A stretch of 64,000 bases of DNA from Branchiostoma floridae. Lineage: Eukaryota > Chordata > Leptocardii > Amphioxiformes > Branchiostomatidae. The notes beneath the pieces are model-generated. The model did not search any database and was not told the DNA's origin. It saw only the letters and a list, made by a program, of their open reading frames with translations. Numbering within the stretch: position 1 is the stretch's first letter; each line of letters begins with the position of its first letter. Where the stretch lies: NCBI RefSeq assembly GCF_000003815.2, contig NC_049981.1:30011851-30075850 (forward strand), given 5' to 3'. Below, piece by piece: positions 1-64,000 of this stretch. A program made the position numbers and the translations under genes.

Positions 1-1359
1 GACCAAATAAAGCAGTGGGGAAATCCTCTACTTCCATTAGCTTTTTCCTGCTATCTGTAAGTTTTTTTTTACACAGAGAGGTAGAGCTAACCTTAGCACT
101 ATTGCAAACTATTTATAGCATCATACAGTTGCCATGTTAGTAACGCACATATAAGATGCCTATTCCATTTACAAGAAAAATGTTAGTAGAGTAGATTGTG
201 GGCATCAACGGGAAGAAGAAGAAGTAGAGATCTTCGGTTAAGTAGGAGTCTCGCTCCAGTTACTAGTAGTTATTAGTGGGTGGAAGAAAAAAAGGACATA
301 ACATTGTCCTTTTTCATTATTTAGTAGTGCAGTTTTGCCTTGGCTCACACAATAATATTCAGCCATGTACACCGGGTCACCCCTACTCTTCTTGATAAGT
401 GGGTTCTTTTACGTGGTTTGATGTCGTTAGGTCCCCCACACACAGTGTAACAAAAATCATTGAATTGTTCTGGTTGTGCGAGTCTAAGGAGGTTAGAAAA
501 GAACCTCCTTCGTGAGTTCAAACATTTTCACTGGTAGGAAAATGCAAGACCATGGTTTAAAATGGACCTACCCGTGGAACCCATATGCAATGCCCTAGCA
601 ACAGCACAGGATGATAATTTTCTTTTCTCACTGGGGAGTAGGGCCCAGCAAACCACATGGGACCAAATACATGTACCATGTTGCATCATGCAAAGAAAAT
701 CACATGGCTGGAACTCATCAAGCTACATGCATGATTTACAAAAGAACAAGACTGATCTACAGAAAAACTAATATAAAAATTCCAACACTGAACCCAAACT
801 ACAAGTTACAACTATGGAAATATCTTAGTAAATGTTTCCATTACAATTTCCAAACAGGGGGCTGTATCGACAGTGTGAGCATTTTGCACTTTAAAAACCC
901 ATTAAAAGGGTGTGGATTATTCCTTTGACAGGATTGACATACAAATTACAAAACTGTAAATGTCATAGAAAAACACGATTTATCATGAGTGTTGACAGAA
1001 CTCGGGTGCCAACAGCAGGGATTCAGATTTAAATGCCTCCAACAATGGACATGGCTACCCAGGGGAGCTCAGCACCCAACTAACCCTCACTCCAGGGCGG
1101 CAATATCCCTAAGGTAAGCAAAATTATAGCTTTTGTTTAAATTGTGGTTTACATAAAGAAAATCTCTCATTTTCGTACAAAAACTCTGGTGCTTTCGGTA
1201 GGAATATATAATTCTAAGCAAAAAATGAAGTTTGGATAATTTTAGGTGCAAGCTGCAACATGTTTTCTTCTTTTGCACCAAGTAACTGGAGACCGGACAA
1301 AGAAATTGCGCAACGCCTTCCTTCCGATTCTAAGAAACAGTTCCAGAAAGTGTACCCAC
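1..1359. other. AT-rich non-coding stretch, no gene recognised
   Basis: No convincing exon was found in either strand. It may be intron or 3' sequence of the minus-strand gene whose putative first exon ends at 1,360, but I could not identify a second exon. A small palindrome (arms AAGGAGGTT / AACCTCCTT) sits at 486-510. Confidence 0.4.
486..510. repeat. Short palindrome, decayed member of the CAAGG...CCTTG family
   Basis: A 9-bp arm AAGGAGGTT and its exact reverse complement are separated by 7 bases. The flanks GCGAGTC (478-484) and GTGAGTT (512-518) agree at 5 of 7 positions, as expected of an old target duplication. Confidence 0.45.
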
Positions 1360-1627
1360 CTTCTGCGTTCTCAGTGCTCTTGTATCTGACTTGAGGGTAG
1401 TTTTCTCTCCTGTCGACGTCTTTTCTGCAGTCTCTCTCGAAGACGGAAGAAAGGGGTGGGCTGGTTTTGGGGTCGAAAATGTCTCCCAACTTCGTAAAGA
1501 GTTTCTGCAGCGCGGCGAAGAATCCGTCCCCGCTGTCGGTAACAACTTCTTCCCTGACCGAGACCTGCTCCTCCTGTTCCCGAGACGGTACGTTCGGGCC
1601 CATATTGGCGACGTCGCACTTGCACAT
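1360..1627 (-). CDS. Putative first coding exon of an unrecognised gene
   Basis: I do not recognise this protein. An open frame starts at the ATG at 1,627 (MCKCDVANMGPNV...) and runs 89 codons to a good splice donor (GCAGAAG|GTGGGT) with phase 1. The predicted segment is hydrophilic and acidic, with a short amphipathic stretch around FFAALQKLFTKLGDIFD (residues 36-52). Just upstream on the same strand are a GC box and a TATA/CArG-like element at 1,778-1,787, which fits a 5' exon behind a promoter. The later exons are not recognised and may lie left of the window. The alternative is an open frame in a GC-rich promoter island. I infer a real gene mainly from the combination of promoter elements, ATG and donor. 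Confidence 0.45.
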
Positions 1628-1756
1628 GAGGACAGTGGATGACGGTATGATGTTATAAGAAAGGAAAGGTTTTGTGTTTCCACCTCTCTCCCGACCGCGG
1701 ACTAGACAGTGGTGACCCACACGTTGCTCACGTCGGCCTTATCAGCTGAGACGGTG

Positions 1757-1764
1757 GGCGGGGC
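1757..1764 (-). promoter_or_regulatory. GC box of the putative minus-strand promoter
   Basis: GGGCGGGG read on the plus strand (CCCCGCCC on minus) lies between the TATA/CArG-like element and the putative first exon. Confidence 0.4.
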
Positions 1765-1777
1765 TTAGCAAAGCTGC

Positions 1778-1787
1778 CCTTATATGG
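1778..1787 (-). promoter_or_regulatory. TATA box overlapping a perfect CArG (serum response) motif
   Basis: CCTTATATGG matches CC(A/T)6GG exactly. On the minus strand it reads CCATATAAGG and so also supplies TATAAG, about 30 bp before a plausible start region and 150 bp before the ATG at 1,627. Confidence 0.45.
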
Positions 1788-1799
1788 CATGATCAGCTT

Positions 1800-2850
1800 G
1801 GCATGATTGCACTGTTGTTTTTTGCAATTTTGTCGACGTAGCGTAAGATTAAACCACGCAGATACAATCTCTAGTTAAAACAGAGCAATTTGCCGTTACA
1901 CTAATCTGTTCATGGCAAGAGATTAGTTTTATTTTTTCATTTATCGTAAAAACATGTTGTAGGAATCGGAGGAGACGAATTCTCTACTCGACTTCTTCTG
2001 TCTGCCTTCTTGGAAATTTCCAGCGCTCCGACCAATCAGATCGCTCTATTTGGGGGTGTGCGCCGATATGTAAATGTATGCAAATATCCCGACGTCTCGT
2101 CTGGATGCAAAAGCCCAGCTCCAGCCGCGTTCAGAATTTAACATATTAAAAAACCATTTCTAGCAGCTTTTTGACCCATTTCTTTCTGCTGCTATGTTGT
2201 AAGGGTCCAATTTTCTGTAACATTGCCTTCTAGCGCGGTAACTATGAGAAAATAGCACGTAATCGGCCTCAAATCGCCGTTGTTTACGTACTAATCCCCT
2301 GGAGTCATGTGAGAGCGCTACGTCAACAAAATGTACGTGGCAAAACGCTCGCAAGCTCCAAGTGCACTCCCGGTCAGAACCTTGAGTTGTCATTTGGAGC
2401 AGTAGCGGGGACAATGATATAATATGTCAGCCAGCTTTTCAAAGTCGAAAACAAGGCTTCCTGTAGAGGTGTTTTTCTACTGTTTTTGTTTGTCTTTTTT
2501 TTTTTTTGTATACTATTAAAGCTCTTTTTCCCCACTGATCTTCACAAATAGTTTAGTTGTTTCATCTGATTACTTTGTTGATATAACGTTAGGTACTGTA
2601 TATCGTTAGGTTCATGCTTTGCTATGCTGGACTCTAGAGAATCGGCTAAGTTTTGATAGCAGTGAAGTTACGTAGATTACAGCTAGAATTTTTATTCAGT
2701 CTGCTTCTTATCAAGTAAAAAAGGAAAAAAAAATATTGCCCTGTCTTATGAAGGATAAATGTCAGTATCCACAGATTTGTAACCATTATGCGCAAAACTG
2801 AAGTTTCACATTGAAAGTACAAGTATCCTCATGCGTTTTAGTTTTACTTA
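1800..2850. other. Non-coding upstream region
   Basis: No supportable exon. A CCAAT box (accaatcaga, about 2,030-2,039) and an octamer-like TATGCAAATA (about 2,077-2,086) lie upstream of the minus-strand promoter. Otherwise AT-rich sequence. Confidence 0.35.
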
Positions 2851-2858
2851 ATTTATCT

Positions 2859-2883
2859 CAAGGGCCTTTTCAAAAGCTCCTTG
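2859..2883. mobile_element. 25-bp palindromic insert with 8-bp direct repeats
   Basis: The insert starts CAAGGGCCTTTT, ends AAAAGCTCCTTG, and is flanked by ATTTATCT at 2,851-2,858 and 2,884-2,891. Member of the CAAGG...CCTTG family. Confidence 0.6.
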
Positions 2884-3064
2884 ATTTATCTGGATGCTAT
2901 CACTGTATGTTACGTAGTATAAGTCTAAAAGAAAATTAAATATAAAGAACCCTACCTACCGATCCTCATTTATTGAAACATTGAAACAGGAAACACGACA
3001 TTTTTCCCTGGGCCTAACATGAAAGGGGTAAAGGCAGTGCAAAACAATATAGTCAGTGTCTACT

Positions 3065-3101
3065 CAAGGAGCTTTTAAAAGGAGCTTTTAAAAGCTCCTT
3101 G
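3065..3101. mobile_element. 37-bp palindromic insert with 7-bp direct repeats
   Basis: It starts CAAGGAGCTTTTAAAA, ends AAAAGCTCCTTG, and contains one internal duplication of the GGAGCTTTTAAAA arm. GTCTACT flanks it at 3,058-3,064 and 3,102-3,108. Confidence 0.65.
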
Positions 3102-3663
3102 GTCTACTCTATGCTTACTCTAGATTATCAAGTTGGTTTGACTTCATTTCCGAAGACAGTGGAATACGAAAGATCCCACCTTTTCTATCATGAATCTGTA
3201 TCATGATATCAGCACACTTCAATATTGCATACTAGTACATGTATGTAGGGCTGGCATATAAGTAACGTTATCGTGTGACGCTGGGACACAGGATACATAT
3301 TTGCCAGAAAGACCGCGGCAGTGTCAAATCTCGAACTGAGTACAAACTGACACTGAAATATGGTCCGGCTCAATGTACTGCAGTAACATACCGCACACTG
3401 CGCATATAGTCTCTACCAGACTCCCGCCTGACCGAAAATAGGGGAATTTGGCCAAGTTTAATGTATTAAATAGGAATACTGAAAGTGGGACTAGGATTTA
3501 TTTGGCCTAGACTAGTTGTAGTGAATTGTTCGGCCGCTGAGCTGGATATTCTGCAAAATTTTGCCAAAAGCCTGACTGAAAACCCATAGTAACTTATTTG
3601 TCCCTATTTCATTTGGCCAAATTCTTCTCTTTTTTCCTCCTCCAGCTGACACGTCTGCCTGTT

Positions 3664-3837
3664 AAATCTCCAAGCAGATCCTACGGTAGCATAAGATAGT
3701 ATCAAAAGCTGCCAGAGGAGTGAAGCCAGCATATGAGTGTGTTTGGCTACATGACAAATGTACACCTCTTGGCTGACTACACTCCTTGGTCAGTTTAGTA
3801 CTATCTTATGCCATCGTATGATCTGTTTGGAGATTAT
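3664..3837. mobile_element. Palindromic MITE, family A
   Basis: Imperfect inverted repeats of about 40 bp at the two ends: AATCTCCAAGCAGATCC at the left, and GATCTGTTTGGAGATT at the right. Related copies occur at 6,850-7,005, 28,412-28,582 and 35,049-35,219, with a fragment at 23,363. No coding capacity. Confidence 0.75.
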
Positions 3838-4349
3838 ATAACGTCTGCCCAAGGAGGTTATTGCCTGAAGACTACTGCGCATACAAGATCCTTCTAGAAG
3901 CGCCTGGAAACAGGTGCTATTACCGGGGCCGCTCACATGACCGCTCATGTGACCCAGAGGGCGTTGACTTGCCTCGGGCCAATATTTCGTGTTGTATGCT
4001 TGCTCGAGTAGACAATAAACTACACGATGGAACGTGACGACCAGGTAATAAAGTAATACAGCTGACAGAGCATTACTACGGTGATAATAAGAAATGACAA
4101 ATTTATAATGTTGCGTGTAGATATGAATGTCTAATTTTGTGAGGCGTTACACACCAATCATAGATATGTCATCAGCCAAGTAAAGCCCTGTATTATCATA
4201 TAACCCAGGGGCTTGATAAAAACGTCTTTTTTAACCTGAATCAAAAATTTTATAGCATATAAATTATACTGCTCTTGTCCAAGGCGGCTTTATGCCTTCC
4301 CTGAATATACATAGGCGCTGCAGAAAAGCGTGGTGTTATGAGAAGATTA

Positions 4350-4450
4350 AAGATTATAAGAAGTTTATTTGCAACTTCGTACCCGAGGGCTAATTGCAAG
4401 TACATGGTATAAACATAGTGACAATGGACAGTAATAAAGAATATTCTACT
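4350..4450. repeat. LINE 3'-end-like fragment
   Basis: The segment around CCGAGGGCTAATTGCAAGTA resembles 20,180-20,260 (GCCGGAGGGCTAATAGCAG), so it is an interspersed repeat. The style fits a non-LTR element 3' end; the class is inferred. Confidence 0.4.
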
Positions 4451-4733
4451 CTAGTAATACAGTAATACTATGTACTAGTGTTGGCTATTTCTAACCAGGT
4501 GCAAACGTACTATGAATAATGAATGTATAGCGTCACAGCTAGTTTTAAAACTTGAATAGAGCAAGGAGGTTTCATTTTCTAACCTCATTGAATACTAGTA
4601 TTGCAAGGAGGCTCAATTCAATCGCGTTTTGCATATTTTGTCGCCTTGTTGGGGGGATACTTTTGATTAGAACACGGCCATCTTTCCTCAGCCAATCAGG
4701 AGCGAGTATTTCTTGTGACTAAATCCACATAGT

Positions 4734-4876
4734 ATGGTGTCCCTAGGGGTAGGGGTGTACTAAGTAACGAATAAATTGACTAAGTTGGAGACGCCCACCA
4801 TTGAACTGAATGGTCTCCCTAGGGGTAGGGGTGTACCAACCAACGAATAAATTGACTAAGTTGGAGACGCCCACCT
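4734..4876. repeat. Two-unit tandem repeat, about 76-bp period
   Basis: CCCTAGGGGTAGGGGTGTAC followed by AACGAATAAATTGACTAAG and TTGGAGACGCCCACC occurs at 4,741-4,799 and again at 4,817-4,876 with few differences. Confidence 0.85.
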
Positions 4877-5067
4877 TTCTCATGCAAATAGAAGCAATTA
4901 AAGAATTAACAAAAAGGGAAACAGCAAATCAACCTATGTTACTGAACATCTTTATTCATAACATAAACAAAGGAAATTCTAACGATCATGAAAGAAAGTC
5001 AGAAAACGAACAAGACAATAATAAAGAGTTTCTTGTAACAAGAAAATACATACAAACAGCGTTACAT

Positions 5068-5103
5068 CAAACTTTCAAAGACATGAAAAATATAACCTCC
5101 TTG
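5068..5103. mobile_element. 36-bp insert with CAAGG-family right end and direct repeats
   Basis: The right end TATAACCTCCTTG matches the family consensus, while the left end (CAAACTTTCAAAG) is diverged. GTTACAT flanks it at 5,061-5,067 and 5,104-5,110, and the identity extends to GTTACATCAA. Confidence 0.5.
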
Positions 5104-5119
5104 GTTACATCAAGCTAGG

Positions 5120-5824
5120 GAACAGGCTCCAAGATAGTAAAGAAAAACTAGTAGAGATGCTACATAAAAACATGCGAGTTAAATTGATCAAAACGATCAA
5201 TACTTCCATAAACGAGAAACAAACTAAAAATGCAGGAAGATAATGCATGATGTGGTCTACCAGGAACGGGTCAAACTGGGAACAGGACAGCTCGTCAGAA
5301 CGGTTGCTCCAGCAGGGCGAATGAAATGGGGGAGGAGGCAGCGACATCGGCCGGTCTGTCTGGCAAGAACTGGTCAGGATCAAAACTACAGAACAGTTCG
5401 GCAGAGATGCCACCATGCCGCAGCAAAACGTTTTACACCAGCTCGAGCTGGAACTCAGACATGTCGGGTTGTGTACGGAACTCGCCTGAACAATTACTGT
5501 GAAAACGGCTGAACATACTCGAGAAAATGGGCCTCCAAGACATGCCACGTCCTGCTCATTTGAGGTCAGGTTGGGAACTGGGATTGATCTGACATACACC
5601 CACAGAACAATGGCATTGTGGTGCAAAAAAGTGTTGTAAAACCAGACATGAATTTCACACAAGCCTCATGAGGAATGGTGTGAGGCGCCATCACCATGGT
5701 CATGAATGGGAAATAGGAGAAGAATATAGCCTGTCTGTTCGCTTGCTAGGAAACAAACTGCATGTTTCTATTGACTAAAAAAGTGTATTTTGCTTCGGAT
5801 AGATGGCCATGTTCTAAGTCAGAT
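5120..5824. other. Non-coding or coding-like decayed stretch
   Basis: Several short frames show coding-like composition, but none is intact and none matches a family I know. Possibly a remnant of a transposon ORF. No splice structure was found. Confidence 0.3.
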
Positions 5825-5924
5825 NNNNNNNNNNNNNNNNNNNNNNNNNNNNNNNNNNNNNNNNNNNNNNNNNNNNNNNNNNNNNNNNNNNNNNNNNNNN
5901 NNNNNNNNNNNNNNNNNNNNNNNN
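5825..5924. other. Assembly gap (100 N)
   Basis: Exactly 100 N, the conventional placeholder for a gap of unknown size. Confidence 0.99.
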
Positions 5925-5965
5925 TGTGAATCTTCCATTGTCCTGTGAAACTCTGTGTGATTGCC

Positions 5966-6265
5966 AACCCAGACCTACCGATCGTCAAGCTTGCCGACAA
6001 ACAAAGGACATTTGTCAAACTGGCGTCCTTTTTTTACCGACGTTAGGTGTGTGTATTCAAGGAGGTTTCAAACTCCCTTGGTGTATTATAAAAATCTGTT
6101 TGTGTCTACAGTTATGATGGAAATGAGATGCCGACTGTCTTTGTCTTTAGGATATGCTTTTTTTGTCTTTTTTTTTCAAAGAGGTTTGAAAGATTAGCAT
6201 TTGATGCTATGGACATGTACGAAAGACCACCGGTAGACAAAACGGCATCTCGCTCAGAGTAAAAG
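5966..6265. repeat. Interspersed or duplicated unit, copy 1
   Basis: The block from ACCTACCGATCGTCAAGCTT to GACAAAACGGCATCTCGC is repeated at 6,296-6,412 plus 6,700-6,836. Copy 1 contains the 23-bp palindrome insert at 6,058-6,080, which copy 2 lacks. Confidence 0.8.
6058..6080. mobile_element. 23-bp palindromic insert with paralogous empty site
   Basis: CAAGGAGGTTTC plus AAACTCCCTTG, flanked by GTGTATT at 6,051-6,057 and 6,081-6,087. The paralogous unit at 6,376-6,382 holds one GTGTATT and no insert, so insertion with target duplication can be read directly. Confidence 0.8.
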
Positions 6266-6295
6266 TTGATAATGATAATGATAAATGATAACCCG

Positions 6296-6836
6296 GACCT
6301 ACCGATCGTCAAAGCTTGCCGACAAACAAAAGACATTTGTCAAACTGGCGTGGCGTTTTTACCGACGTTAGGTGTGTGTATTACAAAAACCTGTTACTGC
6401 CTACAGTTATAATGAATGAAGACCTTTATTGCACATTTTTGCCCCACTGGGCTAAGTACAGGTCACACGGTAAGAATCAATCATACACATCTATATATGC
6501 AGATGTGCGTCTAATCTATTCTATGACATTCGACTTCCTCTCGCTTCTTGGTAATTGCATAAATGTAGCTAGCTGTATGGTTGGTTAGAGTTGGTTTATC
6601 AAAAGCTGTCAGGAATATAAATTTCTCTTTACTGTTCAAGTGTCTGAAGTGGGGATATTTACTTAACACATAGTCAAATAAAATGTTCCTATCGCTATCA
6701 TGGAAATGAGATGCCGACTGTCTCTGTCTTTTAGGACATGCTTTTTTTGTCTTTTTTCAAAGAGGCTTGAAAGGTTAGCATTTGATGCTATGGGCATGTA
6801 CGAAAGATCACCAGTAGACAAAACGACGTCTCAGAG
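6296..6836. repeat. Duplicated unit copy 2, split by a nested insertion
   Basis: It matches copy 1 from 6,296 to about 6,412 and resumes at about 6,700 (GGAAATGAGATGCCGACTGT). The intervening sequence at 6,413-6,698 is absent from copy 1. Confidence 0.75.
6413..6698 (-). mobile_element. Nested LINE 3'-end-like insertion
   Basis: Begins AATGAAGACCTTTATTGCAC; on the minus strand this gives GTGCAATAAAGGTCTTCATT, the look of a non-LTR 3' terminus. It interrupts copy 2 of the 5.97-6.84 kb repeat. Class is inferred. Confidence 0.45.
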
Positions 6837-6849
6837 TTGGAAATAAATG

Positions 6850-7005
6850 TGTGTTCCCCATAATCTCCAAGCAGATCTTGCGGTGGCACAAGAGAAGTTT
6901 CATACGCTTCGCGGTGGCTTGCCGGCTAAACTCCTTCCCCAGTTTATGATACTACTAGTATCTTATGCCACCACAAGATCTGCCTGGAGATTATGGGGGA
7001 ACACA
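6850..7005. mobile_element. Palindromic MITE, family A copy with extended TIRs
   Basis: Left TGTTCCCCATAATCTCCAAG and right CTGGAGATTATGGGGGAACA are near-perfect inverted repeats, followed inward by matched GGTGGCA / TGCCACC arms. Confidence 0.8.
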
Positions 7006-7268
7006 TATTGTTTTATGTGGTAGGGGACCAAGTTAGCAAATTTTGAAAGTGCCGAAATACCAGCTAGTGGGCGATAGGCGGCGCTTCGAATCGAAATAAA
7101 TTTTGTAAGCCGTTCCAAGGACATTTGATATATGTTGTTAGGTGTCATTGGTCGTTCATTGCAATTCGTATGCAAAGAAGTGCTACTGCCCGCCCCCGAC
7201 AAGTGTATAGTTTCGGGTTGTTTTTGTGGCTGATTTGGCTCAATTTCTGCGTTTCAGTTCAGTTTAGC

Positions 7269-7299
7269 CAAGGACGTTATATCTGATATAACGTCCTTG
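7269..7299. mobile_element. 31-bp perfect palindrome with 7-bp direct repeats
   Basis: CAAGGACGTTATATC, one T, then its exact reverse complement. GTTTAGC flanks at 7,262-7,268 and 7,300-7,306; the next base C also matches. Confidence 0.75.
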
Positions 7300-7309
7300 G
7301 TTTAGCCTT

Positions 7310-8080
7310 CATGCTCAGTTAGGGTACTAGTAACCAGGGCACCCAGTCAGTGCGTAGCCCGGCAGACCTCTGCTTTGGGCTGTAATTCACAAAGCCGCCA
7401 TAGGAGGCGCACAAACAAGTGCGCCAAATCCCCAAATGAATGAGTACGAAAAAGGCTGACCTGACTAAAATCGCGCCCCTAGCGGTCGGCCTTCCTCCTG
7501 CCAGCGAGAGATAATGTATTAAACAGTATACGAAAAGCCACACTGTGACGAAAGGTCAATAGCACACAGTGGCGTTCCTCTCCGCTCACCCGCATTGGGC
7601 TGTGCTCACCACATGGTCTGTTTTGTGTGCTTGCGTAGTCTCCAAGCAGTCGTGTCAGCTGGATGAAAAAAGAAGAATTTGGCCAAATAGACGACAAATA
7701 AGTTGCCATGGGATTTCAGTCAGTCTTTTGCAGTCTATCCAGCTAAGATACAGCTGTCCGCCCATCAAATTTTGGCCGTTTTTGATGATCCCTCGTGATG
7801 ATGGTTTTTTTTTTTTTTTCATTTCACGGAGTGCATTTATCGGATGACACAAAAAGTACTTTTAGAATCACATACTACTACTACTAGACTCGAAATCGTG
7901 TTTTCACACATTGTTCAATCCACATATTGAAATTCTGTATTAAAATCAATTTACTACAATAGCCTCTAAGCACAAGTATAATGTGGCTGTGTTCTTTGGT
8001 GTCATTTTGTACGGCTTTCTAATGACCCTGGGGAGGGGATATCGGGAATAGACAAGGTAAGCTAGAGAATGTTAAGATTT
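7310..8080. other. Non-coding stretch
   Basis: No supportable exon. It contains a T-tract at about 7,804-7,820 and an AT-rich tail; nothing else recognisable. Confidence 0.4.
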
Positions 8081-8089
8081 CCTCCCAAC

Positions 8090-8205
8090 ATCTGCTTGAA
8101 GATTGACGTCACCACCGATGACGTGTCTATCGTTATCATTGACCTTTAATACGTTCAAGCGGAAAGCGTACAACTGACTGGGGATCATATTCATATATAT
8201 CGACA
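8090..8205. repeat. Diverged first unit of a CRE-containing tandem array
   Basis: GATTGACGTCACCACCGATG then ACGTGTCT...CATTGACCT resembles the two near-identical 153-bp units downstream, but with many substitutions. Confidence 0.6.
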
Positions 8206-8362
8206 CCAATTTTTTTTTTTTTACTTCTGATTACATTTATTAAAAGTAGCCATAGCGTGTAACAATAAATATGACAAATAAAGATATTATCCTTTGACCT
8301 ATGCTAGTGTATAGTGTTGTTTAGTCACCTTTAAAACCTTTTATTCAACCTTGCCTGGAGGT

Positions 8363-8516
8363 TGGAATGACGTCATGACCGATGACGTGTCTGTTCAGGT
8401 CGTCATCATTGACCTAACGTTCAGGTGAAAAGGGCACATACGAGATTGGGGAGGGTATGTTTATATAGAGAGAGATTATTGACGCAAAGACAGAAAAAGG
8501 GTCAACGTACACAAAT
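8363..8516. repeat. 153-bp unit with CRE and nuclear-receptor-like motifs, copy 1
   Basis: Starts GGAATGACGTCATGACCGAT and ends GGGTCAACGTACACAAAT. It is nearly identical to 8,636-8,788. It contains the palindromic CRE TGACGTCA, a second ATGACGTG, and inverted half-sites AGGTCG / TGACCT. Confidence 0.85.
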
Positions 8517-8635
8517 TTGATATTTGAAAATCTCCTTTGAAAATCCAAATTGTCTTCAGCTTGACTTTGGCTTAGCTTTGGAATCCAAATTGTCTTCAGT
8601 CTGAAGTGTCTTACAACCTTTCCTATTGGACATCT

Positions 8636-8788
8636 GGAATGACGTCATGACCGATGACGTGTCTGTTCAGGTCGTCATCATTGACCTAACGTTCAGGTGA
8701 AAAGGGCACACACGAGGTTGTGGAGGGTATGTTTATATAGAGAGAGATTATTGACGCAAAGACAGAAAAAGGGTCAACGTACACAAAT
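8636..8788. repeat. 153-bp unit with CRE and nuclear-receptor-like motifs, copy 2
   Basis: Second copy, 273 bp downstream of copy 1. The spacer also carries a two-fold repeat of ATCCAAATTGTCTTCAG (about 8,543 and 8,583). Confidence 0.85.
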
Positions 8789-8925
8789 GCATACGTATAA
8801 ACATACGTCTATCGATACATTTTTAGCCATTGCGTCAATCAAAGACATTACACTTACATGTAAGTCATGTAATGCTGGTCGTGATCCCAAAAAAGAACTT
8901 TGCAAACAAACAAAAAACAGGACAG

Positions 8926-9210
8926 CTAGTTCACCTTTATCCGCGGGGCAACCTATATCCGTTGCTTTTTTTTATAAAACGGTACCTAGGGGTATCGAGT
9001 CAACGGACTGTGGCTTCAAACTGTAATACACTTGTATTTTGAAAATATTGTAATTTTTTCAAACACATGTATTGGAATTTCAAATCTACGTCCGTCGACT
9101 TTAGATTTCTAGATACATGTACCTTGTTATTTTTTCAAAACAACGGATATAGGTTACCACGCGGATATAATGACAATGATCTTTTTTTTATATAGGTGAA
9201 CTAGCGTTAC
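8926..9210. mobile_element. Palindromic MITE, family B, complete copy
   Basis: Left end CTAGTTCACCTTTATCCGCG and CAACCTATATCCGTTG; right end CAACGGATATAGGTTACC ... GGTGAACTAGCGTTA. Other copies or parts lie at 9,325-9,606, 14,626-14,871, 15,243-15,345 and 30,548-30,590. Confidence 0.75.
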
Positions 9211-9263
9211 AGATATGACTTGTGTGTCAGAGACTGTCAGTGTCATTCGCAAACACAAAATAG

Positions 9264-9325
9264 CCGATGCTGTGAATTAGGACTTTGCCATGGCCAATAT
9301 ATTGACTGATGGAGGCCATATGACG
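9264..9325 (+). repeat. Interspersed repeat shared with 46,311-46,360
   Basis: AATTAGGACTTTGCCATGGC...CATATGACG resembles AATTAGGATTTTGCCATGGT...CATATATAG, which follows a LINE-type zinc-finger remnant at 46 kb. Probably the 3' region of that LINE family. Confidence 0.4.
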
Positions 9326-9606
9326 TTAATAATAGGGTTAATGCCGGGGTAACTTATANNNNNNNNNNNNNNNNNNNNNNNNNNNNNNNNNNNNNNNNNN
9401 NNNNNNNNNNNNNNNNNNNNNNNNNNNNNNNNNNNNNNNNNNNNNNNNNNNNNNNNNNAAACAGGATATTTAGTCAAATTGCTATACTTAAAAAATATTG
9501 CAGTTTGAAATCACAGTTTGACGATTTGATATCCCTAAATACCCTGTTTTTAAATTCAACGGATATAGGTTACTCCGTTGATGAAGGTAAACAAGCGTTA
9601 TATCAC
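9325..9606. mobile_element. Palindromic MITE, family B copy containing an assembly gap
   Basis: Left part GCCGGGGTAACTTATA runs into the gap. The right part ends CAACGGATATAGGTTACTCC ... AAACAAGCGTTATAT. The gap therefore lies inside a hairpin-forming repeat. Confidence 0.6.
9359..9458. other. Assembly gap (100 N)
   Basis: Exactly 100 N, inside a palindromic repeat. Confidence 0.99.
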
Positions 9607-9686
9607 CACCTTCGCCGTATATCATGATCAGCTAGCGTTCGCTGAGGCGGGCCGACATTGTTTCCACACTTTTATATGCATGTAAC

Positions 9687-9708
9687 CAAGGAGGTTATAA
9701 CCTCTTTG
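9687..9708. mobile_element. 22-bp palindromic insert with 7-bp direct repeats
   Basis: CAAGGAGGTTA followed by TAACCTCTTTG, one mismatch from a perfect palindrome. ATGTAAC flanks at 9,680-9,686 and 9,709-9,715. This is the shortest member seen. Confidence 0.75.
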
Positions 9709-10119
9709 ATGTAACAATATCCGCGACAAGTAGAAATATTAATTTCTGACCTGTGCTATTTGATGTGGTCACGTCAGTAAAATATAATACCAGTGAATCG
9801 TTCTGAAAATCTTTTATTACAACAGTACAAAGAACATTTTGCAAAATGTACAGCTACAAATACCCAGCTAAGTATATCCGCAAGTTATATATAGTGCAAG
9901 CACAAGCTAGCCACAGAGTGCTCTAATATAGAGCTAAGAGATATTGAGTACTTCAGTCCACAAACCACATACTTTTGTACAGTGCAGGTACATGTGATTG
10001 AATAAACATAGTCCTAGTTTTGGGGTAAGAAAGCATGAAAAGGACTACAGACAATAGTTCGTAGGTATTCTCGTCAAGACGAGGGTAACCATGGCGACCG
10101 TGAGGAAGTGACATTTGTT

Positions 10120-10295
10120 GAGTTGAAGCACTGTTGACTGGTAACTAGGATGTGACGATAGAAATAAAACAACGCTAGACACAAACTTCAACCAAGGCGT
10201 ATAACCTCCTTTGTCGACGTTTGTCTCTAGGGTTGTCTTATTTTTTACCGACACATCCTAGTTACTTGTCAACAGTATTTTCAACAGGGTTGAAG
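10120..10295. mobile_element. Palindromic MITE with CAAGG-type centre
   Basis: Arms such as ACTGTTGACTGGTAACTAGG (left) and CCTAGTTACTTGTCAACAGT (right) pair. Nested inside are CTAGACACAAAC / GTTTGTCTCTAG arms and a central CAAGGCGTATAACCTCCTTTG. Confidence 0.7.
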
Positions 10296-10402
10296 CAAGT
10301 AGTCATACATACACTTTATCAAGTGCTGACAGCTTATTTCCCCATAGCGGCTACGTTATGGAATTTGTTTATCACCCCAACAAATTAGAGGCTCACCTAT
10401 CT

Positions 10403-10570
10403 TACCCCCCGTAACTCAGGGTGGGGTTGTAGACTTTATAACAGTCTTTGTTCTCAGTTCGTTTGTCCATACAAACATATATACAAACTACATTTGGTAC
10501 GTTACCCCCCCATCCCACAACTCAGGGTGGGGTTGTATACCTTAAAACATTCTGCACACGAGTTCCTATA
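10403..10570. repeat. Two-unit tandem repeat, about 100-bp period
   Basis: AACTCAGGGTGGGGTTGTA, preceded by a run of C, occurs near 10,412 and near 10,519, each followed by similar TTA-rich sequence and an AGTTC motif. Confidence 0.6.
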
Positions 10571-10904
10571 CCAACACACCTCCGAATGCGCAGTAGCATC
10601 GCAATGACGTGCAGTTTAAAACAAGGTATTAACGTTACATGTACATCGTGACTTTTAACAATGCGAAATACGTCAAACTATTTTCCACGCCTTTGATACT
10701 ATTGTACTACGGCCATTGTGCCATGTAACAAAAGCTTGGCATCTTGGACTTAGCAACCCACAACGCGTCACATCATTAATTTCAAATTATACATAACGCT
10801 ATATACATGCTTCGGTTACCATGGCAATGCCTGTATACCTGTACATGGCTCCTTGCCAGCGTTAACACAGTCACAAGCATGCTTCTTACGTAAACAACTT
10901 CCTC

Positions 10905-11055
10905 TGATTTGTATGCCTCTATTTATAGTTTATTGCCTTATTTTTACCCAGTTATTGCCTATTGTAAAAAGGGTGTGGGTCATAAATTGATAAAACAATA
11001 GCACAATAAACTAAAAATAGCGACAATAAACTAAAAATAGAGGCATACAAACTAC
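10905..11055. mobile_element. Palindromic MITE
   Basis: TTTGTATGCCTCTATTTATA (left) is the inverted counterpart of TAAAAATAGAGGCATACAAA (right); internal AGTTTATTG / CAATAAACT arms continue the pairing. Confidence 0.75.
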
Positions 11056-11334
11056 ACAAGCCTGACTTAACTTTTGCTAGAACCAGCTAGCATTGAATGA
11101 ACTTACGGCTTACTAGTATTACGAACAAAAGTATGTACAGCGTTACTCAACTAGGAATTTAGTTGTGTGTAACGATATCGATCTATATACAAATGACACC
11201 CCCCACATCTCTCCTCAAACAAAGTCTAGACAAAATTGGCCACTTATACGCGACAGTGATTGTGATTGTGCAAGTCATGATGGTCTTAAGGTATGTGAAG
11301 CATTTTTTTTAGCCGAACGGGCAGTCTGTCTAGG

Positions 11335-11357
11335 CAAGTGAGGTTATAACCTCCTTG
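11335..11357. mobile_element. 23-bp palindromic insert with 7-bp direct repeats
   Basis: CAAGTGAGGTTA followed by TAACCTCCTTG, flanked by GTCTAGG at 11,328-11,334 and 11,358-11,364. Confidence 0.75.
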
Positions 11358-11375
11358 GTCTAGGACACAGTATTG

Positions 11376-11545
11376 TAAAGCGAAGCCCATCCCTCTCCTT
11401 CCACCACCGCTTGCCTTCACAACCGAAGTCATGTGTCAATTTTGCACCTGTATGAGGTGAGGAAAATCGACTACAATGCCAAGGACACACCGTCTAGCCG
11501 GGAATACCAGGATTCGAACCCATGATCACTCGATTTCGTGTCCGC
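11376..11545 (-). mobile_element. tRNA-derived SINE-like element (minus)
   Basis: On the minus strand a B-box-like GGGTTCGAATCC follows a degenerate tRNA-like 5' part. The downstream portion matches a second minus-strand copy at 34,410-34,600 (shared CCATCCCTCTCCT and GATTCGAACCCATGA-like blocks on the plus strand). Confidence 0.6.
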
Positions 11546-11713
11546 TTGGCGGACCCCATAGAAATAAATACATAGATCATAACTTAACAAATCGGTCTTA
11601 CAAACCCATGGCCACATGCCCAGTCCCTTGCCAGTCCGTAACCAAACCACTAGGACGACCGTGTGACACAAATACATGGACCAATTCATTCCACCAGACC
11701 TTTGTTTAAAGCG

Positions 11714-11890
11714 CTACTGCAAGTCGGTCGTACAGACCCACATGTCCAGTCCCCTCCCAAAGAAGTCTGTGACCGCCTTCTTCTTGTCGCAGCCGAACCC
11801 GCACTGGTTGCACTCGTCCCCGAACCTGTCCAGTAGGTTGCCGTTGTCAGTTCTTGAAATGGCCGCTACCAGCCCTTCACAGCCGTTACA
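11714..11890 (-). CDS. Secreted peptide, coding exon 2
   Basis: 58 codons plus TAG; contains all six cysteines of the putative mature peptide, including DECNQCGFGCDKKK. Confidence 0.65.
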   Translation of the reverse strand, partial: CNGCEGLVAAISRTDNGNLLDRFGDECNQCGFGCDKKKAVTDFFGRGLDMWVCTTDLQ

Positions 11891-12621
11891 CTGGTGTTAC
11901 GGGAGAGATAAGGAGAGAGAAATGTCATTTAAAACGACGCGACAGACATAGTGGTGGCGCACTCAAATTAGCAAACTTCTGTTAGCGCCTCTACTATACA
12001 TATAAGAGACATAACGTAATGTAACAGAATATGGGCACAACTCAAAACAGGTATGATTGAAAAAATGTATGACATAAAGTAATTGAAAGCGCATCAACCC
12101 CATACCATAGGGACAAAAAGAATCTTACAAAGTAAAAGATTCGACGTGACAAACTCCAGAAAAGTTCCAATATACCTAAATCTACATTTACAACGACAGA
12201 GCAGTTTTGTGTTATACTTTGACAGTACGGTTACATACACTGTACATGTTCGCAAGTAACAAGATCGTTCCTACAATTGAGAGTTGATATTTCGGATATT
12301 ATTAGCGGTTTTGAATCTCTTCAGGTATGTTAAATTTTACTAAGCTATTACATACTCTTTGTAACGATATCGTGTTGCCCTACCTGTACTTTATCGTTGT
12401 TGTTTTTTTTCGCAAAAACGCATGATCCTAAAACAAACCATACGAAATGAAGACATATGATAGATTTAGTACGTATTTCGCCTTACCGATCGTTCTGGCG
12501 TGTTTCTTCTTAAGCGGCGGATGACAGTGTTCTGTACAGGTACCGGTACAGCCTGGCACCGCATGAGCAGGAACTCTGAAGAGAGCATGGCGACAAGCAC
12601 AACAGCTACGGTCGTCTTCAT
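11714..12621 (-). CDS. Small secreted six-cysteine peptide precursor (103 aa, two coding exons)
   Basis: Join of 12,487-12,621 and 11,714-11,890, phase 0, donor TCG|GTAAGG and acceptor ACACCAG|TGT. The 103-residue product starts MKTTVAVVLVAMLSS, a signal peptide probably ending near CQA (22-24). A short pro-region follows with IRRLRR (34-39), a furin/convertase-type site. The C-terminal part has six cysteines (46, 49, 72, 75, 79, 98) in a CxxC...CxxCxxxC...C pattern. A TATA box at 13,521 and a 5' UTR exon ending at 13,424 complete a plausible gene. I recognise no family, so hormone-like, defence or matrix roles are all open. Seen: frames, splice sites, cysteines. Inferred: secretion and processing. 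The spliced frame ends cleanly at TAG. Confidence 0.65.
12487..12621 (-). CDS. Secreted peptide, coding exon 1
   Basis: 45 codons: signal peptide, pro-region and RRLRR site. The ATG lies 12 bases after a splice acceptor (ATCGTTTCAG), so the 5' UTR is spliced. Confidence 0.65.
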
Positions 12622-12629
12622 GTCTGGAT

Positions 12630-13410
12630 GTGTCTGAAACGATGCGAAATGAAATGTTAGTATTTCCTGTCGCATGAAGATGGTTGAATTATAGATTATC
12701 TTCCACTTTTAGCCGTCGGGATGAAAAAGGATCATATGCTTGTCTTGGTTTGCTTACGGTAACTTAATTTTAGCAACTTTTAAGTAGCGGTCATGTCCTC
12801 ATCGCATTGATCTCTGACAGAAACTTCTTATCGACGCCGTTAACTACTCCCTTTCTTCTCAACTGTTAAAATTAACGAACGCAATATTTCATGCATTTGC
12901 AGTATTCGATCGTCTTCCGTGACTTGTGCACATCGATTCCTGTGACGGGCTTTAGTTCCGAAGCAGCGGTCGGTAGGGAAATTGTGACCTTCTTCTTACA
13001 TGCCCTGTTTTCTGTTCGCAATCCCCACCAACCTCTGCTTGGAGAGAGTATGGAGGGATAGGCACTCCACGATCTCTAGGTTGTTGCACTTGTGACCCCC
13101 GCACCCTTCTCAGTACTTTATCTTTTACTCGATTTGCTGTCATAACCACATCCTGCGCCGAATATTCATATATATATGATATAATAGATAGATAGATACG
13201 ACTATGGCCATTTAGACCAACATGATTTAGAAAAGAATAGCGCCGAGACATTCGTCGATTCCGGGACCGACTTACTTCAAACCAGAAAAAAAAAATTAAG
13301 AAAAAAGTCTAAAAATGCAACAAGTTCGTAGAAAACTACTTCTTCACGTGAGAAAGACGATATCGTGGTATTGGTAACATATAGGAGCAATAGTATTCAA
13401 TATATTGGAA
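12630..13410. other. 5' UTR intron of the secreted-peptide gene
   Basis: No additional exon or strong repeat was recognised; one solo TIR-like CCTCTGCTTGGAGAG occurs at about 13,033. Confidence 0.4.
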
Positions 13411-13423
13411 AGTGCTGGTTTAC

Positions 13424-13495
13424 CTTTCGCTAAGTGAAGATCGGCACTACTCTGAAGATTTCTGTCCGTTCTCCCGTCGATCCAAACTTCAAGTG
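13424..13495 (-). other. Putative 5' UTR exon of the secreted-peptide gene
   Basis: It lies 25-30 bp downstream of TATAAA on the minus strand and ends at a donor GCGAAAG|GTAAAC. The exact start is inferred. Confidence 0.5.
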
Positions 13496-13520
13496 TGCAG
13501 GGTGGGAATCCTCGGGCCCA

Positions 13521-13526
13521 TTTATA
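13521..13526 (-). promoter_or_regulatory. TATA box of the secreted-peptide gene
   Basis: Minus strand AAGGTATAAATGGGC. Spacing to the putative UTR exon is as expected for a TATA promoter. Confidence 0.55.
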
Positions 13527-13559
13527 CCTTACGTCTCGCCATATATAGTCATTATTTTT

Positions 13560-14620
13560 AGCTCATTATCTTTTCGATCAGCCGTACCCACGTGTGCTTG
13601 ATGGGTGGAAGGATAGGGTTATTTCCCTGAAAGGTGAGGGGTGACAAACGTCCGCGTCGTTTGTTTATTTTTTTAAACCCGGAAGCAACGCGCGGTCGCC
13701 AGGCAAGGCCACACCTAGCTCCTTCACCGTACGCCAAATATTGTCTTTTGTTACTCACGACTACCGTAAAGGTATGTAGGGCGACTTTTACGGCTAAGAA
13801 AGTCTTCTTAACGCCAGGGCAGAAAGTTTCTCCCCTTTTATTGCCGAGTGGGGTCGTTCATGGCTTGGGGTCGTTCGCGTCGTGTCTAGCCTTACAGACC
13901 ACCGAGCATTAGCTATCTGTGTGGGAAGGATACTAGTACACACCCAATCATGTCCCCAAGCTATCCTCTACGTGACAACTTTACTCGGGAATTGAAGAGC
14001 AGGGATTTAAACTTTCATGGAAAAAAGATTAGAGAACAAACTTCGTCACGAGCCGCAATCTTCCTCTCTCGTCTAAGGGGTTAAGCAAACAATTAGAGTA
14101 CTCAGTTGTAGATACTTTTGTGTTATCCGTGTGACGTCACATCGTGGAAACCCCCATACAATACTGCATCTATTAGGTATTAGTCTATTTTTAGATGAAG
14201 GTTACCACTTCCGTTTGGCCCAATGAGCATACGTCACCTACCTACCATATATGGAATGTGTATGCAATGTTACGTATTTACGTCTTTTTACTATTTATAG
14301 GATTTTCGGATTTTCTACCACTTTTCTGCATGCGAATTCAAAAAGTCAAAAGGACAAAACATTCTTCAAGGTCATTCAACAAAAGTTATTATCACTATAT
14401 CAGTCACGCGGATGTCTGATTCTTTTTTGGGTCAAATTTCAAAGTGCGCCTCCGTGATTTCCCACCGTTACACACCTGAGTACACGTCACTTGAGCAAAG
14501 TTTGTTTGATTTCCGCAGCAACACCACGTGATAAAGACATTTTTGGCCATGCTGTAAGATCTTACTTATGTGGTACACTAATGACACTTCTAACAACAGA
14601 TTTCATGTGTTGTTTACCTT
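13560..14620. other. Non-coding stretch
   Basis: Nothing supportable in either strand; only short unsupported frames. Confidence 0.4.
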
Positions 14621-14625
14621 AGATT

Positions 14626-14871
14626 ATGTAACACTAGTAACCTTACATCTTTATCCGGGGCCGGGGGTAACCTATATGCGGTGTTTTAAAAACAGAGTAT
14701 TTAGTGGTATCAAGGAGGTCAAGTGGACGGGAGATTATTCAAGACTGGAATACTTTTAAAATATATCAATTTTAAAACCACCGTCCGTCGACTATATATC
14801 CCAAAATAACCTGATTAAAAAACCCACGGGATTAACCCGTGGATTAAGATGAACTAGCGTTATATTACGTA
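14626..14871. mobile_element. Palindromic MITE, family B copy
   Basis: Left ACTAGTAACCTTACATCTTT and GGGGGTAACCTATATGCGG; right GGATTAAGATGAACTAGCGT. Relative to other copies it has an extra AAGGAGGTC-like segment at about 14,711. Confidence 0.65.
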
Positions 14872-14889
14872 CGTTTCATTATTATCTAG

Positions 14890-15030
14890 TTTCTGAGGTG
14901 GACCCAAAAAGCCTATGGGCTTCTTCTCCCCTCTGCCCTGTATGTTTTCTTTTCATTCTGTATTGTCATTTGTTTTTAATTGTTGAATATGCGCGGCTTA
15001 TGCGCTCATAAATAGATCAATAAATCAATA
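14890..15030 (+). mobile_element. LINE 3'-end-like fragment
   Basis: AAAGCCTATGGGCTTCTTCT followed by TGTATTGTCATTTG, and a tail of repeated ATAAATAGATCAATAAATCA. This matches the style of non-LTR 3' UTRs; the family is inferred. Confidence 0.45.
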
Positions 15031-15242
15031 CTGTTAACGTTCGCAAGGTATTCGGAGTTAGCGGTCAGATTTAATTTCGCGGAAGGGAGTAAGTTAAGAA
15101 CGAACGTATCCGCGGTTTGCAGAGAATACTAATAGGTCACCGAAACAACGCGCAACGTTACATGAAACGAACCCCCGTCCATGTTACAACCAAGGACATA
15201 CATGATCATATACTAGTAATACGCTTGGTACAGCATAGCAAC

Positions 15243-15345
15243 GTTAGTTCACCTTTATCCATGTGGGAACCTATATCCGTCATTTACTTACATGGTATTT
15301 AGGGATATCAAGTCGACGGACGGCGGTTTCAAAGTGCCTATGTGC
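15243..15345. mobile_element. Half copy of MITE family B
   Basis: GTTCACCTTTATCCATGTGG then AACCTATATCCGTC and ATATCAAGTCGACGGACGG. The right half is absent. Confidence 0.6.
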
Positions 15346-15349
15346 CCTG

Positions 15350-15980
15350 GTATATACATAGATATACACGGAGTGGTAGAAACATATGAAATATACAGTT
15401 ATTGACATAACTTGAACTGCGACAAGTGGCTAATTCAAAAACTAGTATTGGCTGTATCTAGACGAATTAAGTTTGGATTTTTTTAAGCAGATGAAGACGA
15501 AAAGTCTTCTTCTATCCCCAGCACAGCTAGCTAACCATGGTTCGATTCATTCGCCTCGACCTGTGTCATCCAAAGCGACACTCAGCGGCCACGCTTATAT
15601 TGCAACCAGAAAGACGACAACGTAAAAAAACTGGCAGAAGAACTTGTAGTCCTGTCAGGCTCACTGGAAAAATATAGTAGAATTTGGTCAAGTAGACAGA
15701 TAAAATGCCAAAAGTTAGCCAGCTAAAGCCTCCGTCTCGTTAGCTGTCTATTTAGCCCATCATTTACTGTTTCACATAGACCAATGGATTTACTACCATG
15801 GCTTCTGGCATACATAGACAGTGTTTTCAGATATAATCTTTATACTAATCAAGTAAGTTGACTTTATCCCTGACTGTGCGACCTTCAAATCATTGTTTGA
15901 TTATCAAGAAACGGCAAGTAGAGATGCCTTCTTACTTAATTTTATCCGTGCAATTTACTACAGTTTGTTAGCCTGGTATC
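15350..15980. other. Intergenic, nothing recognised
   Basis: AT-rich sequence upstream of H2A.Z with no supportable exon. Confidence 0.4.
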
Positions 15981-16009
15981 CAGCCGTAATATTTATTTAT
16001 TTATATATA

Positions 16010-16118
16010 GCTCCCAAGTCTCTTCTCTCCTCTTCGCAGCCGTAATATAGCTCCCAAGTCTCTTCTCTCCTCTTCGCAGCCGTAATATAGCTCCCAAGTC
16101 TCTTCTCTCCTCTTCGCA
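16010..16118. repeat. Minisatellite, 40-bp period, about 2.7 units
   Basis: CGTAATATAGCTCCCAAGTC + TCTTCTCTCCTCTTCGCAGC at 16,041-16,080, repeated at 16,081 and truncated upstream at 16,010. Confidence 0.9.
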
Positions 16119-16124
16119 ATTAAA

Positions 16125-16550
16125 TAGTCTCAGTCAGACTCACTTGGCTGTCAAAGATTTAAAAAATTGTATAACATGTGCAAACCGTTATTTGCCATGA
16201 CGCCTGAGGGGTTACAACCGAATTTCAACATGAAATTTCGTCTAAAATCAATAACAAACATGTTGATCAGAACATTGGCCATTGGTGCAATGCATTTCTA
16301 AAGGCAGGTGGCCTAAATTAAACTGAGGAACAATGCTTGAACAGATGTTTTTGTTTTCATTTTTTTAATGAATGTGTGAATGATATTCATACATTCCGAC
16401 TACATTCATAAGCTTTTCTTTGACATGTAGGTTTTTGTAGTTTATATGTGTACCATAACATGTATTTCTAAATTAGATAAACTAGCCTATTTTCCTTTGT
16501 CAATGCCATATCATGCAATACCTTGTAACATTACGTGCCATTCCTAATTT
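16125..16550. other. Intergenic region upstream of the H2A.Z promoter
   Basis: No exon or strong repeat seen; distal promoter sequence is possible. Confidence 0.35.
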
Positions 16551-16553
16551 GTG

Positions 16554-16589
16554 ATTGGCCAATTCAAAACGTACACGCGCGTTGATTGG
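16554..16589 (+). promoter_or_regulatory. Two inverted CCAAT boxes of the H2A.Z promoter
   Basis: ATTGG at 16,554-16,558 and 16,585-16,589, 29-64 bp upstream of the TATA box. NF-Y-type sites are usual in histone promoters. Confidence 0.65.
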
Positions 16590-16617
16590 TCCAGCTGGTA
16601 GCGTCATCGCCCAAGCT

Positions 16618-16625
16618 TATAAATA
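16618..16625 (+). promoter_or_regulatory. TATA box of the H2A.Z gene
   Basis: TATAAATA lies about 75 bp before the ATG; the start site is expected near 16,650. Confidence 0.75.
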
Positions 16626-16694
16626 CCCCAGCATGCATTTGGCGGGCCATCAGTGGCGTTGCTTTGTTGTGCAGAGAAGACAGTACAAATCAAG

Positions 16695-16697
16695 ATG
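16695..16697 (+). CDS. H2AZ1: H2A.Z coding exon 1 (ATG only)
   Basis: ATG is directly followed by donor GTAGGT. Confidence 0.9.
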
Positions 16698-19386
16698 GTA
16701 GGTTGTTGCAGAATCCGCCCAATCCTTCAAAAATCCTTTGCCATCCATTTTTTATTTTATCAAAAATGCATTTTTAAGGATGTTACGTGCATGCAAAACA
16801 AATATTGTATGTCGATGTTATGTTTTTAATGAGAATTTCGACCTTTGTTTTGTAGGCTGGAGGCAAGGCAGGAAAGGACTCTGGAAAGGCAAAGGCGAAG
16901 GCGATCTCCCGCTCAGCAAGGGCAGGACTACAGGTAAAAATGATCCATACATCAATAACAACCACCTTTGTACACGTTTTGCGAAGTATTTGTGTAGTTG
17001 GCGCGTTAAAATATCGATGTTTGGCCAATGTTTTGAACCGGCTCTTCTCCCTTCGCCCCTCCCCATTACAGTTCCCGGTCGGCCGTATCCACAGGCATCT
17101 GAAGAACCGTACGACCAGCCATGGCCGTGTGGGCGCCACAGCCGCCGTCTACAGCGCAGCTATCCTCGAATATCTGACCGCTGAGGTGAGAATTTCTTCA
17201 AAATATGCTCAAATCGCCGAGAAATCCCAATTTGTAGTCGTAGTAAAAACATAATTCGCGCCCTTGTTGCGACCCCCCGCGATGAAAACAAAACCTCCCA
17301 TTTGCTCCTAACCCTTTATTCGTTTCCGTTTCTAATTCAAACTGAACCATCGCCAAAATGTACAAAAAATATGCATATCTACGTTTTAAACTCGTATTCC
17401 GAGAATTTGTTAGTATAATTTTGGCGGGATGCCCATCTGCAGGCTTTCAAAATTTGGCGGGATTTTGCTGTGTTCCCGCTCAAAATCGTTCGCGCAGACA
17501 ACACAGCGTCCCACTCCACTCGGCATTCATATTTATATTTCCTGACGTAATTATAACAACTGGGCAACCATTATCATGTAGAAAAGCAACCTGGTGTGGC
17601 ACAAAAGAGCTTCTTCATTAGATATTCTGGGTACGAAATAGGTGGATGTTGTCTGCCACGTAACGAGGGCACTAGAGGATGTGCTTTGTTGATATACCTT
17701 TGGGGAGGGGGGCACTCGCATGAGAAAAAAATTCCCTTTTAAGTTTAGGTAGCGTTAAAGGAGCAAAAATACTGATTTGTTCGTCGCACTTTGCCTTGAC
17801 AAGGGATTAATTTTATTTTCCTAATACTTCTGACTTTGTACACAAATTTTTCACAGCTAAAGATAATTGTTTTTTTTCAGGTATGGTTTGTGCAAAGGTA
17901 AATGTATTCAGCGCTAAGTCCCTTTTTTGGGGCCAAGGTTGAATGAATGCCACATTTTTGTGTGCAATGAAAAATCTTCTCAAATTTAGGTCAATTCGTT
18001 GTATACACATGTTTTTCACACATTTTTGTTTAAAAGACATGCAAATACTTGTGAAGTGCTAAGGGATACTGAGTAAATGTGTGCTTAGTGATGAAATTTG
18101 TGTAAATAATTACCTCCTGTTGGTTCTGGTCATCCCAGCTTTGGAGACATGCGTAATAGTCTTAAGCACAAAAAAACAATCTCCTTGCTAAGAATAGCTT
18201 TAACTCTGCAAGCTACGAGAGAACATGCTTTTATTATACAAGTTATAAATTATAACATTCCAAAAAAGTTTTAGTAATTTAGCCTCGTACATGCAGGTAT
18301 CTGATTTGCTGTGTACACCTTCAAACTCATTTGCCATTTTTTTTTGCTGTTGTCTTGACAGCTTAAAAATCAAGCATTTATAACTTGATTTGGATGTGCA
18401 TTGCTTCCTATAGAAGCATTGAGTAATATTTTACAGTGTACAAAATACCTTTCTGGCAACCTGGGGCAAAAACTAGGTTGCACAACTTGATTTCAAGTTG
18501 CACCACCTATAATTCACTAATTTCTGGAGAGAAAAAAGGGTACAATACATACATGCTTGACTAATATGAAACAGAGCTGCCTCTGTCCACTTATTTCTTC
18601 CAAGTAAATTGACGACAAAATCTAGTTCTGAGGCTCAAAATCTAAGTTGCACCCTGTGCAACCTGAGTTTAGAAACAAGTTGCACCAAGCAAAAAGTGGT
18701 TGCAGTGTGCAAGTGGGTATTTTGCACGCTGTTTTACAGCATGCTCACACTGTCTTTCTCCATCATCCACAGGTGCTAGAGTTGGCGGGAAATGCCAGTA
18801 AGGATCTGAAGGTGAAGCGTATCACGCCTCGTCACTTGCAACTGGCCATCCGTGGGGACGAGGAGTTGGACTCCCTGATCAAGGCTACCATTGCTGGTGG
18901 TGGTAAGTCATCTTATGAGCCACTTTCCTATCTGTTCATTCAGAACTTGTGTTGTGGCTGTTTATTTTACTTTGTTGATTGGCTATCCAGGCCTGGAAAA
19001 TCGAGTGTACAGAAATTGTACAAAGGCGTATAGTTACCTTAACTTTGAATTATGGCTGAGGAACTTTGGTTTTACTTTGTATGAACTTGGTAGGATGTTG
19101 CAGTTGGCAGAAATTTAATTTCTTGACCCCAGAAAAGAAACAGCCTACTAGCACTCTGGAATAAACAGACAATACAGTACAAGCATAGAATTCAAAAGTG
19201 GGTTGCATGCGGAAGCGAAGGGCAAGTTGTATATTTTAATGTTCCAGGAATTCCCGGAGACCAGGGCTATGCCCTGGGTGTGTATATCTTGTTAAAATTA
19301 ATTGCATTTCTTGTTGCATTGCAGGTGTGATCCCCCACATCCACAAGAGTCTGATCGGGAAGAAGGGATCTCAGAAGGCCACATAA
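16695..19386 (+). CDS. H2AZ1: Histone H2A.Z (128 aa, five exons)
   Basis: Join of 16,695-16,697, 16,856-16,933, 17,072-17,185, 18,773-18,902 and 19,325-19,386, all with GT-AG borders. The 128-residue product has the usual H2A.Z length and a near-invariant core. It starts [20 protein letters not shown], followed by the lysine-poor loop, the histone fold ([25 protein letters not shown]), the acidic-patch region [19 protein letters not shown], and the tail [10 protein letters not shown]2A.Z replaces H2A in nucleosomes at promoters and is made throughout the cell cycle. Introns and a poly(A) signal, rather than a histone stem-loop, agree with that. The first coding exon is only the ATG codon, a known feature of H2A.Z genes. 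The symbol H2AZ1 is used for the single pro-ortholog. Confidence 0.97.
16856..16933 (+). CDS. H2AZ1: H2A.Z coding exon 2
   Basis: 26 codons, the N-terminal tail [11 protein letters not shown]...RAGLQ; acceptor TTTGTAG and donor GTAAAA. Confidence 0.95.
17072..17185 (+). CDS. H2AZ1: H2A.Z coding exon 3
   Basis: 38 codons, alpha-1 to alpha-2 of the histone fold ([11 protein letters not shown]...LEYLTAE). Confidence 0.96.
18773..18902 (+). CDS. H2AZ1: H2A.Z coding exon 4
   Basis: 43 codons plus one base; [13 protein letters not shown] to the extended acidic patch DEELDSLIK. Confidence 0.96.
19325..19386 (+). CDS. H2AZ1: H2A.Z coding exon 5 and stop
   Basis: [20 protein letters not shown] then TAA. 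Confidence 0.96.
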
Positions 19387-19801
19387 GCTGTACCATTCCA
19401 CGTCTACGATGTCCTTTATGATTCCAAGCTTCTACGCTTTTCTTGTATCTAGCCGATAGTCGCCATTTCCGCCTCCTGTCATCGTCTTGATATGCTGTAT
19501 AGTAGTAGCATCGTTTTAGACCCAAAAGAAAAAGGAAAAAAAATCAAAAGCAATTGATAGATGAAGTAGTCGCTAAGCTGTGTGTAGCCTGTCATCACAA
19601 GCCTGTATATCTGGCAGCATAGTGCGAGGGACTCTAGTCTCGTACATAACAGTAAGGTATCCTAATTTTTCCAGTGACCATTGTAGTAGTATGTACTCGT
19701 GTGTGTTTGCTTGCTTTTATTGTTGGTTTGCTTTCGAATTTTGTATTCCAGTAGTGGTGGTAGGATCCCCGTCATGTGACCATGGAACACACACACCATA
19801 C

Positions 19802-19807
19802 AATAAA
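19802..19807 (+). terminator. Poly(A) signal of H2A.Z
   Basis: AATAAA 416 bp after the stop codon; cleavage expected at about 19,820-19,830. Confidence 0.7.
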
Positions 19808-19889
19808 ATGGAGTTACTTTTATACATACATTTTGCGTGATTCATTCCCTTGATTAGATCATGCGACAATAATGTAGAGTTATTGTGCT

Positions 19890-19975
19890 AGAAATAATGT
19901 AGCAAGTTCCAACTTACTTGTCCCTGGCACACTATTGTGCATTCATAGTCTCTAAGTAAGTCAACTTGCTTGGAC
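19890..19975. repeat. Imperfect inverted repeat
   Basis: AGCAAGTTCCAACTTACTTG pairs with CTAAGTAAGTCAACTTGCTT around a 30-bp centre. Confidence 0.55.
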
Positions 19976-20179
19976 CTGGGTGTTTGAATCTACAACAAGT
20001 TTTGATGTGTCCAAAGGCAACTGTTGAAAAGATGGTTATGTTAGAGCAAGAGCAGCTGCGAATAAAACATTAACACTAACAGTGTCCATGAAAAACATGG
20101 CGTGTCCTTGAAACTAGAGAATTTATTGGCAAGCCAGACAATGGTCACATGTTCAGTATGACTAGTAAATAGTTAATAG

Positions 20180-20260
20180 AAAATTCTTGCCGGAGGGCTA
20201 ATAGCAGGTACAATGTTACATGAATGGCGACAAACAGTGTAGAACAATATAGAGAATATA
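20180..20260. repeat. LINE 3'-end-like fragment related to 4,350-4,450
   Basis: CTTGCCGGAGGGCTAATAGC and following bases resemble the earlier copy. Confidence 0.35.
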
Positions 20261-20902
20261 TACTGTTTTACTTTTAGGTTGTTTGGTATTATATTTGGGA
20301 ATGGTGTAGTCCACAAAGGTTCCTGAAGCTCTCTTTGATGCCAGATGCCACCTAGTGGACAGAAGAAGTACTACAGTCAAATTTGGGTGTGGCACCAGTT
20401 GACCCTGTGTGACAGGCACACTTGATGCACGGACACAGCATTGAGATTGCCATTTGTTAACTGGCCTTGGTTTTTAAGAAGTGACGTGCTGAAGTACAGT
20501 CCATATCAAAGGCCTTACCCAGACTGGTCTTTTTTTGGAGAGAGATTTTTTTTGCAGAGTTTATGTTTGCTGCAACTGGGGCAATATGAATGATTTGTGT
20601 TCAGGCTGCCATTACAAAACCTTGCAATGTAGTCCTGCCAATTGCAAGTTCCTTGCAATTCAGCCCCTGGCTACAAGGAGTAGTCGGTCCACCCAATAAC
20701 ATGAAGCTTAACAATGACCTGCACTTGATAAAATATCACTTCATTGTGCAGTTGTGTACATTTGGTTTTGGCGTTGAAAAAAATAGATTCAGAAACCTAG
20801 CAAGAACATTGTTACACTGGCTAGTAGTATCGATACGTCCAGATGTACGTGCAGGTGTTTTTGTGTACTATGCAAACAAAGGTGCGCAGATAAGGCAAAG
20901 GA

Positions 20903-21050
20903 GTACTGTAAATGCGGAAACTTTCCCGGTGGTTTAATTTTCGCGGCAGCCGCCTCACCGCGAATTTAAAACCACCGCGAACATTTTTCCGTAACAATAA
21001 GAGACTACAGTGCATGGTGCTACCGCGAAATTAAAACCAACGCGAGAAGA
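20903..21050. mobile_element. MITE family C, copy lacking its right end
   Basis: TACTGTAAATGCGGAAAC then alternating arms of ACCGCGAA and TTCGCGG. Three further copies or parts are at 21,752, 27,180 and 54,285. Confidence 0.7.
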
Positions 21051-21751
21051 CAATTGTCTTCTTAAAAAGGAATGAAAACAGAAGGACTATTTTGGGGATG
21101 CAGTTTATCGTCATTTATCACCAGTTTGACCGGCCAAAAACATTGTACAGCTTATAACAACAGGATGTACTCCCCAAAAGAAAACTGACCCATTTAGCTT
21201 GCATTTCTTACAGACAGTATAGCAAAGGTGTTGTTTGCAAAACTAATTTCAGCTGTAATTTTCGCATTACATTTACTAGTATTTCTGCAACTTACCTGCA
21301 TATAAAATAGGATGCTGTATGGCAAGTATCTGAAGCTATTGTGGCAAAATATGCATATTGGTCTTTTTGATAGATTTTTCTTAAAAATTTTTGGATGGTA
21401 TCTCAGTATGGTATACAGTACTACCCAAAGTATTTGAACAGGCAAATAGAACCTCAAATCATGATGTTCAAGAATGATGTATGCATCACCACCTGGAGCC
21501 TAGAATTCACACTGCACCACAACAAATCTGCTGCGTCATCATTGCATCATCCTTTGCATAACATATGGTCAGTATCTGCCATCTAGCAGCACAAGGTGGA
21601 ACTGCAGCAAGGCACAGATCAGGCCAGCTCACTGATATCAATCAAAATCAGACTCCATTGCCTGGAACTTCTATTATGATATGAAACATGCAGTTTTCTT
21701 TTTAGTCGATGATTCTTTTTGATACAAACAATGATCTGTCAGTATTAAAAT

Positions 21752-21932
21752 GTACTGTAAATGCATTTAAGTTTTTGGGGATTTAATTTCGCGTTTGCGG
21801 GAAAATGGAGTTTTCACAGTGGTTTTAGGTTCGTGGTAGCGCAAAAACCATAATGGAAAAATATTCGTGGTGGTTTTAAAAGTGGCTACCACGAAAACCG
21901 CGAAAATAAGACCACCGCAAACATTTACAGTA
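21752..21932. mobile_element. MITE family C, complete copy
   Basis: Left TACTGTAAATGCATTTAAG; right CCGCAAACATTTACAGTA. The inside carries inverted GGTTTTA / TAAAACC and CGTGG / CCACG arms. Confidence 0.8.
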
Positions 21933-22116
21933 TCCCACAAACTTACTGTTGGCTCATAAAGGTTACACAGCTTTGATATTGTTTTGGCATCTAAAATGTT
22001 TATAATGTGTTGATTTATGACAGGATTCCCCATCATAACAATGGACTGGCCCAAAGATATAACAATACTGATAGTAATCCAGAAGTAACTACTTGTAAGT
22101 AGGGGTGGACAGGCTG

Positions 22117-22353
22117 TCACCCTTTCTGCTTCTTGATGATGTCTATTATGTCCTTGTAACATTTCTGGGGAGCGTCCATGCCCCAGATGAAATCGAGGTG
22201 TTGCCATTCTGGTATGTCCTTCACATAGACCTTGTTTTTCAGCCTGGGAAGGAGGGTGGCCACGTCTTTCGGGTCGGCGAGCCAGTCCTGTTCTCCTGTG
22301 AACAGGGCCACCGGGACTGTCATGTTCTCCGGGTAATACTTCGGTGGGGTCGC
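22117..22353 (-). CDS. Acid lipase 1, exon 8 and stop
   Basis: Contains EQDWLADP (Asp) and [13 protein letters not shown] (His); ends IIKKQKG then TGA. Confidence 0.94.
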   Translation of the reverse strand, partial: ATPPKYYPENMTVPVALFTGEQDWLADPKDVATLLPRLKNKVYVKDIPEWQHLDFIWGMDAPQKCYKDIIDIIKKQKG

Positions 22354-25300
22354 CTGTGGAGAAGTAAAAAATTCAGGCAGAGAACTTCTATGCCATGAAG
22401 TTCTAAATCAAAGTTTTGATGTTTGTTCTTGGTCTGCAGGGTGTTCGATTCATAACCCACTCAGAGGTTCTGGGTTCGAATCAGTTCATCTTGTGCCACC
22501 GATCTTGTGCCCGCCTGGGAAAGACACTTTTCATGACTTTCCTCCCTTTGCTCATGTGAAAATTAGTACTTAAATTCGGTTAGGGCTGTCCGTCAGATCA
22601 AAGATGCTACTAGTATATATAATGTACTTGCTCAGATTTGACATTAAATGCAGGTCCCGTGTTTGAGGAGAGCCATGTTAAAGAACCCACCACACTTATC
22701 GAAAAGAGTAAGGGTACTTCCCGGGTGAGTGGATCAAATAAATCTGCCCAGACATACAGCTTGTACTGTTCAGTACAAACCTGGTGTATTATGCCATATG
22801 GCAGTTTACCGGTTATGCAAAACAAACATAACAAAGAAACAAAATCACAGTTTGTGGCTTACCTGATTATACTTCAGCAGGTTTTCCACCAGACCATAAT
22901 CATACATCTGGAACTTGTGGTCCTTCACTGCCTGGAGGGATGAATCATCAACAACATGGTTCACATTCACGAGTAATTGTCTATTCTGCATATGACCTCT
23001 GTCAATCAGTATAAGCCCTTTCACAGAGATCAGAACGCATTTGCGGCAACAGGAATTCTCACTAGGTACAGGCCTGGAAAAAGAAAACATAACCCGCCAG
23101 GGCCTTTACCTTTGACATATTACCTAGAATTCCTCTCGCCACACATGCGTTCTAGTTTAATTGTTTAAATGAATGTTTTATCCATAACCCCAGGGTTAAA
23201 TTTACCTGTGTGTAATGTACCATGTTCTGTACAGAGGTGCCGGCAGGGGAGTGGCTCACGTACACAGGGATCCTGGACTGGGATTAGATACAACAATCTA
23301 CAGTAAGTTTCTTGGATACACATCATACAGTACACGTACATGTACATGTTCATGTAGCTGAAATCTCCAAGCAGATCTATCAGTGTCAGAATAGTGTCTA
23401 TGAGCCCAGTTCCAACTGGACAACAGTCATGACAGTCACCAGGCAACGGGATACTGTTGGCCAGATAACTCTGTCTTGTCCTATGGACACTGTCTGGGAG
23501 CATAGCAATCTTTCTAAAATGTTTCTAGCATATGTCAAAGTCTGATAGAAATGAATGTATGAAAATGCACTAAATCCTTGATTTTTACTCTCAAGGTTTA
23601 TTTCTCTCAGTCTGTTTTTTTGTGTGTGTTTGATGATGCCAGCATAATGCGACAAGTTGTAAATGGATCTTCATGATATTTGGCTTGTGGGTATGGATGG
23701 ACAAAAGGAAGATCATTAATGCTAGAAAGGGACTCCTAGCTGCATCAATTCTATGGTACTGTACCAGAACCTCTGGTTTTCATATATCCTTAGGAACCTG
23801 TCTGAGACCTGCTTTGGTATTTATTTTACATTGTGTGTTTTATATTGTAGATAATAATATATTGCAGCCTTGAATTTATGGACCAGGTCTACAATGCCCG
23901 GGTGTGAGTCAGTAAAGGTGATCACACCTGTTGTCCCAACTTCCACCTGTGCGCTGAATTTTGATAAACAAATAAACAAAGGTTTGCCTGGTTTATTTAC
24001 TCACGATGTTTGTGTTTCCGTAGTTGAACCCGCCGATGAGGAAGAGAACGTTCTCGCACACGACATCCAGTACAGGTTGGTCGCACACGTCTTGTCCGAG
24101 GAAATGCATAAAGTCAGAGCTGGGGGAGAACTCGTGGGTACCCAGAACGTCAAACAGCAGCTGGAAGGGAACATGTCAACGTCTTAATCATCTGTTGTTA
24201 CAGACTGAAGCGATTGTATTACTTATGCAGTAAGACAAGAATACAACAGCTAGCTAGAAGAAAGAAAAGGTGATACTATTAGCATAGGACAAGGTGATAG
24301 TCACTTGTTATGTCAAATTCCTACCACAACTGTGGTAAACCTCAATAAATAAATAGATGTTCGACCCATTAGGTTTTGCCACTTGTTCGGCAGCAAAAAT
24401 TGTCTGTCTTCACCATTTTGGGTTCACTGATGCCTACCTTTCTTTATTCAGGTTGTAACAAGACAATACACTGTGAGCACTAGGCAGCATGGCTGGTATC
24501 GTGGCCACAGACATATAAATATACAATACAAGATGAACATGTATATACAGTAATAGAATAAAATAGTTGTCACAATAAAAGCAGGTAAAGCTAACACTTA
24601 TGCCTGACTAGCTAAAATTTACTAGACAGTGGCACGGCTGGAAGAGAATCTTTTGGTAGATATCATGTACACACACAGTGCTTCTGAAAGCTGTCTATTG
24701 ATGACAGGGTCATGGTCAGGTGAGCCGTCGAGCAGTAGTGAAACAGTAGGCCGTTGTCGTACAAGGCATTCAACAGTGGTGGTGAGTTTGCTACGCTGCT
24801 CAGAGTACAGGGGGCAATGTAGTAGGTAGTGTTGGACTGTTTCAGAAGAGGCCCCACAGACACATTGTTTGCTCTTGATGTTCATTTTGTGCAAGGTACT
24901 GTTCAGTTGACACCAACCCATGCGTAGCCTGGCAGCTTGGATGTTGCTCTGCCTTGGGCTGAGTCGTCGGTAAGTTTGGTGGTGCCTTGCGGTGAACAGG
25001 TGCTTTTTGCTCACTCTCTTAAAATCAGCGAGGCTACGGGCGTCTCTGACTGTCTGCGGTAGCTGGTTCCAGAGTGAAGACGTGAAGGGAATAAAACTGT
25101 TTTTGAAGGTCTGTGTCCGGCAACGAGGAGCATGAAGGTGAGTGTTGTTGCGTAGTTGTAGACGTGTTGTAGACTGGGCGCCTCTTGTTGACGGAGTGAG
25201 CAGCTGTAAATGTGGGGGTACAAGTCCGTTTGTCATTTTGTACATGATGGTGAGTGAGTTGAGCTGTCGTCTGGTGGCTAGAGAGTCCCATTCCAGTTCC

Positions 25301-28300
25301 TACAGTAGGTTAGACTTTGGGGTACCCTTCATCGCCCCTGTGACGAGAAGGCCTGCTTGGTACTGGACCTGTTCTAGCATCCTGCTAGCTGAGCTTGCCA
25401 AGTCACCCAGTAGCGCTGACGCGTACTCCAACTTGGGTCAAACTAGAGCAAAGTATGCTGTTTCTAAGGCCTGTCTTCCAAGTTTGCCACTGACTTTGCG
25501 CAAGAGGCCTAGCAGTTTTCTACTTTTGCTCGTGGCCCTTTGTACGTGCTCTGTCCATCTGAGGGATTGGTGGATGGTGGCACCTAGATGACTGTAGAAA
25601 GGCACTTGTTCCACAATCTTCCGAGTAGGTAGATAGGAGGTAGCTGGACATTGTTACGATTAGATTTGATGCAGACCACCTTACACTTATCAGGGTGTAG
25701 ACTTAGGCCCCAGTCCGAAAACCAGTGGGATACAAGTTGTAGATCTGCATTTGTGGTGACTGCCACTTCCTGCACTGTCTTGGCTGAGTTGTAGAGAGAT
25801 GTGTCATCTGCAAAGCAATTTAGTGATGACTTGCATGGGAGGCTCATCAGATCATTTAAGTACAGCAGGAACAACAACGGTCCCAGTATACTGCCTTGAG
25901 GTACTCCCGCTGTTGTTGTTCCCCAGGTTGAGGCGACACCGTTTATGACGACTCGTTGTTGCCTCCCCGTCAAGTAGCTGTCAAACCAGCGGACCAGCTG
26001 CCCTCCCACTCCGTAACGAGTCAACTTGTAGGTGAGTCCTTGATGCCAGACCGTATCAAACGCACGCTTTACGTCGAGAAAGACGGCTGCTGTGCAAGAG
26101 ATGTCCGGATCTTCGATGGACTTGGCCCAGTCGTCGACTAGTCGGATCAGCTGCAGGACGGTGCCGTCCCCTTTTCGGAAGCCACACTGATTTTTATGCA
26201 GAAGGCGGTTCTCTTCAAGGTAGGTATACAGATGGTTGTGGACCAGTCTTTCGAGCACCTTAGCTACTGTTGGTAGCAAGGATATAGGTCTATAGTTGAA
26301 GGGATCAGTTCTGTCGCCCTTTTTGTATACAGGGGTTACGTTGCTCTGCTTCCACTCCGTAGGGAATAGTCCAGTCGCCAGAGAGTAGTTGAATAGACAC
26401 CGTAGCGAGTCGCAGATTTCAGGCGCAGCCTCCCTGAGTAATCTGTTTGGGATGCCGTCAGGTCCCGGAGCTTTGTTCACTTGGAGACTCTGTAGTACGG
26501 TTAGTACCTCCTCTGAAGTGACTTGGAGTGATGTAAACTGCTTGGAGGTAAGTCTGCTGATGCCTAATTTACTACATGTAGCTTGTAATTCCCTGAATAA
26601 CAAATTACCATTAAGTAACTTTAAGTGTAATACAGTACTTATGTATAATATTATCACCAAAATCTTGGCATCAGCCAGGCCCTCTTATAGAATATAGCTT
26701 CAACGGGCAAATACTGTCAAGGTAAAAATTCATGTCTTATTAGTAAAGCAGAACAAATTATTATAATATTAGAGTTATAGGAAGAGATTACAACTACATT
26801 GAATCATTTAACTGAATTGAATCCAAAACTGGTTTCACCTCAATAGGATCCACATAATTAGCCAGTTGCCTGATGGGCGACTTGATGTCCCCCACCGTCG
26901 TCACGGGAGCCAGCGCGAAGAAGGTCTTGACTTTCCTGGCCAGCTCCTGGTTCCTGGAGAACTCTGCGAACCCGATCATGGTCCCCTGGGAGTGGCCCAC
27001 GTAGTACAGCTGCGTCTGGTTGGTCACGCTCAGCGCGTGGGTCAGCATCTTGGGAAGGTCGTACCTCGCCATCTCATCCCAACTGTGGAAGTTAGGACAA
27101 AGAACAGTCTGATTACAGTTAATTCTTGTAATTTTCACTGTGTTTTGTTTTTGCTGTATTATTTGTCTGTAGTGCTATCTGAACTTAAAACCACTGTGCG
27201 AACACTCCATTTTCTCCCAACCCCAAAAATCAAATCACCGCATTTACAGTACAGCAAATACAATTAACTCAAAAGGGACACTGATTAATATGCATACTAA
27301 CGTAGATCAAGGATGGTGGTGCTTGCACCCCACTGTTACATTCATATGAGTCATAATATTTGTCTTCAAAGCCATCTTTAAGACCCTAAGTAAGTGTCTT
27401 CATTACTTCTGTAAGAGTGGTACTTTTACATGGAATGTTTTCAGGTCAGTTTTTGAAATACAAAATGCGTACTTAGGATATGTACGAAAGAAATTTTTAT
27501 GTTGTCAATGTCTCACCTCCATGCCCAGAACTTGGCCTCGCTGGGTTTCAGCGAGGTGTGATTTCTGGAGTACGTGTTTCCGCGTACGTTCCCCAGCCAC
27601 ACCTCACATCCGGAATCCGCCAGGATGAACGCCAGGCTCTCATTGGCTAGGTTGGTCAGGAAGTTGGTGGATGCTCCCAGAAGTCCATGTTGCAGGAAAA
27701 CAACGGGCCTCGTCTCTGCGTGGAAAAAGAAGTACACAAATATCTGCTGTCAGAGACAATCAATCAATCAATCAATCAATCGATCAATCAATCAATCAAC
27801 CAATCAATCAATCAATGACCTTTATTTATACTGGTAATGCCCTGTCGTATTCAGACAAAAATGAATGAAGTTCAATTTCTTTTCCAACTGTAGATACATT
27901 ATATAATATACTACATATTAAAATACATTCCATAGCTGAACAATTTGGCAGTACAAAATTTGTTTCCACCATTGCATCATTTAATTGTATAATGTTACAC
28001 GAGTCTGTTTTATAGAGACTGATTTTTCATAACAAGTGAAATATTTCAGTTACACATATTTTATATCTAAGCATGCAAGTATCATTGACCCCCCAATTTT
28101 GTTCCTATATATATATATTGATAATCAATAGCAAAGCAAGTTGGATGCATCTAATATAAGTCCTCATTGGACTGTCCATCCATCTGTCTGTCCATCCATC
28201 CATCCATCCAACCGTCTATCCATACATTCATTATATTATATAGATCTGTCAATAAAACATGTGAGATTGCGTAGCATAATCGGCAGCACTTTGGGTTCAG

Positions 28301-29269
28301 GCCCAAGAGTTCCCGAGTTCGAAACCCGTCATGTCACCGATCTTGTGCCCTTGGGAAAGGCACTTTACACGAGGTACGCATACCATGATTTACATCTTTG
28401 ACCAGACTTATTAATCTCCAAGCAGATCCTACAAAGGCATAAGATACCAAACTGGCTCAAGGAGTGTAGGTAGCCAAAAGGTGTACATTTGCCATGTAGC
28501 CAAACAAACCCCTAAGCTGGCTTCACTCCTCTGCCAGCTTTTGATACTATCTTATGCTAAAATAGGATCTGCTTGGAGATTACAGACTCATAATCTAATG
28601 ACATCTAGTGCACCTGTGCTGTCTGGTGCATTCCTTCCATGTGGGATTCTCTGCATGTTGAGGATGAAGCCGTCATCTGTAGTGACATAGTGGTCCTCAC
28701 AGGGGTAACCTTTACTGGTGATGAGCTGGGTCTGTATGGGGGGAGAGAACAGGGGGTCTGTATGGGGGGAGAGAACTGGGTCTGTAGTGACATAGTGGTC
28801 CTCACAGGGGTAATTAACCCTTACTGGTGATCTGAGCTGGGTCTGTATGTGGGAGAGAATAGGGGTCTGTTAAAATGACATAGTGGTCTCCTCCATTGAA
28901 GCAGAGGTTTCAGTTAAGGGAATACTAGTAGTAGACTTAAGACTGCCTCCTTGCCACTACTAAATTACTACTCCCCCCGCTGAAACTGTTTGGTGAAAGG
29001 AGGCAGCAGTATTTAATAAAGAATTCCCTAGCATTTAATACTCTTCCCCTGACTGAAACCTCTGCTTGGAGAATACATGCCGGTGTCATGTCTTCTTCCG
29101 GGTCTCTCCTTCCAAGCCTTGTAGTAGGTAAAGGTGTTGTCCTGTCACTTTCGGTCACCGACCCGTGCGGCGGATAAGGCACGGACCCCACTTCAGCAAG
29201 AACTGCAACCGCGACCATCCAGCACAGAAGGACGAATTCCCGGGACAGCTGAGTGCACGTGTGTGCCAT
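22117..29269 (-). CDS. Acid lipase 1 (LIPA/LIPF family, 427 aa, eight exons)
   Basis: Join of 29,081-29,269, 28,614-28,731, 27,517-27,715, 26,839-27,082, 24,005-24,160, 23,206-23,277, 22,863-22,931 and 22,117-22,353; every junction keeps frame. The product hydrolyses ester bonds of triglycerides or cholesteryl esters in lysosomes or extracellularly (family knowledge). A signal peptide spans about 10-27 ([17 protein letters not shown]). Then come DPEEDM, the [19 protein letters not shown] segment, [10 protein letters not shown] (oxyanion strand) and nucleophile motif GHSQG with Ser200. The probable catalytic Asp372 is in EQDWLADP and His401 in WQHLDFIWG; their 29-residue spacing equals the family's. 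Exon 1 ends at a GC rather than a GT donor beside a MITE. Intron 4 holds a decayed LINE. It lies head-to-tail with a second lipase gene. LIPA, LIPF or another member cannot be decided. Confidence 0.92.
22430..22740 (+). mobile_element. Diverged tRNA-derived SINE in lipase 1 intron 7
   Basis: B-box-like GGGTTCGAATC, then blocks GATCTTGTGCCC, GGTCCCGTGT, GAGAGCCATG, TTAAAGAACCC shared in order with the full SINE at 29,663-30,155. Confidence 0.6.
22863..22931 (-). CDS. Acid lipase 1, exon 7
   Basis: 23 codons, [13 protein letters not shown]...LKYNQ. Confidence 0.92.
23206..23277 (-). CDS. Acid lipase 1, exon 6
   Basis: 24 codons, [20 protein letters not shown]...; the HxPAGTSxQN motif is a family hallmark. 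Confidence 0.93.
23363..23400. repeat. Fragment of MITE family A
   Basis: AAATCTCCAAGCAGATCTAT with decayed continuation; the other end is missing. Confidence 0.5.
24005..24160 (-). CDS. Acid lipase 1, exon 5
   Basis: 52 codons, [15 protein letters not shown]...[18 protein letters not shown]; donor GTGAGT. Confidence 0.92.
24437..26580 (-). mobile_element. 5'-truncated, decayed non-LTR retrotransposon (CR1/Jockey-type)
   Basis: The minus strand encodes a reverse transcriptase: [14 protein letters not shown], then [53 protein letters not shown], and the catalytic FADDTSLY box. Downstream is a typical LINE C-terminus ([16 protein letters not shown], then [19 protein letters not shown]). A frameshift at about 25,610-25,625 and in-frame stops at 25,438 and 25,300 show it is dead. 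No endonuclease region is present. The 3' end reads AACCTGAATAAAGAAAGG. It lies in the sense direction within intron 4 of acid lipase 1. Clade is judged from motif style only. Confidence 0.88.
26839..27082 (-). CDS. Acid lipase 1, exon 4 (nucleophile Ser)
   Basis: [18 protein letters not shown]...[13 protein letters not shown]; 244 nt. The first ~180 nt are almost identical to lipase 2 exon 4. Confidence 0.94.
27180..27252. mobile_element. Right half of MITE family C
   Basis: ACTTAAAACCACTGTGCGAAC ends CACCGCATTTACAGTA. Confidence 0.55.
27517..27715 (-). CDS. Acid lipase 1, exon 3
   Basis: [20 protein letters not shown]...[18 protein letters not shown]...FWAW; 199 nt, as in lipase 2. Confidence 0.93.
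27757..27816. repeat. (AATC)n microsatellite and LINE-type tail
   Basis: About 14 units of AATC with two substitutions, followed by ATGACCTTTATTTATACTGG, which resembles an inverted LINE 3' end. Confidence 0.8.
28250..28390 (+). mobile_element. tRNA-derived SINE head, truncated
   Basis: A-box-like GCGTAGCATAATCGG, B-box-like GAGTTCGAAAC, then CCGATCTTGTGCCCTTGGGA and AAGGCACTTTACACGA, as in the full copy at 29.7 kb. Confidence 0.7.
28412..28582. mobile_element. MITE family A in lipase 1 intron 2
   Basis: TTAATCTCCAAGCAGATCCT ... AGGATCTGCTTGGAGATTA, with GGCATAAGATA / TATCTTATGC inner arms. Confidence 0.85.
28614..28731 (-). CDS. Acid lipase 1, exon 2
   Basis: [20 protein letters not shown]...[12 protein letters not shown]; acceptor CCCCCATACAG, donor CACAG|GTGCAC. 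Partial copies of its first half lie just upstream (28,781-28,892). Confidence 0.88.
28781..28892 (-). repeat. Partial tandem copies of lipase 1 exon 2 acceptor region
   Basis: GTGACATAGTGGTCCTCACA and GGTGATCTGAGCTGGGTCTG copy exon 2's 5' half and its acceptor. A third trace (ATGACATAGTGGTCTCCTCC) is at 28,873-28,892. Short GTCTGTATGGGGGGAGAGAA units lie between. Confidence 0.8.
28888..29074. mobile_element. Palindromic MITE, family D, abutting lipase 1 exon 1
   Basis: GAAGCAGAGGTTTCAGTTAA (left) and CTGACTGAAACCTCTGCTTG (right) are inverted. The right end stops seven bases short of exon 1's last base. Solo TIR-like pieces are at 13,033 and 59,412. Confidence 0.75.
29081..29269 (-). CDS. 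Acid lipase 1, exon 1
   Basis: 63 codons from ATG; signal peptide and [10 protein letters not shown]. The donor is CCG|GCATGT (GC-AG type), the only in-frame choice found. Confidence 0.75.
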
Positions 29270-29599
29270 CGTCGACAACTCACGGTTGAGCGTAACCAGA
29301 GGTGTGGTTCAACTGTTGATAGGAGAGTACTGTTCTATTCAAGTTCTATAGTTCTATGGACATGTAATACGGATCTCGAGTTTACGAATGTGACAAACTT
29401 TTCAACAGTAGAGCGTACCACCACAATGCACTGTAATGAGAACTAATGAACGTGTTATAGCATGAGCTTTACCCTTCAGTAGTTCTGTCAATGCTGTTTT
29501 TGTCCAGTATTAATTGTTGATGACCAAAGTAGGTGGATCAAGGTCCAAAGTTTGGCTGTCAGCTGATGACTTTACCTGTCACATGATGTCTGTCCCCTG

Positions 29600-30265
29600 G
29601 ACAGAACCAAACTCCTTACGGGGGGGACTGAACCATACTCCTTACGGGGGGGACTGAACATTGTGGGGCCGCGTAGCACAGTGGTAGTGTATTCGGCCCG
29701 TGACCGAGAGGTCGCCGGTTCGAATCGGCCTGCCGTGTTGCCGGTCTTGTGCCCTTGGGAAAGGCACTTTACACGACTTTCCTCACTTTACTCAAGTGAA
29801 TAATGAGTCGTCCCTCGGATAGGACGTTAAATGGAGGTCCCGTGTATGGGGAGAGCCATACCCTATGCACGTTAAAGAACCCGTCACATGTGCGAACATC
29901 CACCCGAGCGGATTAAACCATTCCGGCCAAAATAGGGGTAGGGAATCTCCCGAGCAGCCCTCGTAACCCCTGCTTCGCCTATTGGGTCAGTTAGTCCTCA
30001 CTCATAGTGAGCAATTGGGCTGGTCTCAATCATGATGTTTCTGACCTAGGGCGAAGAGTTGCTGTTACAGTTCCAATCATGTAACGTTAACCCGTAACCT
30101 TTAAGTGGCCTTCAGGCCTTGCTACGTGGTGACCATTGAGTAAAAAAAAAAAACAACCACACCCCTTACGGGGGGGACTGAACCACACCCCTTACGGGGG
30201 TGGACTGAACCACACCCCTTACGGGGGTGGACTGAACCACACCTCTTACGGGGGGGATGGAGTAA
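29600..30265. repeat. Minisatellite of about 27-30 bp, split by a SINE
   Basis: Unit CTGAACCACACCCCTTACGG plus GGGGGGA occurs about twice before 29,660 and four times after 30,160. Confidence 0.85.
29663..30155 (+). mobile_element. Full-length tRNA-derived SINE
   Basis: The tRNA-like head has A box TAGCACAGTGG and B box GGTTCGAATCG. A long body follows (GGCACTTTACACGACTTTCC; GGTCCCGTGTATGGGGAGAG; GTTAAAGAACCCGTCACATG) and a terminal A12 run. It is inserted into the minisatellite. Three other copies in the window share the body blocks. Confidence 0.85.
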
Positions 30266-30547
30266 GCCGCAGAATTATGGCCCAAACTCGATGAATATCA
30301 GTGCTTGCAATTTTAACACAGGCGCGCATACAGAAGAGATTTGGGGCTAAAAGTCTCCTTTGGCAAATTATTCATTAACCGTGGCCGATCGCCATGAACA
30401 AAGCCTTAATTACTGAGATACCACCGGTAAACACCGAGTGCTTAAGGGGGACTTTGTTTAGGCAAGGAGGTCCTGAAAGGTCAAGGGGTAAACAAACTCC
30501 CTTATATTGAATGACCAGGGGATGACCTAGCCTCGTTTTGGTACAAG

Positions 30548-30590
30548 TAACACCTTTATCCATGGGGTAGCCTAGATGTATTCAACGGTT
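30548..30590. mobile_element. Left end of MITE family B
   Basis: AACACCTTTATCCATGGGG then TAGCCTAGATGTATTCAACG; the rest is not found. Confidence 0.5.
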
Positions 30591-30679
30591 GTATGTAACA
30601 GGTTATTGTCACGATTTGCAGGTGGTAGATAGGTCTTGTGCTCAGGAAGAAGTGACCCCTAGCAGCTAGTTTTGGGATA

Positions 30680-30960
30680 GCAGGGCCATTTTGGTCAAAA
30701 ATTTCTGAAGAGGATAACTCAAGAAAGGAACAACAGATTTTCATGATTTTTGGTATGTAGGTACCTTAGACAATGTTGCATAAAATACTAATCATGCAAA
30801 ATAGCATAATTCATGAGCATATTCTATCATAGCAATTTTTTTAATGTATCTCTTGTCCCCGACATGCTATGGTCTTGACATTTGGGTTGTAGATAGCTTT
30901 TAGTATGGTGACAAAGTGGGGCAAGTTTCAGCCCCCTAACAAGTAATTATGGAATTTTTG
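30680..30960. repeat. Interspersed repeat related to 36,640-36,746
   Basis: GCTATGGTCTTGACATTTGG ... GTAGATAGCTTTTAGTATGG ... CAAAGTGGGGCAAGTTT aligns with the sequence just before the gap at 36,747. Confidence 0.55.
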
Positions 30961-31129
30961 TTAAGACATTTCAAAGAGGATAAATGCAGGAGGGAACAAC
31001 AGGCATCATTTTATGCATGCAGGTTGCTTAGGCAAAGATGTTCATTATTAAATGAAATACATGTTATGCAAATGGGGACTTCATTTGCATAATTATTGAG
31101 GAAATAGTATAATTCCATTGTCGGTTTTC

Positions 31130-31480
31130 CATAATTGGACTTCAATAAATGTCTGGACCTGAACCTGTACCTCAACTTCAACTTGCTCAAGTAAAAGTTG
31201 ATCTTCAATAAGGATAGAAGCATGTTTGATCCAATAAAAATGTGTTTAATTGAGACACATGATGCAACAAAATTTTACCCATACAAAATTATTGTTTTTT
31301 CCTATGGTAATTTCACGGTAATTTTATCTGTCAAAGTGGCCATCCTCTGACCTGCCTGACTTGCACTTATTAGACACAGGTCCAGTACCTGTACACCAGG
31401 GTTCTGGTATTTTGGACCTGTACCTCATCGATTGTACTGGTACTGTATTGGTACAGTGTGCTGGTACACAGCTCTAGCTA
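31130..31480. repeat. GGACCTG / CAGGTCC-rich interspersed sequence
   Basis: Repeated GGACCTGAACCTGTACCT-like phrases and inverted CAGGTCCAGTACCTGTAC, similar in style to 58,480-58,920. Confidence 0.4.
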
Positions 31481-31498
31481 TGTTGTCTCCACCATTCT

Positions 31499-31556
31499 TA
31501 TATCTTCTCTTTGCTCTTGATGATTTGAATGATGTCTGCGTAGCACCTCCGTGTAG
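31499..31556 (-). pseudogene. Partial duplicate of lipase 2 exon 8 3' end
   Basis: The 57-bp segment from ATCTTCTCTTTGCTCTTGAT to GTAGCACCTCC duplicates 31,772-31,828 with few changes; on minus it would read [15 protein letters not shown] then stop. Confidence 0.8.
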
Positions 31557-31768
31557 CTATTTCATAACTGTACTAAACAGTCTGGTAAAGGCCCCATTGA
31601 TGTATTAGTAAAGAAATAAGCATGGAGATTATTTTTAGATAGAAGATTACAATAGACTTTTTTGGCACCTTCCTGTATTGTGCATTGTATGAGGCAATTT
31701 AGTCTTCGGACTACCATCTTGTACTTTGTTTGTGTTGTTGTTATCTACATAAACCATCTCTCTCTCCC

Positions 31769-32008
31769 TCACATCTTCTCCATGCTCTTGATGATTTGAA
31801 TGATGTCTGCGTAGCACCTCCGCGCAGCGTCCATACCCCATATGAAGTCCAGGTGTTCCCACTCAGGTAGAACCTTCTTGTGAGTGATGTTTGGCAGCTC
31901 CCCCTCCAGTATGGCCACATCCTTTGGGTCTGCAAGAATGTCGTGGCCCCCTGAGAACATGGCCACGGGTAGCGTGGCATTCTTTGCGTTGTACTCCGGT
32001 GCAGTTGT
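31769..32008 (-). CDS. Acid lipase 2, exon 8 and stop
   Basis: [14 protein letters not shown]...[19 protein letters not shown]...; ends KSMEKM then TGA. Confidence 0.93.
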   Translation of the reverse strand, partial: TTAPEYNAKNATLPVAMFSGGHDILADPKDVAILEGELPNITHKKVLPEWEHLDFIWGMDAARRCYADIIQIIKSMEKM

Positions 32009-35000
32009 CTGAGAAGTAAAATAAAGTATTTTCATATATAAAATGCTTAAATACATCAACTTTGTACTTGTGTCAAGTTAAACTTTTCCCACACCTTTCA
32101 GTACATAGAGGCAGTGTATATGTCCTACATGTACTATACTGCCATTGGGCAGTGGATTGTGTTCAACTCCCATACTCATTCTTGTAAGTTCTGAGTGCTT
32201 AAAACAGAGAAAGCCTTATGCTCTGAGCGGCTCCTGCAGGCAAAACAAAAAAATACACCAGACTGGATAAAATTTAGAATGACTTTTGCATAGATAGAGA
32301 AATATTGTAGAGAAAAACTACTCATCATAAGGAAAAAAGGGCTAAAATTCTTCAAAACCTGGCTAAATGCAAGAAATTTTGTCACATCACATTGAAATTA
32401 AGAAAAAAAAATCTGACAAAATTGTATCTTATTGCACACAATCTCTACTGGACATTTGTATTGTACCTACCTGATTATACTTGATCATGTTGCCCTGTGG
32501 TCCATAGTCAAACATCTGGAACTTCCCAGTCTTGACTTGCTAACAGGGTATGAAGAGAGTATTGTAAGATGTTTGGATTATTATTAATATTCTTAATACC
32601 TGTATATAAAAGCAACAGATATAGGTGGCCATAGGTGACCCCACAGATGAAGGTATACAAGCATTTCCAATGTGATGTTAAGCCAAAGGTTCAGCACTTG
32701 AGGAGATCTTACACCTTAAAGAACCCACCACACATATTGATACAAGTAAGCAATTTACTAGTTTGTGACATATAAACAATATAATTCTTTATTGGAAATG
32801 TTTAAACTTTGTTCCAACACTAAAAGAAACTCACCATAAATTTAGTAAATTTTATATAGTTCTTACCTGGGCATAGTGCACCATGTTCTGGACAGAAGTC
32901 CCTGCAGGATTGTGGCCGGTGTACACAGGGATACGAGACTGCAAGGACAACATATATTTTGAAAAGTTCAAGACAAGATACATTTTATAAAGTACATTAA
33001 TCCTGATCATAACGACAGGGTCTGTGAACCACAAAAGATGAAAAAAGGTCTTTAGAGCAAAATGTTATACTAAACAGGACAGAACATTGTTCCAAATGTA
33101 GGAACTAGGACAGGGCTGTAGCCAGCTTTTTAAAGTTTTGTTTCCATCTCGCTCATTGTTAGGAGCCTATGTCATTAATTGCTGTTATATATGCCTTTTC
33201 AAGCTTAGGAAAGTACATTTTTATCAATTTCTAGTCATAAGTTTCAGATTTTTTAAATGCATGGTTCTTTTTTCCTGTCCCAACAAGCATATTTCCTTCC
33301 TGGAATAGAGACCTGTAGACAGCCCTCAGCTAGTGTTTCAAAGTTCTTAAATGTCATTTGTATCACATTCATGTTGCCATAAACCACAGCAAATGAATAA
33401 GGACTTCCAAGCAAAATGTTTCACTCTGCAGGGCAGAATACGGTAGTTTCAAAATGTAGGAGCTTTTTTTGCTGCAAATCTCTGAAATGTTACGTACCAC
33501 ATTCGTATTGCCATGAACAATAAAAGATGAGTTGGGACTTCCAAGAAAAATCTTATTCACATTGCAGGGCAGAATAGTTTATAATGGGATTTACTTTGCT
33601 GCATGTTTCTTAAATGTCACATACCGCATTCAAGTTGCCATGAACCATAACAGATAAGTAGAAAAATCTTGTCTGCAAGGCAGAATAGTTTCCGGTTGTG
33701 GGATCTACTTTGCCCTTACAATAGTTGTGCCTATATCACTTACTACAACACACCAAGAAATCTGGACCCCCTATAATAAAATCCTCGCTAAATGCCTGCA
33801 CATACCACATTCAGGTTGCCATAGTTGAACCCTGCGATGAGGAACAGCACGTTCTCACAGAAGACGTCCAGTACTGGCTTGTCACAGACCTCCTGGCCCA
33901 GGAAGCGGATAAACTCGCTGGTGGGCAGGAACTCCCCCTTCCCAAGGAGAGAATAGAGCTGCAGAACAAAACAAAAGTTAAAGTTGCCCGTACATCTGTG
34001 CAGATGCTTAGGGGTGGCCTCCATCTCCATTTCGAGTAGCCCTTGAGCCACACATTTGTGCAAGCCACTAAAGCAGGGGACTGGTCCGCTGGTAGTGATG
34101 TGTGTTTGACTTCCATAGTCTTCCTCATTAGTGCTGAGTGCTAAGCAGAGAAAGCAGCATGTACCATTTTTTAAGTCTTTGCTATGACTTGGCCGGGGAT
34201 CAAACTCACGGCCTACCGAATGCAAGGCAAACACTCAACCCACTCGGCCATTGCACCAGTTGCAGAACAAAGGGACATACAAATTGTTTCAGAGCTAATG
34301 CACCATTTGATTTAAAAACTACCCCTTACAGAGATGGGTACAGGAAAAGGTAGGCACAGGACAACCCTTTTTGATCCTGTAGGTTGTGTCTAGGGTATGG
34401 TACTAAAAGATCAGGAGTCCATCCCTCTCCTCCCAATGCCTTTTACCTCCCAAACTGAAGTAGCCGATTTTTGCATCTGGGTGGATTGAGGAAAGCAGTA
34501 CAAACTAACTTTCCCAAGGCAAAGACACTACATGTACATATAGCAAGGATTTCCAGGAATAAAACCCATGACCATGATCTTGAGTCAGCCAGCCTTGTCT
34601 ATTGGCTATTTGATGTTCTCTAACAAGTCATTAGCTGATATTGCTGCTTAACCTAGCTACTTGTGAAGCCAGAATATGGACTTTAATCTGATAGTACAGA
34701 AACAGATGAGGTACCACAGTTGGGTCCAAAACCTCTGACAGGAATCTGAGGGGAGACTCCATGTTTCCCAGATGTGCAACAGGAGCCAGCGCGAAGAACG
34801 TCTTGACTTTCCTGGCCAGCTCCTGGTTCCTGGAGAACTCAGCAAACCCGATCATGGTCCCCTGGGAGTGGCCCACGTAGTACAGCTGCGTCTGGTTGGT
34901 CACGCTCAGCGCGTGGGTCAGCATCTTGGGAAGGTCATACCTCGCCATCTCATCCCAACTGTGGAAGTTTAATGCGACAATGAATAGTTATTTTATGGAA

Positions 35001-37460
35001 AATGCAAACACAATGTGGATAAGTCGATGTACGTAAGACACCCAGGTATAATCTCCAAGCAGATCCTACAATGGCATAAGATAGTACCAAACTGGCCAGG
35101 AGATTGTCAGCCAAGAGGTGTACATTTCCCGGGTAGCGAAACTCACTTCTAAGCCAGCTTCACTCCTCTGCCAGCTTTTGATACTATCTTATGCTACCGT
35201 AGGATCTGCTTGGAGATTACCCAGGTAATGAGATACGCCAAAAAGTAGTTACTCAAGCAACTGGATATGGTTTTGGAACTGGACATGGTTTTGAAACTGG
35301 ATATGGTTTCCAAAAATTCCAGTTTCTTGAGTAACTACTTTTTGGAATTATTACATTAGTGGATAATATTAATATGCTTGCCTGCCTCAGAATAAAGAGA
35401 CTCTTTTTATACGATTGCTTTATTCTTACCAACGTTTCGGTGACTGTCTGTCGCCTTCTTCAGGGTAATTCTGACTGGTTCACATTGTACTGTAGGACAC
35501 GTGTCGCTGCTCAGGGGCAGTCACAAAACGTTTTACATATGTGAACCAGTCAGAATTGCCCTGAAGAAAGTGACAGACGGTCACCGGAACGTTGGTGACA
35601 ATAAAGCAATGGTTGTGTAAAAATGGTCTCTTTATTCAGTAACGAACCTTATATTACCTGATGAAACGATTCACGGTTGCCTACCTACAGTATGTGTCAC
35701 TAGGCACTGCAAGGGTGCTGACAAACGAATCTAAATCAGATGTGAATGTTAGTTCATCTGTGACTGTAGTCAACATTATGTTACAATTTTAAGAACCTTA
35801 TATCCGTACACAAAATAAAGCGCTTACCAAAAAGCTTTCGATTAGTCCTCTGATCCTTATCAAGTTGAAATGACCCAAAGTTGCCAAAGCCTAAGTCACA
35901 CATCTGGACCGGAAGTGTGACATCAGCAAAGGGTCAAAGGTGCTTGGCAGTTGGTCAAGAGAGTGAAACTGAAAGAGGCCATTTACATCAGAGCCCACAA
36001 ACCTTCCCTCAACCGAGGCGGGGGCCGATACCAAGTGCCAAGCACCTTAAATAAGATGTGGTATCAAAACATTGACAGAATGCAATGTCATGTAGTTTGC
36101 TCCTGGGTAAGTTTTCGATCACAGGTCAACTATTTTACCTCCAAGCCCAAAACTGCTCCTGAGAAGGCTTCAGCTTGACGTGCCGTCTGGAGTAGGTGTT
36201 TCCGCGAATGTTCCCCAACCAGACTTCAAACCCTGCATCGGCCAGGATGAAACCGAGGCTCTCGTTGACCAGATTCTCGATCCACTGGGTGGACGACCCG
36301 AGCAGCCCGTGCTGAAGGAACACTATGGGTCGCGGGGCTGTGGAGAGGCAAGTAGTAGTATCCATTATTAGATTATACTGCTGCTGGGGTCCCTGACACA
36401 CGGGTAGACAGTAGTTGGATAGTCTTCACACCGCGCTTCCATGCGGCTCTGTCCAGCGGGTTATTACCTCCATTCATGGAGGGTATATTTTCACTAGCAT
36501 TTGTGTGTGTATGTCTGTCTGTCAACAAGATAACTAAAAAATGGCTGAATGGATTGGTTTTATACTTGGTGTGTTGGTGAAGTGTGATGAAAGCTGGAAA
36601 TTCGTAGATTTTGGGCCTCCTAGCGTTTTTCCCTGGTACTACAGCAGAACTTCATGTTTTGATATCTTGTTTCCTGAACAAGCTATGGTCACAATATTTG
36701 GGTATTAGATAGCTCTTGTGCTAGGGATAAAGTGACACAAGTTTGANNNNNNNNNNNNNNNNNNNNNNNNNNNNNNNNNNNNNNNNNNNNNNNNNNNNNN
36801 NNNNNNNNNNNNNNNNNNNNNNNNNNNNNNNNNNNNNNNNNNNNNNCACTCACCCACTCATTCACTCACTCACATTCATTGTTATAATTAAATGACAAAA
36901 TTATGCTGGCAATTATTCTCTCATTTTGCCAAACTAAATTAGCAACTGCCATAGCCTTTGGAGATGAATTTACAGACTCCGCACCAGAGATGTTACCAAA
37001 AAAACATAATACAATAGGCCAGGAAAAGAGCATGGCAATGCTCAGAGATGAAGAGAGAAAAAATCTTGTTAATGATCAATGATGCATCAATTAAGAGCAT
37101 TACCTTAATTAAAGTAATTAAACCAGCTGACAGGCTGCTTAATAACTCTTTAGCCAATGAAGTAATGGATAATCATATAATGTTCGCTGTGAAAATAACA
37201 TTTTAAGACATCAGCGCGTTAATCATTAATTAATCAATTCATCAAATAGAACTCACAGCATTCATTTTCTCCTCCGGATCCACAGTCACCCCTTCTGAGT
37301 TCCATGGAATGTCTGACCCATGGAGGACCTGGGCTGCCCACTGCACAAGGTTGGTGGAAACTGCATAGTGCTGCTCCTCGGCAGAGAGAACACGGGCCTC
37401 CGCAAGGACAACAGAAGCAACCAGGAGAACAAAAACACTTGGGGAAAAACAGACTTTCAT
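31769..37460 (-). CDS. Acid lipase 2 (LIPA/LIPF family), exon 2 missing in gap
   Basis: Join of 37,257-37,460, [missing], 36,139-36,337, 34,715-34,958, 33,806-33,958, 32,867-32,938, 32,471-32,539 and 31,769-32,008. Exon lengths 199, 244, 72 and 69 equal those of lipase 1. A signal peptide ([20 protein letters not shown]) is followed by DPEEKMNA. Then come [12 protein letters not shown], nucleophile motif [25 protein letters not shown] and [11 protein letters not shown], so the catalytic set is intact. The ~118-nt exon encoding the TEDGY...RIPHG-type segment is not seen, and an assembly gap lies exactly in that intron. I therefore infer an assembly loss rather than a pseudogene. Same probable role as lipase 1; the N-terminal extension differs between them. 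Confidence 0.9.
32471..32539 (-). CDS. Acid lipase 2, exon 7
   Basis: 23 codons, [16 protein letters not shown]...KYNQ; acceptor CTGTTAG. Confidence 0.9.
32640..32760 (+). mobile_element. SINE body fragment
   Basis: TTAAAGAACCCACCACACAT and preceding bases match the 3' body of the SINE at 22.6 kb. Confidence 0.45.
32867..32938 (-). CDS. Acid lipase 2, exon 6
   Basis: 24 codons, [20 protein letters not shown]... Confidence 0.93.
33806..33958 (-). CDS. Acid lipase 2, exon 5
   Basis: 51 codons, [19 protein letters not shown]...[12 protein letters not shown]; donor GTATGT. Confidence 0.92.
34040..34262 (-). mobile_element. tRNA-derived SINE (minus) in lipase 2 intron 4
   Basis: Minus strand A box TGGCCGAGTGGG and degenerate B box GAGTTTGATCC at tRNA spacing, followed by a body ending near 34,040. 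Confidence 0.65.
34410..34600 (-). mobile_element. tRNA-derived SINE-like element, second copy of the 11.4-kb family
   Basis: CCATCCCTCTCCTCCCAATG, AACTGAAGTAGCC, GTGGATTGAGGAAA and AAACCCATGACCATGATC blocks follow the same order as 11,376-11,545. Confidence 0.6.
34715..34958 (-). CDS. Acid lipase 2, exon 4 (nucleophile Ser)
   Basis: [10 protein letters not shown]...[10 protein letters not shown]...[19 protein letters not shown]; donor placed at GTG|GTACCT to match the 244-nt length in lipase 1. Confidence 0.9.
35049..35219. mobile_element. MITE family A
   Basis: TAATCTCCAAGCAGATCCTA ... TAGGATCTGCTTGGAGATTA, a near-perfect pair; the interior closely matches 28,412-28,582. Confidence 0.88.
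35222..35347. mobile_element. Palindromic MITE, family F
   Basis: ACGCCAAAAAGTAGTTACTC and GAGTAACTACTTTTTGGAAT are inverted; also at 55,489-55,622 and 63,650-63,842. Confidence 0.75.
35390..35639. mobile_element. Palindromic MITE, family E
   Basis: AATAAAGAGACTCTTTTTAT / AAAATGGTCTCTTTATTC ends, with inner TGACTGGTTCACAT / ATGTGAACCAGTCA. A half copy is at 62,047 and a diverged copy at 62,775. Confidence 0.8.
36139..36337 (-). CDS. Acid lipase 2, exon 3
   Basis: [20 protein letters not shown]...[16 protein letters not shown]...FWAW; phase matches lipase 1. Confidence 0.93.
36462..36746. repeat. Interspersed repeat running into the gap
   Basis: A TTCATGGAGGG-type head and GTGTGTATGTCTGTCTGTC block, then sequence matching 30,880-30,950. 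Confidence 0.5.
36747..36846. other. Assembly gap (100 N), probable site of lipase 2 exon 2
   Basis: The gap sits in the interval between exons 1 and 3 of lipase 2. Confidence 0.99.
37257..37460 (-). CDS. Acid lipase 2, exon 1
   Basis: 68 codons: signal peptide, acidic linker and DPEEKMNA; donor GCT|GTGAGT. Confidence 0.9.
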
Positions 37461-37974
37461 CTTGTCCTCTTGTTGCTGGCTTCTTCAGTATAAAACTCTC
37501 TGCTCAGAGAATAAATCCTGCGGAGTCTACATAACGTTAAGTCTGGTTGCTTATAATCATCTGGTTATCTTGAATAGGGCAAACAAACACAGACTGCTTA
37601 TTTGTAAACCATGAAGGCCTGTTACACCAATCAGCTGTTGGTTGTCACATGCTTATCTGGAGTTTTGGAGTCATGACACAGACCAGAGGGGGTCAAAGTC
37701 TTGTTGCCTAAAAAAACATTTGGCACTGGGTTTGGGGGACTGTTATATAGTGGTCTGCCAGCTAAGGACCATAAATATAAGCTAAATTCCCTTGAAAACC
37801 CGTTCATGCTCCATGGCCATCAACATTTGGACAAAATTTATCTATTTCTACAGAAACTTTTGGAAGTGCTGCAAAACCCAAATGTTCCGGAGTGTCCGGA
37901 AATTTCCGGAAATTACCGATGTTAGTTCGACGTCATCGTTTGGATTAGAAGATATCATTTGGGATAGAGGTGTG

Positions 37975-38074
37975 NNNNNNNNNNNNNNNNNNNNNNNNNN
38001 NNNNNNNNNNNNNNNNNNNNNNNNNNNNNNNNNNNNNNNNNNNNNNNNNNNNNNNNNNNNNNNNNNNNNNNNNN
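37975..38074. other. Assembly gap (100 N)
   Basis: Exactly 100 N, between the lipase 2 promoter and DNAJB exon 1. Confidence 0.99.
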
Positions 38075-38237
38075 AATTACTCAATTAGAGCAAAAGTAAT
38101 GCAGAACTAAACTGAGGTGTATGTAGTATGATCAGAAGAGCAAAAAATTATTTTTGTTTCTTAAATTCGATGTCTTTTCCATAGAAATCGACTATTCCAA
38201 AAGTGACGTAGTTGGCCGGTGACATGGAAAATCCAAG

Positions 38238-38370
38238 ATGGAGGTGAACAGAGATGAAGCGGAAAGATGTATCGATATAGCAGAAAAATACATCCGAGCA
38301 GGGGATCGGGAGAAGGCCGTGAAGTTCCTGTACAAAGCTGAGAAGTTATACCCCAGTCAGAAGGCACAAG
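38238..38370 (+). CDS. DNAJB14: DNAJB exon 1
   Basis: 44 codons plus one base; [11 protein letters not shown]...[11 protein letters not shown]; donor CAAG|GTACCG. A CRE-like TGACGTAG lies 35 bp upstream. Confidence 0.93.
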
Positions 38371-41300
38371 GTACCGCTAATACTCGTTTTTGTGTATATT
38401 ATGAGTGGATAATCTCAGCCTGTCACGCCGGTCGCCATGTTGGATAATTTGATCTGAATCTGTCGCAGTTGTTCTTTCTATTTTTGGCGACCTCTGGTGG
38501 CCTCACGTCTGGTCTACTGCGTTAAGGTACCAACCACATACCCGGGGAAAACAGAAGGTACGACTTCTAGGCCATCTTCTGCGGTAATCTAGCCTTTAAT
38601 CAAAATGAAGAATGGGTGAATTTCTGATCATGGCCCTTTAAAACAGGGAAACCCAACCCTGCAAAATTGCGATTGGATTTTCTCCAATTTTCACCAAAAT
38701 GTTGTAAGTCTTGTGCTGTGTCGAAAACAAAAATGCAACTGATGTGGATTTTTCTGTTCGTTTGATTCTATAGAAAGTAGTGAAGATGTGTCACTGAAAC
38801 TAGGAAGATGATTTGATAATTCTTACGCAAATTATTCATATCATTTCTCCATCAAAGTTTAACTGTTTTATCAACTTACTGCGACCTAAAAATGATTGTT
38901 TTTGCTGTTGATGTTCTTTTAACAGTTTCTCTTGGTCTCAGAGAACTGATGCTTTTTTAAAAACTTTTTTATTTGCTTTATCAAAATCAAATTGGAAGTG
39001 ATGTGAATTAAGATCCGAGATGATTGTCATGTTATTACCATTGGAATACATATACATATTTTGTTGTCTGTCAGAAACAGACAATTCCTCAGCTCAGTTT
39101 TTTTTTCTAGTGGCCAAGTGTCAAAAACTGAAAAAGTCCTTTTCCTCACTCTAGCTTTAAAAGAAAAACTTGTCAGAGATGAAAATATTTGACCTAAACT
39201 ATTGAAGTGACCTACTAGTACAACAAGTGACCAGTAAACTGCCCTTTTGTATTGTAAGGGCCACCAAGTTAAGAAAGCTATCTTCCTCTGCATGCAGTCG
39301 CTGTACATCTTGTATAATTTATGTTGCACAATGTCCAGATTGTACGTACATACAATTACGTGTAGTTACATGTAGCTACTGCTGTCATACTTGGTACATT
39401 GTTATGTTAATGGCATGGTCACCCGTCAGCGTAGGTCACTGTACAATTAATTGTTTTGATGCCGTAGAATTTTGAAGCAGGCTGTGACAGAACCAACCGA
39501 CAGGGATCTAATATATTCTAAGACAGCCCTTTTCTGCAAAAGAACAGCAGAATTTGTGCTACACATGCAGGGTTGGACAAGTTTTCAAAATTCACTTGTC
39601 CTATCTGGAAATACATAAAAAAAATTACTTGCCCGAACCAACTTTTCACTTGCCCAAAATTTATATGACATTTTCAATAATTTTTTTGCCTTCTTGGTGG
39701 CAATAATACTGGCAGTGAACCAAGGGAAAACAATAACAAAAACATCAGCACATGGAACTGGCAAGAACTGTAGTGGGAGATAGGTGCTCTCATGGAAAAA
39801 TCTTACTTGCCCGTTCGGTCAAGTGGGATTGGACATTTACCTGAATTTACCTGAACCGCAGAGACTCCGTGGTTTGTCTCTGCAGTCAGGAGCTGGAAGG
39901 CTGGTAGCCCATTGCCGCTCCTCCAACGATCTCGGCCTCTATGTATCTGTCCATCTTATTCTTGAAACCGTTCACTGTGGTCTGGGTAACTACCTCAGAC
40001 GGAAGTTTATTCCAGGCTTTTACTACTCTTACAGCGAATGATCTTCTCCGGATTTCCAGCTTGGTACTGGGTATTGACAGTCTCAGATGGTGTCCCCTGG
40101 TGTTGTAAGGTGTTCGTAAGGGTGTGAAGAGCGTGGTTCTGTCTATCCCTTCTAGTCCCTTCATAATCTTGAAAACTTCTAACATATCCCCTCGGAACCG
40201 CCTTACTGCCAGCGTAGTTAGCTTCATCTTTCGGAGCCGTTGACTGTATGTTAAGTCTTGTAATTCAGGGATCATTTTACTTGCTCTCCGTTGTACGGCC
40301 TCGATCAACTTAATATCCTTTTGAAGCCAGGGCGACCATGCTTGTACACAGTATTCCAGATGTGGACGAACGAGTTGCTTGTAAAGGCGAGTTATGACTT
40401 CTGTCTTTTTGGCGACGCCTCAGGGGCGGAGGCATTTTCTACAGTATTACGATCGCTTTGAAAGAATTTTGAAAATTCCACGAATGCATTCCCTTGGGAA
40501 TTGATTTTTTGCTAAACCACAGGGGTGTCGTCCATACAGTGGTCATTGAAGACTATTCTAGCTGTTATTTTTCCTTTGTTGAGGCATTCTTTGTTTTCAG
40601 GATTAATGATTTAAGGGAACGGTCTTTTCACATAGCCGGAAGTGACTGCACTCCTTGCATATCATAAGCCGTACACACAGATTATTACGATGTTTCGCAT
40701 GCTTTATGAATTTGCAATGGCAACCAATATGTCCCAGCTTTTTGCCGTTATGTCTTTTATAAGCCTGTGCTTTTTACAATATAGAATGAAATGCTGTCAA
40801 GTGGTTATCGTTCGGAGTCATAGAGAGCCTGATTTTGAGTGGTAGAAAAATAAGATGGTTTAAAGAAGACAAGACCAATATAGCACAACTTTTGCCAATA
40901 TCTTCTGAGCTTTGCTTTTCTAAGGTGGGATAATATGCTTCACGAGGTCAAAAAAATATAGAAGACCAATGTGTCAGATTTTTGTCGATATCTTTTTATG
41001 AAATATGAAATGTTGCGCTTTCAGGTGGTTGTCGTTTTGAATTGAAGCTGGTGTGTTACGCCGAAGGACTGTTATACCAGGTTATACCGGCTATATAGAT
41101 ACAGGTTACGTAAAGCCTGATTTTGAAAAGTTAATAAGTCACATGTTTCAAACAAGCCATGAAACCAATGGGTTTCAATTTGTTTAGATTCTGCTTTGAA
41201 GACTAGCATAGCTAGAATAAAGGAAGGACGCAGAGACAAGGTTTTCCGTACACTGGGCACGGGAGACTGTTAAGATGGTTTGACGTTACTATATACTAGT

Positions 41301-44300
41301 AATGCTGGCCTCGCTAACCTCGTTCTTAGCTGCGGATCTCTCTTTCTCTTCTGAACTATACTCTCTGACTCTCTGTCATACAAATACATTATATCTCGTG
41401 GTCACATTTTGGCGTATCAAACAGACAGGTCTTGTCACACCAAAAAACAACGGTTATTTCATCTACGGTCTATTCATATACATATAAAATCAACTACTAC
41501 AATGTATACACTAAAATACATATTCGTGATATAAACAGTCAGTCAATCAGTCAATCCGTGAATTCTATAACTGGTGTCATGCCAGGTTATCTATACATGT
41601 ACAAGTATGATCGCAATCTATCGGCTGTACATCTTGGCTCTGCTACTGGCCTCTACTTCCCTCATGTTGCCCTCCTTCTGTAGATGGCGCTGTTCTGGAT
41701 GTTGTGTGCCCCCCTCTGTTCAGAATTTTCAAGCCGCACAAATGTATATTCTGGCTCCTCCCAGCGATGACCACTTCTGCATATTCTTATGTTGGTTTTC
41801 TTCATTAGTACATTCACCTCCGGTTTGATTAGGTCCGTCGTCGCTGTGGGAAAATTATGTACGGTTCTTTGTTGTACATATAAAATCCACTATTATAATA
41901 TATACACATTATATATACATATTCATGGTATAAATCAGCCAAAACCAGCCCGTGAATTGTCTAACTAGTTTTAGGTTTTCTGTGGTTGTGGCAGTGCAAT
42001 CGATTTGCTGCTCCAGATCTGCTACTGTTCTGGCATTCCTTAGGCCCTCTCATTGTCTTCCTTCTGTGGACGGTGCGGTTCTGGGTGATGTGTAGCTCCT
42101 TCCCGACTTTATAAGGTGCACAGACGTCTATTCCGGTCCCTCCAGTGATACAGCTCGTCTCAGCGACTTGCAGTGGAAGGACTCGACTGACTTTGTGACG
42201 GAACTGTTTCGTCCTGATGGACACAGGTACGGGTGTCAGGAACATCTCGTCGTTGTCGCTCTTGTCCTGTATGGTTAGTCTGTTGGGATCGAGAGAGAAC
42301 ACAAAAATGACATCGCCCGTTTCATATACTATACGAATATACTGATACTGACACTAATGGTTTATTCCAAAGTCACCCATAACTTTGTCATCGTCGTTGT
42401 ACGTTTATTTGGGTGCTCGTCACAGCTATTAAAGATATGTTGTAGGAGCTGATGTTGAGATATCACAAATAAAGAAAGATGAGTCACAGTGTGTGGCGTG
42501 GCGGTGTTGTGGAGTCCAAGTGGACATCGTCATCATTGCTCTTGTTAAGTATGGTCGGCCTGTAAATGGATCGAGGGAGAACACACACACACACACACAC
42601 GCACGCAATGTTATAAACCATAACAACATAAATGACAGGACTGTTGAGTGGGCATCACAGAAGTTTTAGACAAGGACGCAAGTCTGGGGACGTATGCAGA
42701 GCAAATGACTGGGAGCTAGACACAAGAATCCACGGATAAATCCCATCAAATTTCCTGTCCGATCACTAAGGTCGTTGTCTTCCCGTTCAACATAACCTTT
42801 CACTTAACTTAACTAAACATAACTAAGTCGACTTAAACCAGAGCAGCACAACGGGCATACTCACCTGAGGAGAAATTCATACATAATCTCATAGGCGATT
42901 AGTTACTCGAATCCTCAGCATCCGGCCATTTGTCTCCATTTTGCAAGTCCATGTCAGTCGAACCAGTCCATGTTTCTTTTGAAACAGTCCAAGGTCGTCG
43001 TCATGTTGACTGGAACATTTCTGGCCGGGGCTAAAAATACACCAAATGTGAAGCCAACTGGCGATTGAAGTAATTGAAAAAAAAAAACTAACAAAACAAG
43101 CCTTCAATTGGGAACAATTTGAAGAGAATGGCTCAGAAAAATGCCGTTCAGAAACGAAATAGTTAGGGTTTTTCTGCCACAGCTTTGCGTGGTACCATCT
43201 GTGAACGCATGGGGTAGTGTCGACGAGGGGGCGAAACTCGGTACGGAAATCATGGATGCGTGAGTGGAAGTCCGGCATGTTACAGGGGGATTTCAATCGC
43301 CAGATTGGTTCAACTAGAATCGCCTGTCGAACTGAATGGATTTCAGAGATTTTGCGTGCCAAAGCTACTAAATCACGAGCTATGGTTTCTGGAGCCCATT
43401 GACGTCTACATATATCGTTGTGCCCTAGCTCTACGTACACAATGTGAGGACTGGTTTGCTGCAGAATAGAAAGCACACTAGCGTAATATTTTGGGATAGT
43501 GCAACCCGGCACGCCATGAAACTGAATGTCTACGTTAGATACCCCAAAATTAGGACAAATTGCTCGTCGGATTCTGTCGTAGTACGACACCGAACAAATG
43601 ACTTCTGTCGGGATACAAAAGAGTGTCTGGTAATGGCAATGTTGATAGTTGAAGTATCCATGAAAGGACAAGTTTGTAACAAGATACAACAATATGGCAG
43701 CTCACCGTGGAGTTGAGTTCGGTCACTGAAGAAAGGTTCGGCTAGTTGATCGGTGTTGACCGGATGTTCGCCTCTCTAAGCTGAAGACGGGTCAGGAAGG
43801 GTCAGGAAGTCAACAGTCTGGGAGTACGTTGTCAAAGCACTGTCCAAGCAATGCCGCCGGGTATGTACGAACAAGTTCGGAGGAAATCCGGCTTGAGACC
43901 GCGAAAGTTGTGTCCTATGTTAAGGGCCTCGCAAGGGCTCTGTAGGGAGACACCGGAACGGGGACGTGATTGACCGGTACCGAAGAATGATCCGACGGAG
44001 ACCTAGCTGACTGGCTCCGGGGACGGGCCGACGTTTTAATACGGGGTCTTGGCGCGCTGGCTCCGCTGAAGGGGAAGCTGTTTCCGCCGACGGGGCGTAT
44101 ACGTGGTGGCTTGGCCATGAAACTAGGGACAAGCGTGTTCAAATCGTCCGACAAGGTTAGAGGAAAGACTTAAGCGAAAACTCGAGAAATTTCAGAGCGA
44201 AAAGTCTGTGATGCACACGCCACGAGATGCGCTGCTGTAATGACCGCTTTAGCGCACGGTGTTTAGCGGTACCGTGGCACCTTGCCGTGCCAGCGGCCGG

Positions 44301-47300
44301 GCCACATACGGAGTTCTGTCGGTAATAAACAAAGGGATGTTTTTGGCATTGATTAGCACGGCGGCATTTCGGCTCAGATCAATTAGGGATGTCACCGATT
44401 ACTAAGAAATTCCGACATCACCAAGACAATGACGCCGACCCCATGTGGCCATGGTCTGGCTAACATCCCGAACTGAGATGAATTACAAAGGGGCGCCGCA
44501 ATGAGTAAAACTTTTGTCACTTAGGTCGGCTCTCATTCATTCCATTCAAAACATTGTATTCGCGCTGATGTCATCCACAATAGCTACTTACTGTGGCCTA
44601 ATACTAGGTGAGGTGAAAGGGTCAACACAATATTGGATAAAAGATTTGCCAAAAGAATTAATAAATCTCTCAAACAAGATCTTCAACAGCTCCTCAAAAA
44701 TAAGGGGAATTAATAAATCTCTCAAACAAGATCTTCAACAGCTCCTCAAAAATAAGGGTAATGTTACGGTCACATTTCCAAACGGGAACCGACCAGGCAA
44801 CTTTCGCTCCTCAAGCTGGGGGTAGTTTTACGGTAACAGTGCCAACCCGGGGTCCGATTGGGCAGCTCTCGTGAACAAATTAGAAGTATGTAGAGGGCCT
44901 AAAACACACAAAGTGCAAAGAAAATAAGTAATGGCCATAATTTGTGAACTGATAAACGACCATAAACAGCTTTACTTTTTAATTTGGATGTCTATCCTTC
45001 ATAAATGTAGCTTTATTTTTTTTTTATTCCGGTAACTTCCGGTTGGGAAATGTGACCGTAACATAAGACATTCATGATCATTCTTAGGTAGCCTTATTAG
45101 CAAGTTCACAGGTACCAGTTTTGTTGATGCCAAAATGCCTAAGAAAAAGGCGAACACGTTCAAAAAATATGTCAAGTCTATTCTTTTTACTTTGCCGGAC
45201 AGACTGAGACAGATAAGATAAAAGGCGTATAGAGTATCTGTACCAGACGTTTATGTTACTAGGTAACTAGGCTATTTTAGGAATAGGACACGTGACTACA
45301 CCATATATGGAAGTTCATTTGAATGTAGCATTGACCAATGACTGGGGAGAACAGCTATGAGTAATTGGTAGAGCGCCAAGTTTGAACTGCCCAAGACGCT
45401 GCCAATGCTCTGAGAGCTACTCTTGTATGTAGTAGTATGATGTATGAAATATGATGTAGTATAGCGCATGCTTCCGTCTGTAATTACCATATCTGTGGAG
45501 TAAGACATGGTTAGGCTTATGTACACAATTGTGCAGACTTGGATAGTATAGACTGCATAGTACATGTAACATATGTGTCAGCCAGGTTCTGTCTGGCTGT
45601 AGGTGGTATCAAATCATCAAACGTAGATCCTGTTGGCTCCACCCGCTGTTGTTAATGTTTTCGGCTTTGTCCTCACGTGCATCGTAAGCCACTTCTAGCT
45701 ATTTACCAGGACTTGAGGTGGCTCGTGACTGTTCGATTTTAGCTGGAGGGGAAAAGCAGGTGTTTCAGGGTCTCTTTGGGGGGGGGGGGGGGGGGCGTGA
45801 TCTTTGGGCCTCCTTCCCAAGGGTGTACCATCGGGCATGCATTTTGTATGCGGAAGCTTGACCTGAAAACTACGAAGGCTCAGAACTACATTAACCATAT
45901 TTTTCTCTGTACTAATAATACTTTGTACAAACATACTGTTGAAGATGATCTACACTTTTTATTATCATGTCCCTCGTTTATATTGAGGAAAGACAGGAGA
46001 TTATGGACGTAATTACCATGTATATTGTGCATCCTATAATCCGTCTTCTTATGGACCGAACCGGTCAGATAATGTCACATAGTCCTTAATCTTTAATTCT
46101 TTGGAATTCTACATTATTGTTATGGTTATCTTCTTTATGAGAAATCAGGAGAAACCAGACTGATGCGTATGGCAGAAGGAAAGCGGATCCTGCGAAAAGA
46201 ACTCTACAACAGACCTGAGTCAGCTTGCAGATGTGCCCTATGTGGCAGAGAACGTAATGCTCGTATAGGGCTGTTTAGCCACAGTCGACGCTGTAGGGCT
46301 GATATCAATTAGGATTTTGCCATGGTCAATATTGACCGAATGAGACCATATATAGATTGAAGCCGTCAGTTGCAGTAGCAATTTAAGTCCTTAATTTTTA
46401 ATGCTTTAAATCTCTCTATTATTGTTATGGGAAGTTCTTGATACAAGTCTTGAAGTTTTGTACATGTACTGTTTTAGATCTTGTTTGCACTTGTTGCAAT
46501 CGATTGAAGGATCGATCGACTGACAATTCGGACTGTAACCAAAGTCAAAGATAATGTCATAATAAGAAAATTGCCTGTGTAATAGTATCAGAAGTTCAGA
46601 ATATTTTCGCCCCTCCTTAAGGCCACTTTTGCCCCCCCCCCAAGGAACCAACCCCGCACAAACAAGATACCCCCCCCCCCCCTCAAGCTCACCATATACA
46701 CCCCGGGGCGGGTCAGTAACATTAAAATGCGTCGCCTATAGGTGTCTTTTTTAGACACCTTTACTTGTTGTACTTGATGTTTCTTTTGATGATACCCAAG
46801 ATTTTGTTTGCTTTTTTAACTGCATACGCCACGTGGTGGGCTGGTTTTATAGATTTAGCAATATGTACATGCGCTTGTCCGAACGGCTCTTGTCTTGCTG
46901 TCAACATGGTACACGTGTTGTTGATATGTTTCTTTTAACTTACTTACCGCTTACCGGTCCCTTGACCGGGGGTGGTCGTGGGGGCGCTTTTCTGCTGACC
47001 ACACTGCCTCCCTCCATCTCTCCCTGTCGTAAGCCAGCGCTTGGGTGCTGGCAAGGGGCAGGCCAGCCCATTCTTTAATGTTGTCGTCCCATTTGTTTCT
47101 CTGTCTGCCTCGTCTTCTCTTCCCTTCAACTGTTCCTTGCAGTATGACCTTTGAGAGGCCTTTGCTTCTTGTCCCGTGGCCGCACCACCTTAGCTTCTTT
47201 TTTATGACAATACTAAGGAGGTTCTCTAGGTGGTCTGTTCCCATAGTTTGTTTGATAGTGTTTCTGTTCATTTCACTTATCAAGAATATAAAGTCATCAT

Positions 47301-50300
47301 GTGTGCAGTTTTCAGTTTCAGTGTATGAAGCACAAGTACATGATAATTAATAATTAACCCTGATTTCCACATGCAAACTTTTATGTACTGACAGGTTTAA
47401 CATTTGTTGTCAATAGCATCTCTGGATCTGCAAATGTATTTTTAGATAATTTAAAAAGTTTTCCTTTATTCATCCCTTAAGTGTTGTTTTTGTTTTCCTT
47501 CAGCGCTCCTTGAGGCCCTGCTAAGAAACGGAACAGCAGCCGGTGGCGGCAGCAAGCCTGACATGAACGGTGATGGCGGAGAAACGCGCAGGAGGAAACC
47601 GGCAACGCACAGCAGCGCAGAGGACAAGGAGAACACACAGGCCAACGGGGACATCCAACATGAGTACACCAGTGAACAGCTAGAGGCTGTCAAAAGGTAC
47701 TATCATATAACTTTGAAGAACCTATTGAATTAGAAACTGGACTTGATGGTCCAGAACTCTTCACAGCGATGAATGACAGACTCTACCGGAAGTCAAACTT
47801 CACTTGCTGCACCTCATAGAGGATGACAAATGATGAGGATGATATAGCCAGGTGATGTAGACCAATCAGCCAAATTATTGACCACTTGACGATAACTTTA
47901 TGCAGGGGAGTAGACTGTTATTGCCAACATTTGTTGGGCGTTTCTTCGTTAAATAGAAATTCTTTATTGTCTTGACATAACCTTCTATTCTGTGAGAAAT
48001 ATGTAATGAAATGAATACCTCATCAATACGAGCAAACTTTGAGCGAAAGGACAGGAAATATAATCGGCACTGCCCCAATGCAAGTGGAATTGTCTACATG
48101 GTTCAAATGCTGGGAAAGAGAGCTGTGAAAGGGTATTCTGTGATACCTCATGTGGCACTGCTGGAAGGATTTAAGTTTTTAATGCATTTCCAAGTACCCT
48201 AAATCTTGAAATGTTTTGGCCTTTTGATGCTAAATCATGATACTCTGAGTGTGCGTTTTTGTATTGCTACTGTACTATTGAAGTACTGCCAACTTAAAAT
48301 ACTGAAAAAATGTTTATGTACATAAGCAAATTGCTTATCTTGAATTTTCTGTCGCACATCTGTCAACCTTCCTCAGGAGTGGTGATTCAGTTGCTCTTAA
48401 CATATGATTCGACATGGTCTTAATCGAGTATTTTCTTATGCATACATTGTGCAAAGATGATAGCATTATTGAATAGCACTGTTGTCCTTTTTTTCAGAGT
48501 AAAGAAATGTAAAGATTACTATGAAATTCTTGGCGTCACGAAAGACGCACAAGAAGACGACCTGAAGAAAGCCTACAGGAAGCTGGCCCTGAAGATGCAC
48601 CCAGACAAAAACCATGCACCTGGGGCGGCCGAGGCTTTCAAAAGTAAGGATGCGATGTTTTATGTCTGTTATGTACAAGATAAGAATTTTTGACAACTTA
48701 CATGTGAATAATTTATGTATATGTCAATTTATGTATATGTCAGTTTGGACATTACTAGGAGATTACAATGACCAGATCTCCGCGAAGCAAATCAGTCATC
48801 TAGCTGCCGACAGAAGGTCTTGGAAGAAACTTACAGTCGCCTGCGTCGCAGCCGACCGATGATGATGATGATGATGATGTCAGTTTGGAGATTGCAATCT
48901 GGCAGAATTGTTGACTTTCAGTAGAGGTCCCGATCAGAGTCTCTGTTGACGATCAGGATTGTCTCCCATTTATACTGTATATCCTAAATTTCAAGTCAAG
49001 CCATTGATCTTAAGTGACATGAATCGAAGCTGAAAAGTTCTGACTCTCTTTTAGCTTTTAAGATAACATCTATAGATTGGGATCTCCACAAAGAGGATTG
49101 CAGATTGTACTGGCAGAAATCCTGATTTTGATCTCTGTCAACAGAGACTTTGATAGCGATGTCAACTGGTAGAATTGGTGATTCTTACAGATTACAATAT
49201 GTAACTTGATGTATGCATGCTTGTAGAATCATGACACATATTGGGCAGCAAGCCTTCTCTAATCATTCCCCTATGTGATTTTCTGCACTGTCTAGAATAT
49301 GACTTAGATTCTTTCTTTATTCACAATGAATGATACAACTCATTACATGGGTCAGCCAAAGCAGCTTGCGCTGGTAACGGCTGACTCACAGAAATGCAGA
49401 CGGACATACACAGAGTTCATTACAATAAACGTTACAATAACAATATGAAATAATCAATAGCCATTTTGTACTTGCTGTGATGTTACATGATGTACAAAAT
49501 ACCCAAACCTTGCTTGTCTCCTCAGGTATTGGCAACGCGTACGCAATCCTGAGTGACACGAAGAAGCGTAAAGAGTACGACTTGTACGGCGAGGAGAAGC
49601 CACAGCACACGACCAATCACAGACATCGTCACTACTATTACGACGACTACACCAGGGGATTCGAAGGTCAGCAAAAATGTGGTTTCATAGCTTCTATCCT
49701 ATGTAGTACAGTAGAAGCTGTTTTATTGCACACCCCATTTGCCAGTGTATTCCGTGCAATTATTTGGGCGATGCAACAATGCGAAGGTATCCAGCTGGAC
49801 CCCATCAGTTGGGAAATTGGGGATTCCGTGCAATTAACAGAAGTGTACGTTAATCCGTTGTGCAGTTAACTAGCTAGCTTCTGCTGTATATTAGGATCCA
49901 TGCGGAATTAAAAGTGAGAAATGCAGTAGAAAATAAAATACAGAAGCCTTAAAAATGTGACTCTGGAAACCAACTGCACATTGGTTTCTAGGAGCTGGCC
50001 CAAGCAAAACATAAGAAAATTGATGATGTGTAAATAATCATGGGGTCAGAATATATTTAAACCAAGCTATGGCTTTAAAATCCTGTGTTAGAAAGCTTTG
50101 TATTATGAATATGAAAGTGTTCTATGGCTAGTCAGGTTGTTTGTTTATGTTGTTTCAACAAAACTAGGAATGTTGTTGTTACCTTGTCCTTTGTTGTTTG
50201 TGTCAAATACGTCAGACCGCCCAGGGTCAAGATGAAGTTCATGTTTGCATGTCTCTAAAGATAGGCTGGAGACATTATGTAGCAAGTTTGTTTTGCCAGC

Positions 50301-53300
50301 TGTTCTGTCGCGCAGTGAACTACCATGTATCACACCGCTGTTCCTTTGTAGCATCATGACTCACACCAGTGTTCTTCAAGCTGGTGTCTCAGTGGACAGG
50401 CCAAGTCATCTGCAATGTTGGGCAAACTGCTCCAATATCTCGCTTCTCATTGCAGAGTTTTTTTTCTTCAAATTTACGAATGCAAAAAAAATTTCATGAA
50501 TGCAAAATGGCACAACCTCAACGAATCTCTTTTTGATAAGTCTTACTCAGTGTACATTGGTTTTTATTTAGCAACAATGCAATTTTGTTGTAACCGATTT
50601 GGAGCAGAAACTGGGTGCAGCCATTTTGTTTGTAGAGGCCACATACTCTACCTGTGCGACACACATCAGTGTCACTGTGACTGCAAAAAAGTCACAGAAA
50701 TTTGTCAAGTTGGTGCAATTTTCCATTGCCATTTGCCACAGCCAAGTGAGATACAGACTTTAGAACGATCACGTCTCACACCAGCATTCTGTAGGACTGC
50801 TTTAAGTGGTAGCCTTTTTGTTTTTGCATTAAGGTTTTAGTAGCAAAAGTTGATTTCTATGACATTTGTGCAGATTTTTTCATAGTTTGATTTTGGTATT
50901 TTGTGTTTTTCAGCTGAGATTTCACCAGAAGACTTGTTCAACATGTTCTTTGGCGGCGGTTTCCCAACAGGTATATATTGTACTAAATTATTAATAGAAA
51001 TTCTATAATTTTGTCAACCTTTGGACATTTCAAGTTTGTAGAAAACACTATCTTCTTTCATTTACCAAAACATTGGACAATTTATCTCCCATTGCAGAAA
51101 AGAAGTCAAACCTTCCAACGTAATTATTTTGCTATTCCACCTTTGATTTATCTATGGTTTTCATTCTTCTTGTATACCATTGTTTTGATTTTGTGTTGGA
51201 AATTACAGTTCAACTATTTCAAGATCGTTTTGCTTTGTTTATGATTCATGCATGAATCGGAAGTTATATGATCTTTGTTACATTTTGGTTTAAAAGCTAG
51301 GCTACGGTTGCTTCTGATTGAGAACCACCAAAATACTGCTGCTGATATACTTATTTAAAGTCTGTGTTGGTATGTTTATAAAGGTTAGACATCCAGGTGA
51401 ACAATATTCAAATACAATTCAATCTCTACAACTGGATAAAAAACAGAGATTTACTTCCGTGATGGATGTCACTCCAAACGTCCAGAAGTAAATCTCCGTT
51501 TTTAATCCAGTGGTAGAGATTGATTAATATGTTGTATTTGAATATGGCTTTGAATATGTAACCTCTAACCTCTTCTGTTGACCTTTGACCAGGCGAGGTC
51601 CATGTGCACAGAAGGCGGACGCCCAGGAGACATCATAGAAGAGAAGAGGACGGAGAGAGACGTGTAAGTTTTTTTGGCAACACCTCGGGTGTGGAGCAAA
51701 TTAAATATGATGAGTACTTTAAACAAAAATGTTTTATGCCTGGCCTGCTTACCTAGCCTTATTTGGGGACCAACTGCTGGCAAGGGCCATCAAGTTTTTG
51801 ATCTAAATTCATAATGAAGCTACAGGAAATAGCATATTATTCCTTCTACGTTGAGCATATTTTTCCTCTGTCATGAGAAAAAATTGCCAATGATCAGAAA
51901 CCATACATTTTTTGTTTATACATGTACTTTTTTGCTGTTTGTGTACAACCGCACCACTCAGAACCTAGGACTGTGTACCTCCGACTTAGCACACGGCTGC
52001 CAAACTCTACCTGTTAATTTCTTCAGTTACAAACAAACTTTCACCAGTCTCACTTTTGAGATCAGTTCTGCTGGCTAAAAGGGATTTCTCACCGCTAAAA
52101 ACACGCCCATGAAACTGTTCATTTTTTGGTCGGATCTCTTCTAGGGTATTCACTCGAGTAGTATATGAATTATCACAAACCTGTGAATGTCTTTTACATA
52201 CAATTGATTGTTGCAGGAAATATGTATAATTCCTATTCTGCCTTTGTTTGCCAGATGGCCACAGTGACCCACGCCATGTGGCTGCAGATGGTGCTCCTGC
52301 TGGTGTATAATTTGTTTGTTTGTTTGTTTGTTTGTTTATAGACGGCGACAGTGACCCACGCCATGTGGCTACAGATGGTTCCCCTGCTCCTGCTGGTGTA
52401 TAATTTGTTTGTTTGTTTGTTTACAGATGGCCACAGTGACCCACGCCATGTGGCTGCAGATGGTGCCCCTGCTTCTGCTGGTCTTCATGTCCCTGCTCAG
52501 CAGCCATGTGTATAATTTGTTTGTTTGTTTGTTGTTTGTTTACAGACGGCCACAGTGACCCACGCCATGTGGCTACAGATGGTCCCCCTGCTTCTGCTGG
52601 TCTTCATGTCCCTGCTCAGCAGCCTCTGGGTCTCAGACCCCATCTTCAGCCTCAGCAGGAGAGGGTAGGTCTCATGTTTGTATTGCTTGTTTGATTAGAC
52701 CACAGCAAATAAACTTTATGGATGACATCAGCACACTCATTAATCTTTTTTCTTCAGGGATTGTCAGATAGACCAAAATGAGCAAAAAGGATGTAGCCTA
52801 AGCAGCTTTTTTGTCTTTTTGTCACCCGTTTGTATCAGTTGTAGGGGTATCCACAGAGTTCAATTAGTTTAGCCTGATAAACTACCTTAAGAAAGAAAGA
52901 CAGAAAGAAAGCTGCTACTTGTCAGCTGGGTACTTTGGTGCAGTTCTTTCTAAAGTCACTAGAAGGCGCTAAACCTCTTTCAAGAACATCATGAATGCCT
53001 CCCTTCAGCGACTTCTGTTAGGGACAGGAAATGCACTCGCTCGTGCACTGTCCGGTTTATCGTCTGTTGATCTCCACCGAGGGAGAATAAGACGTGCCTG
53101 CATGCAGATGTGGTCCAAGAAGAAGAAGAAGTATCTTCTTACCATCATAGTACATTTTTTATTTAGTCTAAGATCTTCTGTTCATCATGTCTCAGGGATT
53201 ATAACCAAGAGAGGACAACATCAAACCTGAACTGAGAAGGTTGTGTACTACGTAAAGAAGGAGTTCCTGAAGGAACACCAGAATTATTTACTGAGGAGTA

Positions 53301-55158
53301 TCTTTACAGTGATAGAATATGTAGTCTAAGTTCTTCTGTTCACCATGTTTCAGGGATTATAGCCAAGAAAGGATGACATCAAACCTTAAGGTTGTGTACT
53401 ACGTAAAGAAGGATTTCCTGAAGGAGCACCAGAACTCCTTACTGAGGAGTATCTTTACAGTGATAGAATATGTAGTCTAAGTTCTTCTGTTCACCATGTC
53501 TCAGGGACTATAACCAAGAAAGGACGACCTCTAACCTGAAGGTTGTGTACTACATAAAGAAGGAGTTCCTGAAGGAACACCAGAATTATTTACTGAGGAG
53601 TATCTTTACAGTGATAGAATATGTAGTGTAAGTTCTTCTGTTCACCATGTTTCAGGGATTATAGCCAAGAAAGGATGACATCAAACCTTAAGGTTGTGTA
53701 CTACGTAAAGAAGGAGTTCCTGAAGGAACACCAGAACTCCTTACTGAGGAGTATCTTTGCTGTCATAGTATATTTACTCTAAGACATGCTTTTCCTCATG
53801 TCTCAGGGATTATAACCAAGAAAGGAGGCTCATGTTTAAGTCTAAGATCTTCTGTTTTGTTCACCATGTCTCAGGGATTATAACCAAGAAAGAACGACCT
53901 CTAACCTGAAGGTTGTGTACTACGTAAAGAAGGATTTCCTGAAGGAGCACCAGAACTCCTTACTGAGGATAGAGCGGCAGGTGGAGGAGAATCACCTGGA
54001 CAATCTGAGGACAAGCTGCTGGAGGGAGCAGCAGTACAGTATGTGTTGTTCTTTACTTTTTTATCTTACATCATACTTCATACTTTATTCAAAAGATGTG
54101 CTTCGCAGCCCCAAAACGGGCTGAATTATGCAACAAATTCACAGACTTCAAGTGTCCACTAACAACTGATTGATTCATAAAACTTTACACATTAATGTCG
54201 AGAGTCTGCGAAACAGCATTATTCATGTGACCATACCCATTTAAAAATTGAATACTTAAAAGAGCTAGATTGGTATATACAATATACTGTAAATGCAGAA
54301 ATGTTCGCGGTGGATTAATATTCGCGGTTTTCGCGGTGACCACTTCACCGCGAACTTAAATCCACCGCGAATACCATTTCTATTATGGTATTAGATTGCA
54401 GTCTATGGTGTTACCGCGAACTTAAATCCACCGCGAAAAGTTATTTTTCGGGCTACCGCGAAATTAAATCCCCGCGAAATTAAATGCATTTACAGTAATT
54501 GGAGAGTTCTGGTGTCCAATTGTCAAACAATATTTACATGCCCTGGTTGTGGAGTTCTATTGCCTGATACAGAAACGACTTTTGCAATCTTTGAGTTCTG
54601 CATTTGGGCACAGTCACGTGGTTTTGGTTCCATAGCGCCCGTCCAGTCTTGTGTATCTGTTTGTTTATTTATTTTGATAGTCTTCAAGGTTGGACAACTT
54701 TTCTGAAATTCACTTGTCCTATCAGGCAAGTACATTATGGAAAGAATTTATTTGTCCAGACTATTTTTCACTTGCCCAAAATGTAAATTACATTTTCCTT
54801 TGCATGTATTTTCACTCCCAGCAATAATGGATATCTTTTATTTTTGGCTCTCTGTGTTGACAAATGCTTGATGCCATGTCTGTGAGAAGTAATAAGCACA
54901 AAGTAACAAAATCTCGCTCATGGAAAAATCTTACTTGCCTGATTGGGCAAGTGAATTAGGACATGTGTGATCGGCACTTTCACCTGCCCTGGACAGTCAG
55001 TCAAGTTTTATGTTTTTTGCTAATGTCTCCATCCTTTCCCCACAGAGGAGAACATGATGATGCGGGCCCGTTACTATGGCGACCGGGAACTGTACCGTAA
55101 GGCACAGCAGATGACCACGCCCAACTGTGATAGAATTAATAAGCTGTACGGTGGATAG
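38238..55158 (+). CDS. DNAJB14: DNAJB12/DNAJB14-type ER membrane J-protein (378 aa, nine exons)
   Basis: Join of 38,238-38,370, 47,504-47,696, 48,498-48,643, 49,526-49,666, 50,914-50,970, 51,593-51,663, 52,546-52,664, 53,875-54,038 and 55,046-55,158. It sums to 379 codons with stop, the length of the vertebrate proteins. [19 protein letters not shown] is the family's N-terminal helix pair. The J domain spans about 115-180 with the HSP70-stimulating HPD at 143-145. GGGFP and a basic stretch follow, then one membrane segment (about 256-276, [18 protein letters not shown]). The C-terminal DUF1977 region ([20 protein letters not shown]) ends NKLYGG. It acts at the ER membrane with cytosolic HSC70 in quality control. 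Exons 7 and 8 have partial tandem copies upstream. Probably the single pro-ortholog of DNAJB12 and DNAJB14; the symbol is chosen for N-terminal similarity. Confidence 0.95.
39560..39850. repeat. Interspersed repeat, family I copy 1
   Basis: GGTTGGACAAGTTTTCAAAA TTCACTTGTCC ... CTTACTTGCCCG; matches 54,685-54,985 throughout. Confidence 0.65.
39840..40420 (-). mobile_element. LINE C-terminal fragment (CR1/L2-type) antisense in DNAJB intron 1
   Basis: Minus strand encodes [20 protein letters not shown], then [20 protein letters not shown] and [20 protein letters not shown], typical of the region after the RT domain in non-LTR elements. It ends in a short tandem TTCAGGTAAA, as CR1-type 3' ends do. 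The RT core is missing, so it is 5'-truncated. Confidence 0.85.
41480..42300 (-). repeat. Tandem duplicated block (about 405-bp offset)
   Basis: The 41,480-41,770 and 41,885-42,190 sequences align, including CTACAGAAGGAGGGC-like versus CCACAGAAGGAAGAC blocks on minus and CCGTGAATT at both ends. Copy 2 has an exon-like open frame (below); copy 1 has a stop. Confidence 0.65.
41961..42281 (-). CDS. Exon-like open frame, unrecognised
   Basis: After an acceptor-like ATCCCAACAG the minus strand reads [20 protein letters not shown] ... KPKTS then stop. A related start ([19 protein letters not shown]) follows a similar acceptor at about 42,565. No family recognised. It could belong to the SGNH-like unit upstream on the same strand or be a transposon relic. 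Confidence 0.35.
   Translation of the reverse strand, partial: RLTIQDKSDNDEMFLTPVPVSIRTKQFRHKVSRVLPLQVAETSCITGGTGIDVCAPYKVGKELHITQNRTVHRRKTMRGPKECQNSSRSGAANRLHCHNHRKPKTS
42575..42606. repeat. (AC)n microsatellite
   Basis: About 13 AC dinucleotides then GCACGCA. Confidence 0.9.
43080..43680 (-). pseudogene. Decayed SGNH/GDSL-hydrolase-like ORF
   Basis: Minus strand carries [20 protein letters not shown] then [20 protein letters not shown], which resembles block III (GxND) of SGNH hydrolases. A block-I-like HSFVSR sits about 40 codons earlier in a different frame, so a frameshift or unrecognised intron separates them. No block V (DxxH) was seen. SGNH modules of this style are common in transposon-linked proteins of invertebrates, so I infer a transposon-derived relic rather than a host esterase. 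Confidence 0.5.
43922..44118 (-). CDS. Arg/Ser/Pro-rich open frame upstream of the SGNH relic
   Basis: [20 protein letters not shown] ... [11 protein letters not shown] then stop, low complexity and basic. Its position and strand suit an N-terminal part of the same unit as the SGNH-like ORF; the link is inferred. Confidence 0.35.
44656..44759. repeat. Perfect two-unit tandem repeat, 52 bp
   Basis: GAATTAATAAATCTCTCAAA + CAAGATCTTCAACAGCTCCT + CAAAAATAAGGG occurs twice without interruption. Confidence 0.95.
44759..45066. mobile_element. Palindromic MITE-like element
   Basis: TGTTACGGTCACATTTCCAA (left) and GGAAATGTGACCGTAACATA (right) are inverted terminal repeats about 300 bp apart. Confidence 0.7.
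45779..45796. repeat. Homopolymer G run
   Basis: About 17 consecutive G, flanked by C/T-rich tracts; assembly length may be unreliable. Confidence 0.9.
45830..46320 (+). mobile_element. LINE C-terminal remnants
   Basis: [16 protein letters not shown] and, further on, [20 protein letters not shown], a C2H2-like terminal zinc finger often found at the end of non-LTR ORF2 proteins. Frames are broken. Confidence 0.55.
46944..47283 (-). mobile_element. Non-LTR ORF2 C-terminal fragment
   Basis: [20 protein letters not shown] then [20 protein letters not shown], a hallmark of LINE-type ORF C-termini; antisense in DNAJB intron 1. Confidence 0.75.
47504..47696 (+). CDS. DNAJB14: DNAJB exon 2
   Basis: [20 protein letters not shown] then a low-complexity charged linker to [15 protein letters not shown]. 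Confidence 0.92.
48498..48643 (+). CDS. DNAJB14: DNAJB exon 3 (J domain with HPD)
   Basis: [20 protein letters not shown]...[20 protein letters not shown]; donor GTAAGG. Confidence 0.97.
48780..48880 (+). mobile_element. Short LINE C-terminal tail with (ATG)n
   Basis: [23 protein letters not shown], stop, then GATGATGATG repeats, as seen at LINE 3' ends. Confidence 0.6.
49308..49480. repeat. Interspersed repeat, family H copy 1
   Basis: TTCTTTATTCACAATGAATG ... GGTAACGGCTGACTCACAGA ... ATGCAGACGGACATAC; a second copy ends the window at 63,845-64,000. Confidence 0.65.
49526..49666 (+). CDS. DNAJB14: DNAJB exon 4 (J domain end)
   Basis: [20 protein letters not shown] then a His/Tyr-rich linker to DDYTRGFE. 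Confidence 0.95.
49705..49891. mobile_element. MITE-like element in DNAJB intron 4
   Basis: TACAGTAGAAGCTGTTTTAT and GCTAGCTTCTGCTGTATA form inverted ends. Sub-blocks TATTCCGTGCAATTA / GATTCCGTGCAATTA recur inside. Ends resemble pogo-type elements; class inferred. Confidence 0.5.
50914..50970 (+). CDS. DNAJB14: DNAJB exon 5
   Basis: [18 protein letters not shown]; acceptor TTTTTCAG, donor GTATAT. Confidence 0.93.
51381..51575. mobile_element. Palindromic MITE, family G, in DNAJB intron 5
   Basis: AATATTCAAATACAATTCAA / ATATGTTGTATTTGAATAT ends and inner CAGAGATTTACTTC / GAAGTAAATCTCCG arms; outer AGGTTAGA / CTCTAACCTC. Confidence 0.75.
51593..51663 (+). CDS. DNAJB14: DNAJB exon 6
   Basis: [20 protein letters not shown] then ERR; donor GTAAGT. 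Confidence 0.85.
52255..52545 (+). repeat. Three partial tandem copies of DNAJB exon 7 with acceptors
   Basis: Acceptor plus ATGGCCACAGTGACCCACGC-like sequence starts at 52,255, 52,342 and 52,427 (the true exon at 52,546). The copies break off after GACC...CTGCTGGT or CAGCAGCC and pass into GTATAATTTGTTTG repeats. Confidence 0.92.
52546..52664 (+). CDS. DNAJB14: DNAJB exon 7 (transmembrane segment)
   Basis: [20 protein letters not shown]...[13 protein letters not shown]. It is the only copy of four that extends to a good donor (GTAGGT) in the right phase. Confidence 0.92.
53005..53135. repeat. LINE-like 3' remnant
   Basis: [20 protein letters not shown] followed by (AAG)n; weak resemblance only. 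Confidence 0.3.
53196..53874 (+). repeat. Five partial tandem copies of DNAJB exon 8 with acceptors
   Basis: Acceptor-plus-exon starts at 53,196, 53,354, 53,505, 53,656 and 53,807 (true exon 53,875), period 151 bp for three intervals. The first four share GTTGTGTACTAC and GAAGAGCACCAGAA-like coding sequence, then diverge at CTGAGGAGTATCTTT. The fifth is reduced to about 30 bp. Confidence 0.93.
53875..54038 (+). CDS. DNAJB14: DNAJB exon 8
   Basis: [20 protein letters not shown]...[11 protein letters not shown]; donor GTATGT. Last and only complete copy of a tandem series. Confidence 0.93.
54285..54497. mobile_element. MITE family C, complete copy in DNAJB intron 8
   Basis: TACTGTAAATGCAGAAATGT ... 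AAATTAAATGCATTTACAGTA with repeated TTCGCGG / CCGCGAA arms. Confidence 0.85.
54685..54985. repeat. Interspersed repeat, family I copy 2
   Basis: GGTTGGACAACTTTTCTGAA ATTCACTTGTCC ... CTTACTTGCCTG, as 39,560-39,850. Confidence 0.65.
55046..55158 (+). CDS. DNAJB14: DNAJB exon 9 and stop
   Basis: [20 protein letters not shown]...DRINKLYGG then TAG. Confidence 0.95.
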
Positions 55159-55208
55159 GGACAACAGAAGAAAGGCTAACATTTCTCCATGTAAATTTGC
55201 TTTCCCTC

Positions 55209-55435
55209 GGTTAGGGCGCAGTCACGTACATGTAGGTTGTGGGATCTCCGTACGATCGCTAACTTCGGGCATTTTGGAGGACAAAAATGTGCGTCTCCTG
55301 ATAAATTCAACTGTCTCGGTACACAAAATGCTGTTTTGGACCCATGTCAGTGGTTGGTTCTGTCACAGCCTGCTTGAAAATCCTATGGCGTCAAATCCGT
55401 ACGATGATCGCGCGACCTATGTGACCATGCCATAA
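55209..55435. mobile_element. Palindromic MITE-like element, family K
   Basis: GGGCGCAGTCACGTACATGTA / CCTATGTGACCATGCC ends. Its GGTTCTGTCACAGCCTGCTT block is present inverted at 39,473-39,500. Confidence 0.5.
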
Positions 55436-55488
55436 GACAACCAGATTAGTTTAAAAGCAAGCAACTATGTTAAACTTACGTCGATGAA

Positions 55489-55622
55489 GGTTAGACATCC
55501 AAGTAATAAGATACGCCAAACAGCAGTTACTCAAGCGACTTGATGTTATTTTGGAAATGTTCAGACGTTTCCCAAAATCATATCCAATTGCTTGTGATGA
55601 GTAACTGCTATTTGGCGTATGT
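55489..55622. mobile_element. Palindromic MITE, family F
   Basis: ATACGCCAAACAGCAGTTAC / GTAACTGCTATTTGGCGTAT. Confidence 0.78.
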
Positions 55623-56169
55623 TAAACTTATAGTGAAAGTCATCTGTAACCATCTTAGCTCACTGAAGAGCTAATCTTTTACTGGTCGTGACAGGAAAAG
55701 AAGATATTATGTACAGTAGATATACACGTCAGGTTCATTGTAATGGGGATATTCCACTAGCTGTTTTGGACAAGTACAATGGACTATGCACATTTGATTT
55801 ACATGTGTAAGGTATAGAAAGGTCTTTCTCAAGTTTTTGCCCTGTAAAGGACCTTTTTGAGACCCCAAATGATGAAAAGGCTTTATTTCTCATCACCCAA
55901 ATGATTTACCATGATTGAATATTGTTTTTTTTTAGTATATATTTTTTTAGGTCAATGCCATATTCTGTGTTGTTGTATTGTTGGTATGCAATGACGCTAG
56001 CGTAGCTCAAAGACATTGTACAAAATTTAATGTAAGCCCCAGAATATCTTTGCTCACTGCACTTTGTGCTGACAGTGGACTAGCCCCCTGCTGTAGTGTT
56101 TTCACAACTGTGGCCCATTGCAAGGGCTATTAAAAAAGATAAGCAGTACCCTGTATGCCAAATGGATCT

Positions 56170-56345
56170 ACACCAGTGTTCTAGCCAGCCTCAATTTTTT
56201 TTCCCGTCCCCTGGATTTTGAATTGAAATCCTGTCGAAAGTGCAACGATCCAAGGGGGGTCCAGGGGTATGCTCCCCAAGAAAATTTTGAAACGTTAGAC
56301 CCTATGAAAGGCTATTTCCTTTCATTTGAGGGGAAAACTTTTGCC
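56170..56345. repeat. Interspersed repeat
   Basis: GTGTTCTAGCCAGCCTCAAT and GGGGTCCAGGGGTATGCTCC are phrases of a common repeat; a related start (GGCTCTAGCCAGCGTCCGTT) is at 60,787. Confidence 0.4.
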
Positions 56346-57073
56346 GAGAAACAACAAATTAAGTTGGTGTGGCCTAATGTTAAAGTGGAAGATAAACACT
56401 AAAAACTGCACTTTCACACACAGTTTTACGAATAGAGTATAGTCAGGTGTGAAATTTCTGACCAGACCCCAGTTCTGATCTTGGCTTCTTCCTAAATTCT
56501 TACTTTGACATGCCTGAAAACCCAGGAAGAGAATTTATGTGGCCTAAGAGACAACTTAATAGAGATCAGACAGTTGTCCATTGTAGTAGAAAAGGAATTA
56601 ACATTCTTTCCGAACAACCTTGAGATAGCTTTTGTTTTCTTAAAATCCAATACTCGGTACCTCCATAATTTGTGAATTGCAAAGTACACCATAAAAAAAC
56701 ACTTGAAAAATTAAAAGCGGCTTTTGGATTAAGTGAATATTCATAGCAAAATGTTGTGTGTAAATTTTGCCAAAATGTCTGTTCTGTAATTAATTAAAGA
56801 GTGTTCTTGTAAGTTCTATAATGATTAATTATTACGATTAATTTAAGATATAATTTTTTTGTATAAAGCATTTGTGTGAAATAAGGGTATAAATCAATTG
56901 TACATTGTGTTTATTATAAAACCAGGATTTTATATGTAGTATAATTTATGACTGACTATAGCATGGTTACTTTTAATCGTGGCTGTCTCCAGCTTAAAAT
57001 TATTTTCTGTCCCACACATTATTTTGGAGCCCATGTTGTTGATTTTCCTGGTTGAATCTGTCATTTTTTTTTT

Positions 57074-57300
57074 TAAGGCCACACCAATTTAATTTCTTGG
57101 TTCACGGATTCGCTCGCTCCTATTTTTTGGAAATAAGACTTACCACTCAGCAAATTTTCACCATTAATAAAACCAATCACCAACTTTCTGGTGTAGCTGT
57201 TACCTTTACCCCAACCATTTTACAATTTTTACTTTTATTTCGCCCTCTCGCTCCATATTTTTTATGAAAAAATCCGTGAACCAAGAAATTAAATTGGTGA
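57074..57300. mobile_element. Palindromic MITE
   Basis: CCACACCAATTTAATTTCTT GGTTCACGGATTCG (left) is inverted against ATCCGTGAACCAAGAAATTA AATTGGTG (right). Confidence 0.85.
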
Positions 57301-58479
57301 CCTAAACTGTTGAAAAGGAACTTTCACAAGCTTTAAGCTTCATTTTCAACAGTTTCATGTCATTTTTGCGACAGAGGTGTAAAATCATTTTCCTTCCCAA
57401 CAAGCAAATTTCCATCTTAGGATGGAAGGACGGGTACTGGAGACAGTCCTGCTTTTAATTGTCAAATAACTGTAGACGGGCTATTTATATTGAGATGCAA
57501 ATTAAACAGTGTACATTACACATGGAAACCAGTCACCAGGTCTTAAGTTTGATATAGCTACAATGTAGCACCAAGGTTGGAGAAATGATCCCAAAAATGT
57601 GACTCTGTGTTTGAAAGTCAGAAGTCAAAATGCCAAGAAAAGTTTTTAAGCCAGCATCTTTTTAGAAAAAATTAAAATGATGTTGGCCATATTTACATGT
57701 AGTCCACAGTGTGCTTTAATGTAATGTTGCTTTAATTGGGGAAAAAAAAACTCACCAAATTTAAGAAATCTAAATCAAATGGGACTTGAGCAAAATTGTA
57801 ATCAAGCACTATGACAAGTAATATGTTGTACATAAATGTCACATTTTGGAAATCAGGCGCATCATGTTATAGTATTTTCCATGACTATAACATATTAATG
57901 TTGTAACATTAATGTTTGTTGATATTAGTATAAGTTGCCAAGTATGCTAGTTGTAGTGCTATATTTGGCATTACCGGTACAACATTTGCATATCTTGTAA
58001 AATTGTACATTGTGCACACATTATGTCCAGTCCGTGCAATCTGTCTAAAACTTGAATTTTAAGTCATGTAAACAGATAGTTTTAACATAATGTACATTGT
58101 ATGTAAAGTACAGATACGAACTACTGTTTTACCGTCTATTTAAGTCCTGAAACTGTCATGATATGTTCATGCAGATGGAAGAAGTGTGTGAATATAGGTG
58201 ATTGCAAAAGTAAGCTTGAAATACATCAACAGAAATACTTCTTTGTCATTTTCTACTGATTTTTACTTTCGCCAAGGTTATATTTTGGAAGTGCTTGCGT
58301 GTACCTGTGTTTGTGTGTAGAAGGTTGGTGACTGAAGTCCTTTAAAGATGTCACACTGGGAAAGAAATGTGTGTTTGTAGCAATGGCTGAATTATCACAA
58401 TCATCCATCCCCCTTACACTCTTGCTGAAAGATCCCTTATTGTTTTCTGTGAGACATGTACATGTATCAGTTCAGAATA

Positions 58480-58920
58480 GGGCTGGGTATCGGTACAGCG
58501 TAACCGGTACAAAACCGGTTTTTCTTGTTGGACCGGTCCAGAAAAACCGGACCTGAAAAAATTTGGTGGACCGGATGTTGGACCGATTAGAAAATTAACA
58601 GATTTACAGATTATTTTATCAGGCATTCACAAGTTTTGGCGCTTGCAGGTGGAAGAAAATAAGAAGAGTGAAGTAAGAATAGGGTTTATAGTAATTTCTA
58701 CCAAGTTTTAGAGCCAATCGTACAGGTGCAGTTAACGTAGGATTTTGAAACGCAAGTGTAAGTCTAATACTCCACCAAACAGATTTCTTTGTAGTGAAAT
58801 GGACCATTAATATGAGTCATACTGAATCAGGTCCAGGTTCAGGTCCGGACCTGGACCTTGATCTCTTGGACCTGAACCGGACCTGGACCTGAATTTTCTG
58901 TACCGGTACCCACCCCTAGT
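58480..58920. repeat. Interspersed repeat rich in ACCGGT and GGACCTG
   Basis: GGGCTGGGTATCGGTACAGC ... inverted GTACCGGTACCCACCCCTAG at the other end. Confidence 0.65.
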
Positions 58921-58929
58921 TCAGAATAC

Positions 58930-60770
58930 AGGAGGAACATCTTTACTGTTATGCGCATTTGGAAAAATACTATTCTTAATTCTGCAATGGAACTTGAAAA
59001 TGTTAACAGAATGATTTCAGCCCTACTCTTTTATGAAGCAATGGATTACCCCTCGCATTTCAGCAGTTAACGGTAGTAATAAATTGGGCGGTGATCGTTC
59101 CTCAGGCTACCATGCCTTTGATGGCCAACCTGAGGACCTGGGGCTCAAATTGCATTGGAAGGGCGCCAGGGCATGCTGGGACCATCACAAGGCAGTACTA
59201 TGATTCACGAACAGCAAAGGTTTGGCTATGGCTACTTTTGATGTCTTCTAAGGTGTTTTTGTTGTGCTTTAATGTCAGGTTGTCTTTTTGTCCACCATCT
59301 AAACCCCTGCCGACACTAATACCCCATTTGGCCAGCGAATGAAAAGGAGACCTGACAAAATACAAATATAGAGAGCCTAATAAAAATGCCTAGAAAAGAC
59401 ATAAAACCCAACCACTGCTTGGAGAGTACTAGATGTTGTCTGGGGTCATTTCTATTCCGCACATGTTGAAGATGACCTCTTTGTGCTGTTCCCTGGTGCA
59501 GACACTGCTGTGTACATCTTCACTTTAATGCAAGGCCCATCTCATCTTAACAATGTTATAGATAACGAAATTTGTTTGCAAGAGGCCAGCTGCATCAGGG
59601 CTCTACAACAAGGATCCCTCAACAGAAACGGGGGCGCGATAGACTTACTGTAACTTATGATCCACTGCTCACAGAGTCATGTGTTCTATATGCATAATGT
59701 GACATCAGAGAGGCCACGGATTGCTTATTCCTTGACTAAGACTGGAGTTGGTCAGCCCAAATTTCAGGTAAGTCAATTTTTTTGTGTTGGAAATTACGAT
59801 TTGGCTCTCAGATCTAGAAATTTCATTGTGCCAAAAAAGTTTTTGACATGGTTTAGTCTAGGTAACACTGTGATATACAACTGTGAGTGTGATAATCATA
59901 CCCTGGAGACAGAAAAAGACATCCAATGACAATTTGGATATACAGCAGTCACCAGTTTAATACATATAGTCAATTTCTGTGGTTGATACAGTTTAGGCTG
60001 CTATATTTGCCAGACTGAGTCTGCAACAATATTTCTTCATATCTGAGAGTTTCTATTCAATGATTCATCATAATGATCAAAAAACAACTGCACCTTAAAT
60101 ACCTGCTTAGCATGATAAATGTAATTTCTCCATCTGTGCATAGTTGAAATTAAAAAAACCCACCAAGTCTTAGACTTTTTACCCTTTTGTCCTAGTAATG
60201 TACCTTAATAGATACCTTCCACATTCGATTCAGCTTAATAACAGATGCTTAAGCTTAAATGACAACATAAGACTTAAACCCTTAAGTGCACCATAATGAA
60301 ATAAGTATGTACTAAATAAGAATAAATGTACCTAAATGTTAATTTACCATCTGTTCCTTATCAAATGCATCAGTGATCAGCTATTTATTATGATCATGTT
60401 TCTAGAGTCTTCTGCAGAAATGCCATGATTTTTCTGACTTGAAAACTACATTCACAACTATTCAGCAGCTGTTTTTAACTGTCAAATGAACTTCCAGAGC
60501 AAAGCTTCAGACTTAATATGCAGGGCTGTCTCCAGGACCCGTCCCTATGTCCTATTTTTAATCTATTTATCTATTTTATATAAGTTTTACCACATTTTCC
60601 ACTCTGTCCTGGGACAGAAATTTGGTTGTTGCGAGGGACAACAATCTGGCCAAAAATATATCTGGACTGAATATTATGTTTAACGTAAAATTGATGGAAA
60701 ATGTATTTTTGTAGGCTTGAAATGGGACATTTGATAACAAAAATTGACAAAATGGGCACCCAAACAAAAG
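58930..60770. other. Intergenic, no gene recognised
   Basis: Only short frames without splice or motif support; solo TIR-like CCACTGCTTGGAGAGTA at 59,412. Confidence 0.4.
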
Positions 60771-60784
60771 ATGGGGACAGAAAG

Positions 60785-61020
60785 CAGGGCTCTAGCCAGC
60801 GTCCGTTTTTCCGTCAATTGACGGAAATGTGCTAGGTGTGACGGAAAAATTTTAAAACCAATCCGCCAACCTTGACGGACAAAAATCCTTGGTGGAAGCT
60901 ACAGGCGGCTTGAGGACGCCGTCCACGGCCGTAAAAGCCACACACTGTTTGTTTTGCTATTGTTATGATTGTTGACAATGTGTGTCGGCGCCCTTTCGCA
61001 TACGATAATCTCATTAAAAC
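60785..61020. repeat. Interspersed repeat with GACGGA motifs
   Basis: GGGCTCTAGCCAGCGTCCGT then repeated TGACGGAAA and inverted TTTCCGTCA. Confidence 0.45.
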
Positions 61021-61250
61021 CCGTTTTTCAAGGTCTCAGTTCAGTCCTTCTAATTAATTTTCACGGTTTTCACGACGATTGTAATTGGCTTACGGAACAA
61101 AATTTCGAGCTGGCTAAAGCCCCTACAGAAAGTAATGTAAGATGGAGACAACCCTGGTTAAACAGTTATCGTAACCGCTGGATGCAGAAGAATAGTGAAC
61201 AAACTGAGCTATGATTTCACAGTACAAATAGGAATTATGATTTACATCTT

Positions 61251-61296
61251 TTACTGTGTCTTCTTGATTTTGCGCTTGGCCACAGTCTTCATCAAC
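61251..61296 (-). CDS. DHRS7: DHRS7-like last exon
   Basis: LMKTVAKRKIKKTQ then TAA; acceptor CCCTTCCAG. Confidence 0.82.
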
Positions 61297-63256
61297 CTGG
61301 AAGGGAAAATGCAGGCTATAGTACATCTTCATATGACCTGTAATGTCATGTTATCAATAACACTGACTTGATATAATGGATAACATCTCTGTTCATGCCA
61401 GAACAACTGAAATCCGACCAAGCAATGAAGACAGCAGCAAATGTCATTGAAACTAGTCAAAACTGTCCAAGAAAACCACTTGAGGCTGAAAAAGGCTGGA
61501 TTTACACTAAGCTAGGCCATCCTGATTTGATTATGTGAATGAGTTATACCAAACACTAGATTTTGATTTTCGTTCCTTACGTCTTTTTGACTTTAGAATT
61601 TAGTATGACATTCTACGACATTAATATCAGTTTCCGAAATTTCAATTTACAACATGTATGTGCAATCAACATTATGATCCAATGTTAAACTTTTTAATCA
61701 TACACATCATAAAATAAAGCGCTTACCAACAAGCTTTTGATCAGTCCTCCGATCCTTTTCAAGACTGATTGAACGCAAGACTTAGTTTGAAATGGTTACA
61801 ATCATAAAGACCTACCTGTTTCCGATGAACGGTAGGTAAGAGACGAGGTAAGCGTAAGTCAGCCATGGGTTCCTGGATATCCAGACCTCCTCCAGGCGGT
61901 TTGCCATGGCAACCATGAACAGCCGGGCGCAGCGCGGCGCGGACACGTCGTTGGCGTGGCTGGGGTCCAACTTTGGGTCCTGGTTGAAAAACTGCAACGC
62001 AATATTTGGATGATCCGTGAATAGTCTCATCAGGTGGGTACATCACTGAATAAAGAGACTCTTTTTACACAACCAATGCTTTATTCTAACCAATGTTTTG
62101 GTGACTGTCTGTCACCTTCTTCAGGGCAATTCTGACTGATTCACATTGTACTGCAGGACAGGTGTCGCTGCTTACAGTTCAGATGCGGTCACAAAACGTA
62201 AAAAATGATGTTTGGATGATGATGACAATCAGGGTTTCTGTATGTGTACTTTTATGACATGTGAGAAAACACAGCCAGAAATGTAATTATTGGTAATATT
62301 TTGACTCAGAAGTGGTTGGGATATTTGAGTTTCTTTTGTCAGAAATTGTGCAATTTACAGGTTCATTGTGCTGGTGCTCTTTTCCACAAGCACAATGAAC
62401 ACTGCACAACGGCTTAATGTCCCGTCCTGATGACTGCAACCCTTTCCAGTAGCGTGTACGTCAGGTGAGCAAAACAGCAGGAATCACGGCTTCTAGCTTC
62501 AGAGGCAGGGCTGCCAGCCATTCAGGAGTTAACGCACGCTACCAACTGACTACACTACCTACTATTAGAACTGCAACAAGTGAAGCTTATGAAGTGAAGT
62601 GAAGAAATGTACCTTGTCTGGGTCTCCCACCATGGCGTTCTGGACCACATTCGTCTCCACTGGACCGGGACAAACCAGCAGAACATCAATGTCATAGGAC
62701 TGCAGCTCAGCCCGCAGGGCTCCATAAAAACCCTGCACAAAAAAAAGCATGTCCTGAATCAATTTCAGCAGGTTGAAAAATCACTGCACAACCAAATTTT
62801 TTATTCACAATCAACCAGGATGTACAATCGACTCCCAACGTTTTGGTGACTGTCTGTCAACCTTCCTCTGGCAAATCCACACTGCAGCTAAGAACTGTGG
62901 CTTAGCAGCTAACAACATTGGCTGTCAATTGTACATAGAGCCTGGTTGTGAATAAAGAATCAAATCTTCAACGACCACTGTCACCTTCTGCAGGATCACT
63001 ACGGATCAGGATGTGCATTATACCTTTGTGTTGGAAGAAACTTTAGCAATATTTGTACGATATCATTACTACCAACACAGATGAGCTTTCGTGATAATCA
63101 TCAATCAGAAGTGGTGCTTACCCGCAGAGCAAACTTACTGCCACAGTAGGCGGACAGTCCAGCCTCAGCGATCATTCCTGATGTGCTGCCGGTCACCACG
63201 ATCTGACCCTCTCCCTGCTCCATCATGTGGGGGAGGACCGCCTTGGTCAGCGACAC
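61251..63256 (-). CDS. DHRS7: DHRS7-like short-chain dehydrogenase, C-terminal part
   Basis: Join of 63,122-63,256, 62,613-62,732, 61,816-61,991 and 61,251-61,296 with clean GT-AG borders and continuous frame. VSLTKAVLPHMMEQGEGQIV then TGSTSG, with the catalytic Ser region and YCGSK (YxxxK), are SDR signatures. GFYGALRAELQSYDIDVLLV and CPGPVETNVV follow. The third exon, ending AYLVSYLPFIGN, suits the membrane-associated tail of DHRS7. The product ends KRKIKKTQ, a lysine-rich tail compatible with ER retention (inference). DHRS7 proteins are NADP(H)-dependent reductases of steroids or retinoids at the ER. The cofactor-binding N-terminal exons (TGxxxGIG) must lie beyond the right edge, so the gene is partial here. 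Other DHRS7 paralogs (B, C) fit less well. Confidence 0.88.
61816..61991 (-). CDS. DHRS7: DHRS7-like penultimate exon
   Basis: FFNQDPKLDPSHANDVSAPR ... LEEVWISRNPWLTYAYLVSY; VWIS and the hydrophobic stretch match DHRS7. Confidence 0.9.
62047..62200. mobile_element. Half copy of MITE family E
   Basis: AATAAAGAGACTCTTTTTAC then GGTGACTGTCTGTCACCTTC and TTCAGGGCAATTCTGACTGA; the right half is absent. Confidence 0.7.
62613..62732 (-). CDS. DHRS7: DHRS7-like next exon
   Basis: 40 codons; GFYGALRAELQSYDIDVLLV ... NAMVGDPDK; contains the conserved PGPV after the catalytic region. Confidence 0.92.
62775..62965. mobile_element. Diverged MITE family E copy
   Basis: TTTTTATTCACAATCAACCAG / CTGGTTGTGAATAAAGAAT ends and TTTTGGTGACTGTCTGTCAA. 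Confidence 0.65.
63122..63256 (-). CDS. DHRS7: DHRS7-like exon with YxxxK active site
   Basis: 45 codons; acceptor CACCACAG, donor CGG|GTAAGC. Confidence 0.92.
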
Positions 63257-63284
63257 CTGTGGTGGCACGGTAAATTGAGCCTTT

Positions 63285-63640
63285 CTTTCATTGATCAAGG
63301 CTTGAAATACCTTTTTCTGCACTGGTACAGGTAACATTGGAAATTCACCTACACCAGACAAATTTTACCTGCACCACTCACAATTATGGAAGCATGGTTC
63401 ATTGAACTTCATACTAAAATTGAAACCACTGTCTTTATTTCGTTTATACTTTATAGTTGGTAACAGTCCATGCAGCTAGTAAAATCCTACATACACTTAC
63501 ATCATAATACATGTACATGACTTTATATAAAGAAACCCAGTACATGAACCAGTGCAGGTTAGGTGCAGGTAGACATCAGAAATACCTGCACAGCACCAAT
63601 TTTACCTGCACTAACCTGCACGTGGTATTTCGAGCCCTGA
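63285..63640. repeat. Interspersed repeat with inverted TACCTGCAC / GTGCAGGTA motifs
   Basis: TTGAAATACCTTTTTCTGCA at one end and ACGTGGTATTTCGAGCCCTG at the other, with several TTTTACCTGCAC between. Confidence 0.5.
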
Positions 63641-63649
63641 TGAAGACAT

Positions 63650-63842
63650 CCAGATAATGAGATATGCCAAAAAGCAGATTACTCAAGCAACTGGATATAA
63701 CACAGCTACTGTAGGATATAAAAACCTGTTCTCCAGCAAGATTTCTCCAGCGTCATTGACGAAAGACGCCAGATGGTTGTCTGAAACGTCTGACCGTTTC
63801 CAAAATCATATCCAGTTGCTTGAGTAATCTGCTTTTTGCCAA
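63650..63842. mobile_element. Palindromic MITE, family F
   Basis: TGCCAAAAAGCAGATTACTC / GAGTAATCTGCTTTTTGCCA, inner CAACTGGATAT / ATATCCAGTTG. Confidence 0.82.
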
Positions 63843-63844
63843 GT

Positions 63845-64000
63845 CTTTCATTCTTTCTTCACAATGAAACAACTCATTACACGGGTCAGCCTAGGCAGCT
63901 CACACTGGTAACGGCTGACCCACAAAAATGCAGACGGACATACATGTACACTATTCATTACGTACACAACTAGAAAAAGAACACACAGCAAAAACATATG
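63845..64000. repeat. Interspersed repeat, family H copy 2 (window edge)
   Basis: TTCTTCACAATGAAACAACT CATTACACGGGTCAGCC ... matches 49,308-49,480. Confidence 0.6.

What the first reader, a model, noticed from the sequence alone, without database searches (positions are those of the whole stretch)
2851..11364. A family of 22-37 bp palindromes that look like extremely short mobile elements
At least six sites share the plan CAAGG...CCTTG with near-perfect internal palindromy and identical flanking 7-8 bp direct repeats. They are 2,859-2,883 (ATTTATCT), 3,065-3,101 (GTCTACT), 6,058-6,080 (GTGTATT), 7,269-7,299 (GTTTAGC), 9,687-9,708 (ATGTAAC) and 11,335-11,357 (GTCTAGG). 5,068-5,103 (GTTACAT) is a likely seventh and 486-510 a decayed eighth. 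Consensus arm: CAAGGAGGTTA and its reverse complement. The flanks differ between sites, so this is insertion with target duplication, not a repeated larger unit. The ends fit a cut-and-paste transposon, but the whole element is no longer than two terminal repeats, much smaller than usual MITEs. Several target repeats begin GT and contain TA, hinting at a preferred site.
Basis: seen in the sequence. Interest (0 to 1): 0.9.

Follow-up and report, generated by a model that had tools for sequence, protein, structure and literature searches.

The report
Scars left by departed P-like transposons
The tiny palindromes with matching flanks are most likely not miniature jumping genes but repair scars left where larger P-element-like transposons cut themselves out, and this animal genome appears to hold thousands of them.

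Summary
Seven window sites have a perfect 7-bp (one 8-bp) flanking repeat around CAA...TTG; 100 dinucleotide-model controls average 0.16. The genome (513 Mb; probably amphioxus, recalled from its size) has 583, 312 and 125 perfect-arm sites for three arm types, with 0 in reversed controls. One window insertion lies in a duplicated unit whose other copy is empty.

The reading as ultra-short mobile elements is probably wrong. Two full-length elements (8.4 and 8.7 kb) end in CAAGGAG with perfect 31- and 38-bp inverted repeats and perfect 7-bp duplications. Both carry a P-superfamily transposase domain. The palindromes look like the outer ~13-19 nt of such ends, joined with overlaps, blunt or with filler: of 100 stubs matched to one parent, 99 stop by nt 19 of its 31-bp repeat. 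Drosophila P transposase cuts 17 bp inside its 31-bp repeat (PMC7776569, passages). So these are best explained as excision footprints repaired by end joining. The GT...AC target preference and the mostly 7-bp, rarely 8-bp duplications match Galileo, another P-superfamily transposon. Unsettled: 89 longer sites (43-73 bp), and a 46-bp form with 18 identical copies.

The parts
2859..2883 (.). Excision footprint, 25 bp, between 8-bp duplications ATTTATCT (2851-2858 and 2884-2891)
   Evidence: 8/8 flank match; right arm AAAAGCTCCTTG is the terminal sequence of the C19 parent
3065..3101 (.). Excision footprint, 37 bp, between 7-bp duplications GTCTACT; the arm motif occurs an extra time in the middle, as templated filler would leave
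   Evidence: 7/7; arms CAAGGAGCTTTTA equal nt 1-13 of the C19 parent end
5068..5103 (.). Asymmetric footprint, 36 bp, between GTTACAT duplications: right stub ATATAACCTCCTTG kept, left stub reduced to CAA plus filler
   Evidence: 7/7 flanks, only 10/36 palindromic positions
6058..6080 (.). Excision footprint, 23 bp, between GTGTATT duplications
   Evidence: 7/7; empty paralogous site at 6333-6419
6333..6419 (.). Empty paralogous site: same unit, one copy of GTGTATT and no insert
   Evidence: joined flanks of 6058-6080 match 86.5% over 89 columns across the junction
7269..7299 (.). Excision footprint, 31 bp, between GTTTAGC duplications; both arms read CAAGGACG instead of CAAGGAGG
   Evidence: 7/7, 30/31 palindromic
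9687..9708 (.). Excision footprint, 22 bp, between ATGTAAC duplications
   Evidence: 7/7, 20/22 palindromic
11335..11357 (.). Excision footprint, 23 bp, between GTCTAGG duplications; left arm altered (CAAGTGAGG)
   Evidence: 7/7, 12/23 palindromic in register
486..510 (.). Probable decayed footprint
   Evidence: arms present, flanks 4/7 at these ends
4562..4590 (.).
   Evidence: flanks 4/7

Best explanation
They are excision footprints of P-superfamily DNA transposons. A full-size element (autonomous ~8.5 kb, or non-autonomous such as the 1.2-kb copy) with CAAGGAG... terminal inverted repeats inserts with a 7-bp (rarely 8-bp) target duplication. The transposase later cuts it out with a long stagger, roughly 17-19 nt inside each terminal repeat, so that each flank keeps the duplication plus the outer part of one repeat. 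End joining trims and joins the two stubs, through short overlaps, blunt or with filler. Because the stubs come from inverted repeats, the joined product is a short palindrome between two target duplications. Arm variants covary on both sides because different parent families have different terminal repeats. Shown: insertion with duplication; parents with the same ends, duplication length and P-type transposase; stub length limit and joint diversity in one family. Inferred: the biochemical cut position, the repair pathway, and that these transposases did the cutting.
For: (1) Parents: C19 element 8,442 bp, 31/31 terminal repeat, duplication CTCTAAC; C11 element 8,684 bp, 38/38 terminal repeat, duplication AAGTCAT. 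Both have PF21787 above cut-off (E 8.4e-22, 6.2e-21). C19 also has PF21789 (3e-8, above cut-off) and PF21788 in two pieces (1.9e-5 above, 5.2e-4 below cut-off). (2) A 1,188-bp copy with duplication TTCTTAC; at least 40 places match the first ~84 nt of the C19 end at 90-100% (40 of 61 candidates scored). (3) In the 50 listed of 312 sites with C19 arms, 99 of 100 stubs follow the parent for 13-19 nt and 1 for 27 nt; 27 distinct joints; 14 of 50 overlap by 1-2 nt, 15 join exactly, 21 have extra letters. Stubs shorter than 13 nt could not appear in that search. (4) For CAAGGAGGTTATATCAGA followed by a base other than T, 7 of 7 sites have A at nt 19 and then differ. (5) Remnants of 10 and 13 bp with perfect 7-bp duplications, and one-sided sites. 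(6) Target logo GT(T/C)(A/T)(A/G)AC from 57 distinct duplications; Galileo: 7- or 8-bp duplications, consensus GTATTAC (PMC4168063, passages). (7) Drosophila P: 5' cut 17 bp inside a 31-bp repeat, donor break repaired by homologous recombination or end joining (PMC7776569, passages).
Against: No polymorphic site (full element in one haplotype, footprint in another) could be tested. Longer sites exist: 89 of 43-73 bp for the GGTTA arms against 583 of 22-42 bp; 13 of 50 listed GGTTGAA sites exceed 38 bp, and some stubs there look like 20-26 nt. One 46-bp form has 18 identical copies. In the ~276 kb held no CAAGG...CCTTG pair of 61 bp to 10 kb had exact 7-bp flanks (0 of 2,013; 0.12 expected by chance), so intact elements are much rarer than footprints. 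Parents of the commonest arms (GGTTAAA, GGTTATA) were not found. That a P donor site keeps 17 nt per side is inferred from the cut geometry and recalled; the passages seen describe the transposon ends.
Confidence: 0.9

Rival explanations
1. Ultra-short mobile elements: the palindromes are minimal transposons of two terminal repeats, moved as units by a transposase in trans.
For: Terminal repeats plus perfect target duplications; recurrent identical forms, including a 46-bp form with 18 exact copies and 9 of 50 sites sharing one 31-bp form.
Against: Joint diversity (27 forms in 50); stub limit near 17-19 nt of a longer parent repeat; remnants of 10-13 bp and one-sided forms with perfect duplications. 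Drosophila P needs 138 and 216 bp of end sequence (PMC1562414, passage). Recurrent forms can also arise from overlap-guided joining of the same ends, or by being carried inside another repeat: L020 and L039 share 60 identical flanking bases on both sides.
Confidence: 0.06
2. Internal-deletion derivatives: inserted elements lost their inside by slippage or abortive gap repair and kept two end fragments in place, without excision.
For: Would also give two end stubs between target duplications; a few sites keep 26-34 nt of an end.
Against: Deletions should stop at scattered positions; in the C19 family 99 of 100 stubs end by nt 19 of a 31-bp repeat, and 7 of 7 sites of another family part after the same nt 19.
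Confidence: 0.06
3. Chance palindromes or simple sequence.
For: None found.
Against: Controls near zero in every test.
Confidence: 0.005

Closest known systems
Drosophila P element excision (PMC7776569, passages)
   Same: P-type transposase, 31-bp terminal repeats (C19 parent: 31), long staggered cut near 17 nt, donor break repaired by end joining or homologous recombination
   Different: 7-bp instead of 8-bp duplication; ends CAAGGAG; here thousands of apparent scars in one genome, seen only by sequence
Galileo, P superfamily, Drosophila (PMC4168063 and PMC2775673, passages)
   Same: Mostly 7-bp, rarely 8-bp duplications; palindromic target with GT...AC (GTATTAC)
   Different: Galileo copies are described as elements with long variable repeats; no footprints are mentioned in the passages seen
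P-derived MITEs of Anopheles (PMC1562414, passages)
   Same: Non-autonomous copies sharing P ends
   Different: Those are full non-autonomous elements with 8-bp duplications; the palindromes here lack most of each end
Zebrafish Pdre2 / THAP9 (PMC10983969, passages)
   Same: Chordate P-like element with excision activity
   Different: 13-bp repeats starting CATACC, 8-bp duplications; THAP9 in zebrafish was reported to excise but not integrate

Membership tests
P superfamily (the parent elements) | P-type catalytic domains: RNase H-like with GTP-binding insertion | tested here: met
   PF21787 in both parents; PF21788 and PF21789 in exons of the C19 parent (one PF21788 piece below cut-off). These exons were not tested in the C11 parent
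P superfamily (the parent elements) | 7-8 bp target duplication with palindromic GT...AC preference | tested here: met
   7/7 at both parents and at the 1.2-kb copy; logo from 57 distinct duplications
P superfamily (the parent elements) | Terminal repeats of about 27-31 bp beginning CA | tested here: met
   31 and 38 identical bases beginning CAAGG
P superfamily (the parent elements) | THAP domain at the transposase N-terminus | tested here: inconclusive
   Not reported in the open frames and exons scanned; RAG1_imp_bd (PF12560) found instead. The full exon structure was not modelled
P excision footprint (the palindromes) | Both target duplications retained | tested here: met
   48 of 63 pairs with exact 7- or 8-bp flanks, 0 of 756 in controls
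P excision footprint (the palindromes) | Outer part of each terminal repeat kept up to a limit near the cut | tested here: met
   99 of 100 stubs at most 19 nt in the C19 family. The GGTTGAA family has some longer ones
P excision footprint (the palindromes) | Same site seen with the full element in another chromosome | not testable with these tools
   One assembly only; no relatives held
MITE / mobile micro-element | Two intact ends and uniform copies moved as units | tested here: not met
   27 joint forms among 50 sites; one-sided and 10-13 bp remnants. Exception left open: 46-bp form, 18 copies

The most novel reading that the evidence does not exclude
Some of the shortest forms, notably the 46-bp one with 18 identical copies, are moved as units by the P-type transposase, which would make them the smallest known DNA transposons.
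Probability: 0.06. Interest if true: 0.92.

Novelty: new variant of a known kind. Interest (0 to 1): 0.62.

Why it matters
A single chordate genome seems to hold a large natural record of transposon excision: over 1,000 perfect-arm sites by strict patterns (583 + 312 + 125), and by a rough extrapolation of 13 unselected sites in 275 kb about 24,000 in all (rough because most of that sequence was chosen next to known footprints). Each scar records one double-strand break with known ends and its repair product, so germline end-joining can be read from sequence alone. Repeat annotation would miss or misfile 20-40 bp scars. It also shows that P transposons can be far more visible by their scars than by their copies.

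Tried and rejected
Rejected: chance (controls). Mobile micro-elements as the general explanation, left open only for the 46-bp form. Internal deletion (stub limit).

Led nowhere at first: PF12017 gave no match in the genome, but it rang in none of the 14 control genomes either, so it shows nothing. The first 3.4-kb transposase loci showed no ends, nor did the 10-kb loci by direct search (there an inverted CAAGGAGGTTGAA pair without matching flanks turned out to be half wrong). L049, followed for 9.4 kb, is a one-sided stub without a second end. phmmer of the C19 transposase frame against solved structures gave only two hits, E 0.59 and 0.78. The second gene has no Pfam match up to E 5. A search for other copies of the C11 end never ran.

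Literature: ten search requests were made. In their listings I noticed no report of genome-wide P footprints in amphioxus; most listed papers were not opened, and the library lacks most subscription papers.
Full report
Observation. The window lies at C3:30011851-30075850 of a 513-Mb assembly in 431 contigs; size and character suggest an amphioxus, Branchiostoma floridae, which is recalled and was not tested. Palindromy varies from 30/31 to 10/36. The arm pattern CAAGGAGGTTA N{0,20} TAACCTCCTTG has 583 sites genome-wide and none when read backwards. In all sequence held, 47 of 63 CAAGGA...TCCTTG pairs have exact 7-bp flanks and one has exact 8-bp flanks, against 0 of 756 shifted comparisons. 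The misses include alternative pairings of nested arms and decayed sites.

Insertion. The site at 6058-6080 lies in a unit repeated at 6333-6419. The repeat is uninterrupted, with one GTGTATT and no insert; the joined flanks match it at 86.5% over 89 columns. So the insert came with a 7-bp duplication. Over 57 distinct duplications the target logo is palindromic, GT(T/C)(A/T)(A/G)AC: 19 start GT and 23 end AC, where 3.5 would be expected for each. With CAA as the outer triplet, 58 inserts of 4-45 bp have exact 7-bp flanks. The next triplet, CCT, has 11 (mostly one tandem repeat, part of it counted twice because overlapping loci were both present), and the median triplet has 1.

Parents. PF21787 (P-type RNase H) has three matches in the genome, two of them in long open frames, on C19 and C11. 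Extending both loci gave complete elements. C19:10308832-10317273 is 8,442 bp with 31 of 31 identical terminal bases and duplication CTCTAAC. C11:17071456-17080139 is 8,684 bp with 38 of 38 identical terminal bases and duplication AAGTCAT. Their ends begin CAAGGAGCTTTTATCAGG and CAAGGAGGTTGAATAAGGG. Pfam finds PF21787 in both, and PF21788 and PF21789 in further exons of the C19 element.

Footprints of a known parent. Arms of the C19 type (13 nt each, up to 30 nt between) have 312 sites, control 0. For the 50 sites whose letters were listed, I measured how far each stub follows the parent: 13 nt in 12, 14 in 20, 15 in 16, 16 in 23, 17 in 19, 18 in 6, 19 in 3, 27 in 1, out of 100 stubs. The search required at least 13 nt per side, so shorter stubs are not seen, but longer ones would have been. 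There are 27 distinct joints; 14 overlap by 1-2 nt, 15 join exactly and 21 carry extra letters. Some of the 21 may come from variant parents, since the C7 copy differs at nt 18. In another family, 7 of 7 sites with CAAGGAGGTTATATCAGA followed by a base other than T have A at nt 19 and then part ways. Five of the seven have an exact 7-bp duplication beyond a short joint, one has 6 of 7, and one has none within 9.4 kb.

Mechanism. Drosophila P transposase cuts the 5' strand 17 bp inside its 31-bp repeat, and the donor break is repaired by end joining or homologous recombination (PMC7776569, passages). It follows, by inference, that each flank keeps up to about 17 nt of the end. Joining two such stubs gives a palindrome of up to about 34-38 bp between two duplications, and less after trimming. 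The observed lengths fit: 47 of 50 C19-type sites are at most 38 bp. For GGTTGAA arms 37 of 50 are at most 38 bp and 6 exceed 42 bp. For GGTTA arms, 583 sites of 22-42 bp compare with 89 of 43-73 bp. Trimming explains one-sided inserts such as window 5068-5103 and remnants of 10 and 13 bp with perfect duplications, which no transposase could move. Different parents explain why arm changes appear on both sides.

What does not fit easily. Some GGTTGAA sites keep 20-26 nt per side, so the cut may differ between families, or filler may copy end sequence. At least one C19-type site keeps 27 nt or more on one side. Twenty-one of the 50 listed longer sites are exactly 46 bp; 18 copies of one 46-bp sequence exist, and their flanks could not be read. 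They may be passengers: L020 and L039 carry the same footprint within identical 60-bp flanks on both sides. Intact elements are rare: none among 2,013 long CAAGG...CCTTG pairs in about 276 kb. The parents of the two commonest arm types were not found.

Extent. Outside the window and outside the targeted sites, 13 inserts with exact 7-bp flanks occur in 275,457 bp, about 24,000 per genome by simple proportion (Poisson range roughly 13,000-41,000). Most of that sequence was chosen next to a known footprint, and one or two may be chance, so this is an order of magnitude only.

Comparison. Galileo, also of the P superfamily, makes 7-bp and rarely 8-bp duplications with consensus GTATTAC (PMC4168063, passages); the elements here share both features. 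Excision footprints of P elements are a known kind of thing (recalled). What appears new is their number, their origin from chordate P elements with 7-bp duplications, and the unusual parents. In the nine literature searches that ran I noticed no description of this in amphioxus, but I opened only a few of the listed papers.

Parents in passing. Both transposases carry a match to the RAG1 importin-binding model PF12560 (E 3.4e-7 and 3.7e-6). Both elements also have a second gene on the opposite strand, tail to tail with the transposase, with the two products 54% identical and without a Pfam match.

Noticed in passing
L055:3722-5995 (+) and L056:6248-6904 (-): P-type transposons carry an N-terminal match to the RAG1 importin-binding model PF12560 (E 3.4e-7 and 3.7e-6): a RAG1-like N-terminus next to a P-type instead of a Transib-type catalytic core. 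N-RAG-TP of Aplysia is described as RAG1-N-terminal-like (PMC8355894, passage).
   Followed up: partly
L055:8674-9735 (-) and L056:549-1598 (+): Both elements have a second gene, convergent with the transposase, 54% identical between the two elements over 354 columns, no Pfam match up to E 5.
   Followed up: partly
C1:6076960-6077005 and 17 further places: A 46-bp form with the same ends has 18 exact copies over many chromosomes; passenger in a repeat or mobile unit, flanks not read.
   Followed up: partly
L020:8362-8398 and L039:188-224: The same 37-bp footprint with identical 60-bp flanks on both sides, in opposite orientation, on two chromosomes: footprints also spread inside larger repeats.
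   Followed up: partly
L024:4929-4988: A footprint whose left duplication and stub are tandemly repeated, looking like a slipped or templated repair product.
   Followed up: no
window 3660-3840 and 6860-7000: By eye, two longer inverted-repeat elements with related arms (CTCCAAGCAGATC...GATCTG..TGGAGA), probably a MITE family unrelated to this finding.
   Followed up: no
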